64,000 bases of DNA from Nocardia vinacea (GTDB lineage Bacteria > Actinomycetota > Actinomycetes > Mycobacteriales > Mycobacteriaceae). This document shows, in pieces, positions 1 through 64,000 of this stretch (its first letter is position 1; each line of letters opens with the position of its first letter). Where the stretch lies: NCBI RefSeq assembly GCF_035920345.1, contig NZ_CP109149.1, positions 5,456,001-5,520,000 on the forward strand, written 5' to 3'. The notes beneath the pieces were generated by a model. It saw nothing but the letters and a program-made list of their open reading frames with translations. It had not been told where the DNA came from and did no database searches. The position numbers were made by a program, and so were the translations under genes.

Positions 1-151
1 ACAGCGAGCCCGGCCGCACCTTCACCAAGATGTCCTCCCGACGGGCGATCAGCAGTTGATACGCCTCGTAGGGATGCATGGGCCGCTCGTCGAGCAGCGC
101 GAGCACGGCGATCGCCAATGGCGTCACCGCCAGGCGCGCGTGCTGCCCCAT
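1..151 (-). CDS. PadR-family transcriptional regulator, N-terminal fragment
   Basis: Fifty N-terminal residues are inside the window; the gene runs off the left edge. The start is clear: an AGGAGG-type Shine-Dalgarno lies just upstream of an ATG at 151. The translation contains LAIAVLALLDERPMHPYE followed by AYQLLIARRED, the pattern of the first helices of PadR winged-helix repressors, where a Leu-rich helix precedes P-x-H-x-Y-E. PadR proteins repress neighbouring genes in response to small molecules. A near-perfect palindrome about 90 bases upstream (240-257) is a plausible autoregulatory operator. The C-terminal dimerisation part cannot be seen, so the subfamily is unknown. Confidence 0.75.
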   Translation of the reverse strand, partial: MGQHARLAVTPLAIAVLALLDERPMHPYEAYQLLIARREDILVKVRPGSL

Positions 152-239
152 TTTCGGTCACCTCCTGCACAACGCTCGTGGATGCGAGATCGAATTCCCG
201 GAGCACGATAGCCACGGCCACCGACATACTCCGCATCAA

Positions 240-257
240 ATACTCCACGTGGAATAT
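240..257. promoter_or_regulatory. 18-bp palindrome, candidate PadR operator
   Basis: ATACTCCACGTGGAATAT reads almost the same on both strands, with a 10-bp perfect core TCCACGTGGA. It lies between the PadR-like start at 151 and the end of the binding-protein gene at 369, upstream of the PadR gene. The role as autoregulatory site is inferred from position and symmetry only. Confidence 0.45.
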
Positions 258-324
258 ACGGTGCGGAACAGTCCGCCCACAAGACCGCAGTATCGAACGG
301 AAATGTGATCGGCGACATAGCAAA

Positions 325-350
325 CGGCCCGAGCGTAATCGCTCGGGCCG
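325..350 (-). terminator. Hairpin terminator after the binding-protein gene
   Basis: An 11-bp perfect stem (CGGCCCGAGCG / CGCTCGGGCCG) with a TAAT loop lies 19 bases past the stop of the minus-strand binding-protein gene. There is no long T-run, as is common in high-GC actinomycetes. Confidence 0.7.
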
Positions 351-368
351 TCGTGACCAGATGATTTG

Positions 369-1292
369 CTAGAGCGCGTGGTTGTCCAACCAGGTGCGCG
401 CCACCTCCGCGGCAGCGGCACCTTCACGGACCTTGCGGATCATCTCCGCCAACTCATCGGTCGTGAGCTCACCCGCGACGTAGTTCAGCTTCTTGATCTG
501 CCGATCATCCAGCAGACCTTTGCGGTAGACCGCAAGCACATTCTCGGCTCGCACCGCGTAGTCGTTATCGGCGAGGACCGTCAGCCCATCGGTCGCACCG
601 GGGGTCAGCACGGGCGGACCGGTCAGGATTCCGGCCTGGATTTCGCCGTCCAGCAGTGCCTTTCGCAGCGCAGTCGCGTCGGGATAGGGCCTGGTACCGG
701 CGAAGTCACAACCGGCAATCCGCACGGGCGCCGCCGTTTGCAGCACACCCGGCACCGACGCCACCCCCGCCTGGATTTCGCCACAGCGCGGTGCGAGCGC
801 GCCGAGCGACCGGACCTCCTTGCCCGCGGCTTCGGTCAGCAGCACCCGGGCTCGCATATCCGTGCCGTCGGCCGGATCGGAGACCGCCAGCCCTTCCGGC
901 AGCGACCGGTTCAACTCCTCGGTCACCGACAGCCGAACGGGTGCGGACTTGTCCGCCACCTCGGTCGTCACCTCGGGCTTACGCGCCTGCGCATCGGCAT
1001 TCAGGAAGGTGAGCAGTTCGCCGCTGTGCTCGCCGACCACCGTCACCGTGCCCGCATCCAGTGCGGCCAGATAGTCCGCCCGACTACCGAGATCGGCGGT
1101 GACCGAGGTGCGCGCACCGGTCCGCGCCAACGCGCCCGCATAAATTTGCGCAAGCAGATTTGATTCCATCGAATCGCCCGCGCCGACCGCTATCGTCGGG
1201 CCCGGATTGTCGCTTCCACAGGAAACGGCCAGCCCGACGGCCGTGACGACCACGATCCGTGCGAGCATCCGCCTCGACGCGGCCAACCCCAT
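369..1292 (-). CDS. Glycine betaine/osmoprotectant-type ABC substrate-binding lipoprotein (first copy)
   Basis: A predicted secreted lipoprotein of 307 aa. An N-terminal hydrophobic stretch ends in a lipobox-like AVGLAVSC around residue 25, so the mature protein would be lipid-anchored outside the membrane. The mature part begins TIAVGAGDSMESNLLAQ and continues with LGSRADYLAAL, the pattern of the OpuAC/ProX fold. The ATG at 1292 is chosen because it directly precedes the signal sequence; its ribosome site is weak. It is divergent from, and paralogous to, the binding protein at 1419, so it probably serves the same transporter with another ligand. Glycine betaine, choline or carnitine are family substrates; the actual ligand is not readable. 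Confidence 0.8.
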   Translation of the reverse strand: MGLAASRRMLARIVVVTAVGLAVSCGSDNPGPTIAVGAGDSMESNLLAQIYAGALARTGARTSVTADLGSRADYLAALDAGTVTVVGEHSGELLTFLNADAQARKPEVTTEVADKSAPVRLSVTEELNRSLPEGLAVSDPADGTDMRARVLLTEAAGKEVRSLGALAPRCGEIQAGVASVPGVLQTAAPVRIAGCDFAGTRPYPDATALRKALLDGEIQAGILTGPPVLTPGATDGLTVLADNDYAVRAENVLAVYRKGLLDDRQIKKLNYVAGELTTDELAEMIRKVREGAAAAEVARTWLDNHAL

Positions 1293-1418
1293 CCGGCGAC
1301 ACCAACCTTCGGTAGTGAACAGGAACTGCATGCAGCGGGCAATATGAACAACCAGAATGTACCGGGTGGCCGTGCGAGCACGGCTTCTCGCACCGCCCGT
1401 CATGCCGGAAGGACTCCA

Positions 1419-2426
1419 GTGAAAACCACGATCAACCCCGATGCCGCGCGGCACGGGCGGTTCGCGCTGCGGCTGACGCTGCGCGCCGCCCGCATTCTCG
1501 TCGCCGCCGCGGCACTGGCCGCCGCCATGATCCTGTCCGCCTGTGGTAACTCCGATCCGCTTGCGGCCAAGGGCAATTGCGACGGCGACGGGCTGACCGT
1601 CGGCTCGGCGAACTTCCCGGAATCGGAAACGGTCGCGAATATCTACGCGGAAGTGTTGCGCGCCAACGGATTCAATGTCGACACCAAACTCAATATCGGT
1701 AGCCGCGAAGCGTATATCCCGGCACTGCGCCAGTGCGCGATCTCGGTGATTCCGGAGTACAACGGCAACCTGCTGCAGTACTTGGACAAGAACGCCACCG
1801 CGACCAGTTCCGCCGATATCGACGCCGCCCTCACGAAGGCACTGGGTTCCACGGGTTCGGGCTCCGATCTAGCCGTCGGCACCCCAGCCCCGGGCCAGGA
1901 CTCGGACGCGGTCGTGGTCACCAAGGCCACCGCGGAACGCTGGAACCTGCACAGCATCGCCGATCTGGCCGCACATTCGGCCGAGGTGAAATTCGGTGCG
2001 CCCGCCGAATTCCAAGAGCGCGCAGGCGGTCTGCCCGGTCTGAAGAAGAACTACAATCTGGATATCGCCGCGAACAATTTCGTGCCGATCGCGGACGGCG
2101 GCGGACCCGCGACGGTGCGCGCATTGGTCGAGGGCACGGTGACCGCGGCCAATATCTTCACTACCTCCCCGGCGATCGCGCAGAACAATCTGGTGGTCCT
2201 GGAGGATCCGAAGCACAACTTCCCCGCCCAGAATGTCGTGCCGCTTTTCAACTCCGCCAAGAAGACCGATAAGGCGCTCGCCGCGCTCAACGCGGTCTCC
2301 GCGAAACTCACCACCGACGAACTGCTGAAGCTCAACGAGGCGGTCTCCGGTAGCAGCAAGACCGAACCCAAGGCCGCAGCACAGCAATGGGTCGCCGCCC
2401 AAGGGCTGAACAAGCCCACCGGGTAG
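1419..2426 (+). CDS. Glycine betaine/osmoprotectant-type ABC substrate-binding lipoprotein (second copy)
   Basis: First gene of a four-gene ABC transporter operon; 335 aa. A basic N-terminus and long hydrophobic segment end in a lipobox (AMILSAC), so this is an extracytoplasmic lipoprotein. The mature part starts LTVGSANFPESETVANIYAE and LNIGSREAYIPAL, typical of the ProX/OpuCC family that binds betaine-like compounds. The GTG at 1419 is chosen over the in-frame ATG at 1344 because GGAAGGA lies five bases upstream. Nine bases separate its stop from the ATPase gene, so the genes are cotranscribed. The divergent paralog at 369-1292 shares the intergenic region. Confidence 0.85.
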   Translation: MKTTINPDAARHGRFALRLTLRAARILVAAAALAAAMILSACGNSDPLAAKGNCDGDGLTVGSANFPESETVANIYAEVLRANGFNVDTKLNIGSREAYIPALRQCAISVIPEYNGNLLQYLDKNATATSSADIDAALTKALGSTGSGSDLAVGTPAPGQDSDAVVVTKATAERWNLHSIADLAAHSAEVKFGAPAEFQERAGGLPGLKKNYNLDIAANNFVPIADGGGPATVRALVEGTVTAANIFTTSPAIAQNNLVVLEDPKHNFPAQNVVPLFNSAKKTDKALAALNAVSAKLTTDELLKLNEAVSGSSKTEPKAAAQQWVAAQGLNKPTG

Positions 2427-2434
2427 GAGCCAGC

Positions 2435-3583
2435 GTGTCCGATATCGAATTCAGCCGTATCAGCAAGACCTATCCGGACGGCACGCACGCTGTCTCCGAA
2501 CTCGATCTACACATCGAATCCGGTTCGTTCACCGTCTTCGTCGGACCGTCGGGCTGCGGCAAGACCACCTCGATGCGCATGATCAACCGGATGATCATTC
2601 CCAGTTCGGGCACCATCACCGTTGGCGGCGCGGATATTTCGACGGTGAATCCGGTCAAGTTGCGGCTCGGTATCGGATACGTGATCCAGAGCGCCGGACT
2701 CCTGCCGCACCGCACCGTCGTCGACAATGTCGCGACCGTACCTGTGCTGCAAGGAGTTCGGCGTCGCGCGGCCCGCGCGGCGGCACTCGAGGTGCTGGAC
2801 CGGGTCGGGTTGGACCGATCGCTGGCCAACCGGTATCCCGCGCAACTCTCCGGCGGCCAGCAGCAGCGGGTCGGGGTGGCCAGGGCACTAGCCGCCGACC
2901 CGCCGGTGCTTTTGATGGACGAACCGTTCAGCGCGGTCGATCCGGTGGTGCGCGAGGAGTTGCAGGCCGAAATGCTGCGGCTGCAAGCGGAATTGCGCAA
3001 AACCATCGTGTTCGTCACCCATGACATCGATGAGGCGGTGAAACTCGGTGACCGGATCGCGGTATTCGGACCGGGCGGCGTCCTACAGCAGTACGACGAA
3101 CCACAGCGCGTACTGGCCGCGCCCGCAACAGATTTCGTGGCGGGCTTCGTCGGACGCGATCGCGGCTATCGCGCACTGTCGTTCCGCAGTGCGGATAGCC
3201 TGACACTGCACGAGATTCACACCGCGACCGAACCCGAACTCACCGAATTGCGGCTGGACCCGGGCGAATGGGTATTGGTGGTCACCGATTCCGGTGTTCC
3301 GCGCGGGTGGATCGATGTCACCGGCGTAGAGAGCATTCGAGCCGGGCGGGCATTGCACGACAGCATCGCCGCGGGCGGCTCGCTCTTCCCACCGGACGGC
3401 GACCTCCGGCAGGCGCTGGACGCGGCGATCTCCTCACCGTCGGGAATCGGTGTCGCCGTTGACGATTCCGGTGCCGCTCGCGGCGGTATCCGGGCTCCCG
3501 AGGTGCTCGAGCAGCTCGCCGGGCAGCGCACGCTGGAGGACGACGAGCGCAATCGGCATTTCTTCGAAACCGAAAACGTATGA
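2435..3583 (+). CDS. Betaine-type ABC transporter ATP-binding protein with C-terminal CBS-like region
   Basis: The ATPase of the quaternary-amine (ProV/OpuCA) importer; 382 aa. Walker A GPSGCGKTT is at residues 37-45, followed by the Q-loop region, the signature LSGGQQQRVGVARAL, Walker B VLLMDEPF and the switch His in VFVTHD. The last 120 residues resemble the CBS-type regulatory tail of OpuA-like ATPases, which in that family gate transport by ionic strength or nucleotides. GTG 2435 follows a TAGGAG ribosome site; the upstream in-frame start overlaps the binding-protein gene and was rejected. The stop overlaps the next ATG by ATGA. Confidence 0.9.
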   Translation: MSDIEFSRISKTYPDGTHAVSELDLHIESGSFTVFVGPSGCGKTTSMRMINRMIIPSSGTITVGGADISTVNPVKLRLGIGYVIQSAGLLPHRTVVDNVATVPVLQGVRRRAARAAALEVLDRVGLDRSLANRYPAQLSGGQQQRVGVARALAADPPVLLMDEPFSAVDPVVREELQAEMLRLQAELRKTIVFVTHDIDEAVKLGDRIAVFGPGGVLQQYDEPQRVLAAPATDFVAGFVGRDRGYRALSFRSADSLTLHEIHTATEPELTELRLDPGEWVLVVTDSGVPRGWIDVTGVESIRAGRALHDSIAAGGSLFPPDGDLRQALDAAISSPSGIGVAVDDSGAARGGIRAPEVLEQLAGQRTLEDDERNRHFFETENV

Positions 3584-4242
3584 AGTATCTGATCGACAAC
3601 TTCTCCGAGATCATGGGTTTCACCAGGACCCATCTGTATCTCGCCTTGGTGCCGCTACTGCTCGGGCTGATCATCGCGATTCCGGTGGGCGCGTTGGTGC
3701 GCCGGATCTCCTGGCTGCGGCGCGTCACGGTGACGGTGGCCAGCCTGTCGTACACCATTCCGTCGCTGGCCCTGTTCGTGATTATTCCGCCGCTGGCCGG
3801 GATTTCGACCATCGATCCGCTGAATGTGATCATCGCGCTCACCGTGTATTCGACGGCGCTGCTGGTGATCGCGGTGCCGACGGCACTGGACTCGGTGTCG
3901 CCCACCGTCATCGACGCCGCCGACGCCGTCGGCTTCAGTTCGCTGCGGCGCACCGTGACCGTCGATATGCCTTTGGCCATACCGGTTTTCGTCTCCAGCC
4001 TGCGCGTTGTGGTGGTCACGAATATCGCCATGGTTTCGGTCGGCGCGCTGATCGGTGTCGGCGGGCTCGGCAAACTCTTCACCCAGGGCTATCAGCGCGA
4101 CTATCCGGACGAGATCGTCGCGGGCATCATCGTGACGCTGGCGCTGGCCTTGATCTTCGACCGCCTGGTGTACGCCATCGGACGCTGGGCGACCCCGTGG
4201 ACGCGCGCGGACACCAGGACGGCGAAAGGCGCTGCGGCATGA
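3580..4242 (+). CDS. Betaine-type ABC transporter permease (first)
   Basis: An inner-membrane permease of the ProW/OpuCB family; 220 aa with five to six hydrophobic segments. The EAA-like cytoplasmic loop that docks to the ATPase is visible as VIDAADAVGFSSLRRTVTVD. It overlaps the ATPase stop (ATGA) and is itself overlapped by the second permease, so the two permeases are made in step and likely form a heterodimeric channel. The substrate cannot be told from the permease. Confidence 0.88.
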   Translation: MKYLIDNFSEIMGFTRTHLYLALVPLLLGLIIAIPVGALVRRISWLRRVTVTVASLSYTIPSLALFVIIPPLAGISTIDPLNVIIALTVYSTALLVIAVPTALDSVSPTVIDAADAVGFSSLRRTVTVDMPLAIPVFVSSLRVVVVTNIAMVSVGALIGVGGLGKLFTQGYQRDYPDEIVAGIIVTLALALIFDRLVYAIGRWATPWTRADTRTAKGAAA

Positions 4243-4955
4243 ACCTTTTCATCGATGCCTGGCACTACTTCACCGACGGCGCGAACTGGAGCGGCCCGGC
4301 CGGTATCCAACACCGCATCGCCGAGCACCTCTGGTACAGCTTCCTGACCGTCGTCGCCTCCGCGGCCGTCGCGCTCCCGCTCGGGCTGGTGATCGGGCAC
4401 ACCCGTCGCGGTTCCGCGCTGCTGGTCGGATTCGCCAATGCCATGCGCGCCCTGCCCACCCTCGGCCTGCTCACCTTCCTGGTGCTCGGCCTCGGACTCG
4501 GCCTGATTCCGCCGCTGCTCGCACTCGTCACGGTCGGCATTCCGCCGCTACTGGCCGGTGCCTACGCCGGAATCGCCAATGTTCCGGCCGATGTCGTGGA
4601 CGCCTCACGCGCCATGGGCATGACCGAGCGCCAGATCCTGTTCCGCGTCGAGGTCCCCAACGCGCTGCCGATCCTGCTCACCGGACTGCGTGGGGCCACC
4701 CTGCAAGTTATCGCCACCGCCACCATCGCCGCCTTCGTCAACCTGGGCGGCCTCGGCCGCTACATCTTCGACGGCATCGCCGTCTACCGCTACGACCGGG
4801 TCCTGGTGGGAGCCCTGCTGGTCGCAGTCCTCGCCATGGTTATGGACGGCCTGCTGGCTATCGCGGTCTGGGTCAGCGCCCCCGGCACGGGCCGCCTGCG
4901 CCGCACCTCTCAGCTGCCCGTCACCCCTGCCGGAATCCTGCAGACCGCGGACTAG
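4239..4955 (+). CDS. Betaine-type ABC transporter permease (second)
   Basis: The second membrane subunit of the same importer; 238 aa with about six hydrophobic helices. The ATPase-docking loop reads VVDASRAMGMTERQILFRVE. ATG 4239 overlaps the preceding TGA, showing translational coupling. It ends the operon; three bases downstream a MarR gene ends on the opposite strand, so the two transcription units converge. Confidence 0.88.
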   Translation: MNLFIDAWHYFTDGANWSGPAGIQHRIAEHLWYSFLTVVASAAVALPLGLVIGHTRRGSALLVGFANAMRALPTLGLLTFLVLGLGLGLIPPLLALVTVGIPPLLAGAYAGIANVPADVVDASRAMGMTERQILFRVEVPNALPILLTGLRGATLQVIATATIAAFVNLGGLGRYIFDGIAVYRYDRVLVGALLVAVLAMVMDGLLAIAVWVSAPGTGRLRRTSQLPVTPAGILQTAD

Positions 4956-4958
4956 AGC

Positions 4959-5396
4959 TCAGGCATAGAGATCGGTGATCTCGCGCAGCCGGGCCAACGT
5001 CTCGCGCAGCTGCCGCATGCGCTGCGCACCGAGGTGCGTCGCCCACTCGGCCTCGATCCGGTCGGCGACGGAGTTCGCGTACGCCGCCATCTTCGCCCCG
5101 CGTTCGGACAGCACGACCAACCGCGCCCGACCGTCGCTCGGATCCGGCACGCGCTGCACATAGCCGGCGCGCTCGAGCTGATCGACCAGGAATCCGGCGG
5201 TCTGCTTGGTGACCTGGGCCTGCTCGGCCAATTCGGTCAGGCGGCTGCCATCGGGACCGATGCGCGCCGCGAGCCGCCCCTGGGCGACGGTGACGTCGTC
5301 GTATCCGGACTCGGCGAGATCGGCGAAGATCCGGTCCTCCATCGATCGGTGGGCAATGAACATCAGCAGGCCCACATTCATATCGTCGTCGGCCAT
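4959..5396 (-). CDS. MarR-family transcriptional regulator
   Basis: A winged-helix regulator of 145 aa. The DNA-binding part is visible as LTELAEQAQVTKQTAGFLVDQLERAGYV followed by the wing VPDPSDGRARLVVLSERG, the classic MarR pattern (given here in two pieces). An AAGGAG site lies four bases before ATG 5396. It is divergent from the mycothiol-type enzyme gene at 5485, and a 35-bp inverted repeat sits between the two starts, so it likely represses itself and that enzyme in response to an aromatic or toxic compound. The inducer is unknown. Confidence 0.88.
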   Translation of the reverse strand: MADDDMNVGLLMFIAHRSMEDRIFADLAESGYDDVTVAQGRLAARIGPDGSRLTELAEQAQVTKQTAGFLVDQLERAGYVQRVPDPSDGRARLVVLSERGAKMAAYANSVADRIEAEWATHLGAQRMRQLRETLARLREITDLYA

Positions 5397-5414
5397 CCCA
5401 CTCCTTGACGTTGA

Positions 5415-5449
5415 TCAGATAAGCTTACTATATTGGTAAGTCTATCTGA
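5415..5449. promoter_or_regulatory. 35-bp inverted repeat, candidate MarR operator
   Basis: Arms TCAGATA (5415-5421) and TATCTGA (5443-5449), plus inner arms CTTAC (5424-5428) and GTAAG (5436-5440), are all symmetric about position 5432. It lies in the 88-base gap between the divergent MarR gene and the enzyme gene at 5485, where it would cover both promoters. Confidence 0.7.
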
Positions 5450-5484
5450 CCAATTCTACAAGAGGTCCGACCCGGGAGCGCACC

Positions 5485-6120
5485 ATGGACCGCGAAACCT
5501 GTTGGCAGACCATCGAACAGCAACGGCGCGCGATTGCCGACCTGCTGGCCGACCTTTCGGCCGACGAGTGGGAAACGCCGTCATTGTGCGCGGGCTGGCG
5601 AGTCCGGGAGGTCGCCGCGCACATCGCGCTGACACCGCAGCCGCCCCCGATCGGCGTCATGGTCGGCACCGGGATCCGCGCGCGCGGCAACTACAACCGG
5701 TTCATCGATGACCTCACCAGGCGATACGCGAAACATCCAGCCGCAGAACTTGTTTCGGCGATCCACGCCAACGCCGGTTCCCGGAAGCTGCCCAAGCTCA
5801 CCAACTATCGCAATATCCTGTTCGACACGATGGTGCACGGTCAGGACATCGCGATTCCGCTCGGTCGCACGATCGAGATCGAACCAGCGGCCGCAGCCGC
5901 CGCAACCGCCCATGCGGTAACCGTCGGATGGCCGGTATGGGATAACCACCGCCTCGACGGCATCCGCTTGGTCGCATCCGACGTCGACTGGACCCACGGC
6001 AGCGGACCGGAGATCCGCGGCCCGATCACCGCACTGTTACTCCTGGTCACCGGCCGCTCAGCAGCAATGGACCTGCTGGCAGGCGACGGCGTCGCGGCGA
6101 TGACCGCTCGCCTGCGCTGA
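5485..6120 (+). CDS. Maleylpyruvate isomerase/DinB-like mycothiol-dependent enzyme
   Basis: A 211-aa protein of the MDMPI N-terminal/DinB superfamily, many of which use mycothiol as cofactor in actinomycetes. The family start is seen as TIEQQRRAIADLLADL, then WETPSLCAGWRVREVAAHIAL, which carries the metal-ligand His. A GGGAG site precedes ATG 5485. Its divergent MarR partner and shared operator suggest induction by an electrophile or aromatic compound. The true substrate is not known; the family name is generic, and detoxification is an inference from context. Confidence 0.75.
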   Translation: MDRETCWQTIEQQRRAIADLLADLSADEWETPSLCAGWRVREVAAHIALTPQPPPIGVMVGTGIRARGNYNRFIDDLTRRYAKHPAAELVSAIHANAGSRKLPKLTNYRNILFDTMVHGQDIAIPLGRTIEIEPAAAAAATAHAVTVGWPVWDNHRLDGIRLVASDVDWTHGSGPEIRGPITALLLLVTGRSAAMDLLAGDGVAAMTARLR

Positions 6121-6255
6121 CCGCCCGAGCATTGACCAATGATGTGACATGGGTCACGATGTGACGTGCCGCAGGAGTTTGCTTCGCGGATGCTCGACAC
6201 ACGATCGCGGAGCCGAATTCTGCGGGATCACTCATCCGAGACCAGGAGGCGTACC

Positions 6256-6687
6256 GTGAACAGTCGCTCTATGAAGGCGCGCGACATCATGCACGAAAAC
6301 GCGGAGTGGATCCCCGCCGACGAAACGCTGGATCGGGCCGCGCAGATGATGCGCAGGCTGGATATCGGCGCACTGCCGATCGGTAGCGACGACCGGCTCG
6401 TCGGCATGCTGACCGATCGCGACATCGTCGTGAAATGCATTGCGATGGGCCATGATCCGAGCAAGGTACGGGCCGGGGATCTGGCGGAGGGCACCCCTCG
6501 CTGGATATCCGCCGATGCCGATGTCCGCGAGGTGCTGAACATGATGGAGCATGATCGGATCAAAAGGCTGCCGGTGATCGACGACAAGAAGCGGCTCGTC
6601 GGCATGATCTGCGAATCCGATATCGCAAAGAACCTCAGCGACGCCGAAATCGCAAAATTCGTCTCGGCCGTCTTCGTTCCGCACTGA
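6256..6687 (+). CDS. Two-CBS-domain protein, Hrp1-like
   Basis: A 143-aa cytoplasmic protein made of a CBS pair. The first CBS starts at KARDIMHENAEWIP and ends LVGMLTDRDIVVK; the second starts near WISADADVREVLNMM and ends LVGMICESDIAKNL. Length and layout match the M. tuberculosis hypoxic response protein Hrp1 (Rv2626c, also 143 aa), which belongs to the DosR regulon there. No DosR-type box was recognised upstream here. GTG 6256 is chosen because AGGAGG lies six bases before it, whereas the earlier in-frame ATG has no ribosome site. CBS pairs usually bind adenine nucleotides; the partner is unknown. Confidence 0.8.
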   Translation: MNSRSMKARDIMHENAEWIPADETLDRAAQMMRRLDIGALPIGSDDRLVGMLTDRDIVVKCIAMGHDPSKVRAGDLAEGTPRWISADADVREVLNMMEHDRIKRLPVIDDKKRLVGMICESDIAKNLSDAEIAKFVSAVFVPH

Positions 6688-6704
6688 TCAACCCGCACAG
6701 AGCG

Positions 6705-6740
6705 ATACAGGGCTGCTCACGTGAGTGAGCAGCCCCGTAT
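6705..6740. terminator. Bidirectional hairpin terminator
   Basis: An 11-bp perfect stem (GGGCTGCTCAC, 6710-6720 / GTGAGCAGCCC, 6725-6735) is extended by ATAC/GTAT to a 36-base structure. It lies between the convergent ends of the CBS gene (6687) and the malic enzyme gene (6754) and can serve both. Confidence 0.85.
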
Positions 6741-6753
6741 TTCCGGGTCGAAA

Positions 6754-7950
6754 TTACGCGACGCCCTCCGCGCGGGCGGCGGCGGCCACGGCCTCGGCGA
6801 CAGCCGGGGCAACGCGCGGGTCGAGCGGGCTCGGCACGATCTTGTCCGGGGCGATCTCATCGGCGACGACGCTGAGGATGGCATCGGCGGCGGCGATCTT
6901 CATGCCCTCGGTGATGCGGCGCGCGCCCGCGTCCAGCGCGCCCTTGAAGACGCCGGGGAACGCGAGGACATTGTTGATCTGGTTCGGGAAGTCGCTGCGC
7001 CCGGTGGCCACGATCGCGGCGTACTTGTGCGCGACATCGGGGTGGATCTCCGGATTCGGGTTCGACATGGCGAACACGATCGACTCCGGCGCCATCGAGG
7101 AGATCAATTCCTCGGCGATGGTGCCCGCGGAGAGTCCGAGGAAGACATCGGCGCCGGCCAGCGCCTCGGCCGCACCACCGGCGAGCCCGCGTGGGTTGGT
7201 GCGCTGCGCCAGTTCGGCCTTCACCGCGTTGAGATCGCCGCGCTCGGTGTTGACGATGCCCTTGGAATCGAGCACGATCACGTCCTTGACGCCCGCGGCG
7301 AGCAGGATATTCGTGCACGCCACACCGGCCGCACCGGCGCCGGACACCACGACCTTCATGTCATCGATGGCACGACCCTGCACCTTGGCCGCGCCGTTGA
7401 GGGCGGCGAGCACCACGATGGCGGTGCCGTGCTGGTCGTCGTGCATGACCGGGCAATCCAGGGCCTCGATGAGCCGCTGCTCGATCTCGAAGCAGCGCGG
7501 GGCCGAGATGTCCTCCAGGTTCACCGCGCCGAAGCTCGGGCGAAGCCGGATGACGGTCTCCACGATCTCGTCGACGTCCTTGGTGTCCAGGACGATCGGG
7601 ATCGAGTTCAGTCCGGCGAACTTCTTGAACAGCGCCGCCTTGCCCTCCATCACGGGCAGCGAGCCGCGCGGGCCGATGTCGCCGAGACCGAGCACCGCGG
7701 TGCCGTCACTGACTACCACGACGAGCCGGTCGGTCCAGGTGTAGCGCTTGCACAGCGCCTCGTCTTCCGCGATCGCCAGGCTGACCTTCGCCACACCCGG
7801 GGTGTAAGCGATGGAAAGGTCGCGCTGGGTGTCCAGCGGTGCGGTGAGTTCGACCGAGAGCTTGCCGCCTAGGTGGCCCGCGAAAATTTCTTCTTGGGTG
7901 ATTTCGGAAAGGCTTGCGGTGGCATTCGCTGCGTCAGTCACAGATGACAC
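6754..7950 (-). CDS. NAD(P)-dependent malic enzyme
   Basis: Oxidative decarboxylation of malate to pyruvate, linking the TCA cycle to gluconeogenesis and NADPH or NADH supply; 398 aa, the compact bacterial form. Visible motifs: LSIAYTPGVAKVSLAI near the N-terminus, VLGLGDIGPRGSLPVMEGK around the active site, and the Rossmann segment VVSGAGAAGVACTNILLAAG. GTG 7950 is chosen since AGGAG lies seven bases upstream; a TTG further upstream has no such site. It stands alone, with a terminator after it and a long leader region before it. The cofactor preference is not read from the sequence. Confidence 0.9.
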   Translation of the reverse strand: MSSVTDAANATASLSEITQEEIFAGHLGGKLSVELTAPLDTQRDLSIAYTPGVAKVSLAIAEDEALCKRYTWTDRLVVVVSDGTAVLGLGDIGPRGSLPVMEGKAALFKKFAGLNSIPIVLDTKDVDEIVETVIRLRPSFGAVNLEDISAPRCFEIEQRLIEALDCPVMHDDQHGTAIVVLAALNGAAKVQGRAIDDMKVVVSGAGAAGVACTNILLAAGVKDVIVLDSKGIVNTERGDLNAVKAELAQRTNPRGLAGGAAEALAGADVFLGLSAGTIAEELISSMAPESIVFAMSNPNPEIHPDVAHKYAAIVATGRSDFPNQINNVLAFPGVFKGALDAGARRITEGMKIAAADAILSVVADEIAPDKIVPSPLDPRVAPAVAEAVAAAARAEGVA

Positions 7951-8424
7951 GATTTCACTCCTGGTCGGGTCGGACAAGCCGGGGGGACGGTTACCGCCGG
8001 GTACATGGGTATTAGCTGTTTCACACGCTCATCGAGTGCGCTGACCGGGACATTTCGGGTCGAGCCGAGAGCGTCGGAAAAGCGACGATCTACTACCGAA
8101 ACGTGGCGCGGCACTGATCCGCAGGGCGAAGGTCGGACGGGTGTGTCCGTACAAAACGTGCAGGTCTTTTCGAGCGACCTGCAAGCAGTCGCTAACGATG
8201 GGGATCCTCGGGTCGCGACGGTGCGTCGCGAGGCGGTGATCGCCGTTGTTCCCGAACCCGGCGGTGGCGTAGGCGGGAATCCGCAACATTCTGCCAGCCG
8301 GGAGGACGCATTGCCAAACCGGCGTGTCGTATCCCGGTCGAGCGTCATCTCTCGAGGGTAGGTCGCGGGAATTACCAGGGGGTAAGCAGAAACTCGCAGT
8401 TCGGTAGCGGTATCCGGTGAGCTG
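7951..8424. other. Intergenic leader region of the malic enzyme gene
   Basis: 474 bases without a convincing gene; open frames here lack ribosome sites and family patterns. One inverted repeat stands out: TGCAGGTC (8159-8166) and GACCTGCA (8176-8183) with a nine-base loop. It could be a regulator site or a hairpin in a long malic enzyme leader. Nothing else is recognised. Confidence 0.4.
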
Positions 8425-9996
8425 TCACAACGGGAGCGGATCGGCCGCGGTGAGTTCCGGCCGCGCCGGTGGCCCGGGCATCATATCGGCAACCCCGGCG
8501 CGCACCCACACCGCCTCGAGTCCGCCGGAGGTCAGCCGCACCCGCCAATCCGCCGCTGCGCCAGGATGATCGGTGCGCCGGTGCATCCCGCGACTCTCCG
8601 CGCGCGCGAGCGCACTGTATTTGGTCCAGCGCGCCACCGCCAGCAGCGCCGCCGCCTGCCTGGCGCGCAACCGGTCCACGCCGAATCCGCCGAGATCGAA
8701 GTCGGCGCCCGGCCACATGGCGTCGAGTTCACCGATGCTGTCGCGCAGACTTCCCGCGCTGCGCCAGTAGCTGCGCCGCAATGGCAGCGTGTGCTCCTGC
8801 ACCAACCCGATCACCGCGCGCGGATCGATGCGGGCCACCGGATTCAGTCCCGCACCGGCCACCTCGCGCACCGGGCCCGTCACGCCGCGCCCACGTGCGA
8901 AGCTCGCGGCACCCTTTCCGGCCCACACACCCGAGGCGATGGCCCATGCTCCGCCCTGACCGCCGAAGCCGCTGACCGCGCCCGTGATCGGCTCGCGCGT
9001 CATCACATCGCCCGCACCGTAGAGCCCGGCCACGGTGGTCGCGCAGTCGGTCCCGCCTATGCGCAACCCGCCGGTCCCGCGGACCGTCCCCTCGAGCACC
9101 GCGCGCAGCGGTACGCGGCGGGTGTGGTCGACCAGCCCCTGTCTGGAGAGCCACCGCCGGACCGGGTAGGGCACATCATCCAGGGCCGCGTAGATCCGGC
9201 GACCATCCGCGATCGCGGTGAATGCCGCCGAGCGATGACCGGTGATCTCCGCACCGGATTCGTCGTAGAGCGTCGCGAAATGCAGTGCCAGCCCGGGGGC
9301 GAAGGCGGTGTCGCGGGGTCCGGGCACATCTGGTACCAGACCGTAGGCGCTGGAGAATTCCATGCCCGACAGTTGCGCGCCCGCCTCGGCGGCCAGCAGC
9401 AGTCCGTCGCCGGTATCCACATCGGTGCCCGCGCCGCCGGAGAGGAAGGCGCAGCCGCCGGTGGCGACGACGACCGCCCCGGCTCGGATGGTCCAGATCC
9501 GAAAGCCGTTGTGCCGCTGCACACCGACCGCACCGGCGACCACGCCGTCGCGATCGACGAGCAGTTGCAGGGCGGGATGGTGATCGAGAATGCGCACTCC
9601 GGCTTCGAGCAGGCTGCGGCGCATCCGGCGCAGATAGCCTGCGCCGTCGAGGCATACGCGCAAGGGTGTTGCGCCGTTACCCTCACCGGGAAACCGATAA
9701 CCCCACGCCACGAGCTGTTCGATCCGCCGGTGCGTTTCGTCGAGTACGCGCAGCATCCATTCCGGTTCGGCGAGCCCGCCGCCGTGTGCGTATGCGCGCC
9801 GCACCGCCTCATCTCGCGCGGTCCCCGGCGGGATATTCCACAGCGAGGTCGTCCCGGCGGCGGTCGGCCCGCTGGCACCGCAGCGGCTTTTGTCGACGAG
9901 CGTCACCCGAGCGCCCGCGGTGGCGGCCGAGATGGCGGCCCAAGTCCCGGCGGGGCCGCCGCCGAGGACGAGCACATCCGTCTCGAATTCCGTCAC
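8425..9996 (-). CDS. FAD-dependent oxidoreductase, fumarate reductase/succinate dehydrogenase flavoprotein family
   Basis: About 523 aa. The dinucleotide fold is at the start (DVLVLGGGPAGTWAAISAA, then VTLVDKSRCGASG), and a second FAD contact reads GLYGAGDVMTREPITG. The middle holds GGCAFLSGGAGTDVDTGDG, typical of the FRD/SDH/aspartate-oxidase superfamily. The C-terminal helical domain is rich in Arg. GTG 9996 is preferred because the flavin fold begins a few residues later; an in-frame GTG at 10023 is possible, and neither has a strong ribosome site. It follows a small membrane protein gene, suggesting membrane-linked electron transfer. The substrate is unknown. Confidence 0.7.
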   Translation of the reverse strand: MTEFETDVLVLGGGPAGTWAAISAATAGARVTLVDKSRCGASGPTAAGTTSLWNIPPGTARDEAVRRAYAHGGGLAEPEWMLRVLDETHRRIEQLVAWGYRFPGEGNGATPLRVCLDGAGYLRRMRRSLLEAGVRILDHHPALQLLVDRDGVVAGAVGVQRHNGFRIWTIRAGAVVVATGGCAFLSGGAGTDVDTGDGLLLAAEAGAQLSGMEFSSAYGLVPDVPGPRDTAFAPGLALHFATLYDESGAEITGHRSAAFTAIADGRRIYAALDDVPYPVRRWLSRQGLVDHTRRVPLRAVLEGTVRGTGGLRIGGTDCATTVAGLYGAGDVMTREPITGAVSGFGGQGGAWAIASGVWAGKGAASFARGRGVTGPVREVAGAGLNPVARIDPRAVIGLVQEHTLPLRRSYWRSAGSLRDSIGELDAMWPGADFDLGGFGVDRLRARQAAALLAVARWTKYSALARAESRGMHRRTDHPGAAADWRVRLTSGGLEAVWVRAGVADMMPGPPARPELTAADPLPL

Positions 9997-10047
9997 AAAT
10001 AGAAATGTTCGGCCACAATTCACGCGCCCGCAACCATTACCGATTTA

Positions 10048-10314
10048 TCAGCTCCACCACTGCGTCCACAGCAATATCCCGGCGACAATAAAAACGACCA
10101 CCGATCCGGAAAAAGCTGCCAATCCCCGATGATGATCTGAAAAAATTTGTGCGCCGAGGCCGATCGCCGAGGTGGCGACATGCCACGTCACCGATTCGCC
10201 GCCGGGTCCGGGAAAGCCGCGCCGAGCAGCGATTACCGCGGTACCGACAACGACGAGGGCCAGCACGAACATCCCACCGGCGACGATTCCGCTGAGTCCG
10301 CGCAGCACTCTCAC
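10048..10314 (-). CDS. Small membrane protein with two hydrophobic segments
   Basis: 88 aa. One hydrophobic helix covers roughly residues 8-30 (GIVAGGMFVLALVVVGTAVI) and another the C-terminal VVVFIVAGILLWTQWW. Between them lies a short Gly/Pro-rich loop. The start GTG overlaps the PHP gene stop (GTGA), and the flavoprotein gene follows, so the three form one operon. No family is recognised; a membrane partner of the flavoprotein is one possibility. Confidence 0.65.
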   Translation of the reverse strand: MRVLRGLSGIVAGGMFVLALVVVGTAVIAARRGFPGPGGESVTWHVATSAIGLGAQIFSDHHRGLAAFSGSVVVFIVAGILLWTQWWS

Positions 10315-11177
10315 GAGGCGATCACCGGCACGCCCGTCGCTTTGCCCGCGAGTTCCTCGAATTGCGCGGGGTCGGTGGTGAATTCACCTAGCCGGATGGT
10401 TTTGTTGGATCCGTGATAGTCCGATGAACCGGTGGTGATGAGACCGAGTTCGGCGGACAACTCCGTCAGCAGCGCGCGATCGGCCGCGGAATGGTCCGGG
10501 TGATCGATCTCGAGCCCGCCGAGTCCGAGCGTGGCCAGTTCACGAATATCGTCGATCGCCAGCAGCCGTCCGCGCTTACGCGCCCGAGTGTGCGCGAGCA
10601 CGCTGACCCCGCCCGCGGTCGCGATCATTTCGACGGCCCGGCGCAGCGGTGTATCCGCCTTCTCCGCGTAGTAGGGGCCGTGCGGGGCCAGCAATTCGGT
10701 GAAGGCCGCGTCCACAGTCGGCACCACACCGGCCGCGACGAGCGCGCGTGCCAGATGCGGACGGCCCGCTGACGGTCCGGCCGAGGCCAGGACCGCATCC
10801 GGATCGATGGGTAGTCCGTCGTCGCGCATGCGCTCGGCCATCGCGCGCAACCGCTCGACGCGTTCGGCGCGCAAGCGTTCCCGCTCGTCGGCGAAACACC
10901 GGTCGGTCGGGTCGAAGAGGTATGCCAGCAGATGCACCGGGACCGGCCACCCGTCCTCACCGAGCCCGATACACGACATCTCGATGCCCCGCACCAGCGT
11001 CAACCCCTTCGGTAGCGCGTCGACCGCTTCGGCCCACCCGGCGGTGGTGTCGTGGTCGGTGATCGCGACGACGTCCAGCCCGGCCGCCGCCGCGTTGCGG
11101 ACGAGTTCGGCCGGGGTGTCGGTACCGTCGGACGCGGTCGAATGGGTATGCAGGTCGATGCGCACGCCTTCTTTCAT
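10311..11177 (-). CDS. PHP-domain phosphoesterase
   Basis: 288 aa; a metal-dependent phosphoesterase of the PHP family, close to the 3',5'-nucleoside bisphosphate phosphatase type. N-terminal metal ligands are seen in IDLHTHSTASDGTDTP and VVAITDHDTTAGW; later His residues lie in VLAHTRARK, LEIDHPDH and TGSSDYHGSNK. It is expected to be a soluble enzyme cleaving small phosphoesters such as pAp, but the substrate is inferred. It heads the operon with the membrane protein and flavoprotein genes and is divergent from corA. Confidence 0.82.
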   Translation of the reverse strand: MKEGVRIDLHTHSTASDGTDTPAELVRNAAAAGLDVVAITDHDTTAGWAEAVDALPKGLTLVRGIEMSCIGLGEDGWPVPVHLLAYLFDPTDRCFADERERLRAERVERLRAMAERMRDDGLPIDPDAVLASAGPSAGRPHLARALVAAGVVPTVDAAFTELLAPHGPYYAEKADTPLRRAVEMIATAGGVSVLAHTRARKRGRLLAIDDIRELATLGLGGLEIDHPDHSAADRALLTELSAELGLITTGSSDYHGSNKTIRLGEFTTDPAQFEELAGKATGVPVIAS

Positions 11178-11227
11178 ACCGTGCGCTCACACGGCGCACG
11201 CACGCGCACGCGACGTAGCATCGGTCG

Positions 11228-12304
11228 GTGCCATCAATTCCGCCGCTACCGTCGTTCCGGAGCCAGAGCCGGGCACGTAGGCAACTGCCCCATATCCCGG
11301 TCCCCACAGCGCGTGCGGTGGTCGACTGTGCCGTATACATCGACGGCAGGCGGCTGCCCGGCCATTTCAGCCATGCGGACGCAATGGCCGAGGTCAGCAA
11401 TCGCGGAGCCGGATTCGTATGGGTCGGACTGCACGACCCGGACGAGTACCAGATGGCCGATATCGCCAAGGTCTTCGACCTGCACCCCTTGGCCGTCGAG
11501 GACGTCATCCACGCTCATCAGCGGCCGAAGCTGGAACGCTACGACGACACGCTGTTCCTCGTCCTGCGCACTGTCAGCTACGTTCCACACGAAATCCATT
11601 CGGTCAGCGAGATCGTCGAGACCGGCGACCTCATGGTCTTCACCGGCCCCAATTTCGCGGTGACGGTTCGGCACGGTGAGCACACCGGACTAGCCGGTGT
11701 CCGAAAGGAATTGGAGGATCGTCCCGACCAGCTCATGCTCGGTCCCGGTGCGGTGCTGCACGCGGTCGCCGACCACGTCGTGGATTCCTATGTGGCGGTG
11801 GCCCAGTCGGTCGAGAACGATATCGACGAGATGGAAGAAGAAGTCTTCACACCGCGCAGCGCGGTGACCATCGAATCGATCTACCAGCTCAAGCGAGAGG
11901 TCGTCGAGCTGCGTCGCGCGGTGAATCCGCTAGGCACCGCGCTCGAGGCACTCGGCCGCAACACCACAATGCCGTTACCCAAGGAAATTCGGCGTTATCT
12001 GCGCGATGTCGCCGATCACCACACCGCGGTGGCCGAGCGGATCAACGATTTCGACGAGGCGCTCAGCGCTCTGATCACCGCGGCGCTCGCCAAGGTCGGC
12101 GTGCAGCAGAACACCGATATGCGCAAGATCTCGTCCTGGGTCGCCATCGCGGCGGTGCCGACGATGATCGCCGGCATCTACGGGATGAATTTCACACATA
12201 TGCCGGGGCTGGAGGCAACCTGGGGCTTCTGGATCGTCATCGTGATCACCCTCGCCATCTGCCTCGGACTGTACGTCAACTTCCACCGCAACAACTGGCT
12301 CTGA
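11228..12304 (+). CDS. corA: CorA-type magnesium/cobalt transporter
   Basis: 358 aa. A large cytoplasmic N-domain (FVWVGLHDPDEYQMADIAK, then HPLAVEDVIHAHQRPKLE) is followed by a long helix and two C-terminal membrane helices. The pore motif GMN is present in AGIYGMNFTHMPG between them. This is the standard homopentameric Mg2+ channel of the inner membrane. Position and size match Rv1239c of M. tuberculosis. The GTG start at 11228 is the first in frame; the ribosome site is weak. It converges with the SUFU-domain gene, three bases apart. Confidence 0.93.
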   Translation: MPSIPPLPSFRSQSRARRQLPHIPVPTARAVVDCAVYIDGRRLPGHFSHADAMAEVSNRGAGFVWVGLHDPDEYQMADIAKVFDLHPLAVEDVIHAHQRPKLERYDDTLFLVLRTVSYVPHEIHSVSEIVETGDLMVFTGPNFAVTVRHGEHTGLAGVRKELEDRPDQLMLGPGAVLHAVADHVVDSYVAVAQSVENDIDEMEEEVFTPRSAVTIESIYQLKREVVELRRAVNPLGTALEALGRNTTMPLPKEIRRYLRDVADHHTAVAERINDFDEALSALITAALAKVGVQQNTDMRKISSWVAIAAVPTMIAGIYGMNFTHMPGLEATWGFWIVIVITLAICLGLYVNFHRNNWL

Positions 12305-12307
12305 GAA

Positions 12308-12889
12308 CTACAGCGACGCAGCGCCTCTGGCCGGATCATGCACATCGATCCCGGCCTCGGCCCACGCATCACGCAACGCCTGCGCACCGCGCACCCGCAC
12401 CCAGGCCGCCTCGGTCGCGGTCACCGGAACCACCGCGAAGTACCGCACCGGTTCGGCGGGTTCGGGCAGCGTGACTTCGGGAATATCGCTGTCCCCCAAC
12501 AGCACCGCGGTGAACGGCGCGTCGCGCCACATCGGCTCACCCAGATCGAGCAGCGCATCGGCTTGCAGCACAACACCTTCCACGGCGGGCGCCGCGGCGA
12601 GCACGCCGAGCGTGCGGGCGAGTCCGGAACTCGGGCCGACCCCGGCACGCAGCGTCAGCACCAATTCGGCCCGCGGCCCGCGCACCGGATCGGCGTGCAG
12701 GTCACCGGGATCGCCCATGGGATGACGTGATCCGCCGAGGGTCACGTAGTGCACCAGCTCGTCGCCGGGAATGCGCAGAATCTCGATTGGCTCCAAGCCC
12801 AGGAAGGTCACCGACGCGGAGTCGACACCCGTCGAGGCGGCACCGAAGTGATCCAGCACCTCGGCGCGGACCTTGTCCACAACTTCCAT
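12308..12889 (-). CDS. Suppressor-of-fused (SUFU) domain protein
   Basis: 193 aa, matching the single bacterial SUFU-like domain. Supporting stretches are EILRIPGDELVHYVTLGG, ELVLTLRAGVGPSSGLART and the C-terminal PVRYFAVVPVTATEAAWV. Bacterial SUFU proteins are soluble; some act as immunity proteins for polymorphic toxins, but this copy sits in a conserved core operon, so that role is doubtful. ATG 12889 is four bases after the stop of the stress-protein gene, so the two are coupled. Confidence 0.7.
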   Translation of the reverse strand: MEVVDKVRAEVLDHFGAASTGVDSASVTFLGLEPIEILRIPGDELVHYVTLGGSRHPMGDPGDLHADPVRGPRAELVLTLRAGVGPSSGLARTLGVLAAAPAVEGVVLQADALLDLGEPMWRDAPFTAVLLGDSDIPEVTLPEPAEPVRYFAVVPVTATEAAWVRVRGAQALRDAWAEAGIDVHDPARGAASL

Positions 12890-12893
12890 GCGC

Positions 12894-13385
12894 TCAGATC
12901 GCCAACCGCGCCAGCATGTCCCGAGCCTGCTCGGCCGACTTCGGGTCGCACAGCACGTCATAGCGGCCCGCCACCAACTGCATCGTGGAGGCGAAATCGC
13001 GCTGTCCCCTGGTCGCCGCGTACGGGATCGAGGTGGAGATGACGCCGAAGATGATGCCGCCGACCAAGCCGACCAGCACCGGCGCGAAACCGCCGCTGGT
13101 GGTGAACAAGCTCAACAGCAGGCCGAGGAACAGGCCGAGCCACGCGCCCGAAACCACCCCACCGCCGATTACCTTGCCCCAGGTCAGTCGGTACAGCACG
13201 CGCTCGACCTGCATCAGGTCCACGCCGACGATGGTCACGTCTTGCACAGGGAACTCGTTGTCGGCCAGGAAGTCGACCGCCTTCTGCGCCTCGGCATAGG
13301 TCGGATACGAGCCGACCGGCCAGCCCGATGGCGGCGTCGGCAGACCCTGGCGCGCGCGATTCGAGTTCCCCAAGGGATTCGTCAT
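12894..13385 (-). CDS. General stress protein 17M-like membrane protein (Rv1234-like)
   Basis: 163 aa. The N-terminal part GWPVGSYPTYAEAQKAVDF and VTIVGVDLMQVERV is the GSP17M-type soluble domain; two closely spaced glycine-rich membrane helices follow (WLGLFLGLLLSLF and APVLVGLVGGIIFGVIS). The gene corresponds by position to Rv1234. It lies in a minus-strand operon with the CitE-like lyase 12 bases upstream and the SUFU gene downstream. The function is unknown. Confidence 0.75.
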   Translation of the reverse strand: MTNPLGNSNRARQGLPTPPSGWPVGSYPTYAEAQKAVDFLADNEFPVQDVTIVGVDLMQVERVLYRLTWGKVIGGGVVSGAWLGLFLGLLLSLFTTSGGFAPVLVGLVGGIIFGVISTSIPYAATRGQRDFASTMQLVAGRYDVLCDPKSAEQARDMLARLAI

Positions 13386-13397
13386 ATCTCTATTCTG

Positions 13398-14369
13398 CTA
13401 TTCCGAACCGGAGTTCGGGGGTGTGAAACGCGTGGTCCCCATCTCTGGAGACCTCAGCATCCCCGCAGCTCGGCCCTTATCAGCGATTACCTGAGCCATC
13501 TTCGCGCTGGCCTCATCGATCATTTCGTCGCCGAGCATTACCGCTCCGCGCGCACCGCCTTTTTCCGAGGTGTGGAAGGCGTAGGCATCCAGAATCAGCT
13601 CGGCGCGATCGTAATCGGCCTGGCGCGGACTGAAGATCTCGTTCGCGGCTTCGATCTGTCCGGGATGCAACACCCATTTACCGTCGAAACCGAGTGCCGC
13701 GGTGCGCCCGGCCGCCCGGCGGAATCCATCGATATCCCGAATTTGCAGGTAGGGACCGTCGATTGCCTGCAGGCCGTGCGCGCGGGCGGCGAGCAGGATG
13801 GTCATCAGAATGTGGTGGTAGGCATCGCCGGTGTCATAGCCCTCGGGCTGTTCACCGACCACCAGCGTGCGCATATTGATACTGGCCATGAAGTCGGCCG
13901 GACCGAAGACCAGGGTCTGCACCCGCGGGCTCGCGGTGGCGATCTCATCTATATTGCGCAACCCCATGGCGTTCTCGATCTGCGGTTCGATTCCGATCCG
14001 CCCGACCTCGAGCCCGCTGGCCTTCTCCAATTGCGTGAGCAGCAGGTCCAGGGCCTGCACCTGACCGGCATCGGTCACCTTCGGCAGCAGAATCGCGTCG
14101 AGTGCCGAGCCCGCGCCCTCGACCACGGTGATCACATCGGCATAGGTCCACCGGGTGGTCCAATCGTTGACCCGCACCACCCGCAGCTGATCGCCCCAGC
14201 CGGTGTCGTTCAGCGCGGCGACGATATTCGCGCGGGCCTCGGCCTTGGCGGCGGGCGCTACCGCATCCTCCAGATCGAGAAATACCTCGTCGACCGGCAA
14301 GCCCTTGGCTTTATCGATCATCTTCTTGCTGCTACCGGGGCAGGCGAGCACCGAGCGGCGCGGCTTCAT
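13398..14369 (-). CDS. CoA ester lyase, CitE/HpcH-HpaI aldolase family
   Basis: 323 aa TIM-barrel enzyme. Landmarks: RRSVLACPGSSKKMIDKA at the start, the acidic metal site VFLDLEDAVAP, the Glu in GIEPQIENAMGL and ALGFDGKWVLHPGQ near the end. The family cleaves or hydrolyses acyl-CoA thioesters such as citramalyl-CoA or malyl-CoA; the exact substrate is not visible. ATG 14369 follows GGGAG by five bases. It heads the operon with the stress and SUFU genes and is divergent from the MgtE_N/CBS gene. Confidence 0.85.
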   Translation of the reverse strand: MKPRRSVLACPGSSKKMIDKAKGLPVDEVFLDLEDAVAPAAKAEARANIVAALNDTGWGDQLRVVRVNDWTTRWTYADVITVVEGAGSALDAILLPKVTDAGQVQALDLLLTQLEKASGLEVGRIGIEPQIENAMGLRNIDEIATASPRVQTLVFGPADFMASINMRTLVVGEQPEGYDTGDAYHHILMTILLAARAHGLQAIDGPYLQIRDIDGFRRAAGRTAALGFDGKWVLHPGQIEAANEIFSPRQADYDRAELILDAYAFHTSEKGGARGAVMLGDEMIDEASAKMAQVIADKGRAAGMLRSPEMGTTRFTPPNSGSE

Positions 14370-14433
14370 GATCACTCCCGTCGATCGTGGCATGGTGTGA
14401 GTACCGGTCCGCGAACCCTCTAACCTGACAGCC

Positions 14434-15741
14434 ATGGCAGCAACCAGGGTGTACGTCGCCAGGCTGGCCGGACTGGTGGTACTCGGCCCGGACGGCGAGT
14501 CTATCGGCCGCATCCGCGACGTCGTCGTGGCCGTCCGCTACGACCGCCAGCAACCCCGGGTGCACGGCCTGGTTGTCGAATTGCCGTCCCGGCGCCGGAT
14601 TTTCGTACCGATGCTGCGGGTGACCACGATCGAACCCGGTGTCGTCGCGCTCAATACCGGCACGGTGAGCCTGCGCCGCTTCACCCAGCGTCCGGGCGAG
14701 ATGCTCGCCCTCGCGCAGATCGTGGATTCTTCGGTGCGCGTTGATGATCCGGATCTGCCGGATCTCGCGGATGTCGATGTGCTCGTGGTCGATCTGGGCA
14801 TCGAACAGACCCGGACCAGAGACTGGCGGGTCACCAGGGTCGCGGTGCGCGGACATCGCAGGCTCGGCCGCCGCCGGACCGTGCATGTAGTGGACTGGAT
14901 GCAGGTCAGCGGGCTGACGCCGTACGAGATCGGCAGGCCGGGCCAGGACGTCACCCAGTTGCTCGAGCAGTTCGAGGGCCTGCGTCCCGCCGATGTCGCG
15001 CATATGCTGCGCGAACTTCCCGAGAAGCGGCGCATCGAGGTGGCGATCGCACTCGACGACGAGCGACTCGCCGATGTCGTGCAGGAACTTCCCGACGACG
15101 ACCAGGTCGATCTGCTCGGCCATCTCGAGGTGCGCCGCGCGGCCGACGTGCTCGAGGCGATGGATCCCGACGACGCCGCCGACCTGCTCGGCGAACTGCC
15201 GAAGGGTGAGCGGGAATCGCTGCTGGCACTGATGGATCCGGAGGAGTCCGAACCCGTCCGCAGGCTGCTCGAACACTCGCCCGATACCGCGGGTGGTCTG
15301 ATGACGCCGAAACCGGTGGTCCTGACTCCGGCCACCACCGTCGCCGAAGCGCTTGCCCGAGTGCGCAATCCGGATCTGACACCCGCGCTGGCCACCATGG
15401 TGTTCGTGGTGCGGCCGCCGACCGCAACGCCGACCGGCCGCTTCCTCGGCACGGTGCATTTGCAGCGACTGCTGCGCGAACCCCCGGCACACCTGGTCGG
15501 CGGCATCCTCGACACCGATCTGGCTCCCCTGCGTCCCGATGCCTCGCTCGGGGCGGTGACCCGCTATTTCGCCACCTACAACCTGGTCTGCGGTCCGGTG
15601 GTGGACGAGGAGAACCATCTGGTCGGCGCGGTCAGTGTGGACGACGTGCTCGATCATCTACTACCGGAAGATTGGCGCGAGCAGGAAGATACGGCCCACG
15701 ACGCGGTCGTGGGCCACGAGGGGGTAGCCGATGCCGAGTGA
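14434..15741 (+). CDS. MgtE N-terminal and CBS-domain protein without channel (Rv1232c-like)
   Basis: 435 aa. The first 150 residues contain a PRC-barrel-like start (VLGPDGESIGRIRDVVV). Next comes an MgtE_N superhelical repeat region (DVAHMLRELPEKRRIEVAI, then LPDDDQVDLLGHLEVRRA), then two CBS domains ending VGAVSVDDVLDHLLPEDW. The five-helix MgtE channel is absent, so this is a soluble Mg2+/nucleotide-sensing module rather than a transporter. Length and order match Rv1232c. The stop overlaps the DUF1003 gene by 11 bases. Confidence 0.85.
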   Translation: MAATRVYVARLAGLVVLGPDGESIGRIRDVVVAVRYDRQQPRVHGLVVELPSRRRIFVPMLRVTTIEPGVVALNTGTVSLRRFTQRPGEMLALAQIVDSSVRVDDPDLPDLADVDVLVVDLGIEQTRTRDWRVTRVAVRGHRRLGRRRTVHVVDWMQVSGLTPYEIGRPGQDVTQLLEQFEGLRPADVAHMLRELPEKRRIEVAIALDDERLADVVQELPDDDQVDLLGHLEVRRAADVLEAMDPDDAADLLGELPKGERESLLALMDPEESEPVRRLLEHSPDTAGGLMTPKPVVLTPATTVAEALARVRNPDLTPALATMVFVVRPPTATPTGRFLGTVHLQRLLREPPAHLVGGILDTDLAPLRPDASLGAVTRYFATYNLVCGPVVDEENHLVGAVSVDDVLDHLLPEDWREQEDTAHDAVVGHEGVADAE

Positions 15742-16324
15742 GAAGACTCCGGCGCGCCAGCGCCTGGAAACGCCGATGGAATCGCGGTTCCGCTTCGATT
15801 ACGACGCCGAGGCGCTGGCCCGCTCCAGCGAGCGGGTCGCCCGATTCCTCGGCACCGGACGCTATCTCGCGATCCAGACGATTGTGGTGATCGTCTGGAT
15901 CCTGCTGAACGTCTTCGTGATCGCGCTGCGCTGGGATCCGTATCCGTTCATCCTGCTCAATCTCGCGTTCTCGACCCAAGCAGCGTATGCCGCACCGCTG
16001 ATCCTGTTGGCGCAGAACAGACAAGACAATCGCGACCGCGTGTCGCTGGAGGAGGACCGCACCAGGGCCGCCCAGACCAAGGCCGATACCGAATTCCTCG
16101 CCCGCGAGCTCGCATCGCTGCGGATCGCGGTCGGCGAGGTTGCTACGCGCGACTACTTGCGCAGGGAATTGGAGGAAATGCGAGAGGTGCTGGACCGGAT
16201 CGAGGCCGCGCAGTCACCCGATTCCGAGTCGAGCCCCGATAAACCGCCGAAGGCCAATCGCAAGAAAAGCTCCGGCAGAAAGCCGGGCACAGTTCAGGTT
16301 TCACCGCCAGTTGCTGACGATTGA
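15731..16324 (+). CDS. DUF1003 membrane protein (Rv1231c-like)
   Basis: 197 aa. Two membrane helices (IQTIVVIVWILLNVFVIAL and ILLNLAFSTQAAYAAPLIL) surround the DUF1003 signature DPYPFILLN, with QNRQDNRDR just after. A coiled-coil C-terminal tail and a Lys-rich end follow. ATG 15731 overlaps the MgtE_N/CBS gene, so the two are coupled and probably act together. The function of DUF1003 is unknown; it is widespread in actinomycetes near CBS/MgtE-like genes. Confidence 0.85.
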   Translation: MPSEKTPARQRLETPMESRFRFDYDAEALARSSERVARFLGTGRYLAIQTIVVIVWILLNVFVIALRWDPYPFILLNLAFSTQAAYAAPLILLAQNRQDNRDRVSLEEDRTRAAQTKADTEFLARELASLRIAVGEVATRDYLRRELEEMREVLDRIEAAQSPDSESSPDKPPKANRKKSSGRKPGTVQVSPPVADD

Positions 16325-16442
16325 CAGGAAATGCTCAACAAGGTTGTGACCCACGGGTAACCTGGACGACGTTGTCCCGAGCGGACGGGCAGGGGATGTC
16401 CCGGACAGGCGCTCTCACGACGTAGAGGATTGGTGTGGCCGA

Positions 16443-17906
16443 ATGCGAATCTCTGCTCCGATAACCGTCTCGGCCCTGGTCGTCGCTGGTCTTGTGGCCA
16501 CGGGCTCGGGTACCAATGCCACCCAATCCACCACTCCCGATACCGCACCCGAGGCTTTGCTCGCGGCGTCGACCGGGCCGTCCGCCGCCGACGGAACATC
16601 CGGCAACACCGGCGAAGCCGCATTGTCCCGGACAGTTGGTCTCCTTCCGGTAACGCCGGAGGCTCCCCGCAAACTTCGAGCAATGACTCCGCTTGCGGAC
16701 GGCACGCCACTGTTCGCGGGTTCGGTGCCGTTGCACGACATCGCCCTGCCCGCCACCGGCGGCGCGCTCGGGATCCCGGAAATCGTGCTCGCGGCCTATC
16801 GCAATGCCGAACTCGCACTGGAATCCTCGATGCCCGGCTGCGGTCTGTCGTGGAGTCTGCTGGCCGGTATCGGGCGGATCGAATCGCTGCACGCGGGCGG
16901 CGGACGCACCGACGCCGCGGGCACCACCGTGACGCCGATCTTCGGACCCGCGCTGGACGGCTCGCTACCGGGCAATGAGGTGATCAAGGCCGCCGACGGC
17001 ACCGCGGTGCGCGCCATCGGGCCGATGCAGTTCCTGCCGAGCACCTGGAGCCGGTACGCCGCCGACGGCAACGGTGACGGTATCGCCGACCCACACAATG
17101 TCTTCGACGCCTCGCTCGCCGCGGGCAAGTACCTCTGCTCGGGCGAGTTGAACCTGCGCGATCCGCAGCAGGAACTGCGCTCGGTGCTGCGCTACAACAA
17201 TTCGCTCGCCTACGCCGCCAATGTGCTGAGCTGGTCGGCGGCCTACCGCACCGGCGGCACTCCGAGCCAGGTGAACATCTCCCCCGATCTCATCCCGCCG
17301 GGTACCGCGCCGATCACGACGGGCGCGGACATGTTGGCCGCATCCACGTCGACACCGAAGACCACCACCACGACCGAACTGCCGCCGAATACCGTGACCA
17401 TCCAGACGCCGACCGAGGTGATGATCACCATCCCCGGTCTGCCGCCGATCCCCTGCGGCATCTTCTGCCCGCGGCCGGTACCCAAGCCGCCGTGCGATCC
17501 CCAGCAGGTGGCTCCGGCGCAGCTGCCCGCACCCGGCGATCCGGCGCAGTCGCCCATCGCGCCGGCGCAGACCTACGGTGCTGTGGAAAACGGTGAGCCG
17601 AAGGATCCTCAGCAGCAGAACCAGCAGCATCCGGATCAGCAGCAGCCGCAGCGGCAACCCGCCAATTGCACTCCGGCTCAACCGGATGCGGCCCAGCCCG
17701 CGCCCGCACCGAATGCACAGAATCCGGCGCAGTCGCCGGGCGAAACGCTGCAGAGCACCCTGGAGAAGACACCGGAGCCCGGTGTGGCCGATGCGCCGGA
17801 GCCGACGCAGACCGAAGCAGCTACCCCGCCGCCCGCACCGGGCATCACGCTCCCGTTCGGCATCGTGATCCCGCTGCCCGCCCCAGCACCGGCCCCGCAG
17901 GGCTGA
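16443..17906 (+). CDS. Secreted lytic transglycosylase with proline-rich C-terminus (Rv1230c-like)
   Basis: 487 aa. A signal peptide (residues 1-25) is followed by a linker and an SLT-like catalytic domain around residues 110-260: LLAGIGRIESLHAGG carries the catalytic Glu, and AIGPMQFLPSTWSRY and DGNGDGIADPHNVFDA follow. The last 200 residues are Pro/Gln/Ala-rich with TTT stretches, probably a wall-spanning or disordered region. It should cleave peptidoglycan glycan strands. It is followed by a paralog lacking the tail. Position matches Rv1230c. Confidence 0.85.
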   Translation: MRISAPITVSALVVAGLVATGSGTNATQSTTPDTAPEALLAASTGPSAADGTSGNTGEAALSRTVGLLPVTPEAPRKLRAMTPLADGTPLFAGSVPLHDIALPATGGALGIPEIVLAAYRNAELALESSMPGCGLSWSLLAGIGRIESLHAGGGRTDAAGTTVTPIFGPALDGSLPGNEVIKAADGTAVRAIGPMQFLPSTWSRYAADGNGDGIADPHNVFDASLAAGKYLCSGELNLRDPQQELRSVLRYNNSLAYAANVLSWSAAYRTGGTPSQVNISPDLIPPGTAPITTGADMLAASTSTPKTTTTTELPPNTVTIQTPTEVMITIPGLPPIPCGIFCPRPVPKPPCDPQQVAPAQLPAPGDPAQSPIAPAQTYGAVENGEPKDPQQQNQQHPDQQQPQRQPANCTPAQPDAAQPAPAPNAQNPAQSPGETLQSTLEKTPEPGVADAPEPTQTEAATPPPAPGITLPFGIVIPLPAPAPAPQG

Positions 17907-17947
17907 GACCAGGACCGATATCGAAACGATGACGCCACACCGAGACC

Positions 17948-18022
17948 CGATAACGAAGCAGTAACAAAAAGGTCTCGAATGCGGTACTCTCTACTTCGTC
18001 CATCACGAAGGGCTCGTTATCG
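17948..18022 (+). promoter_or_regulatory. Candidate structured leader of the second transglycosylase gene
   Basis: A 9-bp long-range stem (CGATAACGA 17948-17956 / TCGTTATCG 18014-18022) encloses a smaller hairpin (CTTCGT 17994-17999 / ACGAAG 18005-18010). It ends 24 bases before the GTG start at 18047, with GGAGGG immediately downstream. I do not recognise a known riboswitch. A structured 5' leader or an operator pair are both possible. Confidence 0.35.
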
Positions 18023-18046
18023 AGTCAATTGGAGGGTCACCGCACA

Positions 18047-18910
18047 GTGGGGCGTCACCGAAAGCAGTCGCCTGCGACGATCAAGCGCAGCTCCGTAATC
18101 GCATTGACCGGATTGGTCCCCGCTGGACTCGTGGCCGTCGCCGCGTCCGCAGGCACCGGCGATCCGACCGCAACGTCTGTCCTGCAACACATTCCGGGGG
18201 ACGATCAAGACGACCAGGCGGCGAGACTTTCGGTCGCCGCGGAACCGGCGGCGACCGAATTCGTCGCGAACGCAATGGCAAAGCAGACGCCGAGTGCGCC
18301 GCCGATCGTGAAAACCGTTGCGCTGCCCGATGGTAGGCAACCGGCCGCACTGCCACCCGGTCCGCTCGGCATTCCCGGCGTCGCCGTCGCGGCATATCAG
18401 AACGCCGAAAACATACTCGCCGCCGAGAATCCGGTCTGCGGAATTCCGTGGTACCTGCTCGCCGGTATCGGCCGGGTCGAATCGACGCACGCCTTCGGCG
18501 GTAAGGCCGATGCGGACGGCAACCCGCTGACACCGGTCTACGGTCCGGTGCTCGACGGCAGCCTCGCGGGCAACCACGTCATTCGTGATACCGACGGCGG
18601 CTCGCTGGACGGACTCAGCGGATACGACCGCGCCATCGGCCCGATGCAGTTCCTGCCGGAGACCTGGAAGCGCTACGGCGCCGACGGTAACGGCGACGGC
18701 ATCGCCGATCCGCAGAATCTGTTCGACGCGACACTGACCGCGGGCAGGTACCTGTGCGACGGCGGGCTGAATATGCGCGATCTCACCCAGCAGACCCGGG
18801 CGATCCTGCGTTACAACAACTCCATGGCCTATGTCGCGAATGTGATGGCGTGGGCCGGGTCTTATGCCTCCGGCATCGCACCGAAGCCCGGGGACCTGCC
18901 GCGAATCTGA
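18047..18910 (+). CDS. Secreted lytic transglycosylase, short paralog
   Basis: 287 aa. A basic, signal-like N-terminus (ALTGLVPAGLVAVAASAG) is followed by the same SLT-type catalytic domain as the gene upstream: LLAGIGRVESTHAFGG with the catalytic Glu, AIGPMQFLPETWKRYG and DGNGDGIADPQNLFDA. The proline-rich tail of its neighbour is missing. GTG 18047 is chosen because GGAGGG lies ten bases upstream; the TTG at 18029 overlaps that site. Twenty bases after its stop mrp begins. A tandem duplication of the transglycosylase gene is likely. Confidence 0.87.
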   Translation: MGRHRKQSPATIKRSSVIALTGLVPAGLVAVAASAGTGDPTATSVLQHIPGDDQDDQAARLSVAAEPAATEFVANAMAKQTPSAPPIVKTVALPDGRQPAALPPGPLGIPGVAVAAYQNAENILAAENPVCGIPWYLLAGIGRVESTHAFGGKADADGNPLTPVYGPVLDGSLAGNHVIRDTDGGSLDGLSGYDRAIGPMQFLPETWKRYGADGNGDGIADPQNLFDATLTAGRYLCDGGLNMRDLTQQTRAILRYNNSMAYVANVMAWAGSYASGIAPKPGDLPRI

Positions 18911-18930
18911 GACAACGTAAAATTCATGCC

Positions 18931-20067
18931 ATGCCAGTGGTAACGGAAGTGGATGTACGGGGAGCCCTCGCGAAGGTCGACGATCCGGAGATCCGCAAAC
19001 CGATCACCGAACTGGGCATGGTGAAGAGCATCGCCATCGGTGCCGATAGCAATGTCCATATCGAGGTCTACCTGACGACGGCGGGCTGCCCGCTGCGCAC
19101 CGAGATCACCCAGCGGGTCACCAAGGCGGTGGCCGACGTCGCAGGCGTCGGCGCGGTCACGGTCGACCTCGATGTGATGAGCGATGAGCAGCGCACGAAT
19201 CTGCGCAAGCAGTTGCGCGGCGACTCCGCCGATCCGGTCATCCCGTTCGCCCAGCCCGGTTCGCTCACCCGCGTCTACGCGGTGGCCTCCGGTAAGGGCG
19301 GCGTCGGAAAGTCCAGTGTTACGGTCAATCTCGCCGCCGCGATGGCCGCGCGCGGTCTCTCGGTCGGTGTGCTCGACGCGGATATCTACGGTCACTCGAT
19401 TCCACGGATGCTCGGTACCGACGCGCGCCCGACTCAGGTCGAGCGGATGATCATGCCGCCGCAGTCGCACAATGTGAAGCTGATTTCCATCGCCCAGTTC
19501 ACCCAGGGCAATACGCCGGTGGTGTGGCGCGGTCCGATGCTGCACCGGGCGCTGCAACAGTTCCTCGCCGATGTGTTCTGGGGCGATCTCGATGTGCTGC
19601 TGCTGGATCTGCCGCCCGGCACCGGCGACGTCGCGATCTCCATCGCGCAGCTGATTCCGAATGCGGAGATCCTGGTCGTCACCACCCCGCAGCCGGCGGC
19701 CGCCGAGGTCGCCGAGCGCGCCGGTGCGATCGCGCTGCAGACCCGGCAGCGGATCGCGGGCGTCATCGAGAATATGTCCTGGCTCGATCTGCCCGACGGC
19801 ACCCGGATGGACCTCTACGGTTCCGGTGGTGGCCAATCCGTCGCCGACCGTCTCACCCGGGCCGTCGGAGCGAATGTGCCACTGCTGGGCCAGATTCCGA
19901 TCGAGCAGGAATTGCGCGAGTCAGGCGACGAGGGCACCCCGATTGTATTGCGCAATCCGGAGAATCCGGCCGCCAAGGCACTGCTCGAGGTCGCCGACAA
20001 ACTAGCGGTGCGCCGCCGCGGACTCGCGGGCATGTCACTCGGAATCGACACCACGCGCCACCAATAG
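18931..20067 (+). CDS. mrp: Mrp/ApbC-type iron-sulfur cluster carrier ATPase
   Basis: 378 aa. An N-terminal MIP18/DUF59 domain (residues 1-100, with the Cys in YLTTAGCPLRTEI) is followed by a P-loop domain with the deviant Walker A GKGGVGKSSVTVNLA, DADIYGHSIP and LLLDLPPGTGDV. Mrp proteins bind and transfer [4Fe-4S] clusters to apoproteins in the cytosol. The common CxxC is not obvious here, as in several mycobacterial Mrp proteins. It corresponds to Rv1229c. A decayed second copy of its last 116 bases lies directly downstream. Confidence 0.92.
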   Translation: MPVVTEVDVRGALAKVDDPEIRKPITELGMVKSIAIGADSNVHIEVYLTTAGCPLRTEITQRVTKAVADVAGVGAVTVDLDVMSDEQRTNLRKQLRGDSADPVIPFAQPGSLTRVYAVASGKGGVGKSSVTVNLAAAMAARGLSVGVLDADIYGHSIPRMLGTDARPTQVERMIMPPQSHNVKLISIAQFTQGNTPVVWRGPMLHRALQQFLADVFWGDLDVLLLDLPPGTGDVAISIAQLIPNAEILVVTTPQPAAAEVAERAGAIALQTRQRIAGVIENMSWLDLPDGTRMDLYGSGGGQSVADRLTRAVGANVPLLGQIPIEQELRESGDEGTPIVLRNPENPAAKALLEVADKLAVRRRGLAGMSLGIDTTRHQ

Positions 20068-20079
20068 CCACAGGCCACA

Positions 20080-20194
20080 CCCGCAGCTAAGGCGCTGCTC
20101 GAAATCGCCGACAACCCCGCGGCGCACCACCGCAGACTCGCAGGCATGCCACGGGAATCGACATCACGCGCCACCTAAAGCCGCAGGCCACACC
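20080..20194 (+). pseudogene. Decayed duplicate of the mrp 3' end
   Basis: Hand alignment of 20080-20194 with 19966-20081 gives about 95 matches in 116 positions with one single-base gap. In frame it still reads PAAKALLEIADNPAAHHRRL, echoing the mrp C-terminus PAAKALLEVADKLAVRRRGL, then stops. The copy includes the mrp stop region and 14 bases beyond it. It has no start codon or ribosome site and is a fragment, not a gene. Confidence 0.8.
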
Positions 20195-20342
20195 TGTCAC
20201 TGCGGATCACACCAGTCACCGCAGGCTACATCGCAACTGCGGGCCACACAGTCACCACAGGCCCCAGCTGTCGTGACGGGCCACAGCTGTCGTGACGGGC
20301 CGCACCGACACCGCGGGCAACATCTGTCACCGCATGCCCCGG
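20181..20342. repeat. Degenerate 18-19-nt tandem repeat array
   Basis: About nine units with loose consensus CTGTCACYGCGGGCCACAC follow each other at 20181, 20194, 20213, 20232, 20251, 20269, 20288, 20306 and 20325. Two adjacent units (20269 and 20288) are nearly identical (TGTCGTGACGGGCC). The same motif (CCACAGGCCACAC) also follows the true mrp stop at 20068. No CRISPR features: units are contiguous without spacers. Confidence 0.65.
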
Positions 20343-20580
20343 TCCATCGCGGGACACACTGGCGGCTGGGTGAATCTCACCTTTCGTAGGGGAGTGGCCG
20401 CCCTGCGGCGCTTTCATAATCGCGGGTCCTCGTCGGGCCGCGACTGCGCCGTGCCGACTCGGATCGACCGGGCGATCGCACAGCTCGGCGGCCGATCACA
20501 TGACCGCTCTGCAATTCGAGGTCCAATTTTCGCGGGCGGGCGGATGTCAGGTGTCGGCGTTGGCCAATAAGCTCGGGGAC

Positions 20581-22227
20581 ATGCTCACGCTGCTGTTGTA
20601 CGTGCTGATCGTCGGCTTGGTCGCCGCGGTGCTGTTCCTGCTCGCCAGTGCGGTCTTCGGGCGAGCCGAGGAACTCGGACCACTGCCCGAGGGAACAACG
20701 GCGACCGTGCTGCCCGCCGAGGGCATCAGCGGCGCGGATGTGCGCGCCCTGCGCTTCCAGCAGGTGGTGCGTGGCTATAAGGCCGGTGAAGTCGACTGGG
20801 CGCTGACCCGGCTCGCGGCCAGAATCGACGAGCTGCAACTCCAACTAGCCGAGGCGCGCGGCACCCAGACCCCGAGCGTCCAGCTCCCGAAGCAGCCGCA
20901 GCCGAGCGCGCCGCACCAACAGCCCCAGCCAGCACCCGCGCAACCGAACGGCACGATCGCCCAGCCCCAGGCCCCGACCGGCCAGCCCCAGGTACCGACC
21001 AGCCAGCCCCAGGTGCCAACCGGCCAGCCCCAGGTACCGACTGTCCCGCCAAACGGCTCGACTACCCGGCAAGCACCGACCGTCCAGCCACCTGCGGCCC
21101 CGCAGCAGCCACCGACCGTCCCGCCGAACGGCACAGCGCCCCAGGCACCGACCGCACAACCATCGGTCGCCCCGCCACAGCCACCGACCGCCCGGCAGGC
21201 CACTCCCCTCCCGCCGAACGGCACGATTGATCCGCCAGTCCCGACCGGCCAGCTCCAAGCGCCGGCAGTCCCGCCGAGCGGCTCGACTACCCCGCAGGCA
21301 CCTGCTGTCCAGCCGCCAGCGGGTCGACCGCAACTGCCGACCGGCACGGCTCAGACTCCTATCGCACAACCATCGGTCGCCCCGCCACAGCCACTGACAG
21401 ACACAGCGCCCCAGGCCGGCACAACCCAAGGACCGATCGCACAGCCGTCAGTCGCCCCACTCCAGATGCCGACTATTCAGACCACGACTGTCCCGCAGAA
21501 CGCCGCGATCGCCCAGCCGCCGACCATGCAGCCCTCCGTCACCGCTACGCAGGCTCCGACCGCGCAGCACGGCCCGGGCGCGCAGCAACTCCCAACCACA
21601 CAGCAGGCCCCGACCGCACAGCAAGTCCCAACCACACAGCAGGCCCCGGGCGCGCAGCAAGTCCCGACCGTGCAGCAAGTCCCGGCCGCACAGCAAGTCC
21701 CAACCACACAGCACGCCCCGACCGCACAGCAACTCCCGACCGCGCAGCAGGCCCCGGGCGCGCAGCAAGTCCCGACCACACAGCAACTCCAAACCGCGCA
21801 GCAGGCCCCGGGCGCGCAGCAAGTCCCGACCGTGCAGCAAGTCCCGACCGCACAGCACGCCCCGACCGCACAGCAACTCCCAACCACACAGCAGGCCCCG
21901 GGCGCGCAGCAAGTCCCGACCGTGCAGCAAGTCCCGACCGCACAGCACGCCCCGACCGCACAGCACGCCCCAACCACACAGCAAGTCCCAACCACACAGC
22001 AAGTCCCAACCACACAGCAAGTCCCAACCACACAGCAAGTCCCAACCACACAGCAGGCCCCGGCCGCACAGCAAGTCCCGACCGCGCAGCAGGCCCAGGC
22101 CGCGCAGCAGACCCCAACCGCACAGCAAGTCCCAACCGCACAGCAACACTCGGCCGCACACCAAGCCCCGGGAACGCAGCACGGCTCGTCCGCGCAGCAA
22201 CACATGCGATTCGGGGTGGGCCGGTAA
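20581..22227 (+). CDS. Membrane-anchored DivIVA-domain-like protein with long Pro/Gln repeat tail
   Basis: About 548 aa. One N-terminal membrane helix (residues 1-24, LLLYVLIVGLVAAVLFLLAS) is followed by a short DivIVA-like segment (ALRFQQVVRGYKAGEVDWAL) and coiled coil to about residue 100. Residues 105-540 are low-complexity: first PTGQPQVP-type, then hexapeptides of the form [VA]PT[TA]QQ. The position next to tagA suggests equivalence to the short Rv1209, so the tail is an addition. ATG 20581 starts right at the helix; an in-frame GTG at 20551 and an ATG at 20500 are alternatives. A polar-growth or wall-spanning role is inference. Confidence 0.65.
   Translation: MLTLLLYVLIVGLVAAVLFLLASAVFGRAEELGPLPEGTTATVLPAEGISGADVRALRFQQVVRGYKAGEVDWALTRLAARIDELQLQLAEARGTQTPSVQLPKQPQPSAPHQQPQPAPAQPNGTIAQPQAPTGQPQVPTSQPQVPTGQPQVPTVPPNGSTTRQAPTVQPPAAPQQPPTVPPNGTAPQAPTAQPSVAPPQPPTARQATPLPPNGTIDPPVPTGQLQAPAVPPSGSTTPQAPAVQPPAGRPQLPTGTAQTPIAQPSVAPPQPLTDTAPQAGTTQGPIAQPSVAPLQMPTIQTTTVPQNAAIAQPPTMQPSVTATQAPTAQHGPGAQQLPTTQQAPTAQQVPTTQQAPGAQQVPTVQQVPAAQQVPTTQHAPTAQQLPTAQQAPGAQQVPTTQQLQTAQQAPGAQQVPTVQQVPTAQHAPTAQQLPTTQQAPGAQQVPTVQQVPTAQHAPTAQHAPTTQQVPTTQQVPTTQQVPTTQQVPTTQQAPAAQQVPTAQQAQAAQQTPTAQQVPTAQQHSAAHQAPGTQHGSSAQQHMRFGVGR
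21985..22056 (+). repeat. 18-nt tandem minisatellite inside the DivIVA-like gene
   Basis: Four copies of GTCCCAACCACACAGCAA (period 18, starting 21985, 22003, 22021, 22039; the last copy is cut at its final base) encode VPTTQQ. They are part of a wider hexapeptide array from about 21560 to 22150 that also holds a near-identical 90-nt block repeated at about 21801 and 21891. Unit gain or loss would keep the reading frame. Confidence 0.85.
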
Positions 22228-22808
22228 TGACCGCCGAAATCACTGTGGCCGCGGCGGATACGACCGAATCCGACGGCAAGATCCGCTGTCCGTGGTCGGA
22301 GGGCTCCCAGCTTTATCGGGATTATCACGACAACGAATGGGGCAAACCGCTGCACGGCGATGACGCCATGTTCGAGCGTATGTGCCTCGAGGCATTCCAA
22401 TCCGGTCTGGCGTGGATCACCATTCTGCGCAAGCGTCCGGCCTTCCGAACCGCATTTGCCGGGTTCGCGATCGAGCGGGTGGCCGCCTTCGGCGATGACG
22501 ATGTGGCGCAGCTGTTGGCCGACCCCGGCATTGTGCGCAACCGGGCCAAAATCGAGGCGTCGATCGCCAACGCCCGGGTGGCCGCCGCGCTCGATATCGG
22601 ACTCGACGAGTTGATCTGGTCCTTTGCACCGGCCGCACGTCCGCGCCCGCGCGCGATTGCCGAGGTGCCCGCGACCACCCTCGAATCCATAGCTCTGGCA
22701 AAAGAATTGAAGCGGCGCGGGTTCCGCTTCGTCGGCCCGACGACGGCCTACGCGCTGATGCAGGCGACCGGAATGGTCGACGACCACCTGGCCGATTGCT
22801 GGGTCTAG
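22227..22808 (+). CDS. tagA: DNA-3-methyladenine glycosylase I
   Basis: 193 aa; a base-excision repair enzyme removing 3-methyladenine from alkylated DNA. Family marks: RCPWSEGSQLYRDYHDNEWG at the start, FERMCLEAFQSGLAWITIL, and the C-terminal VGPTTAYALMQATGMVDDH. The TAATG junction with the DivIVA-like gene shows coupling, as with Rv1209-Rv1210. The usual zinc-binding Cys/His set appears partly (Cys near the start, the His at VDDH and the final Cys). Confidence 0.93.
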   Translation: MTAEITVAAADTTESDGKIRCPWSEGSQLYRDYHDNEWGKPLHGDDAMFERMCLEAFQSGLAWITILRKRPAFRTAFAGFAIERVAAFGDDDVAQLLADPGIVRNRAKIEASIANARVAAALDIGLDELIWSFAPAARPRPRAIAEVPATTLESIALAKELKRRGFRFVGPTTAYALMQATGMVDDHLADCWV

Positions 22809-22895
22809 GGAGGACGGCCCAACACAGGCCGAGCGGTCACATTTCGAACTCAGGTATCCGTCCACTCCGGCGATAGGGAAGAATGGGACGGGTGT

Positions 22896-22936
22896 AGCTC
22901 GCCAAATGCCGGCGAGCTCACTAGTTGGTGACAACT
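22896..22936 (+). promoter_or_regulatory. Two successive hairpins before the DUF3117 gene
   Basis: AGCTCGCC/GGCGAGCT (22896-22903 / 22911-22918) and AGTTG/CAACT (22923-22927 / 22932-22936) lie between tagA and the DUF3117 start. The first could terminate tagA transcripts; together they could be a leader structure. No known RNA family is recognised. Confidence 0.35.
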
Positions 22937-22988
22937 GGAGTTCCAAGAAAGTGCGCAGCATATCGCGCAGATCTGGAGGGAGCAGAGG

Positions 22989-23156
22989 ATGGCGGCCATG
23001 AAGCCCCGCACCGGGGACGGTCCCCTCGAGGCAACCAAGGAAGGGCGTGGAATCGTGATGCGGGTTCCACTCGAGGGTGGCGGGCGTTTGGTCGTTGAGC
23101 TCACGCCGGATGAAGCGGCAGCGCTCGGTGACGAACTGAAGAGTGTCACCAGCTAA
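22989..23156 (+). CDS. DUF3117 small protein (Rv1211-like)
   Basis: 55 aa, beginning MAAMKPRTGDGPLEATKEG and containing RVPLEGGGRLVVELTPDE, the near-invariant DUF3117 sequence of actinomycetes. A GGAGGGAGCAGAGG ribosome site sits directly before ATG 22989. Its 3' end overlaps the GTG of the methyltransferase gene by 14 bases. The equivalent Rv1211 lies in the same place after tagA. The function is unknown; strong conservation suggests a basic role. Confidence 0.9.
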   Translation: MAAMKPRTGDGPLEATKEGRGIVMRVPLEGGGRLVVELTPDEAAALGDELKSVTS

Positions 23157-24003
23157 TCCCACACTCGCTGATGTGGCCGGTCTGCTGGCCTGTCCGGAAT
23201 GCGGCTCCGAAATGGAGTCGCGGGATCGGGCGCTGCGCTGCGGACAAGGGCACAGTTTCGACATCGCCAAACAGGGTTATGTCAGTCTGTTGACCGGTGC
23301 GTCGACGAAAATGACCGGCGATACCTCGGCGATGCTGGACGCGCGTGCCGCGTTCCAGGTCGGGGGACATTTCGCGCCGATCGCCGATGCGGTGGCCACG
23401 GCTGTCGCAGCCGACGATCCGGTGTTCGACGGCGCCGCCGTGCTCGAGGTCGGTGCCGGAACCGGCTACTACCTGGCCGCGGTGCTCGATGCCGTTCCAG
23501 CTGTCGGGATCGCATTGGATGTGGCCAAACCCGCGGCCCGACGCTGCGCCCGTGCCCATCCGCGTGCCGCCTCGGTACTAGCCGACGCCTGGCGCGGACT
23601 GCCGGTTCGAGACGGTGCGCTGCAGCGAGTGATCTCGGTTTTCGCACCACGTAATCCGAGCGAGGTCGCCAGGGTCCTCACCGCCGACGGCCGGTTCGTC
23701 GTCGCCACACCTACCCCACGTCATCTGGCCGAGCTTGTCGGTCCACTCGGCATGGTGACGGTCGACCCGGACAAGGACCGCCGTCTCACCGATGCCATGT
23801 CCGGCCACTTCGACGCGGTAGACCGCACTGTCGTCGAATATCCGATGAAACTCACCGCCACCGATATCGGCAACGTGGTGGCGATGGGCCCGTCCGCCCA
23901 CCACGCGACCAACCACCTGGATGGCCTACCGGACGCGCTCGAGGTGACGGCCTCGGTCCAGATCTCGACCTACCGACGTCAGAACTTGCGAACCTGGTCG
24001 TAG
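23143..24003 (+). CDS. RlmA-type 23S rRNA (guanine-N1)-methyltransferase
   Basis: 286 aa. An N-terminal zinc-finger-like motif (LLACPECGSEM, then LRCGQGHSFDIAKQGYVSLL) is followed by a Rossmann methyltransferase domain with the SAM loop VLEVGAGTGYYLAAVLD and ISVFAPRN. This pattern is that of RlmA(I/II)/TlrB enzymes that methylate guanine 745/748 of 23S rRNA, some giving tylosin tolerance. GTG 23143 lies inside the DUF3117 gene. Its 3' end overlaps the convergent glgM by 25 bases. Confidence 0.85.
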   Translation: MSPANPTLADVAGLLACPECGSEMESRDRALRCGQGHSFDIAKQGYVSLLTGASTKMTGDTSAMLDARAAFQVGGHFAPIADAVATAVAADDPVFDGAAVLEVGAGTGYYLAAVLDAVPAVGIALDVAKPAARRCARAHPRAASVLADAWRGLPVRDGALQRVISVFAPRNPSEVARVLTADGRFVVATPTPRHLAELVGPLGMVTVDPDKDRRLTDAMSGHFDAVDRTVVEYPMKLTATDIGNVVAMGPSAHHATNHLDGLPDALEVTASVQISTYRRQNLRTWS

Positions 24004-25205
24004 ATCGCCACGGTTTGTGCGGCGATCTGCAGCCAGTCGAATTCGGCGATGGCACGGTGGCGTCCGGCAGCGCCGAATTCGGCGGCGAGCACCGGATCAC
24101 CGGCGACCTCGTTGACCGCCGCAGCCAGATCGTGTTCGTACTGCTGCGGCGCATTCGCGTCGTAGTGCACCAGACGACCGGTCTGTCCGTCCACGACCAC
24201 CTCCGGAATACCCCCGACATCGGAGGCGACCACCGCCGTCGCACATGCCATGGCCTCCAGGTTCACGATCCCCAGCGGTTCGTAGACCGAGGGGCAGACG
24301 AACATCGTGGCCGCGGCCAGAATCTGGCGAATCTGCTCGGTCGGCAGCATCTCGCGCACCCAGAACACATTGCCGCGCGCGTTGGTGAGTTCCGCGACGG
24401 CTGCGGCGACCTCGGTTTCCAACTCGCGGGTGTCCGGCGCGCCCGCGCACAGCACCAACTGGATCTCCGGATCGAATTCGCGGGCGGCGGCGAGCAGATG
24501 CCCGACCCCCTTCTGCCGGGTGATGCGACCGACGAAGGCCACCATCGGCAGGTCGGAACGCACACCCAATTCGTCCAGGATCGTGCGGGATCCGCCGACG
24601 GGCGGTTCCGGATGCCAGACGGTCGCGTCGATGCCGTTGTGCACCACGTGAACCCGGTCCGGATCGATCGTCGGATAGGCGTCGAGCACATCGTGGCGCA
24701 TACCCTCGCTCACCGCGATGATCGCATCGGCGTATTCCACGGCATTGCGCTCCGACCAGGACGACAGCCGGTAGCCGCCGCCGAGTTGTTCGGCCTTCCA
24801 CGGCCGCCGCGGCTCCAGCGAATGCGCGGTCAACACATGCGGTATCCCATAAAGGGTCGCGGCGAGATGTCCGGCGAGCCCGGTGTACCAGGTATGCGAA
24901 TGCACCACGTGCACCTCACCCGCGGCATCGGCCATCCGCAGCTGGGCCGACAGCATCTGCATCGCGGCATTCGCGGCGTAGAGCATCGGATCCGGTTGGT
25001 GGACTACGGCATCCGTGCGTGGCACGCCCATGCAATGCACGGTCACCTCGCACAATTGCCGCAATTGCGCGGCCAACTGGGTGACATGGACACCTGCCCC
25101 GCCGTACACCTCGGGGGGATACTCGCGCGTCAACATAGCAACGCGAAGCCGGTCGTGATCGCCGGCTCCCGCCCCCGCACCCCCACCGCCCGTGCCGAAA
25201 CTCAC
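23979..25205 (-). CDS. glgM: GT4 glycosyltransferase GlgM/GlgA (maltose-1-phosphate or glycogen synthase)
   Basis: 408 aa. The GT4 start [20 protein letters not shown] is preceded by a short Gly-rich extension from the GTG at 25205; the true start may lie just before RVAMLTREY. The C-terminal donor site is seen as [18 protein letters not shown]. In mycobacteria the homolog Rv1212c makes maltose-1-phosphate from ADP-glucose for the GlgE alpha-glucan pathway. The divergent neighbour glgC supplies ADP-glucose, which supports this role. Confidence 0.9.
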
Positions 25206-25273
25206 GGCTTCAAACTAGACGTTCACTTCGGCATGGGCCACCTGTACCCGCGTCGCGCGGTAGTTTGGCAGGT

Positions 25274-26488
25274 GTGAGGAGCCAGCCGCACGTACTCGGG
25301 ATCGTGCTCGCCGGTGGCGAGGGTAAGCGCCTGTTCCCCCTCACCGCGGATCGGGCCAAGCCAGCTGTCCCCTTCGGCGGTGCGTATCGACTTATCGACT
25401 TCGTACTCAGCAATCTCGTCAACGCGGGCTATCTGCGCCTGTGCGTGCTCACCCAGTACAAATCGCATTCACTGGACCGGCACATCTCGCAGACCTGGCG
25501 GCTTTCGGGTTTCGCGGGTGAATACATCACGCCGGTGCCCGCGCAGCAGCGCCTCGGTCCGCGCTGGTACACCGGCAGCGCCGATGCGATCATGCAGTCG
25601 CTCAACCTGATCTACGACGAGGATCCGGACTACATCGTGGTCTTCGGCGCGGATCACGTGTACCGGATGGATCCGGAGCAGATGGTCCAGCACCACATCG
25701 ACTCCGGCGCGGGCGTCACGGTCGCGGGCATCCGGGTGCCGCGCAGCGAGGCGAGCGCCTTCGGCTGCATCGACTCCGACGAGTCCGGACGGATCACCCA
25801 ATTCCTGGAGAAGCCCGCGCATCCGCCGGGTACACCAGACGATCCGAACGTCACCTTCGCCTCGATGGGCAACTACGTCTTCACCACCAAGGTGCTGGTG
25901 GATTCGATCCGCGCCGACTCCGACAACTCCGATTCCGATCACGATATGGGCGGCGACATCATCCCGGCGCTGGTCGCCGCGGGCGAGGCCTCGGTCTACG
26001 ACTTCGCCGATAACGAGGTGCCCGGCGCGACCGAGCGCGACCGCGGCTACTGGCGCGATGTCGGCACCATCGACGCTTTCTACGAGGCCCACATGGATCT
26101 GGTCTCGGTGCATCCGGTCTTCAATCTCTATAACAAGCACTGGCCCATTCGCGGTGCGGCGGAAAATCTGCCGCCGGCCAAGTTCGCGCAGGGCGGGCTC
26201 GCGCAGGAGTGCGTGGTCGGAGCCGGTTGCATCCTGTCTGCCGCGACCGTGCGCAATTCGGTGCTCAGCTCCAATGTCATGGTCGACGACGGCGCCACCG
26301 TCGAGGGCAGTGTGATCATGCCCGGTGTCCGGATCGGGCGCGGCGCGGTGGTGCGCCGCGCGATTCTGGACAAGAACGTGGTCGTCGGCGAGGGCGAGAT
26401 CATCGGCGTTGATCTGGATCGGGATCGGGATCGCTTCGCGGTCAGCAACGGCGGCGTGGTGACCGTCGGCAAGGGCGTCTGGGTCTGA
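25274..26488 (+). CDS. glgC: Glucose-1-phosphate adenylyltransferase
   Basis: 404 aa, equal to the mycobacterial enzyme. It makes ADP-glucose from ATP and glucose-1-phosphate. N-terminal nucleotidyltransferase motif [20 protein letters not shown], then [15 protein letters not shown] and the [11 protein letters not shown] region; the C-terminal left-handed beta-helix is seen from [18 protein letters not shown] onward. GTG 25274 gives VRSQPHVLG and the expected length. The 68-base gap to the divergent glgM is a shared promoter region. Confidence 0.95.
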
Positions 26489-26683
26489 CTATGTCGGATT
26501 CGACGGACAGAACGGCGCGCAGGCACCGGGTGTTTTCGGCACGGTCGTGGCCGGTGACTTATCGCCGAAATCGGCGGTGACGACCAACAGCATCAACACA
26601 ACGGCGAGACCGAGCACCAGCACAAGAATGATCGCCGACCAGCCCCAGTTGATCGGGTCTCGATCATCGTTGTCGCGAAACAC
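26489..26683 (-). CDS. Small membrane protein with TPGxCxPFC motif (copy 1)
   Basis: 64 aa. A single membrane helix (WSAIILVLVLGLAVVLMLLVV) is followed by a short outer part TADFGDKSPATTV and a C-terminal TPGACAPFCPSNPT. GTG 26683 has GGAGAG seven bases upstream, better than the earlier GTG at 26707. It converges with glgC with no gap. The next gene upstream on the same strand is a paralog with the same tail motif. Function unknown; the paired Cys could form a disulfide outside the membrane. Confidence 0.6.
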   Translation of the reverse strand: MFRDNDDRDPINWGWSAIILVLVLGLAVVLMLLVVTADFGDKSPATTVPKTPGACAPFCPSNPT

Positions 26684-26773
26684 GCTGAACCTCTCCCCGA
26701 CGGCCACTCCCGGGACATCCTCTACTCCTTGATACCCAGTCGGCGGCGGTTTCGCGCGAAATATTTCCGACAG

Positions 26774-27031
26774 TTATCGCGGGCCGGGTTCCGGTGGCGC
26801 GACGGTGACCGTGCAGAACGGTTCGCAGGGACCGGGAGTCAGTGGAACTTTTGTGCGCTCGGTGCCGAAATCAGCATTACTGACCCACACCAGCACCACC
26901 ACGGCCAGCACCATGATGAAAATCAGAAAGCCGAGAGCGGGCAGCAGACAACCGCCGCGTGCTCGTCCCTCTTTGATCGCGTGGCCGAAATGGCCGATTT
27001 CTAGGATCTGGGATCCGCGCTCCCACACCAT
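26774..27031 (-). CDS. Small membrane protein with TPGxCxPFC motif (copy 2)
   Basis: 85 aa. One membrane helix (LGFLIFIMVLAVVVLVWV) is followed by NADFGTERTKVPL and TPGPCEPFCTVTVAPPEPG. It shares ADFG, TPGxCxPFC and the overall layout with the gene at 26489-26683. ATG 27031 is taken as start; a ribosome site is only weakly present. Function unknown. Confidence 0.6.
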   Translation of the reverse strand: MVWERGSQILEIGHFGHAIKEGRARGGCLLPALGFLIFIMVLAVVVLVWVSNADFGTERTKVPLTPGPCEPFCTVTVAPPEPGPR

Positions 27032-27152
27032 GGGCGTACCTTGCCGTCGTCGAACCTGGCATCAGCTCGAATACCCGTCCGACGGCGATGAAATCAGCAC
27101 ACGGCGAATGAAATCCACACGCTCCCAACGCTTGTGAATAGCCGGGCGGTTA

Positions 27153-27785
27153 CTAGCCCCTCGATGCGCAGAGCAGACCGTCGCCGACCGGAATCAGCAC
27201 GCTGGTGAGTTCGGGATCCTCGGCGATCGCCCTGGTCGCGGCGCGCACGGCCTGTGTCGCCGGATCGCGCTGGGTCTGGTCCGGAACCCGGCCGCCGAGC
27301 AGAGCATTGTGCAGCAGGATCGCGCCGCCCGCGCGCAGCAGCCGCACGGCCTGGGTGACGTATTGCGGATGCTCGAGTGGGGCGGCATCGATGAACACCA
27401 GGTCATAGGCACCGTCGGCGAGTCGGGGCAGCACATCGAGGGCTCGGCCGTTGATCAACCGGGTACGCGCGGGCAGGATCTCGGCGGTTCGGAATGCCTC
27501 CTTGGCCGCACGCTGATGCTCGGGTTCGGAATCGATGGTGGTCAGGGTCCCGTCCTCGCGCATGCCATCCAGTAGCCACAGCCCGCTGATTCCCGCGCCC
27601 GTCCCCACCTCGACCACCGCACGCGCGCCGAGCAGCTGGGCATACATGCTCAGCAGGGCGCCGACCGAGGGTGGTACAGGTAACGCACCGAGTTCAGTGG
27701 CCCGCTCACGCGCGCTGACGAGGACCTCGTCTTCCACGACGGATTCCTCCACGTAGGAGAGATTTCGCTCCAGATTCGATGCCAC
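27153..27785 (-). CDS. SAM-dependent O-methyltransferase (Rv1220c-like)
   Basis: 210 aa. Class I methyltransferase of the catechol/caffeoyl-CoA type: [20 protein letters not shown] is the SAM loop, [16 protein letters not shown] the acidic loop and [17 protein letters not shown] the catalytic Asp region. Its position divergent from sigE is the same as that of Rv1220c. The acceptor substrate is unknown. The GTG start at 27785 is the first in frame. Confidence 0.9.
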
Positions 27786-27938
27786 GCCTATGAATCTAGG
27801 GCACGAAGTCGCAAGTTTGGCTCATCGGTGAAGCGTTATCCCGTGGCCGTGCGATTAATTGTTTGTCGGGGGCGGGGGCGGATTCTCAGGTGTCCCTCAG
27901 GATCTCCACATCCTCGGCATATCGAGGCAGGAAAGAGT

Positions 27939-28781
27939 ATGGGCAAGCAAGACCAGCCGACCGTCCGGCACGGGGGCGCGGGAACAACAACATACCGATC
28001 GTCTGTTGTAACCGTACGTGACGATCCGAGACCCGGATCGCCACTAGATCCGCAGCCACGGTCCCGAGTAGGAGGTATCACCATCCACATGGTCGATGCG
28101 GCGCGCGAGTTCGCCACCCTGCCAGCGCAAGCTCTGCCGACGGAAGCGGCGCAAATTCTCCCGACGGAGGCCGAAATGCACGACGAGGACGCAACCGAAG
28201 TCGAGCTGACCGGCACCGCGGCCTTCGACGCGACGGGTGACCGTTCCGCGATGCCGTCCTGGGACGAATTGGTCCGCGAACATGCCGACCGGGTGTACCG
28301 GCTGGCCTACCGACTTTCCGGCGACGCGCAGGACGCCGATGATCTGACCCAGGAAACCTTCATTCGGGTATTCCGTTCGCTGTCGAATTACCAGCCGGGC
28401 ACCTTCGAGGGCTGGCTGCACCGCATCACCACGAATCTGTTCCTGGACATGGTGCGCAGGCGCAACCGGATCCGGATGGAGGCGCTGCCCGAGGATTACG
28501 ACCGCGTGCCCGCCGAGGGACCGAGCCCGGAGCAGGCCTATCACGACTCCCGCCTTGATCCCGACCTGCAATCCGCCCTGGATTCGCTGGCTCCGGAGTT
28601 CCGCGCGGCGGTCGTGCTCTGTGATATCGAGGGTCTGTCCTACGAAGAGATCGGTGCGACCCTCGGTGTCAAGCTCGGCACCGTGCGCAGCCGCATCCAC
28701 CGTGGCCGTCAGGCACTGCGCGACTACCTTGCGCATAATGGAAGTGAGCAGCGGTTCGCCGCTGACGCGAACCTGGGGTGA
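27939..28781 (+). CDS. sigE: ECF RNA polymerase sigma factor SigE
   Basis: 280 aa from ATG 27939, which follows AGGAAAGAGT. Sigma region 2 ([20 protein letters not shown], then [14 protein letters not shown]) and region 4 ([20 protein letters not shown], then [18 protein letters not shown]) are nearly identical to mycobacterial SigE. The first 85 residues are variable. A second start, ATG 28089, has a GTAGGAGGT site upstream, and an ECF-like promoter pattern precedes it, recalling the multiple SigE isoforms described in M. tuberculosis. SigE directs envelope-stress transcription; rseA and htrA follow. Confidence 0.95.
27980..28008 (+). promoter_or_regulatory. Possible ECF-type promoter inside the sigE 5' region
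   Basis: GGGAAC at 27980-27985 and TGTTG ending at 28008, with 19 bases between GGAAC and GTT, resemble the GGAAC-N16-19-GTT pattern of SigE/SigH-type promoters. It would drive a transcript starting before the second sigE start at 28089. This is inferred from pattern alone. Confidence 0.3.
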
Positions 28782-28871
28782 TCCGGCGCAAGCCGAACCG
28801 CACCCGACGGCCGGATATCCGTTCGGTCGAGCGCAGGAGTGGATGATGTCGGTTGGAAGGGTGAGCACCGA

Positions 28872-29258
28872 ATGAGTGGCGACGCCAGCACGTCAGGTCG
28901 TCCCCGTTTCCGTCCCACCGAGCATCTGGCCAGCGAGGCGATCGCGGCCTATGTGGACGGCGAACTGCGGATGAATGCCTATCTGCGTGCCGCCCAACAT
29001 CTTTCCGTCTGCCCCGAATGTGCGGCGGAGGTCGACGCACAGCAGCAGGCGCGGATCGCGCTGCGCCGGGCCGGTCAGGTCTCGATTCCGACCGATCTGC
29101 ACGACAGCCTCACCCGTATTCCGCTCGCCGAACTGCCCGGCGGCGCGACCAGCGCGGCCGCCCGGCCGCCGGCCGGAAGCCCCCGCAACGAGGCGGTTTT
29201 CGGATTTCTGACCGATTCGTTCACCGCGACCCGGTGGACAACCTGGTGGCGCAAGTAG
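28872..29258 (+). CDS. rseA: Zinc-type anti-sigma factor RseA
   Basis: 128 aa. The ZAS motif is clear: H-x3-C-x2-C in AAQHLSVCPECAAEVDAQQQ, preceded by the conserved helix ASEAIAAYVDGELRMNAYLR. It should bind and silence SigE in the cytoplasm until released under stress. Homologous to Rv1222, which is soluble; no membrane helix is present here either. ATG 28872 follows GGAAGGGTGAG. The C-terminal ATRWTTWWRK is conserved in length. Ten bases separate it from htrA. Confidence 0.92.
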   Translation: MSGDASTSGRPRFRPTEHLASEAIAAYVDGELRMNAYLRAAQHLSVCPECAAEVDAQQQARIALRRAGQVSIPTDLHDSLTRIPLAELPGGATSAAARPPAGSPRNEAVFGFLTDSFTATRWTTWWRK

Positions 29259-29268
29259 AGTTTGCCGA

Positions 29269-30822
29269 GTGACCACCGAATCGACGAATTCCGGGCCGTC
29301 GGAATCGCGGCCCTCCGCAGGCGACACCAACGATTCGGCGCCCCGGGGGAACTTAAGGCCGTCGGACGCGCCCGTACTCGGACCGCGCCCGGTCTACCGG
29401 CCCCACGTGGACGGTCACACGGCGCATGCGTTCCGCCGCCCCTCGGGCCAGGCCGGTTCGTTCGGCGAGCAGCCCAAATCGAGCGGTTCGGGTGCACCGC
29501 AGGTCGGCCCGGAACTGCACAACAGCCCGCCCGACGCGGTGCTTGCGGAGGCTTTCGGTCGCCCCGACGGCTCCTCCGAACTCCTGCAGCGTGATCCCGA
29601 CGCCGCCGACACCGGCGCACCGGCGGCCGGTCCGGCCGATCCGTGGCGCGATCCCGACGCCGCCGCCCGTCTCGGCGCACCCGCCGTCGCGACCCCGCGG
29701 CCCGCACCGTTGCCGCAGGCGCGGAAGCTTTCCGCCAGGGAGGTGCTCTTCGGCTCCCGGGTGGCGCCCAAGGCGCTGGCTCTGCTCGCGGCCGTCGCGC
29801 TGGCCGTCGGTGTACTCGGCGGACTGGTCGGCCGGTTGACCGCGGAGGCGACGTCCCCGTTGACCTCGCGCAAGGTCGCCCTGGAGCAGTCCGGCGAGGT
29901 CGAGCGCCCGCACGGCCTGATCGCCAAGGTGGCCAATGCGGTGCTGCCCTCGGTGGTCTCGATCCGGGTCACGGTCGGCGACAACGGCGCGACCGGTTCC
30001 GGTGTGGTCATCGACGGTGCGGGATACGTCGCGACCAACAATCACGTGATTTCGATGGCGGCACAGGACAAGTCGAACCGGGCCGCCATTCAGGTGACCT
30101 TCTCCGACGGCAGCCGGGTGCCCGCGAATATCGTCGGTCGCGATCCGAAGACCGATCTGGCGGTGCTCAAGGTCGATGTGAAGAATCTCACTGTCGCCAA
30201 TCTGGGCAAGTCCAAGGACGTTCAGGTGGGTGACGACGTGCTGGCGATCGGTTCACCGCTCGGCCTGAGCAAGACCGTCACCTCCGGCATCGTCAGTGCC
30301 CTGCACCGTCCGGTCGCGCTCTCCGGTGAAGGTAGCGATACCAAGGCCGTCATCGACGCGGTGCAGACCGACGCCTCGATCAACCCGGGTAACTCCGGTG
30401 GCGCACTGGTCGACATGGAGGGCCGGGTCATCGGGATCAATACCGCGATCCGCAGTGAGACCGGCGGTTCGGTCGGCCTCGGCTTCGCGATTCCGGTGGA
30501 TATGGTGACCAATATCGCGCAGACCCTGATCCGCGACGGCCAGGTGCACCACCCGAAGATCGGTCTGAGCGCACGCAGCAAGCAGGTCGCAAACGATGTG
30601 ATGAGCGGCGCGGCGGTCGCCGACGTGGAACCCGGCGGACCGGCGGCCAAGGCCGGAATCGTCGAGAACGACGTCATCGTGAAGATCGGCGATCGCGAGG
30701 TGACCGGCCCGGATGAGCTGGTGGTCGCCGTGCAGCAGCGCAAGATCGGCGAGACGGTGAACGTGCAGTTGATCCGCGATGGCAGGCAGGTGGACGTACC
30801 GGTCACGCTGGAATCGGACTGA
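29269..30822 (+). CDS. htrA: HtrA/DegP-type membrane serine protease with PDZ domain
   Basis: 517 aa. A disordered Pro-rich cytoplasmic part (residues 1-155) is followed by one membrane helix (ALALLAAVALAVGVLGGLVG), a trypsin-like domain with the His in VATNNHVISMA, the Asp in PKTDLAVLKVD and the Ser in NPGNSGGALVDM, and a C-terminal PDZ domain from about residue 425. It acts outside the membrane on misfolded envelope proteins. Homologous to Rv1223, in the same operon with sigE, rseA and tatB. Confidence 0.94.
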   Translation: MTTESTNSGPSESRPSAGDTNDSAPRGNLRPSDAPVLGPRPVYRPHVDGHTAHAFRRPSGQAGSFGEQPKSSGSGAPQVGPELHNSPPDAVLAEAFGRPDGSSELLQRDPDAADTGAPAAGPADPWRDPDAAARLGAPAVATPRPAPLPQARKLSAREVLFGSRVAPKALALLAAVALAVGVLGGLVGRLTAEATSPLTSRKVALEQSGEVERPHGLIAKVANAVLPSVVSIRVTVGDNGATGSGVVIDGAGYVATNNHVISMAAQDKSNRAAIQVTFSDGSRVPANIVGRDPKTDLAVLKVDVKNLTVANLGKSKDVQVGDDVLAIGSPLGLSKTVTSGIVSALHRPVALSGEGSDTKAVIDAVQTDASINPGNSGGALVDMEGRVIGINTAIRSETGGSVGLGFAIPVDMVTNIAQTLIRDGQVHHPKIGLSARSKQVANDVMSGAAVADVEPGGPAAKAGIVENDVIVKIGDREVTGPDELVVAVQQRKIGETVNVQLIRDGRQVDVPVTLESD

Positions 30823-30877
30823 GTCGCGGATGGAATCCGGAGCGGCTCGGCTACGTCGGCCCAGGTAGCCTGGACTC

Positions 30878-31294
30878 GTGTTCAGCAACATCAGCTGGGG
30901 CGAGATGGTCATCCTCCTCGTCGCCGCCCTCGTGATCCTCGGCCCGGAGCGACTGCCCGGGGCGATTCGCTGGACCACGCAGAGCCTGCGCAAGGTTCGC
31001 GACTACGCCAGCGGTGCGACCCAGCAGCTGCAGCAGGAGCTCGGACCGGAATTCGAGGACCTGCGTAAGCCGCTGGCCGATCTGAACGAGCTGCGCCAGA
31101 TGTCGCCGCGCCAGATGGTCACCAAACATCTTCTGAATGGCGACGATTCGGTTTTCCGCGAATTCGAGAAGGCGATCCCCGATAAGCAGGACCTGCTCGG
31201 CGCCAACAGCGGCATGCCGGACTACCCGATGCCCAAGCTCGAAAAGCCCTTGGAGCACAACGAACGTCCGCCGATCGACACCGACGCGACGTAA
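30878..31294 (+). CDS. tatB: Sec-independent translocase subunit TatB
   Basis: 138 aa. The N-terminal helix [20 protein letters not shown] ends in the typical GPERLPG hinge, followed by an amphipathic helix ([18 protein letters not shown]) and an acidic tail. TatB receives twin-arginine substrates for the TatC complex in the inner membrane. GTG 30878 is the first possible start. It closes the sigE-rseA-htrA-tatB cluster, same order as Rv1221-Rv1224. Confidence 0.93.
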
Positions 31295-31392
31295 CTTGTG
31301 TCTGATGGCCGCGCCTGCCGCGCGGCGTGTTCGCTCGTAAGACTCGCTCCGTTGTGGTTGCCAAGGGCTGCAATGGGTCTGTTGTGTCAAGC

Positions 31393-31428
31393 AGACTAGA
31401 CGCTTGATCGTGTCGAGATGTCTAGACT
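31393..31428 (+). promoter_or_regulatory. Repeated CTAGAC sites before the HTH gene
   Basis: GTCTAGAC at 31420-31427 is an 8-bp palindrome seven bases before the ATG at 31435; GACTAGAC (31394-31401) is a near copy 26 bases upstream. Overlap with the likely promoter suggests an operator, perhaps for the HTH protein itself. Weak evidence. Confidence 0.3.
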
Positions 31429-31434
31429 TCGCAC

Positions 31435-32289
31435 ATGTCGGCCGATGACGTGGCGCGCGTTTTCGCGATCGAAGATAAAGTCGAGCGACTCAAGGCGGCC
31501 ACCGATGGGGTGGCAGCGGCCCAGCAGACCATCAACGAACTAACCCGTATCCGCAGGGCGGTGATCAGGGAACTTCATGCCGAAGGCTGGACCTTCGCCA
31601 GAATCGGTGCGGCGGCGGGACTTTCCCGCGCGCGAATCCATCAGGTGAGTACCCAGGGTCCCGCACCGGAAGGTCTGTTTTTCGGGCACGGATCGCTCAC
31701 GGTAATCGCTCCGGAGGTGCGCGGCGGCCGAGTGCTCGGCGCACCGGATCCGAGTGCGGCACAACGACTGGTGGAGCTACTTCGCGAACTCGGCTTCACC
31801 GCAACGGTCGAACACTTCCTGCCGGGCCGACCCGTCGACCTGAATCGCGACGGCCTGATTGTGCTAGGCGGGCCCGAACTCTCGCCGAGCATTCGTCAGC
31901 TCATCGCGGCCGATCCGCGACTGCGGCGCGCGGTGGCGCGGGCCGGGGATGCCCGGCGCGGCATCGAGGATCGGGCGGCCAGGCGGGTATACCGGCCGGG
32001 CGGTCCGGAACCACACGATATCGCCTATGTCGCGCGACTCCCACGTCCCGACGGACGCGGCACCACCCTGATCATCGACGGCCTGCACCCACCCGGCTCG
32101 CTCGGTGCAATCCGTTTGCTCGCAACCAGATTGGCCACGCTGCACGAACGCGCTGCGACACATCTGTTTTCGGTACTGGTCGCGGTCCGCTACGACCGGT
32201 CCACGGGGGAACCGGTCGATGCCGATCTGCTCACACCGGTGTATCGGCACGATGCCGAGCCCAGATCGATCTCCGGCCTTCGACGCTGA
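31435..32289 (+). CDS. HTH protein with unknown C-terminal domain
   Basis: 284 aa. The first 80 residues contain a coiled helix and a sigma-region-4-like helix-turn-helix (ELHAEGWTFARIGAAAGLSR, then ARIHQVST). The C-terminal 190 residues are not recognised; they hold Rossmann-like pieces RVLGAPDPSAAQRLVELL and DGLIVLGGPELSPSIRQLI and a basic middle (RRGIEDRAARRVYRP). The layout suggests a DNA-binding protein with a sensor or nucleotide-binding domain. There is little or no leader before ATG 31435, so it may be leaderless. No partner gene is evident. Confidence 0.6.
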   Translation: MSADDVARVFAIEDKVERLKAATDGVAAAQQTINELTRIRRAVIRELHAEGWTFARIGAAAGLSRARIHQVSTQGPAPEGLFFGHGSLTVIAPEVRGGRVLGAPDPSAAQRLVELLRELGFTATVEHFLPGRPVDLNRDGLIVLGGPELSPSIRQLIAADPRLRRAVARAGDARRGIEDRAARRVYRPGGPEPHDIAYVARLPRPDGRGTTLIIDGLHPPGSLGAIRLLATRLATLHERAATHLFSVLVAVRYDRSTGEPVDADLLTPVYRHDAEPRSISGLRR

Positions 32290-32427
32290 GTTGTTCGACT
32301 GCCGGAAATCTTCTGGCAACCAAGTAGAGATCGCGACCGTCGCGCGGCACCTCGATTCAGTGGAGCCGCGCAATATTCACTCGGGCTCGAAGAATCCAGG
32401 TAGATTACAGGAGTTCGCAATGAAACC

Positions 32428-32446
32428 GTGATGTGTCACACATCAC
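32428..32446. promoter_or_regulatory. 19-bp perfect palindrome
   Basis: GTGATGTGT-C-ACACATCAC is perfectly symmetric. It lies 79 bases before the hypothetical gene at 32525. It resembles, but does not match, the TGTGA-N6-TCACA pattern of CRP-family sites. A three-codon open frame with AGGAG before it (32420-32431) runs into the palindrome. Confidence 0.5.
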
Positions 32447-32524
32447 CTAAACCTTCCATCCAGGCTCGACAACCGCAATGCTGAGTTAGCTAGTCGATAA
32501 CTATGGCGGTAGGTGGGTTTTCAA

Positions 32525-33088
32525 ATGAAGGTTCCACGTCCGGTGCGAGCTCGCACCGCGTCCCCGAGCGCGCGTCCCGAACTCGGGTCGGGGTTCGAGC
32601 TCGAAGCGGGCGGTCCGACAGCGGAACCGGCGATCACCACCCATCGGCTCACCTACAGCAATCGACTCAAGGTCTTCATCGGTCCGGACGACTCCGTGAT
32701 CAACTTCTTGCGCCCGCTGCACAGACTGGACGGATTCGATTCCTACTCGGTGAATCTCACCCGGCTGCCACATCCGATGCCCGCGTCCGAGATCACCGCG
32801 ACGCTCAGCGCCGCGCCGGGCCGGAACTACGTGGAGTGCATCGGCTCGGCCGACGTGCTTGCCATCGAGCTGGGCACCGAAGACGACGGGACGCCGCGCC
32901 GCTACCAGCTCGGCCTGCCCGGCGATCGAGTCGGCTACCCGGGCGTCGATGTGCCGAATGGCGCAGACATACTGCGCGTGTATCCCGACGAGATCTTCGA
33001 CGCCGAACACGCGGCCGAGGTATTCGCGACCTACTTCCACACCGGCGATATCCCGGCTGGGTTCCGACTACGTGAGGTTCTCGATTAA
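32525..33088 (+). CDS. Hypothetical protein
   Basis: 187 aa, no signal peptide or membrane helix. The N-terminal 45 residues look disordered. The rest is a mixed alpha/beta domain (RLTYSNRLKVFIGPDDSVIN, GRNYVECIGSADVLAIELG) and ends in DEIFDAEHAAEVFATYFHTG followed by DIPAGF. That last pattern faintly recalls Imm1-type immunity proteins, but no toxin gene lies beside it, so I do not assign it. ATG 32525 has a G-rich stretch GGTAGGTGGG upstream; GTG 32513 is an alternative. Confidence 0.55.
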   Translation: MKVPRPVRARTASPSARPELGSGFELEAGGPTAEPAITTHRLTYSNRLKVFIGPDDSVINFLRPLHRLDGFDSYSVNLTRLPHPMPASEITATLSAAPGRNYVECIGSADVLAIELGTEDDGTPRRYQLGLPGDRVGYPGVDVPNGADILRVYPDEIFDAEHAAEVFATYFHTGDIPAGFRLREVLD

Positions 33089-33119
33089 TTCGCACAACCA
33101 AGGTCTGGAACGAACGACC

Positions 33120-33320
33120 GTGAATGTCATCGTGATCGTGAGTGTCGTGCTTATTGCCGCCGTGATCGCCGCGGTGGTCACGTGGCGGCGGCCGTACCGC
33201 ATGCATGTGAGCGTTTCGGATCTGCGGGCGCGTCTGGCCTAGGAGGCCAAGCGTTTGCATCCGGACAGTCCGGTCGGCGTCGAGCACGCCGAACCGCGGG
33301 AACTCGGGCGCAGCGCATAG
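33120..33320 (+). pseudogene. Small membrane protein gene interrupted by an in-frame TAG
   Basis: Reading from GTG 33120 gives a membrane helix (VIVIVSVVLIAAVIAAVVTW) then RRPYRMHVSVSDLRARLA and a TAG at 33240-33242. The same frame stays open beyond the stop for 25 more codons (EAKRLHPDSPVGVEH, then AEPRELGRSA) to a second TAG at 33318. The smooth continuation suggests a 66-aa protein with one CAG-to-TAG change, or a genuine 40-aa protein followed by non-coding DNA. No strong ribosome site is visible. Confidence 0.45.
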
Positions 33321-33383
33321 GAACTGGCTGGTAGCTAGCCTTGATGCCAGCGACGACGAAAAGCTCCGCCCGAGAAAGGATCG

Positions 33384-34466
33384 GTGGCCGTGCGCACGAT
33401 GCTCGAACAGTTGGTGCAGCTTGCCGCTCGGGAGCCGGTGGCAATGGCCCGCATCGTGGATGCGACCGGGCCCGGCCCGCGCGAATTGGGCGCGGCGATG
33501 GTCGTTACCGCGGACGGCGAAGTGCTCGGCTCGTTATCGGGCGGCTGTGTCGAGGCCACGGTGGTCGAGTCGGCTCGGGAAGTGCTGGCCAGTGGACATG
33601 CGGTATCGGATCGGTTCGGATATGCCGAGGCCGACGGTTTCGCGGTGGGGCTGACCTGCGGGGGTGAGATCGAAGTCTTCGTCGAACGCGTCGATGGCAC
33701 CCGGCTGCCGGTGCTGTCCGCATTGCGTGCGGCGATCGTGGCGGGTGAGCCGATATCGCTGGCCACCACCCTGGATGCCGCCCCGGACTGGAAACTACTG
33801 CGTCCCGGCGCTTCCGAGCCGTGGCGCGGCGTCGACCGCGACGCGCGGGCGCTGCTCGCCGCCGGGCGCAGCGGTCTGGTCGGCTCGGATGAATGCGAAA
33901 CGGTCCAGGCCCCACGCCCTCGCGTCTTTGTCCAGACCTTCGCCGCCCCGGCCCGCATGATCCTGGCGGGCGCCAACGACTTCGTCCGCGCCCTCGCCCG
34001 CACCGGCCGTCAACTCGGCTACCGCGTCACCGTCGTCGACGCCCGCGAAACCTTCACCACCCCAGCCCGATTCCCCTCCGCACACGAGGTAGTCGTCGAC
34101 TGGCCGCACCGCTACCTGACCGCCGAACACGCCGCCGGACGCATCGACGAACGCACCGTGGTCTGTGTCCTCACCCACGACACCAAATTCGATGTCCCGA
34201 TGATCGTGGCGGCATTGAGCATCGAGGAAATCTGTTTTGTTGGGGCGTTGGGCTCCCGGCGTACTCACACCGAGCGCACCGAACGCCTGCGCGCCGCAGG
34301 CATCACCGACGATCAGCTGGCCCGCCTGAAAAGCCCACTCGGCCTTGATCTCAACGCTCACACCCCCGACGAAACCGCCATCTCCATCGCCGCCCAGATC
34401 CTCGCCGAACGCGGTGGTGCATCGGCGCAGCCGCTCGCGCGAACAGACGGACCGATCCACCATTGA
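33384..34466 (+). CDS. XdhC/CoxI-family protein
   Basis: 360 aa. An N-terminal XdhC_CoxI segment (LGSLSGGCVEATVVESAREV, GYAEADGFAVGLTCGGEIEV) and a C-terminal Rossmann domain (MILAGANDFVRALARTGRQL, VCVLTHDTKFDVPMIVAAL, CFVGALGSRRTH). XdhC proteins bind and insert sulfurated molybdenum cofactor into xanthine dehydrogenase-type enzymes. No molybdenum enzyme gene is in the window, so the partner is elsewhere. GTG 33384 or GTG 33390 may be the start; AAAGGATCG precedes both. Confidence 0.85.
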   Translation: MAVRTMLEQLVQLAAREPVAMARIVDATGPGPRELGAAMVVTADGEVLGSLSGGCVEATVVESAREVLASGHAVSDRFGYAEADGFAVGLTCGGEIEVFVERVDGTRLPVLSALRAAIVAGEPISLATTLDAAPDWKLLRPGASEPWRGVDRDARALLAAGRSGLVGSDECETVQAPRPRVFVQTFAAPARMILAGANDFVRALARTGRQLGYRVTVVDARETFTTPARFPSAHEVVVDWPHRYLTAEHAAGRIDERTVVCVLTHDTKFDVPMIVAALSIEEICFVGALGSRRTHTERTERLRAAGITDDQLARLKSPLGLDLNAHTPDETAISIAAQILAERGGASAQPLARTDGPIHH

Positions 34467-34628
34467 ATGACACGCGACGGCACGGGCCTGCGCAGGTCAT
34501 GGGTGATGTTGCGGCGCAAGGTATTCCACGATCCACCCACGGACCGGAACCGAGTGTGGCAGACCGGTTTTTCCGAGTTCGAGACCACCGGTGACGGGAT
34601 CTGGCGGATCTGCGCGGTGATCGATTAA
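34467..34628 (+). CDS. Short open frame of unknown nature
   Basis: 53 codons starting directly at the XdhC stop (ATG 34467), reading MTRDGTGLRRSWVMLRRK and later VWQTGFSEFETTGDGIWRI. The second half looks more protein-like than random sequence and may be the tail of a lost larger gene. No ribosome site and no family are recognised. Confidence 0.25.
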   Translation: MTRDGTGLRRSWVMLRRKVFHDPPTDRNRVWQTGFSEFETTGDGIWRICAVID

Positions 34629-34734
34629 GCCACCGAATACTGCCTGGCGGCTACCGTGACTTCTAACGCGCACGGGGCCGACGCGCTGGCTTGCCTGATG
34701 CTGACGGTCGCCGAGGAGACTGTCGCTGCTCGCC

Positions 34735-35991
34735 TCAGAGGACGGTGACGCGATGTAGCCGAGGTAGTGCGCGCAGCAGGACCCATCGTTGCACCGGATT
34801 GCTCCCGGTCAGGCGGCGTAGTTGTTTGGTTGCGTCGCCGACTGCTCGGAATGCATACGGCACCATCTCGGCTTGATAGGCCGACAGCGCGTGCTCGAGT
34901 GGATCGCCTTGCGCGGCAGCATGTTCCAGCTTGGTTGCCAGCAGGGCCGCATCCCGCAATGCGGTATTGCCGCCGTGGGCACCCACGGGTGGCATCGCAT
35001 GTACCGCGTCCCCCATCAGCGTCACCCGCGACATCCGCCACCCACGAGGGCGAGGGGCGGCCATGAGTTTCACCTCCATGGTGTATTCGGGCTGGGACTC
35101 GGCGATGAGTTCCTGTACGGCAGGATGGAATTCGCCGACCAGGGTGCCGGCGAATTCGTGCAGCTTCGCCCGTGTGGGCTGGCGATCGGTGAATGGACTG
35201 TCGGCGCCTGGAAAGACCAGTCCCCACATCACATAGTCGTCGTCGACAGGGGCGCCGGTCCCGGGCGCCAGTCGCTCGAAGGCTGCCGCGGGTTGCTCAC
35301 CGAAACGCATGGAGGTGAAGAACGCGCATCGTCCCGGCCTGTCACCGACGGCCAGCACTCCGCTCTTGGTCAGAGCCGGCGGCACCATGCACCGGCCGCG
35401 GATCTGCAGCGGCGTGCGGCCGTACAGCGCGCGCATGCCGGAGTCGATCGGTTCGTGGTCGGGGAGTGTGGCCGCGCGTAGTACCGAGCCGATGCCGTCG
35501 GCGCCGACGACCACGTCCGTGCGGGTCGAACTGCCGTCGGCCAGCTGTAACACGGCACCGTCGCAGTCCTCCTCGACACCGACCGCTCCCTTGCCGAAAT
35601 GCACCCGGTCCTCGAGGCCCCGCAGCAGGATCGTGCGCAGCGTCTGGCGATCCATCTGGCCCGCGCCGTCGGGGACGTTTTCGTCGAAGTGCAGGGTGAT
35701 GGCGTCGCGCAGATCCTTGTTGGTGATCCGGAAGTATCCGCCCGGGGCGCCCGCGACCGCCGATATCAGTTCGAACAATGTGGCGGGAACGCACTGCCGC
35801 AATGCCGCTCTGCCGTGTTTGTCGACCGTAATGCGGTATCCCTGGCGGCGCACGAACGGTCCGGAGTCCTGCTCGTACACCTGCACCTCGATCCCGGCCT
35901 TGTGCAGCGACTGCGCCAGGCACAGTCCGGCGAGACCGGCACCGGCGATAGCGATCGAAGAACGATTGGTAGCCATAAAATTTCTGCCCAT
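34735..35991 (-). CDS. FAD-dependent aromatic-type monooxygenase
   Basis: 418 aa of the PHBH/TetX class. GxGxxG motif IAGAGLAGLCLAQSLHKAG, the DG motif DVVVGADGIGSVLR and the GD motif VTLMGDAVHAMPPVGAHGG are in order. The NAD(P)H-dependent enzyme hydroxylates an aromatic or polyketide-like substrate; which one is not readable. It directly follows a MarR gene on the same strand (stop 5 bases before ATG 35991), so the regulator and enzyme form an operon controlled from the operator at 36486-36523. ATG 35976 is an alternative start. Confidence 0.85.
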   Translation of the reverse strand: MGRNFMATNRSSIAIAGAGLAGLCLAQSLHKAGIEVQVYEQDSGPFVRRQGYRITVDKHGRAALRQCVPATLFELISAVAGAPGGYFRITNKDLRDAITLHFDENVPDGAGQMDRQTLRTILLRGLEDRVHFGKGAVGVEEDCDGAVLQLADGSSTRTDVVVGADGIGSVLRAATLPDHEPIDSGMRALYGRTPLQIRGRCMVPPALTKSGVLAVGDRPGRCAFFTSMRFGEQPAAAFERLAPGTGAPVDDDYVMWGLVFPGADSPFTDRQPTRAKLHEFAGTLVGEFHPAVQELIAESQPEYTMEVKLMAAPRPRGWRMSRVTLMGDAVHAMPPVGAHGGNTALRDAALLATKLEHAAAQGDPLEHALSAYQAEMVPYAFRAVGDATKQLRRLTGSNPVQRWVLLRALPRLHRVTVL

Positions 35992-35996
35992 CGAGG

Positions 35997-36482
35997 TCAG
36001 GTCCGGCTCCAGCCGAACCGATTCGGATAACGCGAGCCCGCCCGCTGCTGGTGCCGAACCCCGAGCGAGGACCAGGACTCGATCAACCGGTCGAGCAGCC
36101 GGGTGAGGGTGACGACGTCCTCGGCGGACCAGTCGGCGATCACCGCACCGAATACCTCGTCTCCCACTTCCAGGAATTGCTGGAGCTCAGCCCGGCCGGC
36201 GTCGGTGGCCTCGACCAGCACCGCACGCCCGTCGGCCGGGTCCGGCGAGGTCTGCGCCAGACCTGAATCAACCAGGGCGCGAACGTGTCTGGTGACCGAC
36301 GATGGCAGCGCATCCAGCCGCTCGGCGATCTCACCGGCCCGCACCGGCCCGGACTCCACCGCGCACTGGAGCACCCCGACCCGCACCGGGTCGAACACCC
36401 GCGAGGTACCTTGCCGGATCGCCTCGGCGAAGCGAGAGGCCATCCGCGTCAACTCCGACACCTGCCGCTTATTTGCTTTCAT
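35997..36482 (-). CDS. MarR-family transcriptional regulator
   Basis: 161 aa. Winged helix visible as GEIAERLDALPSSVTRHVRA, then LVDSGLAQTSPDPADGRAVLVE. It lies upstream of the flavin monooxygenase in one operon and has an inverted repeat right before its start, so it likely represses the operon until an aromatic ligand binds. ATG 36482 is the first start. Confidence 0.87.
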   Translation of the reverse strand: MKANKRQVSELTRMASRFAEAIRQGTSRVFDPVRVGVLQCAVESGPVRAGEIAERLDALPSSVTRHVRALVDSGLAQTSPDPADGRAVLVEATDAGRAELQQFLEVGDEVFGAVIADWSAEDVVTLTRLLDRLIESWSSLGVRHQQRAGSRYPNRFGWSRT

Positions 36483-36485
36483 GAA

Positions 36486-36523
36486 TCAACTATATCATTT
36501 GTTTCACTGAAGCAAATAGTTGA
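36486..36523. promoter_or_regulatory. Nested inverted repeat, candidate MarR operator
   Basis: Core 36498-36516 reads TTTG-T-TTCA-C-TGAA-G-CAAA, symmetric except for three positions. Outer arms TCAACTA (36486-36492) and TAGTTGA (36517-36523) add to it. It is AT-rich against its surroundings and begins four bases upstream of the MarR start. Confidence 0.65.
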
Positions 36524-36693
36524 AGGCTGGACTGGCCCGGGCAATCCAGCGACCACGGTGACCGAGTCCGTGTGACACCCCGACGCTGCCCAGCAGAATC
36601 GACCAGAGTTGTCGGATCCGGGCCGCGTTGTTCGTAGCTACGGTGAACGGCCGCCCATGAGGGCGCTGTCACGACCACAGGAGATGCTGACCG

Positions 36694-37518
36694 ATGCCGC
36701 ACCGACAGGCCAAGATCCACCGCATGTTCGAGCTCGTCGAGCCGATCGCCACCGTCACCTTCTCCAAGGTGGCGACCGAGGCGTTCCTGGCCCTCGGCAT
36801 GCGCAACTACTGGGACGGATACTTCGCAGGCCGGGCCGCACCGCTGGGGCCGGCACCGGCCGCGGTGGTGCACGCGGTGTTCTACAACTTCGCCGACGGC
36901 GAGGTGGCACGCCACATCCCATGGGTCTGGGGCAAGATCACCCCGCAGGAGGCGATCGCCGTGCGCGAGCGAGGCAGCGCCGCCGCGCTGCGGCAGAAGA
37001 TCGGGAAGCTCGCCGCGTCTCCCGGTCTGGTGCGGGTCGCCGACCTCGCCGCCCGAGCGGCGGTCAGCGCGCCGACCGAGGGCCGAGCGCTGTACGCCGG
37101 GCTCCGGGCGCTCGACGTGCCCGAGGAGCCGGTGACCAGACTCTGGCACGCGGCGACGCTGCTGCGGGAGTACCGCGGAGACGGCCACAACGCCGCCCTC
37201 GTCGCCCACGGCATCGGCGGCACCGAGGCCCACGTCCTCATGGCTCTCGCCCTCGGGATGAGGGCGGAGAAGTTCGACCGGATCCACCACCTGCCCAAGG
37301 AACAGCTTGCCGCTGTCGTCGACGGGCTGCGCGGCCGCGGCCTCGTGGATGCCGCCGGCGGGTTCACCGACGCCGGCCGGGAGACCAAGCAGCGGATCGA
37401 GGCCCTCACCGACGAGTTGGCGGCGCCGGCGTACGACGTGCTCAGCGCGGACGAGCTCGACGAGCTGGTCGCGAGGCTCGAGCCGATCGCCGCCGCGGTA
37501 CAGGCCGTCGACGACTGA
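36694..37518 (+). CDS. SalK/SCO6745-family helical protein
   Basis: 274 aa. The family pattern is seen in RMFELVEPIATVTFSKVATE, MRNYWDGYFAGRAAPLG and AVFYNFADGEVARHIPWVW near the start; the C-terminal half holds a MarR-like winged helix (LAAVVDGLRGRGLVDAAGGF). SCO6745-type proteins are found next to lantibiotic and stress genes, but their activity is unproven. Its wording is richer in GCC/GAG codons than neighbours, which hints at transfer. AGGAG lies ten bases before ATG 36694. A 22-bp hairpin terminator follows. Confidence 0.75.
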   Translation: MPHRQAKIHRMFELVEPIATVTFSKVATEAFLALGMRNYWDGYFAGRAAPLGPAPAAVVHAVFYNFADGEVARHIPWVWGKITPQEAIAVRERGSAAALRQKIGKLAASPGLVRVADLAARAAVSAPTEGRALYAGLRALDVPEEPVTRLWHAATLLREYRGDGHNAALVAHGIGGTEAHVLMALALGMRAEKFDRIHHLPKEQLAAVVDGLRGRGLVDAAGGFTDAGRETKQRIEALTDELAAPAYDVLSADELDELVARLEPIAAAVQAVDD

Positions 37519-37630
37519 GTGGGCGCATCGAGCGACGGCCACGACCTCAGCTCGGCCAAGGGCGCCGATCGGGCATCGGTGCTGTGCGCGTACGCGCGGA
37601 TCGCCTCAGGGGAATCCGTTCGGTAGCCGC

Positions 37631-37679
37631 AAAGTGCTGGGCTCCGCCCGGGTTGTCCCCGGGCGGAGCCCAGCACTTT
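37631..37679. terminator. Very strong hairpin terminator
   Basis: A 22-bp perfect stem (AAAGTGCTGGGCTCCGCCCG plus GG, 37631-37652, and its complement 37658-37679) closes a five-base loop TTGTC. It lies between the convergent SalK-like gene and the hypothetical gene ending at 37717 and can end both transcripts; the A/T-rich outer ends give T-runs on both strands. Confidence 0.9.
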
Positions 37680-37716
37680 GCCCGTCTTCTTCGGCGGGTT
37701 CGTCAACGCATGCGTG

Positions 37717-38109
37717 CTACCCGGATGAGGCATCCGGCGGTTCGGCGGCCCATTCGGTCACTGCGGTGGCGAACCGAGTCATCAGTTCGACCGGCAGCAG
37801 CTTCGCCGGACCGGCTGGCATGTATGCCGATGCACCCGGAACCCGTTGCGGCAAAGGGTTACCCGCCGTACAAATCGATGTCGTGGATTCGTTGTTTCGA
37901 CGGATGAGCCACCGGTCGAGTCGATCCAGAGGTCCGCTGCACACAATCGAGCCCGATCCGTCGACAAGGTTCCAGCCATACGGCGGATTCGGCTCGCGCT
38001 CGACGTGATAGTTCGCACCGGCGCCATTCTCGATGGCGCGCAACCACTCTCGTATCGATGGCAATTCACCGGCGTGCCGCTGGTCGTCTGGTGGCATTTC
38101 GGGGGTCAC
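37717..38109 (-). CDS. Hypothetical protein
   Basis: 130 aa, soluble, no recognised family. It contains LPSIREWLRAIENGAGANYH, GWNLVDGSGSIVCSGPLDRL and a C-terminal ELMTRFATAVTEWAAE. GTG 38109 overlaps the stop of the gene upstream (GTGA), so the two are translated together; they form the end of a three-gene operon divergent from the Scr1-type regulator. Confidence 0.55.
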   Translation of the reverse strand: MTPEMPPDDQRHAGELPSIREWLRAIENGAGANYHVEREPNPPYGWNLVDGSGSIVCSGPLDRLDRWLIRRNNESTTSICTAGNPLPQRVPGASAYMPAGPAKLLPVELMTRFATAVTEWAAEPPDASSG

Positions 38110-38438
38110 TGCGGGTACCCGGCCGTGACCGAGGCCCGATACCGAGGAACCAACACCATCCACAGGTCGTGGCGTACGGCATCCCATAGCCGCGCCTGCT
38201 TCGGCCACTGGTCCCGCGCCTGAACCAGATCCGGAAACGTGCCCGGTCCGAACGTGACAGTCGGCAGAATCTCAGATGTGTTGTGTACGTGCATGATTTC
38301 GACCTGTCGTAAGTGATTCAGTCGCCAGGTGGCCCGTAAGCCGTCGATCTCGGTCCGATGTATCTCGCCCATCTCGCCCTCCCAGGTCGGGCCGATCGAG
38401 CTTGGCCCCTGGATTACCGGAGTTGCCGCTATCGTCAT
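38106..38438 (-). CDS. Hypothetical protein
   Basis: 110 aa, soluble, with Trp-rich stretches (IDGLRATWRLNHLRQVEIM, ARDQWPKQARLWDAVRHDLW). No family is recognised. It is coupled to the gene at 37717-38109 and starts ten bases after the small HTH gene, so it belongs to the same operon. Confidence 0.5.
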   Translation of the reverse strand: MTIAATPVIQGPSSIGPTWEGEMGEIHRTEIDGLRATWRLNHLRQVEIMHVHNTSEILPTVTFGPGTFPDLVQARDQWPKQARLWDAVRHDLWMVLVPRYRASVTAGYPQ

Positions 38439-38448
38439 TCGATCCGTG

Positions 38449-38706
38449 TCACGCCTTCGCCGAGCTGCAATCAGATGCCTTTGCCGCCAACATATTTCGG
38501 CCTAGCCCGGTGATCTCGTACCGACCGCGCCGGGCTCCGGCAACGATCAGGTTTCGGCTGGCGAGGTTCGCCACGGTTTGGCGGGTGGTCCACGCGGTGA
38601 GACTCGCGGAAATCTTGATTTGCTGTTCGGTGAGCATCCCGCCGCAGCTCAGCGCCCGCAGGACGCACGCTTGCGGTACAGAGAGGCTTCCTTCTTGCTC
38701 GGCCAT
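38449..38706 (-). CDS. Small winged-helix-like regulator
   Basis: 85 aa. QACVLRALSCGGMLTEQQIK, LTAWTTRQTVANLASRNLIV and ARRGRYEITGLGRNML give a MarR/ArsR-like helix-turn-helix with a short wing. ATG 38706 is chosen because upstream residues do not look protein-like, but no ribosome site is visible. It heads a three-gene minus-strand operon facing the Scr1 regulator; the palindrome at 38806-38830 lies between them. Confidence 0.5.
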   Translation of the reverse strand: MAEQEGSLSVPQACVLRALSCGGMLTEQQIKISASLTAWTTRQTVANLASRNLIVAGARRGRYEITGLGRNMLAAKASDCSSAKA

Positions 38707-38805
38707 GGGGATATGGTGGCGCAGGTCGGGCTGGGTACGGAGTCTCTGAACGGGAGTCTCTGCAAGGGGCGAGAACACCCAGCATCATTCTTGGAAGTCA
38801 CCTAC

Positions 38806-38830
38806 GCTGATTCTCAGCCTGAGAATCAGC
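38806..38830. promoter_or_regulatory. 25-bp perfect palindrome, candidate Scr1-type operator
   Basis: GCTGATTCTCAG (38806-38817) and CTGAGAATCAGC (38819-38830) are exact complements around one central C. It lies 34 bases before the Scr1-type regulator start and 100 bases before the divergent small HTH gene, so one site can control both operons. Confidence 0.75.
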
Positions 38831-38864
38831 GGGTGCGCCGGTTGAGAAAGCAGGGGGCACGACT

Positions 38865-39740
38865 ATGCCGAGACAGGCAGACCTCAGCGGCACAACACTT
38901 CAGCGACGCCAACTGGGGCGAGCACTACGGGACGCACGGCAGGCGCAGGGCTTGACGCTCGATCAGGTGGCGGCTGCAACGAAGATCAGCAGAGCTACGC
39001 TGAGCCGGATCGAGCTTGGGCAGTACGAGAAAATTAGGGACATGGAGGTCGATTACCTGTCCCGGTACTATTGCCTGCCGGACGCCCGGACCGAGTATCT
39101 GAAATCTCTTGCTAGCCAAGCCAATGTCAAAGTCTGGTACCAGGACTACCGCCATCTGATCGTGCCAGGTTTCGGCACGTACCTCGAGCTGGAATCATTC
39201 GCGTCGGACTTCTGGTTCTATCAGCCGATCGCCATACCCGGTTTGCTACAAACGGCGGACTACGCCCGCACCTTGGAGCAGCTCGGCCGACCGGACCACT
39301 CTCTAGACGAGAACAACACGCGAGTAGATCTCCGAATTCAGCGAACGAAGATACTCACCCGCCCGCACAACCCAGTCCGCGCGGAATTCCTGTTGCAGGA
39401 GAACACTCTCTATACCCTCGTCGGATCCGGCCCGATCATGGCAACTCAGCTGCGGCATATCGCCGACCTCAGCACCCGTGACAACGTGACGGTGCGTGTC
39501 CTTCCGTTCACCGCTGGCCTCCCGACTGGGAGCATGATGCCGCCACATATCATTCTCGACTTTCCGGACAACGAGCCATCGGTGGTTTACACCGAAGCTG
39601 CCATTGGCTCAATGACTTTCGATGGCACCGAAGACGTGAAGCGTTTTCGCACACTCCACGAAACCCTCCGAGGGGCCGCGCTGGACGAGCAGTTATCCAG
39701 GGACCGAATCAGGAAGATAGCAGGGAGACATAAACAGTGA
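38865..39740 (+). CDS. Scr1-type XRE-family regulator (HTH plus DUF5753)
   Basis: 291 aa. The HTH is at residues 18-60 (LRDARQAQGLTLDQVAAATK, then ISRATLSRIELGQYEK). The DUF5753 domain follows (WFYQPIAIPGLLQTADYART, then QLRHIADLS and VRVLPFTAG). Such regulators pair with DUF397 proteins; in Streptomyces the Scr1/Scr2 pair has been described as toxin-antitoxin-like. A GGGGG site precedes ATG 38865. GTGA overlap couples it to the first DUF397 gene. Confidence 0.92.
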   Translation: MPRQADLSGTTLQRRQLGRALRDARQAQGLTLDQVAAATKISRATLSRIELGQYEKIRDMEVDYLSRYYCLPDARTEYLKSLASQANVKVWYQDYRHLIVPGFGTYLELESFASDFWFYQPIAIPGLLQTADYARTLEQLGRPDHSLDENNTRVDLRIQRTKILTRPHNPVRAEFLLQENTLYTLVGSGPIMATQLRHIADLSTRDNVTVRVLPFTAGLPTGSMMPPHIILDFPDNEPSVVYTEAAIGSMTFDGTEDVKRFRTLHETLRGAALDEQLSRDRIRKIAGRHKQ

Positions 39741-39943
39741 CCGTCGACCCGTCACGCACGCAGTGGTTCAAATCGTCGTACAGCGGCAGCCAGAACGAAT
39801 GCGTCGAAATAGCCTGGCTCGCAGAGGGACTCGTCGGAGTCCGCGATTCGAAGAATCCCGATGGCCCCGCACTGACCTTCACGCCCGGCGCATGGAACGC
39901 CTTCACCGCCGTCGTGAAACTAGCAAGGAGGTCTGACCAGTGA
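39737..39943 (+). CDS. DUF397 protein (first)
   Basis: 68 aa, a complete DUF397 domain: WFKSSYSGSQNECVEIAW, VGVRDSKNPDGPALTFTPGA and WNAFTAVVK. GTG 39737 overlaps the regulator stop. DUF397 proteins are the small partners of Scr1-type regulators; a direct complex is likely. Coupled by GTGA to a second copy. Confidence 0.92.
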   Translation: MTVDPSRTQWFKSSYSGSQNECVEIAWLAEGLVGVRDSKNPDGPALTFTPGAWNAFTAVVKLARRSDQ

Positions 39944-40152
39944 CCATCGACACCACCGGCGCGCAGTGGTTCAAATCGAGCTTGAGTAGTGGCAAGGAAG
40001 CGTGCGTGGAAGTCGCCTGGCTTGCAGCCGGGCATATCGGTGTCCGAGACTCCAAGAACCCGACTGGTCCGGCTCTCACCTTCACGCCCGGTGAATGGGA
40101 CGCCTTCATGGCGGGCGTACAAGATGGGGAATTCAACCGGCCCGACGCCTAG
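39940..40152 (+). CDS. DUF397 protein (second)
   Basis: 70 aa: WFKSSLSSGKEACVEVAW, IGVRDSKNPTGPALTFTPGE and WDAFMAGVQ. About 60% like its neighbour, with a different C-terminal tail, showing a local duplication. GTG 39940 overlaps the previous stop. It ends the operon; a palindromic terminator follows. Confidence 0.92.
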   Translation: MTIDTTGAQWFKSSLSSGKEACVEVAWLAAGHIGVRDSKNPTGPALTFTPGEWDAFMAGVQDGEFNRPDA

Positions 40153-40168
40153 CCTCGATCGACAGCGA

Positions 40169-40194
40169 GCGGCCCTGTTCCGGAACAGGGCCGC
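40169..40194 (+). terminator. Hairpin terminator after the DUF397 operon
   Basis: GCGGCCCTGTTC and GAACAGGGCCGC form a 26-base near-continuous palindrome 17 bases past the second DUF397 stop. The 235 bases from here to gpgS hold no gene I can support. Confidence 0.8.
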
Positions 40195-40429
40195 ATACCG
40201 TATCTCTCGGTGCACAGCGCAGGGACTTATTCCATGGTGCCCAACTCCTCGAGATCGACTCGGTCCAGGTTTGCGGTAGGTAGCCGATTACCGGACGCGA
40301 AGCCCGTCCCCTGCCCTTTTCGCCTGCGAGAGCAGTCCTGAATCGACACGATCGCCGCAACCTCTCAAATCGAGAGTGCCGCGACGACCGCGTGAACCCA
40401 AGATGCACCCAGGGTTCGTCGTGGTTATC

Positions 40430-41371
40430 TCAGGCGGCGGCCCAAGCCGGGCGCAGCGTATTCATCGGCGGGCGATCGGCGAGGGAGACCTCCGTGCTGT
40501 GCGCGGTGAAGGCATCGCCGATCAGCGGGAACTGGGTCAGCGCCGCACCGGAGTCCTGGACGCCGCTGCGGCCGAGCACGGTGCCGAGGATCTGGCGGCT
40601 CATTACGCCGAGGTCGGCGAGGGGGCGGTTGCGGTGGGTGCGCACACCGAGATTCACCTGGCCGATCGCGGAAAGGCCGAGGCGGTCGTAGGTGTCCAGC
40701 AGCAGACCGATCTCCACGCCGTAGCCGGGGGCGAACGGCACCGAGGTCAGTAGTTCGCGGGTGCCCGCGTATTCGCCGCCGAGCGGCTGCAGCACCTGCG
40801 ACAGTTCCGGACGCAATGCGGCGAGCAGCGGACGGGCCACGAGTTCGGTGACGCGACCACCGCCGTGTGCGTCCACGGCACCGGCCTGCCGCAGCGGCCT
40901 GCGGTAGTAGGCCTTCACCAGATGCATATCGTCGACCAGCAGCAGCGGACCGAGCAGCTTCGGCACGAAGGCCGGATCCGGGTCGATGAGATCGGAGTCG
41001 ACGAAGGCGATGACATCGCCGCTGGTCACCGCCAGCGAGCGCCACAGCACCTCGCCCTTACCGGGCAGCGGATCGAGTTCGGGGACGGCCTGTTCCCGAC
41101 TTATCACCTCGGCGCCCGCGGCGAGCGCGCGTTCGGCGGTGGCATCGGTCGATCCGGAATCGAGCACGACCAACTCGTCGACCAGGGTGCCCAGCAGCGG
41201 TCGAATGCTGGCCACCACATCGGCGACGGTGTTCTCTTCATTCAGTGCGGGCAGCACCACGGAAACAGTGCGCCCGCGCTTGGCGGCGATCAGCTCGTCG
41301 ATCGTCCAGTCCGAGGTGTCCCAGGTATTCGTCGTCGCCCAGAGCGGGCTGTCGTGGTGGTGGAAATTCAT
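40430..41371 (-). CDS. gpgS: Glucosyl-3-phosphoglycerate synthase
   Basis: 313 aa GT-A fold transferase (GT81). It joins glucose from UDP-glucose to 3-phosphoglycerate, the first step of methylglucose lipopolysaccharide made by mycobacteria and Nocardia. Seen: VSVVLPALNEENTVADVVAS, the metal motif in VIAFVDSDLIDPDP, GGRVTELVARPLLA and APGYGVEIGLLLDTY. ATG 41371 overlaps the folP2 stop (ATGA); the order folP2-gpgS is as in Rv1207-Rv1208. Confidence 0.94.
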   Translation of the reverse strand: MNFHHHDSPLWATTNTWDTSDWTIDELIAAKRGRTVSVVLPALNEENTVADVVASIRPLLGTLVDELVVLDSGSTDATAERALAAGAEVISREQAVPELDPLPGKGEVLWRSLAVTSGDVIAFVDSDLIDPDPAFVPKLLGPLLLVDDMHLVKAYYRRPLRQAGAVDAHGGGRVTELVARPLLAALRPELSQVLQPLGGEYAGTRELLTSVPFAPGYGVEIGLLLDTYDRLGLSAIGQVNLGVRTHRNRPLADLGVMSRQILGTVLGRSGVQDSGAALTQFPLIGDAFTAHSTEVSLADRPPMNTLRPAWAAA

Positions 41372-42249
41372 ACCAGACCTCGCAGGGTTCGTGCGGGGGG
41401 CCGGATGCCCTGTATCGCGGCGATCATGTCCACGACGCGCCGGGTTTCGGCAACCTCGTGTACTCGGAAGACTCGGGCGCCGGCGGCCGCCGACCATGCT
41501 GTTGCTGCCAATGTGCCCTCCAACCGTTCGGATAGACCGACACCTAAAGTCTCCCCGATAAAATCCTTGTTGCTGAGCGCCATCAAGACTGGCCATCCGG
41601 TATTTACAAGAACGTCTATTCCCCGCAACAACTCGAGCCCGTGGTAAGTGTTCTTGCCGAAATCATGGGTCGGATCGATCAGAATCGAATCCTTGCGAAC
41701 CCCGGCCGCGAGCGCGTCTTCGGCGGCTCGCTGCACGGTTTGCGTTACTTCGGCCACCACATCGGCATAGCGCACCCGATGCGGACGGGTGCGCGGGACG
41801 GCCCCGCCGGTATGGCTGCATACGATGCCGACCCCGCGATCGGCGGCCACGTGCACCAGATCCGGATCGGCGCCCGCCCAGGTGTCATTGATCAGGTCCG
41901 CGCCTGCGGTGACTGCGGCCTCGGCCACCTCGGCGCGCCAGGTATCGATGCTGATCAGTAGCTCCGGATACTTCTCCCGGATAGCCGCGACGAACGGGAC
42001 CACCCGGCGAGCCTCTTCCGCCGCATCGACAACGGTGCCCGGACCGGCCTTCACCCCGCCGATATCGACCAGATCGGTGCCCTCGTCGACCGCGCGCGCG
42101 ACCGCTTCCATGGCAGCCGCATCGGTGAAGGTGGCGCCCTTGTCGTAGAAGGAGTCGGGGGTGCGATTGACGATGGCCATGACCAACGCCCGATCCGTCG
42201 CCACCGGCTTGCCGCACAAGGTCGGAAGCGGCGCTGCGGGGCTGAACAT
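41368..42249 (-). CDS. folP2: Dihydropteroate synthase-like protein FolP2
   Basis: 293 aa TIM barrel. Motifs: MAIVNRTPDSFYDKG, DLVDIGGVKAGPGT, SIDTWRAEVAEAAV, LINDTWAG and DPTHDFGKNTYHGLELL. In mycobacteria the FolP2 paralog is reported to lack dihydropteroate synthase activity; the changed first pterin loop (GGVKAGPG rather than GGESTRPG) fits that. Linked to gpgS and fadD6, a role in MGLP synthesis rather than folate is plausible but inferred. Confidence 0.9.
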   Translation of the reverse strand: MFSPAAPLPTLCGKPVATDRALVMAIVNRTPDSFYDKGATFTDAAAMEAVARAVDEGTDLVDIGGVKAGPGTVVDAAEEARRVVPFVAAIREKYPELLISIDTWRAEVAEAAVTAGADLINDTWAGADPDLVHVAADRGVGIVCSHTGGAVPRTRPHRVRYADVVAEVTQTVQRAAEDALAAGVRKDSILIDPTHDFGKNTYHGLELLRGIDVLVNTGWPVLMALSNKDFIGETLGVGLSERLEGTLAATAWSAAAGARVFRVHEVAETRRVVDMIAAIQGIRPPARTLRGLV

Positions 42250-42392
42250 GCACCCGACTGTACCTAGTCCTGTAACACGCCCACAGGCAACGGGTTGTGG
42301 ACGGTGCATTCTTGGGACGCGCAACAACGGGATCGGCGAGCACCTGGGTCGACTCGTCGCATGCGCCCAATGCGCTGCCGGACGATCGACGC

Positions 42393-44162
42393 TTAGTTCT
42401 TGGGCGCGCGGGCCGCGGCGACGTCGGCGACGTACTCGTCGTAGGCCGGGACGTAGCCGTCCGCGCGACCGGCGAGCACATACAGCTGACTGTCTGCGTC
42501 GGGTGCGTAGCCCCGCTTGCGGAGTTCGACTTTGCGGCTCTTGAAGGTGGAGGTCTGCTCGAGTTCGGCGACGACCCGGATGAACAGCGGGACCGCATAA
42601 CCGGGCAACCGGGAGTAGGCCAGTTCGGCGAGCACGCGACCGTCGAATGGGGCGTCCGGGTACAGCGTCACCGCCGCCATGCCCGCCTTGCCGTCGGTGC
42701 CCGGGATATCCACGCCGAAGACGACCGCCTGCGAAATCGCGTCGGAATCGGCGAGTACACCCTCGACCTCGGTGGTGGCGACATTCTCGCCCTTCCACCG
42801 GAAGGTATCGCCGAGCCGGTCGACGAAGGCGATGTGATGCCAGCCCTGATCACGGACCAGATCACCGGTGTCGAACCAGACGTCGCCGTCGGTGAAGCCG
42901 TCGCGGACCAGCTTCGCTTCAGAGGCGGCCCTATCGGTGTAACCGTCGGCAGGCGAACGATCGGTGACCTCGGCCAGCAGCAGACCGACCCCACCGACCG
43001 GCACCCGGCGCAGCCGACCGTCCTTGTCGCGCTTGGCCTTTCCGGTCGCATCGTCGTATTCGACGATGGCGTAGGGCAACGGCCCGAAGCCCGCGGTGCG
43101 ATCCAACCCGAAGGCATTGACGAAGGCGATATTCACCTCGCTGGCGCCGTAGAACTCGACGATCCGGCCGATGCCGAAACGGCTCTTGAACTCGTCCCAC
43201 AGCTCCGGCCGCAGACCGTTGCCGACGGCGAGCCGGACCCGGTGCTGCCGATCGGTCGGCTCGAGCGGCTGATTGACCAGGTAGCGGCAGAGTTCACCGA
43301 TGTAGATGAATGCGGTCGCCTGCTCCCGGATGATCTCGTCCCAGAACCGGGAGGCGGAGAACTGCCTGCCGAGTGCGAAGGCGCCGCCCGCGGCGAGCAC
43401 CGACGACAGCGCGACGGTCAGTGCGTTGTTGTGATAGAGCGGCAGGCAGCAGTACAGAGTGTCATTGCCGCGCAGGCGAATTCCGAGTCCGCCGAGTCCG
43501 GACATGCTCTTGCTCCAGCGCAGATGTGTCATCACGCTGGCCTTGGGTAGGCCGGTGGTGCCGGAGGTGAAGATCAGGAAGGCACGTTCCTTCGCGGTGA
43601 CCTGCGCGCAGCTCGGCGGATCGGCCGGGTCGGCATTCTCGGCCGCCTTGTCCAGATCCTGCGAAAAGAGCACATCGGCAAGGGGTTCGGCGAGCGAGTC
43701 CAGTGCCGCCTGGCATTCCTCGCCGACCACGTTGAGCACGCTGTCCAGTAGTCCGAAGCTGTGGGCGAGCACCTGGTCGCGCTGGTGATGATTCAGCAAG
43801 CCGACCGTCGCACCGAGTTTCACGGTGGCCAGCACCACGAACAGAGTTTCCGGACGGTTGGTCATCAGCACGCCGACCACATCACCGCGCTGCACGCCAC
43901 GGTCGGCCAGCACCCGCGCGTACCGGTTCACCCGCGCGTTGGCCGAGCCGTAGCTGAAGGTTTCGCCCTCGTACTTCAGGAACGGCCGGTCCGGATGCCG
44001 GTGCGCGTTGCGTTGGAAGTACAGCCCGACCGAAGATTTGTCATCCGGCCGCACCATCATGCCGAGCGCGCCGCGCAGCATGGACGGTGCGTCGAATGCC
44101 ATGAGCGGCAACCGCTTCGCGATATCGAATAGGCTGACCTTCGAGCGGGCGGGAGTGCTCAA
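42393..44162 (-). CDS. fadD6: Long-chain acyl-CoA synthetase FadD6
   Basis: 589 aa of the FATP/very-long-chain acyl-CoA synthetase group. AMP-binding motif FLIFTSGTTGLPKASVMTH, then FYGASEVNIAFVNAFG, VWFDTGDLVRDQGW and GDTFRWKGENVATTEVEG. It activates fatty acids for lipid synthesis or breakdown at the membrane. The start is a TTG at 44162, with GAGGAG ten bases upstream inside the preceding LOG gene. Same order as Rv1205-Rv1206. Confidence 0.93.
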   Translation of the reverse strand: MSTPARSKVSLFDIAKRLPLMAFDAPSMLRGALGMMVRPDDKSSVGLYFQRNAHRHPDRPFLKYEGETFSYGSANARVNRYARVLADRGVQRGDVVGVLMTNRPETLFVVLATVKLGATVGLLNHHQRDQVLAHSFGLLDSVLNVVGEECQAALDSLAEPLADVLFSQDLDKAAENADPADPPSCAQVTAKERAFLIFTSGTTGLPKASVMTHLRWSKSMSGLGGLGIRLRGNDTLYCCLPLYHNNALTVALSSVLAAGGAFALGRQFSASRFWDEIIREQATAFIYIGELCRYLVNQPLEPTDRQHRVRLAVGNGLRPELWDEFKSRFGIGRIVEFYGASEVNIAFVNAFGLDRTAGFGPLPYAIVEYDDATGKAKRDKDGRLRRVPVGGVGLLLAEVTDRSPADGYTDRAASEAKLVRDGFTDGDVWFDTGDLVRDQGWHHIAFVDRLGDTFRWKGENVATTEVEGVLADSDAISQAVVFGVDIPGTDGKAGMAAVTLYPDAPFDGRVLAELAYSRLPGYAVPLFIRVVAELEQTSTFKSRKVELRKRGYAPDADSQLYVLAGRADGYVPAYDEYVADVAAARAPKN

Positions 44163-44166
44163 TGCG

Positions 44167-44769
44167 TCAGTTCTCCTCGTCGAGAGCGGTTTCCGGCTCC
44201 TGCGTCACCTCGGATGCCGGCACCGGTTTCAGCGCCGCGAAGGCCGCGGGCAGATCGTCGACCACGGTGATCCTGGCCATGGCCGACTGGGACACGAACT
44301 TCCGATCGTAGAGTTGGTCCAACCAGTCGAACAGACCCCGATAGAAACCATTGGGATCGAGCACAACCACCGGCTTATCGTGTTGGCCCAGATAACCGCC
44401 GGTCCAGGTTTCGAAGAATTCCTCCAGCGTGCCGATGCCGCCGGGCAGAGTGAGAAAGGCGTCGGCGCGGTCCTCCATGACCTGTTTGCGCTGGCGCATG
44501 GTGTCGGTGACGATCAGCTCGTCGGCATCGACATCGGCTACTTCCTGGTGCACCAAGTGTTTCGGAATCACCCCGACGGTATGCGCACCGCTCGCGCGAG
44601 CGCCGGTTGCGACCGCGCCCATCATCGAGACGTGACCGCCGCCGGAAACCAATTGCCAACCGCGCCTTGCGATCTCGGTGCCGACCCGGGCGGCGAGGGC
44701 GAGCATTGCCTGATCGGCGGTGCTGGCCGAACAGTAGACACAGACCGCGTATCCGGCTTCACTCACCAT
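44167..44769 (-). CDS. LOG-family cytokinin riboside 5'-monophosphate phosphoribohydrolase (Rv1205-like)
   Basis: 200 aa. The LOG signature PGGIGTLEEFFETWT and the upstream loop LVSGGGHVSMMGAVA are present, with VYCSAS near the start. LOG enzymes release cytokinin bases from nucleotide precursors; Rv1205 has been shown to do so. ATG 44769 overlaps the stop of a second, longer LOG-type gene by seven bases. Confidence 0.9.
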   Translation of the reverse strand: MVSEAGYAVCVYCSASTADQAMLALAARVGTEIARRGWQLVSGGGHVSMMGAVATGARASGAHTVGVIPKHLVHQEVADVDADELIVTDTMRQRKQVMEDRADAFLTLPGGIGTLEEFFETWTGGYLGQHDKPVVVLDPNGFYRGLFDWLDQLYDRKFVSQSAMARITVVDDLPAAFAALKPVPASEVTQEPETALDEEN

Positions 44770-45569
44770 TGATCCTCCGTCCCGAGGGCATCGGTGTCGG
44801 TGGCCCCGTCCGCGGTGGCCAGGATGATCTGCACGACCTCCTCGACACTATCGGTCACATGCAGCAGGCCGAGGTCGCCGGGTGAGATCTTGCCGGAACC
44901 GCCGAGCGAATCGCGCAGCCAGTCGACGAGTCCGGCCCAGTACTTGCTGCCGAACAGGATGATCGGGAAGCGGGTGATCTTGTGGGTCTGCACCAGGGTG
45001 AGCGCCTCGAACAGCTCGTCCAGGGTGCCGAATCCGCCCGGCAGGCAGATGAATGCCTGCGAGTACTTCACGAACATGGTCTTGCGCGCGAAGAAGTAGC
45101 GGAAGTTGATACCGAGGTCGACCCATTCGTTGAGGCTCTGCTCGAACGGCAACTCGATGCCGAGTCCGATCGAGTACCCGCCCGCCTCCGACGCGCCCCG
45201 GTTCGCGGCCTCCATCACGCCGGGGCCGCCGCCGGTGATCACCGCGAATCCGGCCTGCGCCAGCGCACCGCCGATGGCCATGGCGGCGTGATACTCCGGA
45301 TGCCCCGTCGACGTGCGGGCCGAACCGAAGACGGTGACCGCGCGCGGCAGTTCGGCGAGCGCACCGAAGCCCTCGACGAATTCGGCCTGGATGCGCAGCA
45401 CCCGCCACGGATCGGTATGCACCCAATCGCTTGGTCCGTGCCGGTCCAATAGGTTCTGATCGGCGGTGCCGCCCGGTTTGCGATCGCGGCGGAACATGAT
45501 CGGTCCGCGGTATTTGGGTGTCGACTTCGGCGTGCTTGCGATCTCGTTATCGGCGGCTTCGGCGGACAT
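44763..45569 (-). CDS. TIGR00730-type Rossmann-fold (LOG-like) protein
   Basis: 268 aa from ATG 45569. Contains VTVFGSARTSTGHPEYHAA, AVITGGGPGVMEAANRGA and ICLPGGFGTLDELFEAL, the long-form LOG pattern, with about 65 extra N-terminal residues. It lies between dapE and the Rv1205-like LOG gene, giving two adjacent LOG paralogs. Nucleotide 5'-monophosphate hydrolysis is the likely activity; the substrate is unknown. An ATG at 45593, inside the dapE end, is an alternative start. Confidence 0.88.
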   Translation of the reverse strand: MSAEAADNEIASTPKSTPKYRGPIMFRRDRKPGGTADQNLLDRHGPSDWVHTDPWRVLRIQAEFVEGFGALAELPRAVTVFGSARTSTGHPEYHAAMAIGGALAQAGFAVITGGGPGVMEAANRGASEAGGYSIGLGIELPFEQSLNEWVDLGINFRYFFARKTMFVKYSQAFICLPGGFGTLDELFEALTLVQTHKITRFPIILFGSKYWAGLVDWLRDSLGGSGKISPGDLGLLHVTDSVEEVVQIILATADGATDTDALGTEDQW

Positions 45570-45579
45570 GGCGCCCACG

Positions 45580-46671
45580 CTACCGGGATGCACCGGTGAG
45601 GTAGCCGCGCAGCACCTCGGCGACCGAGCCGATCTGGGCGACCGGGACGTGTTCGTCGCGCTTATGGGCGAGATTGGGGTCGCCGGGACCGAAGTTCACC
45701 GCCGGTATGCCGCGGGCGGCGAAGCGCGCGACATCGGTCCAGCCGTATTTGGCGCGCACACTGTCGGCGCCGACCACAGTGATCAGATCCTTAGCGGCGG
45801 GAGCGGACAAGCCCGGCAGTGCGCCCGCAGCGGCGTCGGTGAGCTCGAAATCGAGCTCGAGCCCGTCGAATACCTCGCGCACATGCTCGGTGGCCTGGGC
45901 GACGCTACGGTCGGGGGCGAAGCGGAAGTTCACGTCGACCTCGGCCTCGTCCGGAATGACATTGCCCGCCACACCACCGCCGATGCGGACCGCGGAAAGG
46001 CCCTCGCGATAGATGCAGCCGTCGATATCGACCTCGCGGGCCTTGTATTCAGCAAGCCGTTGCAGCACCGGGGCCATGCGGTGAATCGCATTGTCGCCCT
46101 TCCACGACCGCGCCGAGTGGGCCCGCACGCCCTTGGTCGTCAGCCGGGCGCGGAGGGTGCCCTGGCAACCCGCCTCGATGACACCGCCGGACGGTTCGCC
46201 GAGGATGGCCAGATCGCCGACGAGCCAATCCGGGAGGTCGCGCTCGATGTGGTTGAGGCCGTTGTACTTCGCGGAGATCTCCTCGCAGTCGTAGAAGATC
46301 AGCGTCAGATCGTGCACCGGCTCGGCGACGGTGGCGGCCAGATGCAGGAAGACCGCATCACCGGATTTCATATCGACGGTGCCGCAGCCGTACAACTGGC
46401 GCTCCCCCGCCTCGTCCACAAAGGTGCTCGGCACATTGTCGGCGATGGGCACGGTATCCAGGTGACCGGCCAGGATGACCCGAGTCGGCCGACCGAGATC
46501 GGTGCGGGCGAGCACCACATTGCCATGCCGCAGCACCTCGAACCCCGTTGTCTGCTCGCGCAGCGCCCGCTCGACAATGTCGGCGATAACCGCCTCGTTC
46601 TGCGACACACTCGGGATGTCGACGAGAGCCGCGGTCAGCGTGATGGGATCGGCGCGCAAGTCGATGGTCAC
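45580..46671 (-). CDS. dapE: Succinyl-diaminopimelate desuccinylase
   Basis: 363 aa zinc peptidase-fold enzyme (M20 family) of lysine and meso-DAP synthesis. Metal and catalytic residues are in [30 protein letters not shown] and [14 protein letters not shown]; dimerisation loop [18 protein letters not shown] 46671 gives [20 protein letters not shown], fitting the family start; the region upstream in frame is basic and unlike protein. It produces LL-DAP for peptidoglycan. dapD lies close by on the other strand. Confidence 0.93.
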
Positions 46672-46735
46672 GCGCCCCAGCCTACGGTTCTCCGGTTGCA
46701 CCCGTCGCCCTCGCGGCGGCGATACGGTGTTCGGT

Positions 46736-47152
46736 ATGCACCCGGCCCATCGGCGCAATCGGTTACCGCGCCGCGATCGGCGACGGCCACACGAGACGGC
46801 GACGGTTTCGGTCGCCGGGGCCGACATCGTCGTAGTCGGCTTCTTCTCCGCCAGGGAGCCGGACTACGCGACGCGCATGGACGACGCCGCGAACGCCGTC
46901 GCCACCCTCGGCGGTCGGGTCGTCGCGACCTTCACCCAGCGACGTGGCGTCTCGGCTGGCGGCGTCCGCCTGATGGCGCGGCCGTTTTCACCCCGGACGC
47001 TGTTCAGCGCCGGAAAAGTCGGCGAGATCGCCACGGCCTGTGCGGAACTCGCTGCAGATGCGGTAGTGGTCGTCAACCAGCTCACCCCGCACCAACGCGC
47101 GGTGCTGACCGAGGCTTTCGGGCGGTCGACGATCAGCCTCGCGGAATTGTGA
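46736..47152 (+). CDS. HflX N-terminal-domain protein without GTPase domain
   Basis: 138 aa. After a basic start ([16 protein letters not shown]) it carries the HflX GTP-binding-domain N-part: [58 protein letters not shown] and [17 protein letters not shown]. The following GTPase domain of HflX is absent, and no frameshifted remnant is seen before dapD. It may be a domain kept on its own to bind ribosomes or nucleotide, or a truncated gene. Confidence 0.7.
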
Positions 47153-47222
47153 CGGGCCGGGTGGTGGGTAGCGGTCGACGTGGCTCACCATGGGCCGCGG
47201 CGGGTGGGTAACCTCTGATGAC

Positions 47223-48170
47223 GTGAGCATTCAGGGAGCAGCAGCAGTCGGTATCGCCAATGTGACCGCGGACGGGACCGTATTGGATACGTGGTACCCG
47301 AATCCCGAGTTGGGCGCGTTCGGTGATACCGGCACGAAGCGCCTGGACGAGGCGCCCGCGGAATACGCGGCGCTGCTCGGATTCGACGAGGCGCGCGGGG
47401 TCGATGTGATCGCGGTGCAGACCACGATCGCCGATCTGTCGGCCGCCCCCGTGGACGCGCACGATGTGTACCTGCGGCTGCATCTACTCTCGCATCGGCT
47501 GGTCAAGCCGCACGAGGTGAGCCTGGACGGGCAGTTCGGACTGCTCAGCAATGTGGTGTGGACCAACCACGGTCCGGCCGCGGTGGAGGGTTTCGAGGCG
47601 ACGCGCGCCAAGCTTCGCGCCCGCGGCCCGGTCACCGTGTACAGCATCGACAAGTTCCCCCGGATGGTCGACTACGTCGTGCCGTCGGGCGTGCGCATCG
47701 GTGACGCCGACCGGGTCCGCCTCGGCGCGCATCTGGCCTCCGGCACCACCGTCATGCACGAGGGCTTCGTGAACTTCAACGCGGGCACCCTCGGCGCCTC
47801 CATGGTCGAGGGCCGCATCTCCGCGGGCGTCGTGGTCGGCGACGGCTCCGATATCGGCGGCGGCGCCTCCACCATGGGCACCCTGTCCGGCGGCGGCACC
47901 ACCATCATCTCGATCGGCGAGCGCTCCCTGCTCGGCGCCAACTCCGGCCTCGGCATCCCCTTCGGCGACGACTGCGTCCTGGAAGCCGGGCTCTACCTCA
48001 CCGCGGGCACCAAGGTCACCACCCCCGATGGCACCGTGGTCAAGGCCGCCGAGCTCAGCGGCCAGAACAACCTGCTCTTCCGCCGCAACTCCACCACCGG
48101 CGCCGTCGAGGTCGTCCACCGCAAAGGCACCGGCATCGAACTCAACGCCGACCTGCACGCCAACGATTGA
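47223..48170 (+). CDS. dapD: Tetrahydrodipicolinate N-succinyltransferase
   Basis: 315 aa, as in mycobacteria (317). It adds succinyl from succinyl-CoA to tetrahydrodipicolinate in the DAP/lysine pathway. Conserved blocks: [40 protein letters not shown], the beta-helix core [20 protein letters not shown] and [23 protein letters not shown] 47223 gives [13 protein letters not shown], matching the family start. Confidence 0.95.
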
Positions 48171-48969
48171 GCGCTCCTCTCCCCGCCTCCCCGAACCTTT
48201 AGGCGCCAGACTCAGTCGCGACAACGATGACGTTGGCGGGCGGCGGTTGAGACGTAGGCAAGTTAGCCCGTCCTCTACGAGTTACCAGTGTGCTCTCTAA
48301 ACTCATCGCCGCTGGTCATGGTGCCGACAGTACCCGGTGTTCTTACTGTCGAGTATGAAGCCGACTACCGTGCACACCGCGCCGAACAACCGGCCGGTGA
48401 CAGATAGACCAAACCCGGGGAAGGTTCACCGGTGACTTGGCGAACCCCCGTTGTGGCGTGCATGCGGCCACCTCGAGAGCGGACGGTGTTACAGGCTTCG
48501 CGCTGTCGGACGCTGGTCCCGAATCCGCGTCCCCCGCGGAGATCGCCTGTTCCCGCACCCACGATAGTCGGCCTTGCTCGGCCCGGCGGCCTCTTGTCCT
48601 CGCTGCCACCACAGGCTGGCGGATCACTCAACGTCACCAGAACTTCCTGATCTCGCCCCGACTCACCCCTCTAAACCGACCGGTCACCCGGTTTAATACG
48701 AGTCCGACAGCAGAGGGGCCGCGCCACTTTCGCCCGATCACCACCCATGGCTGCTACGGCAGCCTAATAAATGCATCACATTTAGTTTCGATACCGACCA
48801 CCCAAACCTAAAGTTTAATTAGGAGCTACAGCCTGAAGCCTATTATCGTAGTAACACGCGTCGAGTGCCATAAGTACTTCGATGGCTGCCGAGGCAATAG
48901 AACTGATCCGCTCGCATTCACAAACGCATGTGAGGCTTGTAGATAAATTCTATCTGTCGAGGAGTCCCT
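48171..48969. other. 800-base gap between dapD and the sortase gene
   Basis: No convincing gene. Open frames here are short, lack ribosome sites and do not look like known proteins. GC falls from about 48750 to 48960, where AATAAATGCATCACATTTAG and similar AT-rich stretches occur, suggesting promoters for the surface island. An inverted repeat AAACCG...CGGTTT lies at about 48675-48694. The drop in GC marks the left edge of the accessory island. Confidence 0.5.
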
Positions 48970-49974
48970 ATGAGCTCGTCATTTCGTGCTGTATCGGTCA
49001 TTCCAGGGTTGCCCGGCGGTCCCAGCCCACCGATTCCGGAACTGCCACCGCAAAGATCCGGCTGTCCAGGTGGACCCGGAGGTGAAGGTGGTCAGGGCGG
49101 CCCCGATATACCCGAGACAACACCGCTTGTGACCCCAGACCCCGGAGTTCCCCCAAAGGGTGCTCCAGGTACCGGCGAAGGCGGCACCGCCGATAGTCCG
49201 CGTCCAGTTGATGACCTTGGGTGTGCTGGCGGTACCCGGACTCAGCCTCCCGCTCGAGCGGACCACTCGCCGACGTCAGGGACCCACCGCAGCCCGGCCG
49301 GAACCGGAATGACTGAAGCACGAGCGCGCAGTCCAGGACGCAGTTCGCCGGTGTCGTCGAGGCACCTGCGGATAGCGGCGAGCATTCTGCTACTTCTTGC
49401 GGCACTAAGTCCGATCGCTCGACTGTGCCCAGGTGGGAACCTGGCCCCGGCCACCGATGCCACCGTGACCGGGTTCGACAACGTGGCCCCGGCCGGGCTC
49501 CCGGAATCGCTCCCTGTGGAACTACACATCCCAGCTATCGCCGTGGATGGACCACTGTCCGAGCTCGGCCTCAATCCTGATCGCACCGTAGAACTTCCGA
49601 CGGACTTTCAGGTAGCGGGCTGGTACCGATACGGCCCCCCGCCGGGGGACATGGGCTCCGCGGTCATCCTGGGACACGTGGATTCCTACACCGGGCCCGC
49701 GGTCTTCTACCGACTATCGTCACTGCGCCCCGGGGACGAGGTCCACGTGACAAGAGCGGATCGATCGGTTGCTCACTTCCTCGTCCAGACAGTAGCCACC
49801 TATTTGAAGTCAGAGTTCCCAAGCCATGAGGTCTACGACCCGCGCGGATATAGCGCGCTGCAATTGGTGACGTGTGGGGGCGAATTCGACCACACCATAA
49901 GAAGCTATCAGTCCAACGTGGTGGTCTACACCGCGCTCGTGGGCATCACCCCGCCGCCCGCTGGCCCACCATGA
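48970..49974 (+). CDS. Class F-like sortase with Gly/Pro-rich N-terminal region
   Basis: 334 aa. A Gly/Pro-rich N-terminal part ([35 protein letters not shown]) precedes one membrane helix (HLRIAASILLLLAALSPIA) and a sortase domain: ELHIPAIAVDGPLSELG, the His in SAVILGHVDSYTGPAVF and the Cys in ALQLVTCGGEFD. The Arg usually placed in Y-R-D-N is shifted here (IRSYQSNVVVY). GAGGAG lies five bases before ATG 48970. A second start at ATG 49309 would give a plain sortase. Substrates are not evident; no LPxTG-plus-helix protein lies nearby. Confidence 0.8.
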   Translation: MSSSFRAVSVIPGLPGGPSPPIPELPPQRSGCPGGPGGEGGQGGPDIPETTPLVTPDPGVPPKGAPGTGEGGTADSPRPVDDLGCAGGTRTQPPARADHSPTSGTHRSPAGTGMTEARARSPGRSSPVSSRHLRIAASILLLLAALSPIARLCPGGNLAPATDATVTGFDNVAPAGLPESLPVELHIPAIAVDGPLSELGLNPDRTVELPTDFQVAGWYRYGPPPGDMGSAVILGHVDSYTGPAVFYRLSSLRPGDEVHVTRADRSVAHFLVQTVATYLKSEFPSHEVYDPRGYSALQLVTCGGEFDHTIRSYQSNVVVYTALVGITPPPAGPP

Positions 49975-50055
49975 CAGACCGGGCCCCAGCAACAACCTTG
50001 GTCGATGAGGGCGCCAACCCACCACCACTGCAAAATGGCGATTTGTCGAAATCCC

Positions 50056-51888
50056 CTACAGGAGCTCGCGCGACGACACCGCGATAATCGACATGGCTCC
50101 GACTGCTGCGGCTATCGGCGGCGCGCTCCAATACCAGCTGGCGCTGTTCAAGGGTGAGTTCGCGGACCCTGCAAGAAAGTTGGATCGGACACCGGCGTCA
50201 TCGCCAGCGGTGAGCCGATGTCGAAGCAGTCGCCACGAAACCAGGAACACCAGGAGCATCCACACGCAATCCCACATAGCGGTGTCGGCTTGGTCAGCGG
50301 TAACGGATGCTGACATGCGCTTTAGCGGTGCGCGATGTAGGAGCGTGGATTTGGCTGTAGCTTGTTCGGCGGCCTGGCTCGACGGTGGAGATGCATCGCC
50401 TGGCGCTACGGCCTGATGTGGATCGATTGGCCGACTGGCAGCACTCGGTGCAGCGGTAGCCTTGGCCTTAACGGTAGAGCCTGTCCGGGTCGCGAGACTG
50501 CGTGCCAGCGCTGAAAACCAGTCCGCGACGAATTGGGTGGGCGTCTGGCCGGTTTCGGTGACGGATTCCCATACATAGGCGCCGTGGCGTGCGACAACAT
50601 CCTGATATCTCGCCCACATTGCGGGTTCGAGCAGCGCGGCGTTGTCTGCGACGGCAAAGGCGACCGCGTCGAACGCTTGTGTCACCAGGTTCCCGGCGGG
50701 TCCGATCGGCTCCGATGGGAATCGCGGGCCAGTAATCTTTTCCGTAAGAAGGGCAATGCCGTCCAACGGTTGATTCTCGCCCACGCTGAGAATCTCGGCG
50801 ACCTCGCTCGGTTCGAGTGTCACACCTACTACCGCGAGCAAAATATTGAGCGTGACTGTAGCCACTTTGAGCAACGCCGCCTGCGCGTCGGGACCATAAA
50901 CCGGTACCCGCGGGTCCGATGCTTCGGAAAGACGCTGACTGAGCGTCCTTTCGGACGTCAGCGTCAGTGATTCGACCGTATTGCCGTCCACGTCATGACT
51001 TACCACGGCGGCGGCGGTCTTCACGGTTGTCGCGACAACGGCTTGAATGATCGAGGACAGTACGGTGAATGGGTCGAGCGGGGAAAGCAGTGCCTGACCG
51101 ATGATGTTCGTCAACGCGTGCAGTATCGGTGCGCCGGTGGGTGCGTCGCAGGCGAGGTCTTCTGCAACGCATAACGAGGCCACGCGTCCAGTGAGCGCGC
51201 CGAAGTCTGCGGCAATGTCTTGTTGCGGTCCGATGCCACCGCCCGCTGGCATCGTCTGTGCAACTGGTGGCAGCCCCGCGAATGCTGTTCGGTCGGTGCC
51301 GGGTGCGGGGGCGGGTGTGCGCTGTCCCGGCGCGCCGGGGAACACCGGTGCCCCCGGGTCACGGGTCGGGTCGGCGAAGAGTGCGGCGCCAGCTATCTTG
51401 TCCGGTGCCACCACACCGTATCCGAGCCCTACCTCCCGCAGGAACAACGAAACAACGTGTGCCCCTTGTGAATACCCCAGCAAAGCCAGGCTGGTGTTCT
51501 CGCATCTATTGCTGATCGCGCGGGCCATGCTGCGCAGCTCGTCGAGTCCCGCGAAGACGGATTGTGCGTACGGCGGCGTGGCAGCGCCGGGCACGATCCC
51601 GCCGAACGCCGCGGGATAGGGCACGTATGCGCGATCGACCGCTCCGGGCTTCGAAATGCTGGCCAGCAATGGCGCGAAAACGCCCGACAGCATGCCGGTG
51701 TCGACGGTGGGCGAGGCGCTGAGAGAGGACTGCCCTGTGCCCTGAACACCGAGGGTGTACAGGGCCGGGCAATCGCTCGGATCGAATTCCGGAGCAGCGG
51801 CAGAGGGTTGGGCGACGACGGCGCCGGTCGCTGCGATGACGGCACACACGCCGGTTACGGCGAGTGCTCGAGCTATCTTCCTCGACAC
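50056..51888 (-). CDS. Secreted cutinase-family esterase with long C-terminal extension
   Basis: 610 aa. A signal peptide (residues 1-32) leads to a cutinase domain of about 250 residues: nucleophile Ser in LALLGYSQGAHVVSLFLR, and the Asp/His pair around SLCVAEDLACD and GAPILHALTN. The rest, about 330 residues, is not a known domain; it ends with a hydrophobic segment (WMLLVFLVSWRLL) and a basic tail that could anchor it. Such enzymes cleave lipid or polyester esters at the cell surface. GTG 51888 has GAGAGG ten bases upstream. Two hydrophobic microprotein genes precede it on the same strand. Confidence 0.82.
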   Translation of the reverse strand: MSRKIARALAVTGVCAVIAATGAVVAQPSAAAPEFDPSDCPALYTLGVQGTGQSSLSASPTVDTGMLSGVFAPLLASISKPGAVDRAYVPYPAAFGGIVPGAATPPYAQSVFAGLDELRSMARAISNRCENTSLALLGYSQGAHVVSLFLREVGLGYGVVAPDKIAGAALFADPTRDPGAPVFPGAPGQRTPAPAPGTDRTAFAGLPPVAQTMPAGGGIGPQQDIAADFGALTGRVASLCVAEDLACDAPTGAPILHALTNIIGQALLSPLDPFTVLSSIIQAVVATTVKTAAAVVSHDVDGNTVESLTLTSERTLSQRLSEASDPRVPVYGPDAQAALLKVATVTLNILLAVVGVTLEPSEVAEILSVGENQPLDGIALLTEKITGPRFPSEPIGPAGNLVTQAFDAVAFAVADNAALLEPAMWARYQDVVARHGAYVWESVTETGQTPTQFVADWFSALARSLATRTGSTVKAKATAAPSAASRPIDPHQAVAPGDASPPSSQAAEQATAKSTLLHRAPLKRMSASVTADQADTAMWDCVWMLLVFLVSWRLLRHRLTAGDDAGVRSNFLAGSANSPLNSASWYWSAPPIAAAVGAMSIIAVSSRELL

Positions 51889-51971
51889 TACGATCCGACC
51901 TCTCACAGACTCGAGCCTTTTACTTGGACTTGCCACACTTCACGTTCATCCCGCTGTGGTTGCCATAACCC

Positions 51972-52061
51972 CTAGAGCAGGCCGCCGGTCAGAAAATGGA
52001 GTGTGTCTCCCACGACGGCGAGAAGTCCTGTAACGAGGTTGATTACGGGCTGGAGGATCAT
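51972..52061 (-). CDS. Hydrophobic microprotein (copy B)
   Basis: 29 aa: MILQPVINLVTGLLAVVG then DTLHFLTGGLL. It has GAGAGG eight bases before ATG 52061, a good ribosome site. The peptide has no charged residue except one Asp and one His, and could form a single amphipathic or membrane helix. It shares the core NL-x-TG-x-x-x-V with the microprotein at 52181-52267. It lies 83 bases upstream of the cutinase gene. Function unknown; small mycomembrane pore peptides, bacteriocin-like peptides or toxins are possibilities. Confidence 0.5.
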   Translation of the reverse strand: MILQPVINLVTGLLAVVGDTLHFLTGGLL

Positions 52062-52114
52062 TCGAACAGCCTCTCGGTCGGTTGATCACCTAGGTAGCGG
52101 GCGTAGTGAATTGT

Positions 52115-52167
52115 TTGCGGCCCGGCCCCCGACCGACTGTTTCGAGATATCGGGGGCCGGACCGCAA
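52115..52167. terminator. Strong hairpin between the two microprotein genes
   Basis: An 18-position stem (TTGCGG-c-CCGGCCCCCGA, 52115-52132 / TCGGGGGCCGG-a-CCGCAA, 52150-52167) with a single mismatch and a 17-base loop. There is no T-run on either strand. It lies between the genes for microproteins A and B and could act as an attenuator or RNA-stability element. Confidence 0.75.
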
Positions 52168-52180
52168 CCAAACATTCGTG

Positions 52181-52267
52181 TCAGAGCAGCGAGTGGACCA
52201 GAACGCTGACGACACCGGTGAGAAGGTTGCCTATGATCGGCAGCAGACCGCTGATGAGACCGCCCAT
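52181..52267 (-). CDS. Hydrophobic microprotein (copy A)
   Basis: 28 aa: MGGLISGLLPIIGNLLTG then VVSVLVHSLL. AGGAAGAGGTC lies about nine bases before ATG 52267. It has no charged residue apart from one His, with glycines and leucines spaced for a membrane or amphipathic helix. Paired with copy B downstream and separated from it by a strong hairpin. The ice-binding-domain gene is divergent from it. Function unknown. Confidence 0.5.
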   Translation of the reverse strand: MGGLISGLLPIIGNLLTGVVSVLVHSLL

Positions 52268-52677
52268 GTTTTGTTTGACCTCTTCCTGTTTGGTGATTGG
52301 TGGTGCCCCCAAGGACGGGCCTCGAGGGCGCTTGCGTGGTCGCCCGCCAGAAGAGGGATCGCGCAGTGTATTTGCGAACCGCTGATACTTCCGTGGCGAG
52401 ACTCGACCGTGACACCGATCCAGTAGCAAGCAAACTGACGCGAGCATCGCCCACGCCCCGCTGCATCGGCATCGGCATCGAAAGGTACTTCGTAAGTCGA
52501 TAGACCCTGGATGGGTTAATTTCTGGCTTCGTCTTATCGGCGTGGTCGGGCCGGTTTGGAAGCTTCTAGACCAGCGGTGGGCAAATCGCGACGGACCGAC
52601 CCATCCACGCATCCCAGTTGCATCGAAGACAGACAGTGACATTCACACGTGTGCCGTTCAACGGCGAAGGGAAGCCA
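52268..52677. other. Divergent promoter region
   Basis: 410 bases between the divergent microprotein A gene and the ice-binding-domain gene. No gene is supported. A short CATCGG triple repeat (about 52466-52481) is seen. Promoters for both directions should lie here, but I cannot name -10/-35 pairs with confidence. Confidence 0.4.
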
Positions 52678-53889
52678 GTGACATTGCCGTCCAACTCGCC
52701 CCGGGCGCGTCCGGTCGGACGATTGATCATCGCTGCGGTGACGGTTGTGACCGCCACAGTTCTGTTGATATTCAATGGAACAGCGTCAGCGGCCCAGCCC
52801 CCTGTCGGGTTGGGGACAGCCGCGTCCTTCGCGGTACTGGCGGGCCAGACGGTCACCAACACGGGGCCTACGATCATCGCCGGTGATGTGGGGGTCAGCC
52901 CGGGGAGTGCGATTACCGGGTTTCCGCCGGGACTTATTACCCCCGGAACGGGAACCTTCCACGCTGCCGACGCGGTGGCGTTGCAAGCGCAAACGGATCT
53001 GACTACGGCATATAACGATGCTGCGGGTCGCGGTCCCGCCACCGCTGCTCCCCCAGATCTCGGCGGCCAAACACTGGTCGCGGGGGTGTACAACACGGCG
53101 GGCCCCATGGGCCTAACCGGGACAGTCACCCTCGATGGGCAAAATGATCCCAACTCGGTCTGGATCTTCCAAGCGGGATCTACGTTGATCACGGCATCGA
53201 ACAGCACGGTCGCCCTCATCAACGGGGCCTCACCGTGCAACGTCTTCTGGCAGGTGGGTAGCTCCGCGACACTGGGCACCAACACCACCTTCGTCGGAAC
53301 CATCATGGCGTTGACCTCGATCTCGGCGCAGACCGGAACCATCGTGGAGGGACGGCTTTTGGCGCGAAACGGCTCGGTCACCCTGGACAACAACAGGATC
53401 ACCCGACCCAACTGCACTATCCCACCGACGTCCACGACGACAGCACCGCCGACAACGACAACGACCGGGCCGCCGACAACGACGACCGGGCCGCCGACAA
53501 CGTTGCCGACAACGCCGGCGACAACCATCCCCGTCCCCGGCGGCGGTGGCGGAGTTATTCCCGTCCCCGGCGGCGGTGGCGGAGTTATCCCCATCCCCAT
53601 CCCTATTCCCATCCCCATCCCCATTCCGATTCCCGAGGGCGGTATTCCCGGTATCGGTATTCCGGGTCTTCCCGGTGGTCCAGGTGGACCGGGTGGCCCG
53701 GGTGGACCGGGTGAGCAGGGACCCGGTGAGCAGGGACCGGGTGAGCAGGGACCCGGCGAGCAAGGACCCGGCGAGCAAGGACCCGGCGAGCAAGGACCCG
53801 GCGAGCAAGGACCCGGCGAGCAAGGACCCGGCGGTGGCGGGGACGTTCCCGAAGGGTCTCCGGAAACGGGTGGCGGTGGTACTGCCTAG
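52678..53889 (+). CDS. Secreted ice-binding-domain (DUF3494) protein with Thr/Pro and Gly-rich repeats
   Basis: 403 aa. A signal-like start ([20 protein letters not shown]) is followed by a DUF3494 beta-helix domain (residues 40-240): [58 protein letters not shown] and [19 protein letters not shown]. Then come [10 protein letters not shown] linkers, [10 protein letters not shown] units, an IPIP run, GGP triplets and eight GEQGP units ending [11 protein letters not shown]3494 includes antifreeze and adhesin proteins; binding of ice is not implied here. GTG 52678 has GAAGGGAAG before it. A strong terminator follows. Confidence 0.85.
53710..53829 (+). repeat. 15-nt tandem repeat encoding GEQGP
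   Basis: Eight contiguous copies of a 15-base unit (GGTGAGCAGGGACCC-like) encode Gly-Glu-Gln-Gly-Pro. The Gly spacing is 3,2,3,2, so it is not a collagen triplet register, unlike the GGP run just before it. Later copies (from about 53755) are nearly identical at DNA level (GGCGAGCAAGGACCC), a sign of recent expansion. Confidence 0.85.
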
Positions 53890-53948
53890 CCTGGGCAATT
53901 CACCGTTTTCCGGCATTGTGTACCGGTAGACAGCGAAAGGTGCTCTAA

Positions 53949-53985
53949 CGGGTGGCCGGGAGGGTTTTCACCTCCCGGCCACCCG
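53949..53985 (+). terminator. Hairpin terminator after the ice-binding-domain gene
   Basis: A 15-bp perfect stem (CGGGTGGCCGGGAGG / CCTCCCGGCCACCCG) with loop GTTTTCA, 60 bases past the stop. Confidence 0.88.
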
Positions 53986-54104
53986 TATGTGGCAGTGTCG
54001 CGTCACACACGGTGGCCATCATCGAGCGTTCACGGTGGCGGGGTTCCCGATCGCCCAGTCGGAGAAAGAATTTCGGGTAGGCCTCGGCGGCCTTCCGAAG
54101 CGCT

Positions 54105-54383
54105 TCACATGCTCATTTCCACCGGCCCCGGAACTGCGGATAAACAAAAAGGGGGATCAACCCAGATCACATCCTGGCCGAGTAGATGCGCAGACATGTC
54201 GGCGACGTTCGGCTTGTCGAACAGGCTCAGATGAGTTGTCTCCACACCAGATTCGGAGAACGCGGCATAGAAAGCGTCGATGCTGGCTTGCCGGTCGCCA
54301 GTTCTGGTAGTGATGAAGCACAGTCGAGCACGGGACTGCCCTCCGGCGAGATCGAACGCATACCGGAATACCGGCGACGGCAA
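54105..54383 (-). pseudogene. Peptidase S51 (peptidase E-like) fragment
   Basis: The frame reads RARLCFITTRTGDRQASIDA, FYAAFSESGVETTHLSLFDK and HLLGQDVIWV, matching the N-terminal third of actinobacterial peptidase E-like (type 1 glutamine amidotransferase fold) proteins. After DVIWV, where the family has GGGNT, the sequence runs out into DPPFCLSAVPGP and stops. The nucleophile half is lost. It sits next to a second broken gene. Confidence 0.6.
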
Positions 54384-54407
54384 CCACGGATCCCGCGCCC
54401 GATTGAA

Positions 54408-54537
54408 ACCTCGCGCTCAGACCGCATCGTGTTCCGGAGATATCGGTGGCGAGCGCGGGTTGCACCGATTCGCCCGGCCAGCAGTCGTGCCAGCGTCGTT
54501 TGCCAGTGCCGGGCAGCCCGCCGATAACGATAAGCAT
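54408..54537 (-). pseudogene. P-loop kinase fragment with a frameshift in Walker A
   Basis: From ATG 54537 the frame begins MLIVIGGLPGTGK, a Walker A start, but then loses sense. Shifting frame by two bases right after GTGK gives TLARLLAGRIGATRARHRYL, the normal continuation (GK-S/T-TLARLLA) of AAA-type small kinases, so one base is missing. The rest of the kinase is absent; the DNA runs into the peptidase fragment. Confidence 0.65.
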
Positions 54538-54592
54538 GCGGTCATGCTGCCGCTACCAGCTTGGGAGGACGTGATCCGTTCTGCGACAGGCG

Positions 54593-54982
54593 CTACCCAT
54601 GGGTGACGCCGGCCTCTAGGCCGAAGGCGATGATTCGGGTCGGGTGGATGCGGATCATTTCTCGGGAGACGCCGGAGATATAAGGCTCTACGTCGGTCAA
54701 TTGTTCTGCGGTGCCTCGGATTTCGAGGCAGCGAACGCGCCAGGGTTGGACGGAAGCGACGTCGTCGACGACGAAGGCGATGCGGTTGTTGGTGGCGATG
54801 TTGCGGAATTTCCAGGACTTGCCCATATTCCAGCCCGCGATATCGATGGTGCCGAGTTCGGCGTTGTAGCGGAAGCCGACCGGGCTGTTCTGGGGTGAGC
54901 CGTCGGGGCGTACGGTCGCCAGTCGGCCCAGGCGCTGGGTGGCCAGGTAGTCGATCTGTTCGGGTGTCAGTGCTGCACTCAT
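54593..54982 (-). CDS. PPOX-class F420-dependent oxidoreductase
   Basis: 129 aa split-barrel protein. Seen: LTPEQIDYLATQRLGRLATV, DGSPQNSPVGFRYNAELGTI, SWKFRNIATNNRIAFVVDDV and RCLEIRGTAEQL. This is the F420/FMN-binding pyridoxamine-5'-phosphate-oxidase-like fold common in mycolate-making actinomycetes; F420 use is inferred from the subfamily. ATG 54982 starts at the family N-terminus. It lies downstream of fadD36 on the same strand, about 40 bases away. Confidence 0.85.
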   Translation of the reverse strand: MSAALTPEQIDYLATQRLGRLATVRPDGSPQNSPVGFRYNAELGTIDIAGWNMGKSWKFRNIATNNRIAFVVDDVASVQPWRVRCLEIRGTAEQLTDVEPYISGVSREMIRIHPTRIIAFGLEAGVTHG

Positions 54983-55025
54983 ACCGGCGACCGTAGAACC
55001 TGAACCGAAGTAGAGGTCAAGCTGT

Positions 55026-56453
55026 TCAGCCGAGCAGCTTCTTCTGCACCTTCCCCATGGCATTGCGCGGCAGGGAATCCACCACGCGGACCTCGCGCGG
55101 GCGCTTGTGTACCGAAAGCTGTTCGGCCACATGCTCGATGAGAGCCTTCTCGATGGAATCCGCTGCGGCACCTCGCAATACGACGTACGCGACGATCCGC
55201 TGTCCCAGATCGGCGTCGGGGAGCCCTACTACCGCAACCTCGGCCACATCCGGATGTCCGAGCAGTACGGTCTCGACTTCGCCCGCGCCGATGCGATAGC
55301 CACCGGACTTGATGAGATCGACCGATTCCCGGCCCACAATGCGGTGGAAACCATCGGCATCGATGGCCGCGACATCACCGGTCTTGAACCAGCCGTCCTC
55401 GGTCCAGCATTCGGCGGTCGCCTCGGCCCGGTTGCGGTAACCGTCGAACAGCATCGGACCGCGAACCTGCAGGCCACCGATGCTCTCGCCGTCATGCGCG
55501 ACATCCGCACCGGCCTCGTCCAGCAACCGGGTCTCGACACCAGCGACGGGCGTGCCGACCCATCCGGGACGGCGCTCCCCATCGAACCGAGTGGACAGCG
55601 TGATCATCGTTTCGCTCATCCCGTACCGCTCGATCGGCGCGTGCCCGGTGAGTTCGCGCAGCCGCTCGAATACCGGCACCGGCAGCGGCGCACTACCCGA
55701 GACGAGCAGCCGAGCAGCACGCAATTTCCTTGCGGCATCGGGATCTTCGACAACGCGCGACCACACGGTCGGCACCCCGAAATACAGCGTGCCACGCGCG
55801 TCCGCATATGCCTGCGGTGTCGGCTTCCCGGTGTGGATCAGCGGGCTGCCCACCCGCAGCGGCCCGAGCACACCGAGGATCAGCCCGTGCACGTGGAACA
55901 GCGGAAGACCGTGCACCAGAACGTCATTCGGCGTCCAGGCCCACGCGTCCGCGAGCGCATCGAGCCCGGCGGCAATGGCACCGCGATTGAGCACAACCCC
56001 CTTGGGCAGACCGGTGGTCCCCGAGGTGTACAGCACGAATGCCGGTGTGGCGGCGTCGGGTTCGGGATAGGTATGCCACGAGCGCGCGTGCACGCGCACC
56101 GGAACGACCGGTAGATCCGTCCCTTCCGGCGCCTCGCCCAACCACGCCTGCGCACCGGAGTCGGCGAGAATATGCGCCAGTTCGGCGGTCCCCGAATCCG
56201 GTGGCACCGGCACCACCGTCACCCCGGCGATGAGGCAGCCGACCACCGCGAGAACCGTGGTCACGGTCGGTCGCGCCAGTACCGCCACCCGATCAGCGCG
56301 TGCGATGCGCTCGGCCACCGAGGTTGCCGCACCGAGCAGATCACTGCGCGACAATGTCACCCCGTCGATGGTGACGGCATCCGGTATGTCCGCTCCCCCG
56401 GCGACAGCGAGCGGATCGAGCGAACTAAGCAGCAGCGGCGGACCGAACGACAT
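55026..56453 (-). CDS. fadD36: Acyl-CoA synthetase FadD36-like
   Basis: 475 aa, very close to the size of Rv1193. ANL-superfamily motifs: FVLYTSGTTGLPKGVVLNRG, ERYGMSETMITLSTR, GWFKTGDVAAIDADGFHRIV and ESVDLIKSGGYRIGAGEVE, with the catalytic Lys near the end (LPRNAMGKVQKKLL). It activates a short or medium acid, malonate-type in some relatives; the substrate is not certain. It is divergent from the first DUF2236 gene, sharing the region with its operator. Confidence 0.88.
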   Translation of the reverse strand: MSFGPPLLLSSLDPLAVAGGADIPDAVTIDGVTLSRSDLLGAATSVAERIARADRVAVLARPTVTTVLAVVGCLIAGVTVVPVPPDSGTAELAHILADSGAQAWLGEAPEGTDLPVVPVRVHARSWHTYPEPDAATPAFVLYTSGTTGLPKGVVLNRGAIAAGLDALADAWAWTPNDVLVHGLPLFHVHGLILGVLGPLRVGSPLIHTGKPTPQAYADARGTLYFGVPTVWSRVVEDPDAARKLRAARLLVSGSAPLPVPVFERLRELTGHAPIERYGMSETMITLSTRFDGERRPGWVGTPVAGVETRLLDEAGADVAHDGESIGGLQVRGPMLFDGYRNRAEATAECWTEDGWFKTGDVAAIDADGFHRIVGRESVDLIKSGGYRIGAGEVETVLLGHPDVAEVAVVGLPDADLGQRIVAYVVLRGAAADSIEKALIEHVAEQLSVHKRPREVRVVDSLPRNAMGKVQKKLLG

Positions 56454-56536
56454 TCGCTCACGCTACTTCGGCACGACATCGCACCACCACGCTCCCCCTT
56501 GACGACAACGTGACGGTTGACACACCCATGAGACGG

Positions 56537-56563
56537 TGAGAACGTCTAAGCAATTCCTTCTCA
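56537..56563. promoter_or_regulatory. TetR-type operator at DUF2236 gene 1
   Basis: TGAGAA (56537-56542) and TTCTCA (56558-56563) form an inverted repeat spanning 27 bases, the same span as the sites before the other two DUF2236 genes. An extra TGAGAC half-site lies at 56529. TTGACA is at 56517-56522. Confidence 0.65.
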
Positions 56564-56584
56564 ACGATGAGCACGGGGTCGACA

Positions 56585-57436
56585 ATGACCAGCCCGTTTC
56601 GTAAACCCGAGTCCACACCCGCCGAGGACGCCTTCGATATCGAGCGATACCTCGACGGTGTCGCCGCGTTCTTCGGCGGAACGGCGAATGTCATCATGCA
56701 GCTCAGTACGTTGCCGGTCGGCTACGGCGTGCTGGAGAGCACCGTCGACAGCGGCAAGGTCATGCTGCATCCGATCAAGCGGCTGCGCACCACCCTCACC
56801 TACCTCGCGGTCGCCATGCTCGGCACCGACGATGAGCGCGACGTCTATCGCGAGGCCGTGAACCTGTCGCATCATTCGGTCAAGTCGACCGCGGCGAGTC
56901 CGGTCAAGTACAACGCCTTCGATCCCGAACTGCAGCTCTGGGTGGCCGCCTGTCTCTATTGGGGCGCCCGCGATCTCTATGAGCGCATGCACGGACCGAT
57001 GAACGACGCCGACGCGGAAGCCTTCTACCGCTACGGATCTCGGCTCGGCACCACGCTGCAAATGCGTCCGGAAATGTGGCCCGCCGACCGTGTCGCCTTC
57101 GACGAGTACTGGACCGAACATCTCGCGAAGACCACCATCGATCCCCCGATCCGCGACTACTTCAACGATCTGATCGATCTGAAGATGCTCCCGCGCCCCG
57201 CCCGCTTACTGTTCGCCCGCTTCCAGCGCTTCGTGGTCACCGGCTTGCTGCCGGCGCATCTGCGCGACCAGATGGGCATGACCTGGACCGCGGACGACGA
57301 TCGGAAACTCGCCAGAATTATGCACACCACCGGCTCGATCACCGCACGAATGCCTAAGCAGGCCAGGCTGTTTCCGATCAATGCCTACCTGTGGGATATG
57401 CGCATCCGCAGGCGGTTCGGCCTGCGGCTGGTGTGA
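56585..57436 (+). CDS. MpaB/DUF2236-type oxygenase-like protein (copy 1)
   Basis: 283 aa. Conserved with copies 2 and 3: GGTANVIMQLSTLPVGYGV, ESTVDSGKVMLHPIKRLRTT, KYNAFDPELQLWVAACLYWG, LGTTLQMRPEMWP and DLIDLKMLPRP. This is the PF09995 (ER-bound oxygenase MpaB/MpaB', rubber oxygenase) family; some members bind heme b. Several invariant His residues (HP, SH, HGP, HLR) could serve as ligands. No signal peptide is visible. ATG 56585 fits the starts of the paralogs; ATG 56567 is an alternative. Confidence 0.85.
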   Translation: MTSPFRKPESTPAEDAFDIERYLDGVAAFFGGTANVIMQLSTLPVGYGVLESTVDSGKVMLHPIKRLRTTLTYLAVAMLGTDDERDVYREAVNLSHHSVKSTAASPVKYNAFDPELQLWVAACLYWGARDLYERMHGPMNDADAEAFYRYGSRLGTTLQMRPEMWPADRVAFDEYWTEHLAKTTIDPPIRDYFNDLIDLKMLPRPARLLFARFQRFVVTGLLPAHLRDQMGMTWTADDDRKLARIMHTTGSITARMPKQARLFPINAYLWDMRIRRRFGLRLV

Positions 57437-57467
57437 TTCAGTCGGCGAAGCCGACGGGGTGGGTAAG

Positions 57468-58097
57468 TTACAGCCGGAACGAAACAACCACATGGTCGCG
57501 CGCGAACTTGCGGATCGCGGCGTCGTCGTCGAGTGGAAGGACCGTTTGCGGCGTCAGCGCCAAGGACAGCGCCGTCCGCGCGATCATCTCCGCGACCGGC
57601 TCCGGATCGTATTCGGGCAACTTGCCCTCCCCCTGCAGCCGGGTGATGAATTCGGCCACATAGTCGCGGCCGAGCTCGAGCACCGGCGCACCCTTGACCG
57701 TGAGATACGGCAGTACGATCTCCGGCTCGGTCTTCAACAACCGGTCGAGCAGCTTATTGCCGCGCAGCCCATTCAGGAAGGCGACGAACAGCTCCACGAT
57801 CTGATCCTCGGCGCCGGCATCGCGATCGACCTGCCGCTGCTGCGCCGCATCCACCTCCTCGACGAATTGCCGCGCCTGCCGCATCGCGACGGCCTGGATC
57901 AGATCGGATTTGCTCGCGAAGCGCCGGTAGAGCGTGGCCAGCGAAAGCCCACACCGCCGCGCGACCTCCACCATGCTGGTCCGCTTGATACCGAAGTCCA
58001 GGAACGCCAGCAGAGCGGCATCCAGCACCCGTGTCTGGTTGCGGTCCTCCGGGCCGGTGCTGCGCACCAGTGCCAGCAGTCTGGTCAGCGTCGCCAT
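57468..58097 (-). CDS. TetR-family transcriptional regulator
   Basis: 209 aa. HTH: AALLAFLDFGIKRTSMVEVA, RRCGLSLATLYRRFASKSDL. It lies between DUF2236 copies 1 and 2 and is divergent from copy 2; the palindrome at 58212-58240 sits in the shared promoter region. The same pattern precedes all three oxygenase genes, so it probably represses all of them and itself. ATG 58097 is preceded by GGTGGAAG. The ligand is unknown; fatty or steroid-like compounds are possible. Confidence 0.9.
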   Translation of the reverse strand: MATLTRLLALVRSTGPEDRNQTRVLDAALLAFLDFGIKRTSMVEVARRCGLSLATLYRRFASKSDLIQAVAMRQARQFVEEVDAAQQRQVDRDAGAEDQIVELFVAFLNGLRGNKLLDRLLKTEPEIVLPYLTVKGAPVLELGRDYVAEFITRLQGEGKLPEYDPEPVAEMIARTALSLALTPQTVLPLDDDAAIRKFARDHVVVSFRL

Positions 58098-58211
58098 AAC
58101 TTCCACCCCTATTCCGCTCCGATGACACGATGACATCGCTAGCATCGCATGCCGTCAGTCAGCGCCACCCACGAACGCCCCCGAAAGCGTGGTTGACACC
58201 ACCGCGAGGCA

Positions 58212-58240
58212 ATGAGACGGTTTATATAGAACCTTCTCAT
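58212..58240. promoter_or_regulatory. TetR-type operator at the divergent TetR/DUF2236 gene 2 promoter
   Basis: ATGAGA-c-GGTT (58212-58222) and AACC-t-TCTCAT (58230-58240) are symmetric about 58226 with one mismatch. The TGAGA to TCTCA span is 27 bases, as at the other two sites. It contains TTTATATAGA, a possible -10 region. Confidence 0.75.
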
Positions 58241-58285
58241 CCATCCGCCTTTGTCGCGGCCGGCCACAGAAAGGCGAGGTCAACG

Positions 58286-59170
58286 ATGACCGAACCCCTC
58301 CGCAGTGCCGATTACCTGCCGACTCCCGACCGCGTCGGCCCCGCCGCCGTCGAGCCCATCACCCCGGAAACCGTCGAGAAGTACGTCGACGGAGTCGCGG
58401 CCTTCCTGGGCGGCGCCGCCAATGTGATCATGCAGCTGAGCCTGCGTCCGGTCGGGCGCGGCGTACTGGAGAGCACGGTCGATAGCGGCAAGGTCACACT
58501 GCACCCGATCAAACGGCTGCGCACCACCCTGAGCTATCTCGCCGTGGCACTGATGGGCTCCGATGAAGAGCGCGCGCTGTATCGGGAGGCGGTCAACGAA
58601 TCGCATCGACCGGTCCGCTCGACCTCGGCGAGTCCGGTGCGATACAACGCCTTCGATCCCACACTGCAACTCTGGGTCGCGGCATGCCTCTATTGGGGCA
58701 TCGACGACCTCTACACCCGCATGCACGGGCCGATGAATCCCGATGTGGCCGAGGACTTCTACCACTACTGCGCCCGGCTCGGCACCACCTTGCAGATGCG
58801 ACCGGAGATGTGGCCCGCCAATCGCGCGGATTTCCAACGGTATTGGGACGAGAACCTGCCGAAGCGCGGGATCGAACCCGCCCTGCGCGACTACTTCGAC
58901 GCACTCATCGATCTGAAGATGATGCCGCGCCCAATTCGATTCGCCTTCGCCCGACTCCAACGGTTCGTCGTAACCGGCCTGCTGCCACAGCATTTGCGTA
59001 ATGAGATGCGAATGACCTGGTCCCAGCGCGATCAGCGCCGCTTCGATCGGCTGCTGCGGATGATTTCGGCGGTGCACACCCCGCTACCGAAGCCGGTGCG
59101 AATGTTCCCGTTGAACGCCTATATGTTCGACGTTCGCCGCCGCATCCGACTGGGTAAACCGCTCGTATAA
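58286..59170 (+). CDS. MpaB/DUF2236-type oxygenase-like protein (copy 2)
   Basis: 294 aa. Same core as copy 1: GGAANVIMQLSLRPVGRGVL, HPIKRLRTTLSYLAVALMG, RYNAFDPTLQLWVAACLYWG, GTTLQMRPEMWPANR and DLIDLKMMPRPIRF. The N-terminal 30 residues differ. ATG 58286 follows GAGGTCAACG. Expressed from the promoter shared with TetR. Function as oxygenase is inferred from the family; the substrate is unknown. Confidence 0.86.
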   Translation: MTEPLRSADYLPTPDRVGPAAVEPITPETVEKYVDGVAAFLGGAANVIMQLSLRPVGRGVLESTVDSGKVTLHPIKRLRTTLSYLAVALMGSDEERALYREAVNESHRPVRSTSASPVRYNAFDPTLQLWVAACLYWGIDDLYTRMHGPMNPDVAEDFYHYCARLGTTLQMRPEMWPANRADFQRYWDENLPKRGIEPALRDYFDALIDLKMMPRPIRFAFARLQRFVVTGLLPQHLRNEMRMTWSQRDQRRFDRLLRMISAVHTPLPKPVRMFPLNAYMFDVRRRIRLGKPLV

Positions 59171-59194
59171 GGGGACCGTTTGACACGCTATCGA

Positions 59195-59231
59195 GGTGAT
59201 GAGAAGGTAAATACCAATTCTTCTCATCACC
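59195..59231. promoter_or_regulatory. TetR-type operator at DUF2236 gene 3
   Basis: Arms GGTGATGAGAAG (59195-59206) and CTTCTCATCACC (59220-59231) are perfect complements around 59213. TGAGA to TCTCA spans 27 bases. TTTGACAC precedes it at about 59179, as TTGACAC does before the other copies. Confidence 0.8.
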
Positions 59232-59274
59232 TTTCGATTTCCGCCGATCGACCCCCTGAAAGACGAGGCCAACG

Positions 59275-60144
59275 ATGACCTTGCCGCTACCCGTGGAGCC
59301 GCCCGATCCCGGACCGACCTGTCGCTACGGCACCGTCGACAACTTCGCGATGGACGAATTCTGGAGCGGCATCGCGGCCTTCCTCGGCGGGACGGCGAAT
59401 GTCATCATGCAGCTGAGCCTGCGGCCGGTCGCGTACGGCGTCATGGAGAGCACGGTCGAATCCGGCCGGATCGATGTGCACCCGTGGAAGCGGACGCGCA
59501 CCACGCTGACGTATCTCGCGGTGGCCCTGATGGGCACCGAGGAGGATCGTGCGAACTATCGCGAGGCCGTCAACGGCTCACATCGCGCAGTGCATTCCAA
59601 GCCGGGCGCCGCGGTCAAATACAACGCCTTCGACCCGAAGCTGCAACTGTGGGTCGCCGCCTGTTTGTATTGGGGCTTGGTCGATCTGGAGGAGCGGCTG
59701 CACGGGCCGATGGACGAGGACACCGCGGATGTGCTGTACCAGTACGCCGCTCGGCTCGGCACCACCCTGCAGATGCGACCGGAAATGTGGCCCCGCGACC
59801 GAAAAGCCTTCCAGGAGTACTGGAATACCACTCTCGCGACCAAGACCGTAGATGCCCGCACCCGCGCCTACTTCAACGATCTCATCGATCTGAAGATGGT
59901 CGCCTGGCCGTTGCGGATCTTCGGCCCGCTGCAGCGGTTCTTGGTGACCAGTCTGCTGCCTCCGCACCTGCGTGCCGAGATGCGCATGAACTGGAGTGAA
60001 CGCCAGGAGCGCTTCGCGAACCGACTGCTACGCGCGATCGGCGCCGTGCACCGCATACTTCCCAAGCCCGCCAGGCTCTTTCCGATGAATCTCTGCCTGT
60101 GGGATATGCGCAGGCGGCACCGTCTCGGCAAGCCGCTCGTCTGA
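59275..60144 (+). CDS. MpaB/DUF2236-type oxygenase-like protein (copy 3)
   Basis: 289 aa. Core motifs GGTANVIMQLSLRPVAYGVM, HPWKRTRTTLTYLAVALMG, KYNAFDPKLQLWVAACLYWG, GTTLQMRPEMWPRDR and DLIDLKMVAWPLRI. The most divergent copy near the N-terminus (PVEPPDPGPTCRYGTVDNF). ATG 59275 follows GAGGCCAACG. It has its own operator and promoter, 104 bases after copy 2. Confidence 0.86.
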   Translation: MTLPLPVEPPDPGPTCRYGTVDNFAMDEFWSGIAAFLGGTANVIMQLSLRPVAYGVMESTVESGRIDVHPWKRTRTTLTYLAVALMGTEEDRANYREAVNGSHRAVHSKPGAAVKYNAFDPKLQLWVAACLYWGLVDLEERLHGPMDEDTADVLYQYAARLGTTLQMRPEMWPRDRKAFQEYWNTTLATKTVDARTRAYFNDLIDLKMVAWPLRIFGPLQRFLVTSLLPPHLRAEMRMNWSERQERFANRLLRAIGAVHRILPKPARLFPMNLCLWDMRRRHRLGKPLV

Positions 60145-60181
60145 GCTCACCCACCCCGCCGGCTCCGCCGGCTGCCATCCC

Positions 60182-61123
60182 CTAGGACTTGCTGACCAAT
60201 GCGCGCAGAAAGAACGTGAGGTTGGCCGGACGTTCGGCGAGGCGGCGGGTCAGATAGCCGTACCACTGGCTGCCGTACGGCACATACACCCGCATGGCAT
60301 TGCCCGCGGCGGCCAGGCGCAACTGCTCGGGATCGCGGATACCGTAGAGCATCTGGTGCTCGAACCGGTCTGGGCCACGGCCGGTTTCGGCGGCCAGCTG
60401 TTCGGCGGCGAGGATGAGCACCGGATCGTGGGTGGCCACCATCGGATAGCCGGCACCACACATCAGGATCTCCAGACAGCGCAGATAGGAATCTGTCACT
60501 TCGGCGGAGCGCTGGTAGGCGACGGTATGCGGTTCCCGATATGCGCCCTTACACAAGCGGATTCGTGATCCGGACAGCTCGCGACAGTCCGCCTCGGTGC
60601 GATGCAGATAGGCTTGCAAAACGACACCGAGCCAGGGGAATTCGGCACGCACTTCACGAACCGCGGTCAGCGTGGCTTCGGTGGTGGTGTGGTCCTCCGC
60701 GTCGACGGTGACCCACACTCCGGCCTGGGCCGCTTTGGTGCACAGAATGCGCAGATTTTCGGTGGCAATGGCCGGGCCGTCGACGGGCAGCGCCTGCCCG
60801 AGCGCGGAGAGTTTCACCGACACCTCGGTGCGCGCCGTGGCATCTCGGAAGCCGTTCATTGCCGCCAGATCGTTGATCAGCGAAAGATATTCGGCCACCG
60901 TGACATCGGCCTGTGCCCGGTCGGTGGTGTTCTCCCCGAGGAAGTCGACGCTGACCAGCCGACGGCTCGCGAGCAGCTCCCGCACCACCGGAATCAACTC
61001 GTCACGGCCCTCACCGGCCACGAAGCGCCGAACGATCTCCGCGGTAACCGGCGTTGCGGTGACAATGCGCTTCATCCGCGGCGACGCGGAGGCCGCGAGA
61101 ATGACCGGCCGCAGTGGATTCAT
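60182..61123 (-). CDS. putA: Proline dehydrogenase
   Basis: 313 aa monofunctional FAD enzyme oxidising proline to pyrroline-5-carboxylate at the membrane face. Barrel motifs: VSVDFLGENTTDRAQADVTV, ARTEVSVKLSALGQALP, VWVTVDAEDHTTTEATL, SRIRLCKGAYREP, and the C-terminal RVYVPYGSQWYGYLTRRLAE. ATG 61123 overlaps the rocA stop (ATGA), so the two steps of proline breakdown are coupled, as in Rv1187-Rv1188. Confidence 0.95.
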   Translation of the reverse strand: MNPLRPVILAASASPRMKRIVTATPVTAEIVRRFVAGEGRDELIPVVRELLASRRLVSVDFLGENTTDRAQADVTVAEYLSLINDLAAMNGFRDATARTEVSVKLSALGQALPVDGPAIATENLRILCTKAAQAGVWVTVDAEDHTTTEATLTAVREVRAEFPWLGVVLQAYLHRTEADCRELSGSRIRLCKGAYREPHTVAYQRSAEVTDSYLRCLEILMCGAGYPMVATHDPVLILAAEQLAAETGRGPDRFEHQMLYGIRDPEQLRLAAAGNAMRVYVPYGSQWYGYLTRRLAERPANLTFFLRALVSKS

Positions 61124-62757
61124 TCCGACCCCATGTGCGGATACCGGTAATCACCCGGCGGCACGAAGGTCTCCTTGATCGTGCGTGGCGCGACCCAGCG
61201 CAGCAGGTTCAGCGGCGAACCCGCCTTATCGTCGGTGCCCGAGGCGCGCGCACCGCCGAAGGGCTGCTGACCGACGACCGCGCCGGTCGGCTTGTCATTG
61301 ATGTAGAAATTGCCTGCGGCGAATCGCAGTGCGGCCGAGGCCTGTTCGACGGCCTTGCGGTCCTGTGCGAAGACCGCGCCGGTCAGTGCGTAGGGTGCTG
61401 CCGACTCCACCTGGGCCAATACCGCCGCGTAAGAGCCGGGTTCGGCATCGTCGTAGACGTGTACCGCGAGGATGGGGCCGAAATATTCGGTGGCGAAGGC
61501 GTCGTCGTGCGGATCGTCCACCACCAGCACCGTGGGTCGGACGAACCAGCCCTCGCTATCGTCGTATTCGCCACCCGCCGGGATGGCGATACCCGCCGAC
61601 CTGGCGCGTTCGATGGCGGCGACATTCTTGTCGTAGGCGCGCCGATCGATCAGTGCCCCACCGAAATTCGCCAGATCGGCGACATCGCCGTAGCTGATTT
61701 CGCGGGTCAGTTGTAGGAAGTCGTCACCGATCGTGCGCCACACCGAGCGAGCGATATATGCACGCGAAGCCGCCGAACATTTCTGGCCCTGATATTCGTA
61801 GGCACCGCGAATCAGCGCGGTGCGCAAGGCATCCGGATCGGCGGACGGGTGCGCGACGATGAAGTCCTTACCGCCGGTCTCACCCACCAAGCGTGGATAG
61901 CCGTGATAGCGGCCGATATTCGCGCCGACCTGGGACCACAGGAACTGAAATGTCTTGGTGGAGCCGGTGAAATGGATACCCGCCAGCCGCGGATCGACGA
62001 GCGCGACCTCCGACAGTTCGACACCGTCGCCGGTCACCATATTGATGACGCCCGGCGGCAGTCCCGCCGCCTCCAGCAGCTGCATCGTGTAGAAGGCCGC
62101 GAGCGTCTGCGTCGGCGAGGGCTTCCACACCACGGTATTGCCCATCAACGCGGGCGCGGTCGGCAGATTGCCCGCGATCGCGGTGAAGTTGAAGGGCGTG
62201 ATCGCGTAGACGAACCCCTCCAGCGGCCGGTAGTCCATCTGGTTCCACACGCCGGCGCTCGACTGCGGCTGCTGCTGCAGAATCTGGCTCGCGAAGGCGA
62301 CATTGAACCGCCAGAAGTCGACCAATTCGCACGGCGCATCGATTTCGGCCTGCTGGACCGTCTTGGATTGACCGAGCATGGTCGCGGCGGCGACCGTCTC
62401 CCGCCACGGCCCGGCCAGCAAATCCGCCGCGCGCAGGAAGACGGCAGCCCGCTCGCCGAAGGTCGTGCTGCGCCAGCCGGGCGCCGCCGCGATCGCGGCC
62501 TCGATGGCGCCGTGGGCTTCCGAATGGGTGGTGTCGGTGTAGGTGCCGAGCACCTGCCGATGCCGGTGCGGGGCGACGATATCGTGCCGAGCCCCGATGC
62601 CCGGCCGGTGTTTGCCACCGATGACCAGCGGAATATCGATGGATTCGGCGGCGATCTCGGTGAGCTTGGTGATCAGCAGTTCCCGCTCAGGGCTGCCCGG
62701 CGCGTAGGAATGCACCGGCTCGTTGCTGGGGATAGGGACTACCGTGACAGCGTCCAT
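61120..62757 (-). CDS. rocA: 1-pyrroline-5-carboxylate dehydrogenase
   Basis: 545 aa, near the mycobacterial size (543). Oxidises P5C/glutamate semialdehyde to glutamate with NAD. ALDH motifs: YAITPFNFTAIAGNLPTAPA, the Glu in PRLVGETGGKDFIVAHPS, the nucleophile Cys in EYQGQKCSAASRAYI, and EYFGPILAVHVYDD. The second step of proline catabolism. It is first in the operon with putA. Confidence 0.96.
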   Translation of the reverse strand: MDAVTVVPIPSNEPVHSYAPGSPERELLITKLTEIAAESIDIPLVIGGKHRPGIGARHDIVAPHRHRQVLGTYTDTTHSEAHGAIEAAIAAAPGWRSTTFGERAAVFLRAADLLAGPWRETVAAATMLGQSKTVQQAEIDAPCELVDFWRFNVAFASQILQQQPQSSAGVWNQMDYRPLEGFVYAITPFNFTAIAGNLPTAPALMGNTVVWKPSPTQTLAAFYTMQLLEAAGLPPGVINMVTGDGVELSEVALVDPRLAGIHFTGSTKTFQFLWSQVGANIGRYHGYPRLVGETGGKDFIVAHPSADPDALRTALIRGAYEYQGQKCSAASRAYIARSVWRTIGDDFLQLTREISYGDVADLANFGGALIDRRAYDKNVAAIERARSAGIAIPAGGEYDDSEGWFVRPTVLVVDDPHDDAFATEYFGPILAVHVYDDAEPGSYAAVLAQVESAAPYALTGAVFAQDRKAVEQASAALRFAAGNFYINDKPTGAVVGQQPFGGARASGTDDKAGSPLNLLRWVAPRTIKETFVPPGDYRYPHMGSE

Positions 62758-62808
62758 ACCCCAAGGCTAACGCCGTTCCCAGGCCGTCGGGCACGACTGC
62801 GGGACGTG

Positions 62809-63954
62809 TCAGGCCAGGCGTTGCGCCGCGGCCTCGATGCGTTCGTCGGAAGCGGTCAGCGCGATGCGCACGTACTCCCCCGCGCCCGGTCCGTAGAAGT
62901 CGCCGGGTGCGGCGAGGATGCCGCGCTCGGCCAGCCACTCCAGGGTGGTGCGGCACGGTTCGCCCCTGGTGGACCACAGGTAGAGGCCCGCTTCAGAGTG
63001 ATCGATGCGGAAACCGGCGCCCTGCAAGGCCTTTCGCAGCACCTCGCGACGCGCACGGTAGCGCTCACGTTGCACTGCCTCATGGGCGTCGTCACCGAGC
63101 GCGGCGGTCATGGCCGCCTGGATCGGGAACGGCACCATCATGCCGGAGTGCTTGCGCACCTCGAGCAATTCGGCGACGAGTTCCGCATCACCCACCACGA
63201 ATCCGGCGCGGTAGCTGGCCAGGTTGGAGGTCTTCGACAGCGAGTGCACCGCGAGCAGGCCGGTGTGGTCGCCGTCGCACACCTCCGGATCGAGGATCGA
63301 GACGGCGCCGCCCGGAGCGGAGCCTGCGGAGCGACCAGATGATACGGACCATGCCAAGCCCAAGTAGCACTCGTCGGAGGCCACGACCGCGCCGCGCTCA
63401 CGCGCGAACTGCACCACCTTGCGCAGATGCTCGACACCGAGCACCTTCCCCGTCGGGTTCGACGGGGAGTTCACATAGATAAGGGCAGGCGATTGCGGAC
63501 CCAACTGGGTCAGGCCATCCGCTCGCACCACTTTGGTACCGGCCAGCAGCGCACCCACCTCGTAGGTCGGGTAGGCGACCTCCGGGATGACGACCAGATC
63601 GTCCGCACCGAGCCCGAGCAGCCGCGGCAGCCCGGCGATCAGCTCCTTGGTGCCGATCACCGGCAGCACCGCGGCCGGGTCGAGTCCGGTGATCCCGTAG
63701 CGCCGCTTCAGTGCATCGACCGCCGCGGCCCGCAGTTCGGGCGTGCCGTGCGTGGTCGGATATCCGGGCACGTCGGCGACCGAACTCAATGCCGCACGGA
63801 TCAGCGGGTCCACCGGATCGACCGGGGTGCCGACCGAAAGGTCGACGATCCCGTCCGGATGCGCGGCGGCCTTGGCCTTCACCGACGCAATGGTGTCCCA
63901 GGGAAAATCGGGCAGCAGAGCGCTGACCCGGCGACGCGGTGACACAGAACTCAC
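62809..63954 (-). CDS. dapC: Succinyldiaminopimelate transaminase (DapC-type), Rv1178-like
   Basis: 381 aa fold-type I PLP enzyme. Motifs: IVDLSVGTPVDPVDPLIRAA, LIYVNSPSNPTGKVLGVEH, ASDECYLGLAW, the PLP Lys in AVHSLSKTSNLASYRAGF and YLWSTRGEPCRTTLEWLAE. It converts N-succinyl-2-amino-6-ketopimelate to N-succinyl-LL-DAP. A Ser/Gly-rich insert (SVSSGRSAGSAPGGAV) follows the ECYLGLAW block and is unusual. GTG 63954 or GTG 63945 is the start. It lies 14 bases after a ferredoxin-type gene tail, the Rv1177-Rv1178 arrangement. Confidence 0.88.
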   Translation of the reverse strand: MSSVSPRRRVSALLPDFPWDTIASVKAKAAAHPDGIVDLSVGTPVDPVDPLIRAALSSVADVPGYPTTHGTPELRAAAVDALKRRYGITGLDPAAVLPVIGTKELIAGLPRLLGLGADDLVVIPEVAYPTYEVGALLAGTKVVRADGLTQLGPQSPALIYVNSPSNPTGKVLGVEHLRKVVQFARERGAVVASDECYLGLAWSVSSGRSAGSAPGGAVSILDPEVCDGDHTGLLAVHSLSKTSNLASYRAGFVVGDAELVAELLEVRKHSGMMVPFPIQAAMTAALGDDAHEAVQRERYRARREVLRKALQGAGFRIDHSEAGLYLWSTRGEPCRTTLEWLAERGILAAPGDFYGPGAGEYVRIALTASDERIEAAAQRLA

Positions 63955-63968
63955 TCAGTACCTATTAC

Positions 63969-64000
63969 TCATTCAGTCGCCATGGGCGGCAACTCTTTGA
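63969..64000 (-). CDS. Probable ferredoxin FdxC, last codons
   Basis: The last ten codons of a minus-strand gene read KELPPMATE and stop at 63969, cut by the window edge. The sequence and the place directly before the DapC gene fit the C-terminus of the mycobacterial-type 7Fe ferredoxin (Rv1177, ending in a LPP-containing tail). Too short to prove. Confidence 0.45.
   Translation of the reverse strand, partial: KELPPMATE

Follow-up and report, generated by a model that had tools for sequence, protein, structure and literature searches.

The arrangement of genes examined here, in a 64,000-nucleotide stretch of Nocardia vinacea DNA (the window), raises the question of whether a TetR-type regulator controls three neighboring PF09995 genes through a common operator, and what the products of those genes may do. 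Most PF09995 genes have no known function. Nocardia has many of them, and mycobacteria show a strong expansion of the family (PMC3388012). The genes of the locus are as follows.

55026..56453, minus strand: acyl-CoA synthetase gene (fadD36), divergent from m1; PF00501 and PF13193
56585..57436, plus strand: m1, PF09995 protein of 283 aa; PF09995 225.5 bits
57468..58097, minus strand: tetR (product TetR1), 209 aa; PF00440 44.4 bits, PF18556 28.9 bits
58286..59170, plus strand: m2, PF09995 protein of 294 aa; PF09995 221.8 bits
59275..60144, plus strand: m3, PF09995 protein of 289 aa; PF09995 200.6 bits
60182..62757, minus strand: proline dehydrogenase and L-glutamate gamma-semialdehyde dehydrogenase genes; PF01619, TIGR01236 800 bits (cut-off 613.6)

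A sequence-only reading of this DNA had described three paralogs of 283-294 aa and a TetR gene within 3.7 kb, and the gene coordinates and profile matches bear this out: m1, m2, and m3 are members of PF09995 (MPAB_Lcp_cat; cut-off 23 bits) with pairwise identities of 57-63%, and TetR1 has an N-terminal TetR helix-turn-helix domain, its PF00440 (TetR_N) score exceeding the cut-off of 24 bits. An alternative ATG at 56567 would extend m1 to 289 aa. The product of 55026..56453 matches the NCBIfam acyl-CoA synthetase model PRK07787 (784 bits, cut-off 575); its name, fadD36, is taken from the sequence-only reading. That reading also regarded the set as an insertion between fadD36 and putA-rocA, a view that does not hold, because in 58 of 64 loci fadD36 comes before the PF09995 and tetR genes, and this is therefore the usual order. 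The pair at 60182..62757 is a conserved flank and is not thought to be part of the system. The three-paralog set is present as described at this locus but is not the typical form; at the threshold applied, 6 of 148 genomes have m2 and m3 side by side, and three copies are the exception. In a quick tree, m1 groups with first-position genes (54 rows, support 99), most second-position genes form another clade, and m3 lies in a clade of its own (4 rows, support 100). This separation speaks against a recent triplication, which was rejected; m3 is a separate, older lineage.

Each of the three genes is preceded by an inverted repeat and a promoter-like pattern, with the following elements.

56517..56522, plus strand: TTGACA, -35-like box of m1, 14 nt 5' of operator 1
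56537..56563: predicted operator 1, TGAGAACGTCTAAGCAATTCCTTCTCA, exact TGAGA-N17-TCTCA, conserved in relatives
56540-56545: GAACGT, -10-like, within operator 1
58193..58198, plus strand: TTGACA, -35-like box of m2, 14 nt 5' of operator 2
58213..58239: predicted operator 2, TGAGACGGTTTATATAGAACCTTCTCA, exact TGAGA-N17-TCTCA
58216-58221: GACGGT, -10-like, within operator 2
59180..59185, plus strand: TTGACA, -35-like box of m3, 14 nt 5' of operator 3
59200..59226: predicted operator 3, TGAGAAGGTAAATACCAATTCTTCTCA, exact TGAGA-N17-TCTCA
59203-59208: GAAGGT, -10-like, within operator 3

The claim that a TGAGA-N17-TCTCA repeat precedes every paralog is right and proved stronger than it had been put. 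The 27-bp core is exact at all three genes, and the grouping of PF09995 genes with like-patterned predicted operators beside a TetR gene is supported. The range originally given for the first repeat (56537-56563) is correct, but those for the middle (58212-58240) and third (59195-59231) hold extra bases, the exact cores being 58213-58239 and 59200-59226; the third lies inside perfect arms of 13 bp (59194-59206/59220-59232) rather than 12. The middle repeat is indeed situated between the divergent TetR gene and m2; it faces the m2 promoter, with roughly 115 bp between it and the start of tetR, and the self-regulation proposed in the sequence-only reading is at this stage conjecture for tetR. 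A second box is found between tetR and the second-position gene in three other loci (L071, L072, and L075). The left half-site of operator 2 is TGAGAC; otherwise the palindromes read TGAGAA-N15-TTCTCA. The promoter pattern is the same at m1, m2, and m3 (TTGACA, 17 bp, GAnnGT). It should be noted that GAnnGT is a poor -10 and that a generic sigma-70 scan found no promoter.

The sequence-only reading had named absence of the motif from orthologous loci as a refutation, and it withstands this check. A site is present at every one of the 120 PF09995 genes in the 63 retrieved loci that have a TetR1 orthologue, 108 being exact and 12, read by eye, having one mismatch in one arm; 106 of the exact sites fall inside the scanned region and 2 (L023, L029) outside it. 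At the same 120 genes, eight other spacings (13-16 and 18-21) and four other motifs gave 0/120. In the loci compared, the arms and spacing are constant while the inner bases vary, and of ten loci that were read, two have one gene without an exact box (the m3-type gene in L354 and m2 in L352). An exact box precedes 5 of 18 m-like genes that have no tetR orthologue nearby, and 131 of 148 Nocardia genomes have a TetR1 orthologue of at least 76% identity.

The nature of the m proteins is suggested by their fold and conserved residues. In a model of m2 built without heme (pLDDT 90), the protein has the predicted fold of trans-anethole oxygenase and of latex clearing protein (Lcp), with Foldseek E-values of 0.004-0.1 for Lcp and 8s1j. 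Trans-anethole oxygenase and bacterial heme-containing C=C cleaving oxygenases were reportedly described by Purwani et al. in 2024 (PDB 8s1j); the identity of this enzyme to an m protein is 11%, and no regulation was seen for it. Sequence searches of the PDB with m2 and with profile A1 found no relative, and hhalign of profile A1 against L009, an Lcp-like protein encoded in this genome, found no connection. R77, T81, and H107 are invariant in 29 sequences and, by motif and fold, correspond to the Arg/Thr/His triad of DUF2236 (R164/T168/H198 of LcpK30); the T and H columns match the Lcp-like proteins that this genome encodes, with R off by one in L009. A missing heme ligand had been suspected because the m proteins read WVA where WVH would be expected, and was dropped since in the Lcp-like proteins the conserved His aligns with H107. 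Inspection by eye shows no twin-arginine leader in the 283-294 aa m proteins (the m2 region reads EAVNESHRPVRS).

The box also occurs far from this locus. Of 6 exact sites in the 10.36-Mb genome, 3 are at m1-m3, and the reversed pattern occurs there once; 148 Nocardia genomes have 829 sites versus 49 reversed-pattern controls. By genome position, a site at another PF09995 gene lies at 5081453 and the aldehyde dehydrogenase site at 5300870. When 80 sites in 13 genomes were read individually, 41 preceded PF09995 genes, 20 of these elsewhere in the genome, and 13 preceded one aldehyde dehydrogenase; 4 overlap the start of a NUDIX-like gene, possibly as an effect of coding constraint, and for 7 no gene was assigned. 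The motif is thus a feature of the locus, as originally proposed, but is not confined to it. Local half-sites are mostly TGAGAA and distant ones TGAGAG/T/C, and therefore at least two related regulators are likely, on the sequences, to read the variants. The best candidate for the second, TetR2, is 53% identical to TetR1 over 177 residues and has a nearly identical recognition helix.

The reading toward which these observations incline us, taken as a whole with slightly more belief than doubt, is that TetR1 is a local repressor of m1-m3, that their products are C=C-cleaving heme oxygenases, and that a second related regulator acts elsewhere. A TetR1 dimer or pair of dimers would bind the 27-bp palindromes, which overlap the -10 region and the probable start site of each putative promoter, and would be released by a ligand that is probably hydrophobic. 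The m proteins, with their PF09995 fold, would act in the cytoplasm as b-heme oxygenases and split C=C bonds in alkenyl or isoprenoid compounds, giving aldehydes or ketones, and their substrate ranges may have diverged; the adjoining acyl-CoA synthetase and the distant aldehyde dehydrogenase with its related box could carry the products into beta-oxidation. TetR2 or a similar regulator would read the TGAGAG/T/C boxes at other PF09995 genes.

Other explanations have to be weighed against this. That the repeats are chance, or functionless sequences copied along with their genes, might be proposed for paralogs, whose upstream DNA could have been copied; however, these paralogs are just 57-63% identical, the arms and spacing are kept where inner bases differ, and the box also precedes an unrelated aldehyde dehydrogenase. 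Genus-wide conservation and the controls contradict this explanation, and its probability is negligible. It is very unlikely that the m proteins are heme or lipid sensors or carriers with a PF09995 fold rather than oxygenases. The short subgroup has no solved relative by sequence and a fold alone reveals no function, but both of the closest folds are oxygenases and the m proteins keep the R/T/H residues required for Lcp activity, according to the available text on that enzyme (PMC6311187).

Two further alternatives concern the identity of the regulator. If TetR1 alone controlled all dispersed TGAGA-N17-TCTCA sites, the sixth half-site base only tuning affinity, the arms and spacing shared by local and distant sites would be accounted for, as would the mean number of sites per genome, which is 6.04 where a close TetR1 is present (131 genomes), 2.71 where there is a relative of 63-65% identity (7 genomes), and 1.90 where there is none (10 genomes). 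The drop is partly trivial, because a genome that loses the locus also loses the two or three sites within it, and the genomes counted are related. The aldehyde dehydrogenase box follows the presence of TetR1 (13/13 vs 0/12), which would favor TetR1 rather than TetR2 at that gene, but the comparison is confounded by the relatedness of the genomes and perhaps by paralogy, the enzymes in the second group showing just 62-65% identity. We nonetheless consider control by TetR1 alone rather unlikely, since the half-site classes separate almost completely and, of 17 genomes that lack a close TetR1, 13 still have a strong PF09995 gene beside the first-listed site. This persistence of boxes, the near-identical recognition helix, and the occurrence of a 50-56% identical TetR in 34 of 35 other Nocardia genomes, among the matches listed, would fit TetR2 or another paralog as the main reader of all sites, with TetR1 a specialized or weak partner. 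This seems quite unlikely, as in the loci read it is the TetR1 locus that has the TGAGAA class, and the 12 kb around the TetR2 gene of this genome contain neither a PF09995 gene nor an exact box.

The statement in the sequence-only reading that no system of this form had been described was too strong, and its interpretation overall is partly supported. TetR control of a PF09995 gene, lcp, is already known: the available portions of the sources name LcpR of Gordonia polyisoprenivorans VH2, LcpRB of Streptomyces coelicolor, and ACTI_59620/ACTI_69510 of Actinoplanes (PMC8235351, PMC7413915), and AcrR-type regulators adjoin lcp in Nocardia genomes (PMC9070631). As is predicted for TetR1, these LcpR-type regulators, often encoded next to their targets, bind imperfect palindromes within the promoters of PF09995 oxygenase genes. 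However, Lcp is secreted and has about 400 aa, in contrast to the short m proteins; the Nocardia locus has one box per paralog and a dispersed box common to an aldehyde dehydrogenase; and the LcpR/LcpRB palindromes printed in the portions available, compared by eye, do not match TGAGA-N17-TCTCA (PMC8235351, PMC7413915). Nro1, the nitrile rubber oxygenase of Gordonia, is by description an MpaB-family protein of similar length (about 300 aa), with a b-heme spectrum and aldehyde or ketone products, but it is membrane-bound and the available text mentions no TetR regulator; MpaB of mycophenolic acid biosynthesis, the PF09995 namesake, cleaves an isoprenoid double bond via an aldehyde but is a fungal biosynthetic enzyme (PMC12724181, in part). 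Mycobacterial TetRs with divergent neighbors and palindromic motifs, including Rv0275c and Rv0825c in the motif table, resemble TetR1 in arrangement (divergent TetR and predicted palindrome), to which the comparison with the available text was confined (PMC4482099). A literature search, mostly outside subscription journals and with partly off-topic results, found no description of the m1-tetR-m2-m3 locus or the box, which is weak evidence of absence. The genes adjoining Rv0275c and Rv0825c are presumably DUF2236 genes.

More broadly, and tentatively, with doubt outweighing belief, the locus may belong to a Nocardia alkene-cleavage network, in which at least two paralogous TetRs with near-identical recognition helices split the 27-bp box by the sixth base of the half-site, with TGAGAA used at the fadD36-m1-tetR-m2 locus and TGAGAG/T/C at other places, and jointly control many PF09995 C=C-cleaving heme oxygenases and a product-taking aldehyde dehydrogenase; some species would have a cholesterol-oxidase-like GMC enzyme and a molybdopterin oxidoreductase under the same control. 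The conserved box before many PF09995 genes and the aldehyde dehydrogenase offers a handle for grouping these genes into pathways and for finding the inducing compound, and two half-site classes beside two TetR paralogs would make it possible to test cleanly how duplicated regulators come to differ in specificity.

The window covers positions 5456001-5520000 of a 10.36-Mb Nocardia genome that consists of one contig. The window locus comprises three PF09995 (MpaB/DUF2236) paralogue genes, m1 to m3, one TetR-family gene and three exact copies of a 27-bp predicted operator, TGAGA-N17-TCTCA (the box), arranged as follows.

55026-56453, minus strand: acyl-CoA synthetase gene, flank on the m1 side
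56537-56563: exact box
56585-57436, plus strand: m1, PF09995 protein
57468-58097, minus strand: tetR, TetR regulator (TetR1)
58213-58239: exact box
58286-59170, plus strand: m2, PF09995 protein
59200-59226: exact box, enclosed by perfect 13-bp arms
59275-60144, plus strand: m3, PF09995 protein
60182-62757, minus strand: proline dehydrogenase and L-glutamate gamma-semialdehyde dehydrogenase genes, flank on the m3 side

The m proteins score 200.6-225.5 bits against the PF09995 profile and are 57-63% identical to one another; m2 is 97% identical in N. vinacea NBRC 16497, the closest named relative among the matches listed. Elsewhere in the window, an ORF at 52618-53889 (plus strand), which presumably resembles DUF3494 ice-binding proteins, has a C-terminal run of EQGPG-like repeats.

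The exact box occurs six times in this genome, three of them at the locus, versus one match to the reversed pattern. The other sites lie at 5081453, upstream of another PF09995 gene; at 5300870, upstream of an aldehyde dehydrogenase gene whose homologues bear the box in 13/13 genomes read; and at 7214302, upstream of a gene whose 451-aa product matches DUF445 below the threshold, a site that recurs in 4 of 12 other genomes. A tetR orthologue is present in 63 of 79 loci fetched from the best 80 of 92 matches, and these 63 hold 120 m genes, of which 106 have an exact box within the scanned region, two (L023, L029) have it outside that region, and 12 have a box with one arm mismatch; eight alternative spacings and four alternative motifs were found at 0/120. 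Among 18 m-like genes lacking a nearby tetR orthologue, five have the exact box and one matches a 16-base spacing.

The sequence TTGACA stands 14 or 15 nt upstream of 110 of 111 sites (loci L012-L075), and site position 9 is T in 116/116 and position 8 is G in 102/116, both being free in the search pattern, which fixes the A at position 5. The resulting layout, TTGACA, 17-18 nt, GAnnGT, places a −10-like hexamer within the left arm, so that a protein bound to the box would cover the −10 and the probable start. It counts against a promoter reading that a generic promoter scan detected none and that GAnnGT is a poor −10. In loci of N. higoensis, N. shimofusensis and N. farcinica, the interval from tetR to the second-position gene holds two exact boxes with a spacing of about 65 bp, and each box has a plus-strand TTGACA of its own (L071, 5847 and 5912; L072, 5845 and 5911; L075, 3563 and 3627).

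In a tree of PF09995 genes built by a quick method, 54/54 first-position genes form a single clade (support 99), as do 57/63 second-position genes (support 91), and m3 falls in a separate clade of four, next to which stand genes from N. acididurans, N. higoensis and N. shimofusensis (support 87-92). Genes of the m3 type (E <= 1e-120) occur in 17 of 148 genomes. At ten such loci fetched, m2 and m3 are adjacent in six and the m3-type gene is alone beside tetR in four, the exact box being absent at the L354 m3-type gene and the L352 m2; by coordinates, six of the other seven lie beside tetR and one elsewhere. An acyl-CoA synthetase gene precedes the cluster in 58/64 loci. In 15/64 loci (e.g., L015, 4458-5174), not including the window, the m1-tetR gap encodes a protein of 238 aa whose start is leader-like and which has no NCBIfam match. 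At G000:C1:1957236-1957586 lies a PF09995 remnant that is interrupted by in-frame TGA stops.

The exact box occurs 829 times across 148 Nocardia genomes, versus 49 matches to the reversed pattern; in 114 genomes from the family's other genera the counts are 75 versus 46. Eighty sites in 13 genomes (12 with a complete site listing plus the window's own) were each assigned by coordinate.

Genes downstream of the box, except where stated (80 sites)
PF09995, TetR1 locus: 21
PF09995, elsewhere: 20, in 12/13 genomes; one assignment is weak (G026:C32, 55 bits, 358 bp off)
Aldehyde dehydrogenase: 13, one per genome in 13 genomes
DUF445-like: 5
Presumed NUDIX-like, site overlapping gene start: 4
Molybdopterin oxidoreductase: 3 (G003:C86:53226, G014:C219:17266, G004:C408:1527)
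DUF6285: 3 (G003:C9:9464, G014:C77:62890, G004:C351:5334)
GMC: 2, closest to the cholesterol oxidase model without reaching its cut-off
Acyl-CoA dehydrogenase-like: 1
Presumed trpC-like: 1
No gene matched: 7

The same three genomes carry the box before both DUF6285 and molybdopterin oxidoreductase genes, which are possibly further targets in one species group.

When the half-site is read as TGAGAx and classed by x, A occupies x in 198/222 half-sites at TetR1 loci versus 1/40 at distant PF09995 genes (22 G, 11 T, 6 C; Fisher p ~1e-28, though the rows are related) and 3/26 at aldehyde dehydrogenase genes. This split is compatible with two regulators. A paralogue in the window's genome, TetR2 (9621480-9622007), is 53% identical to TetR1 over 177 residues, and their recognition stretches, SPATLYRRF and SLATLYRRF, respectively, are one residue apart; among the matches listed, TetR relatives with 50-56% identity occur in at least 34 of 35 other Nocardia genomes. 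The 131 genomes that have a close TetR1 average 6.04 sites each, the seven that have a 63-65% relative 2.71, and the ten that have neither 1.90, a drop that is partly trivial because loss of the TetR1 locus itself takes away 2-3 sites. In 13 of 17 genomes without a close TetR1, the first-listed site adjoins a strong PF09995 gene. Of the genomes with a close TetR1, 13/13 have the box at the aldehyde dehydrogenase gene, versus 0/12 others having an enzyme match (30 genomes searched, five without such a match), and the enzymes of genomes lacking a close TetR1 are only 62-65% identical.

According to excerpts of two reports, lcp, a PF09995 gene, is under TetR-type control (PMC8235351, PMC7413915), but the palindromes given there differ from TGAGA-N17-TCTCA; an excerpt of a third places regulators beside lcp or DUF2236 genes in Nocardia (PMC9070631). 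Our literature search found no description of a locus in which each short-PF09995 gene has its own box, of the conservation of such a locus across Nocardia, or of a dispersed TGAGA-N17-TCTCA box in two classes. TetR control of a PF09995 gene is thus already known from lcp, and the short-PF09995 locus with its two-class dispersed box is apparently undescribed. Other PF09995 genes adjoin other, more distant TetR genes in four genomes (G020:C2:2221698, G027:C8:3644, G007:C108:12934, G039:C2:1445302), and the pairing of PF09995 with TetR therefore recurs.
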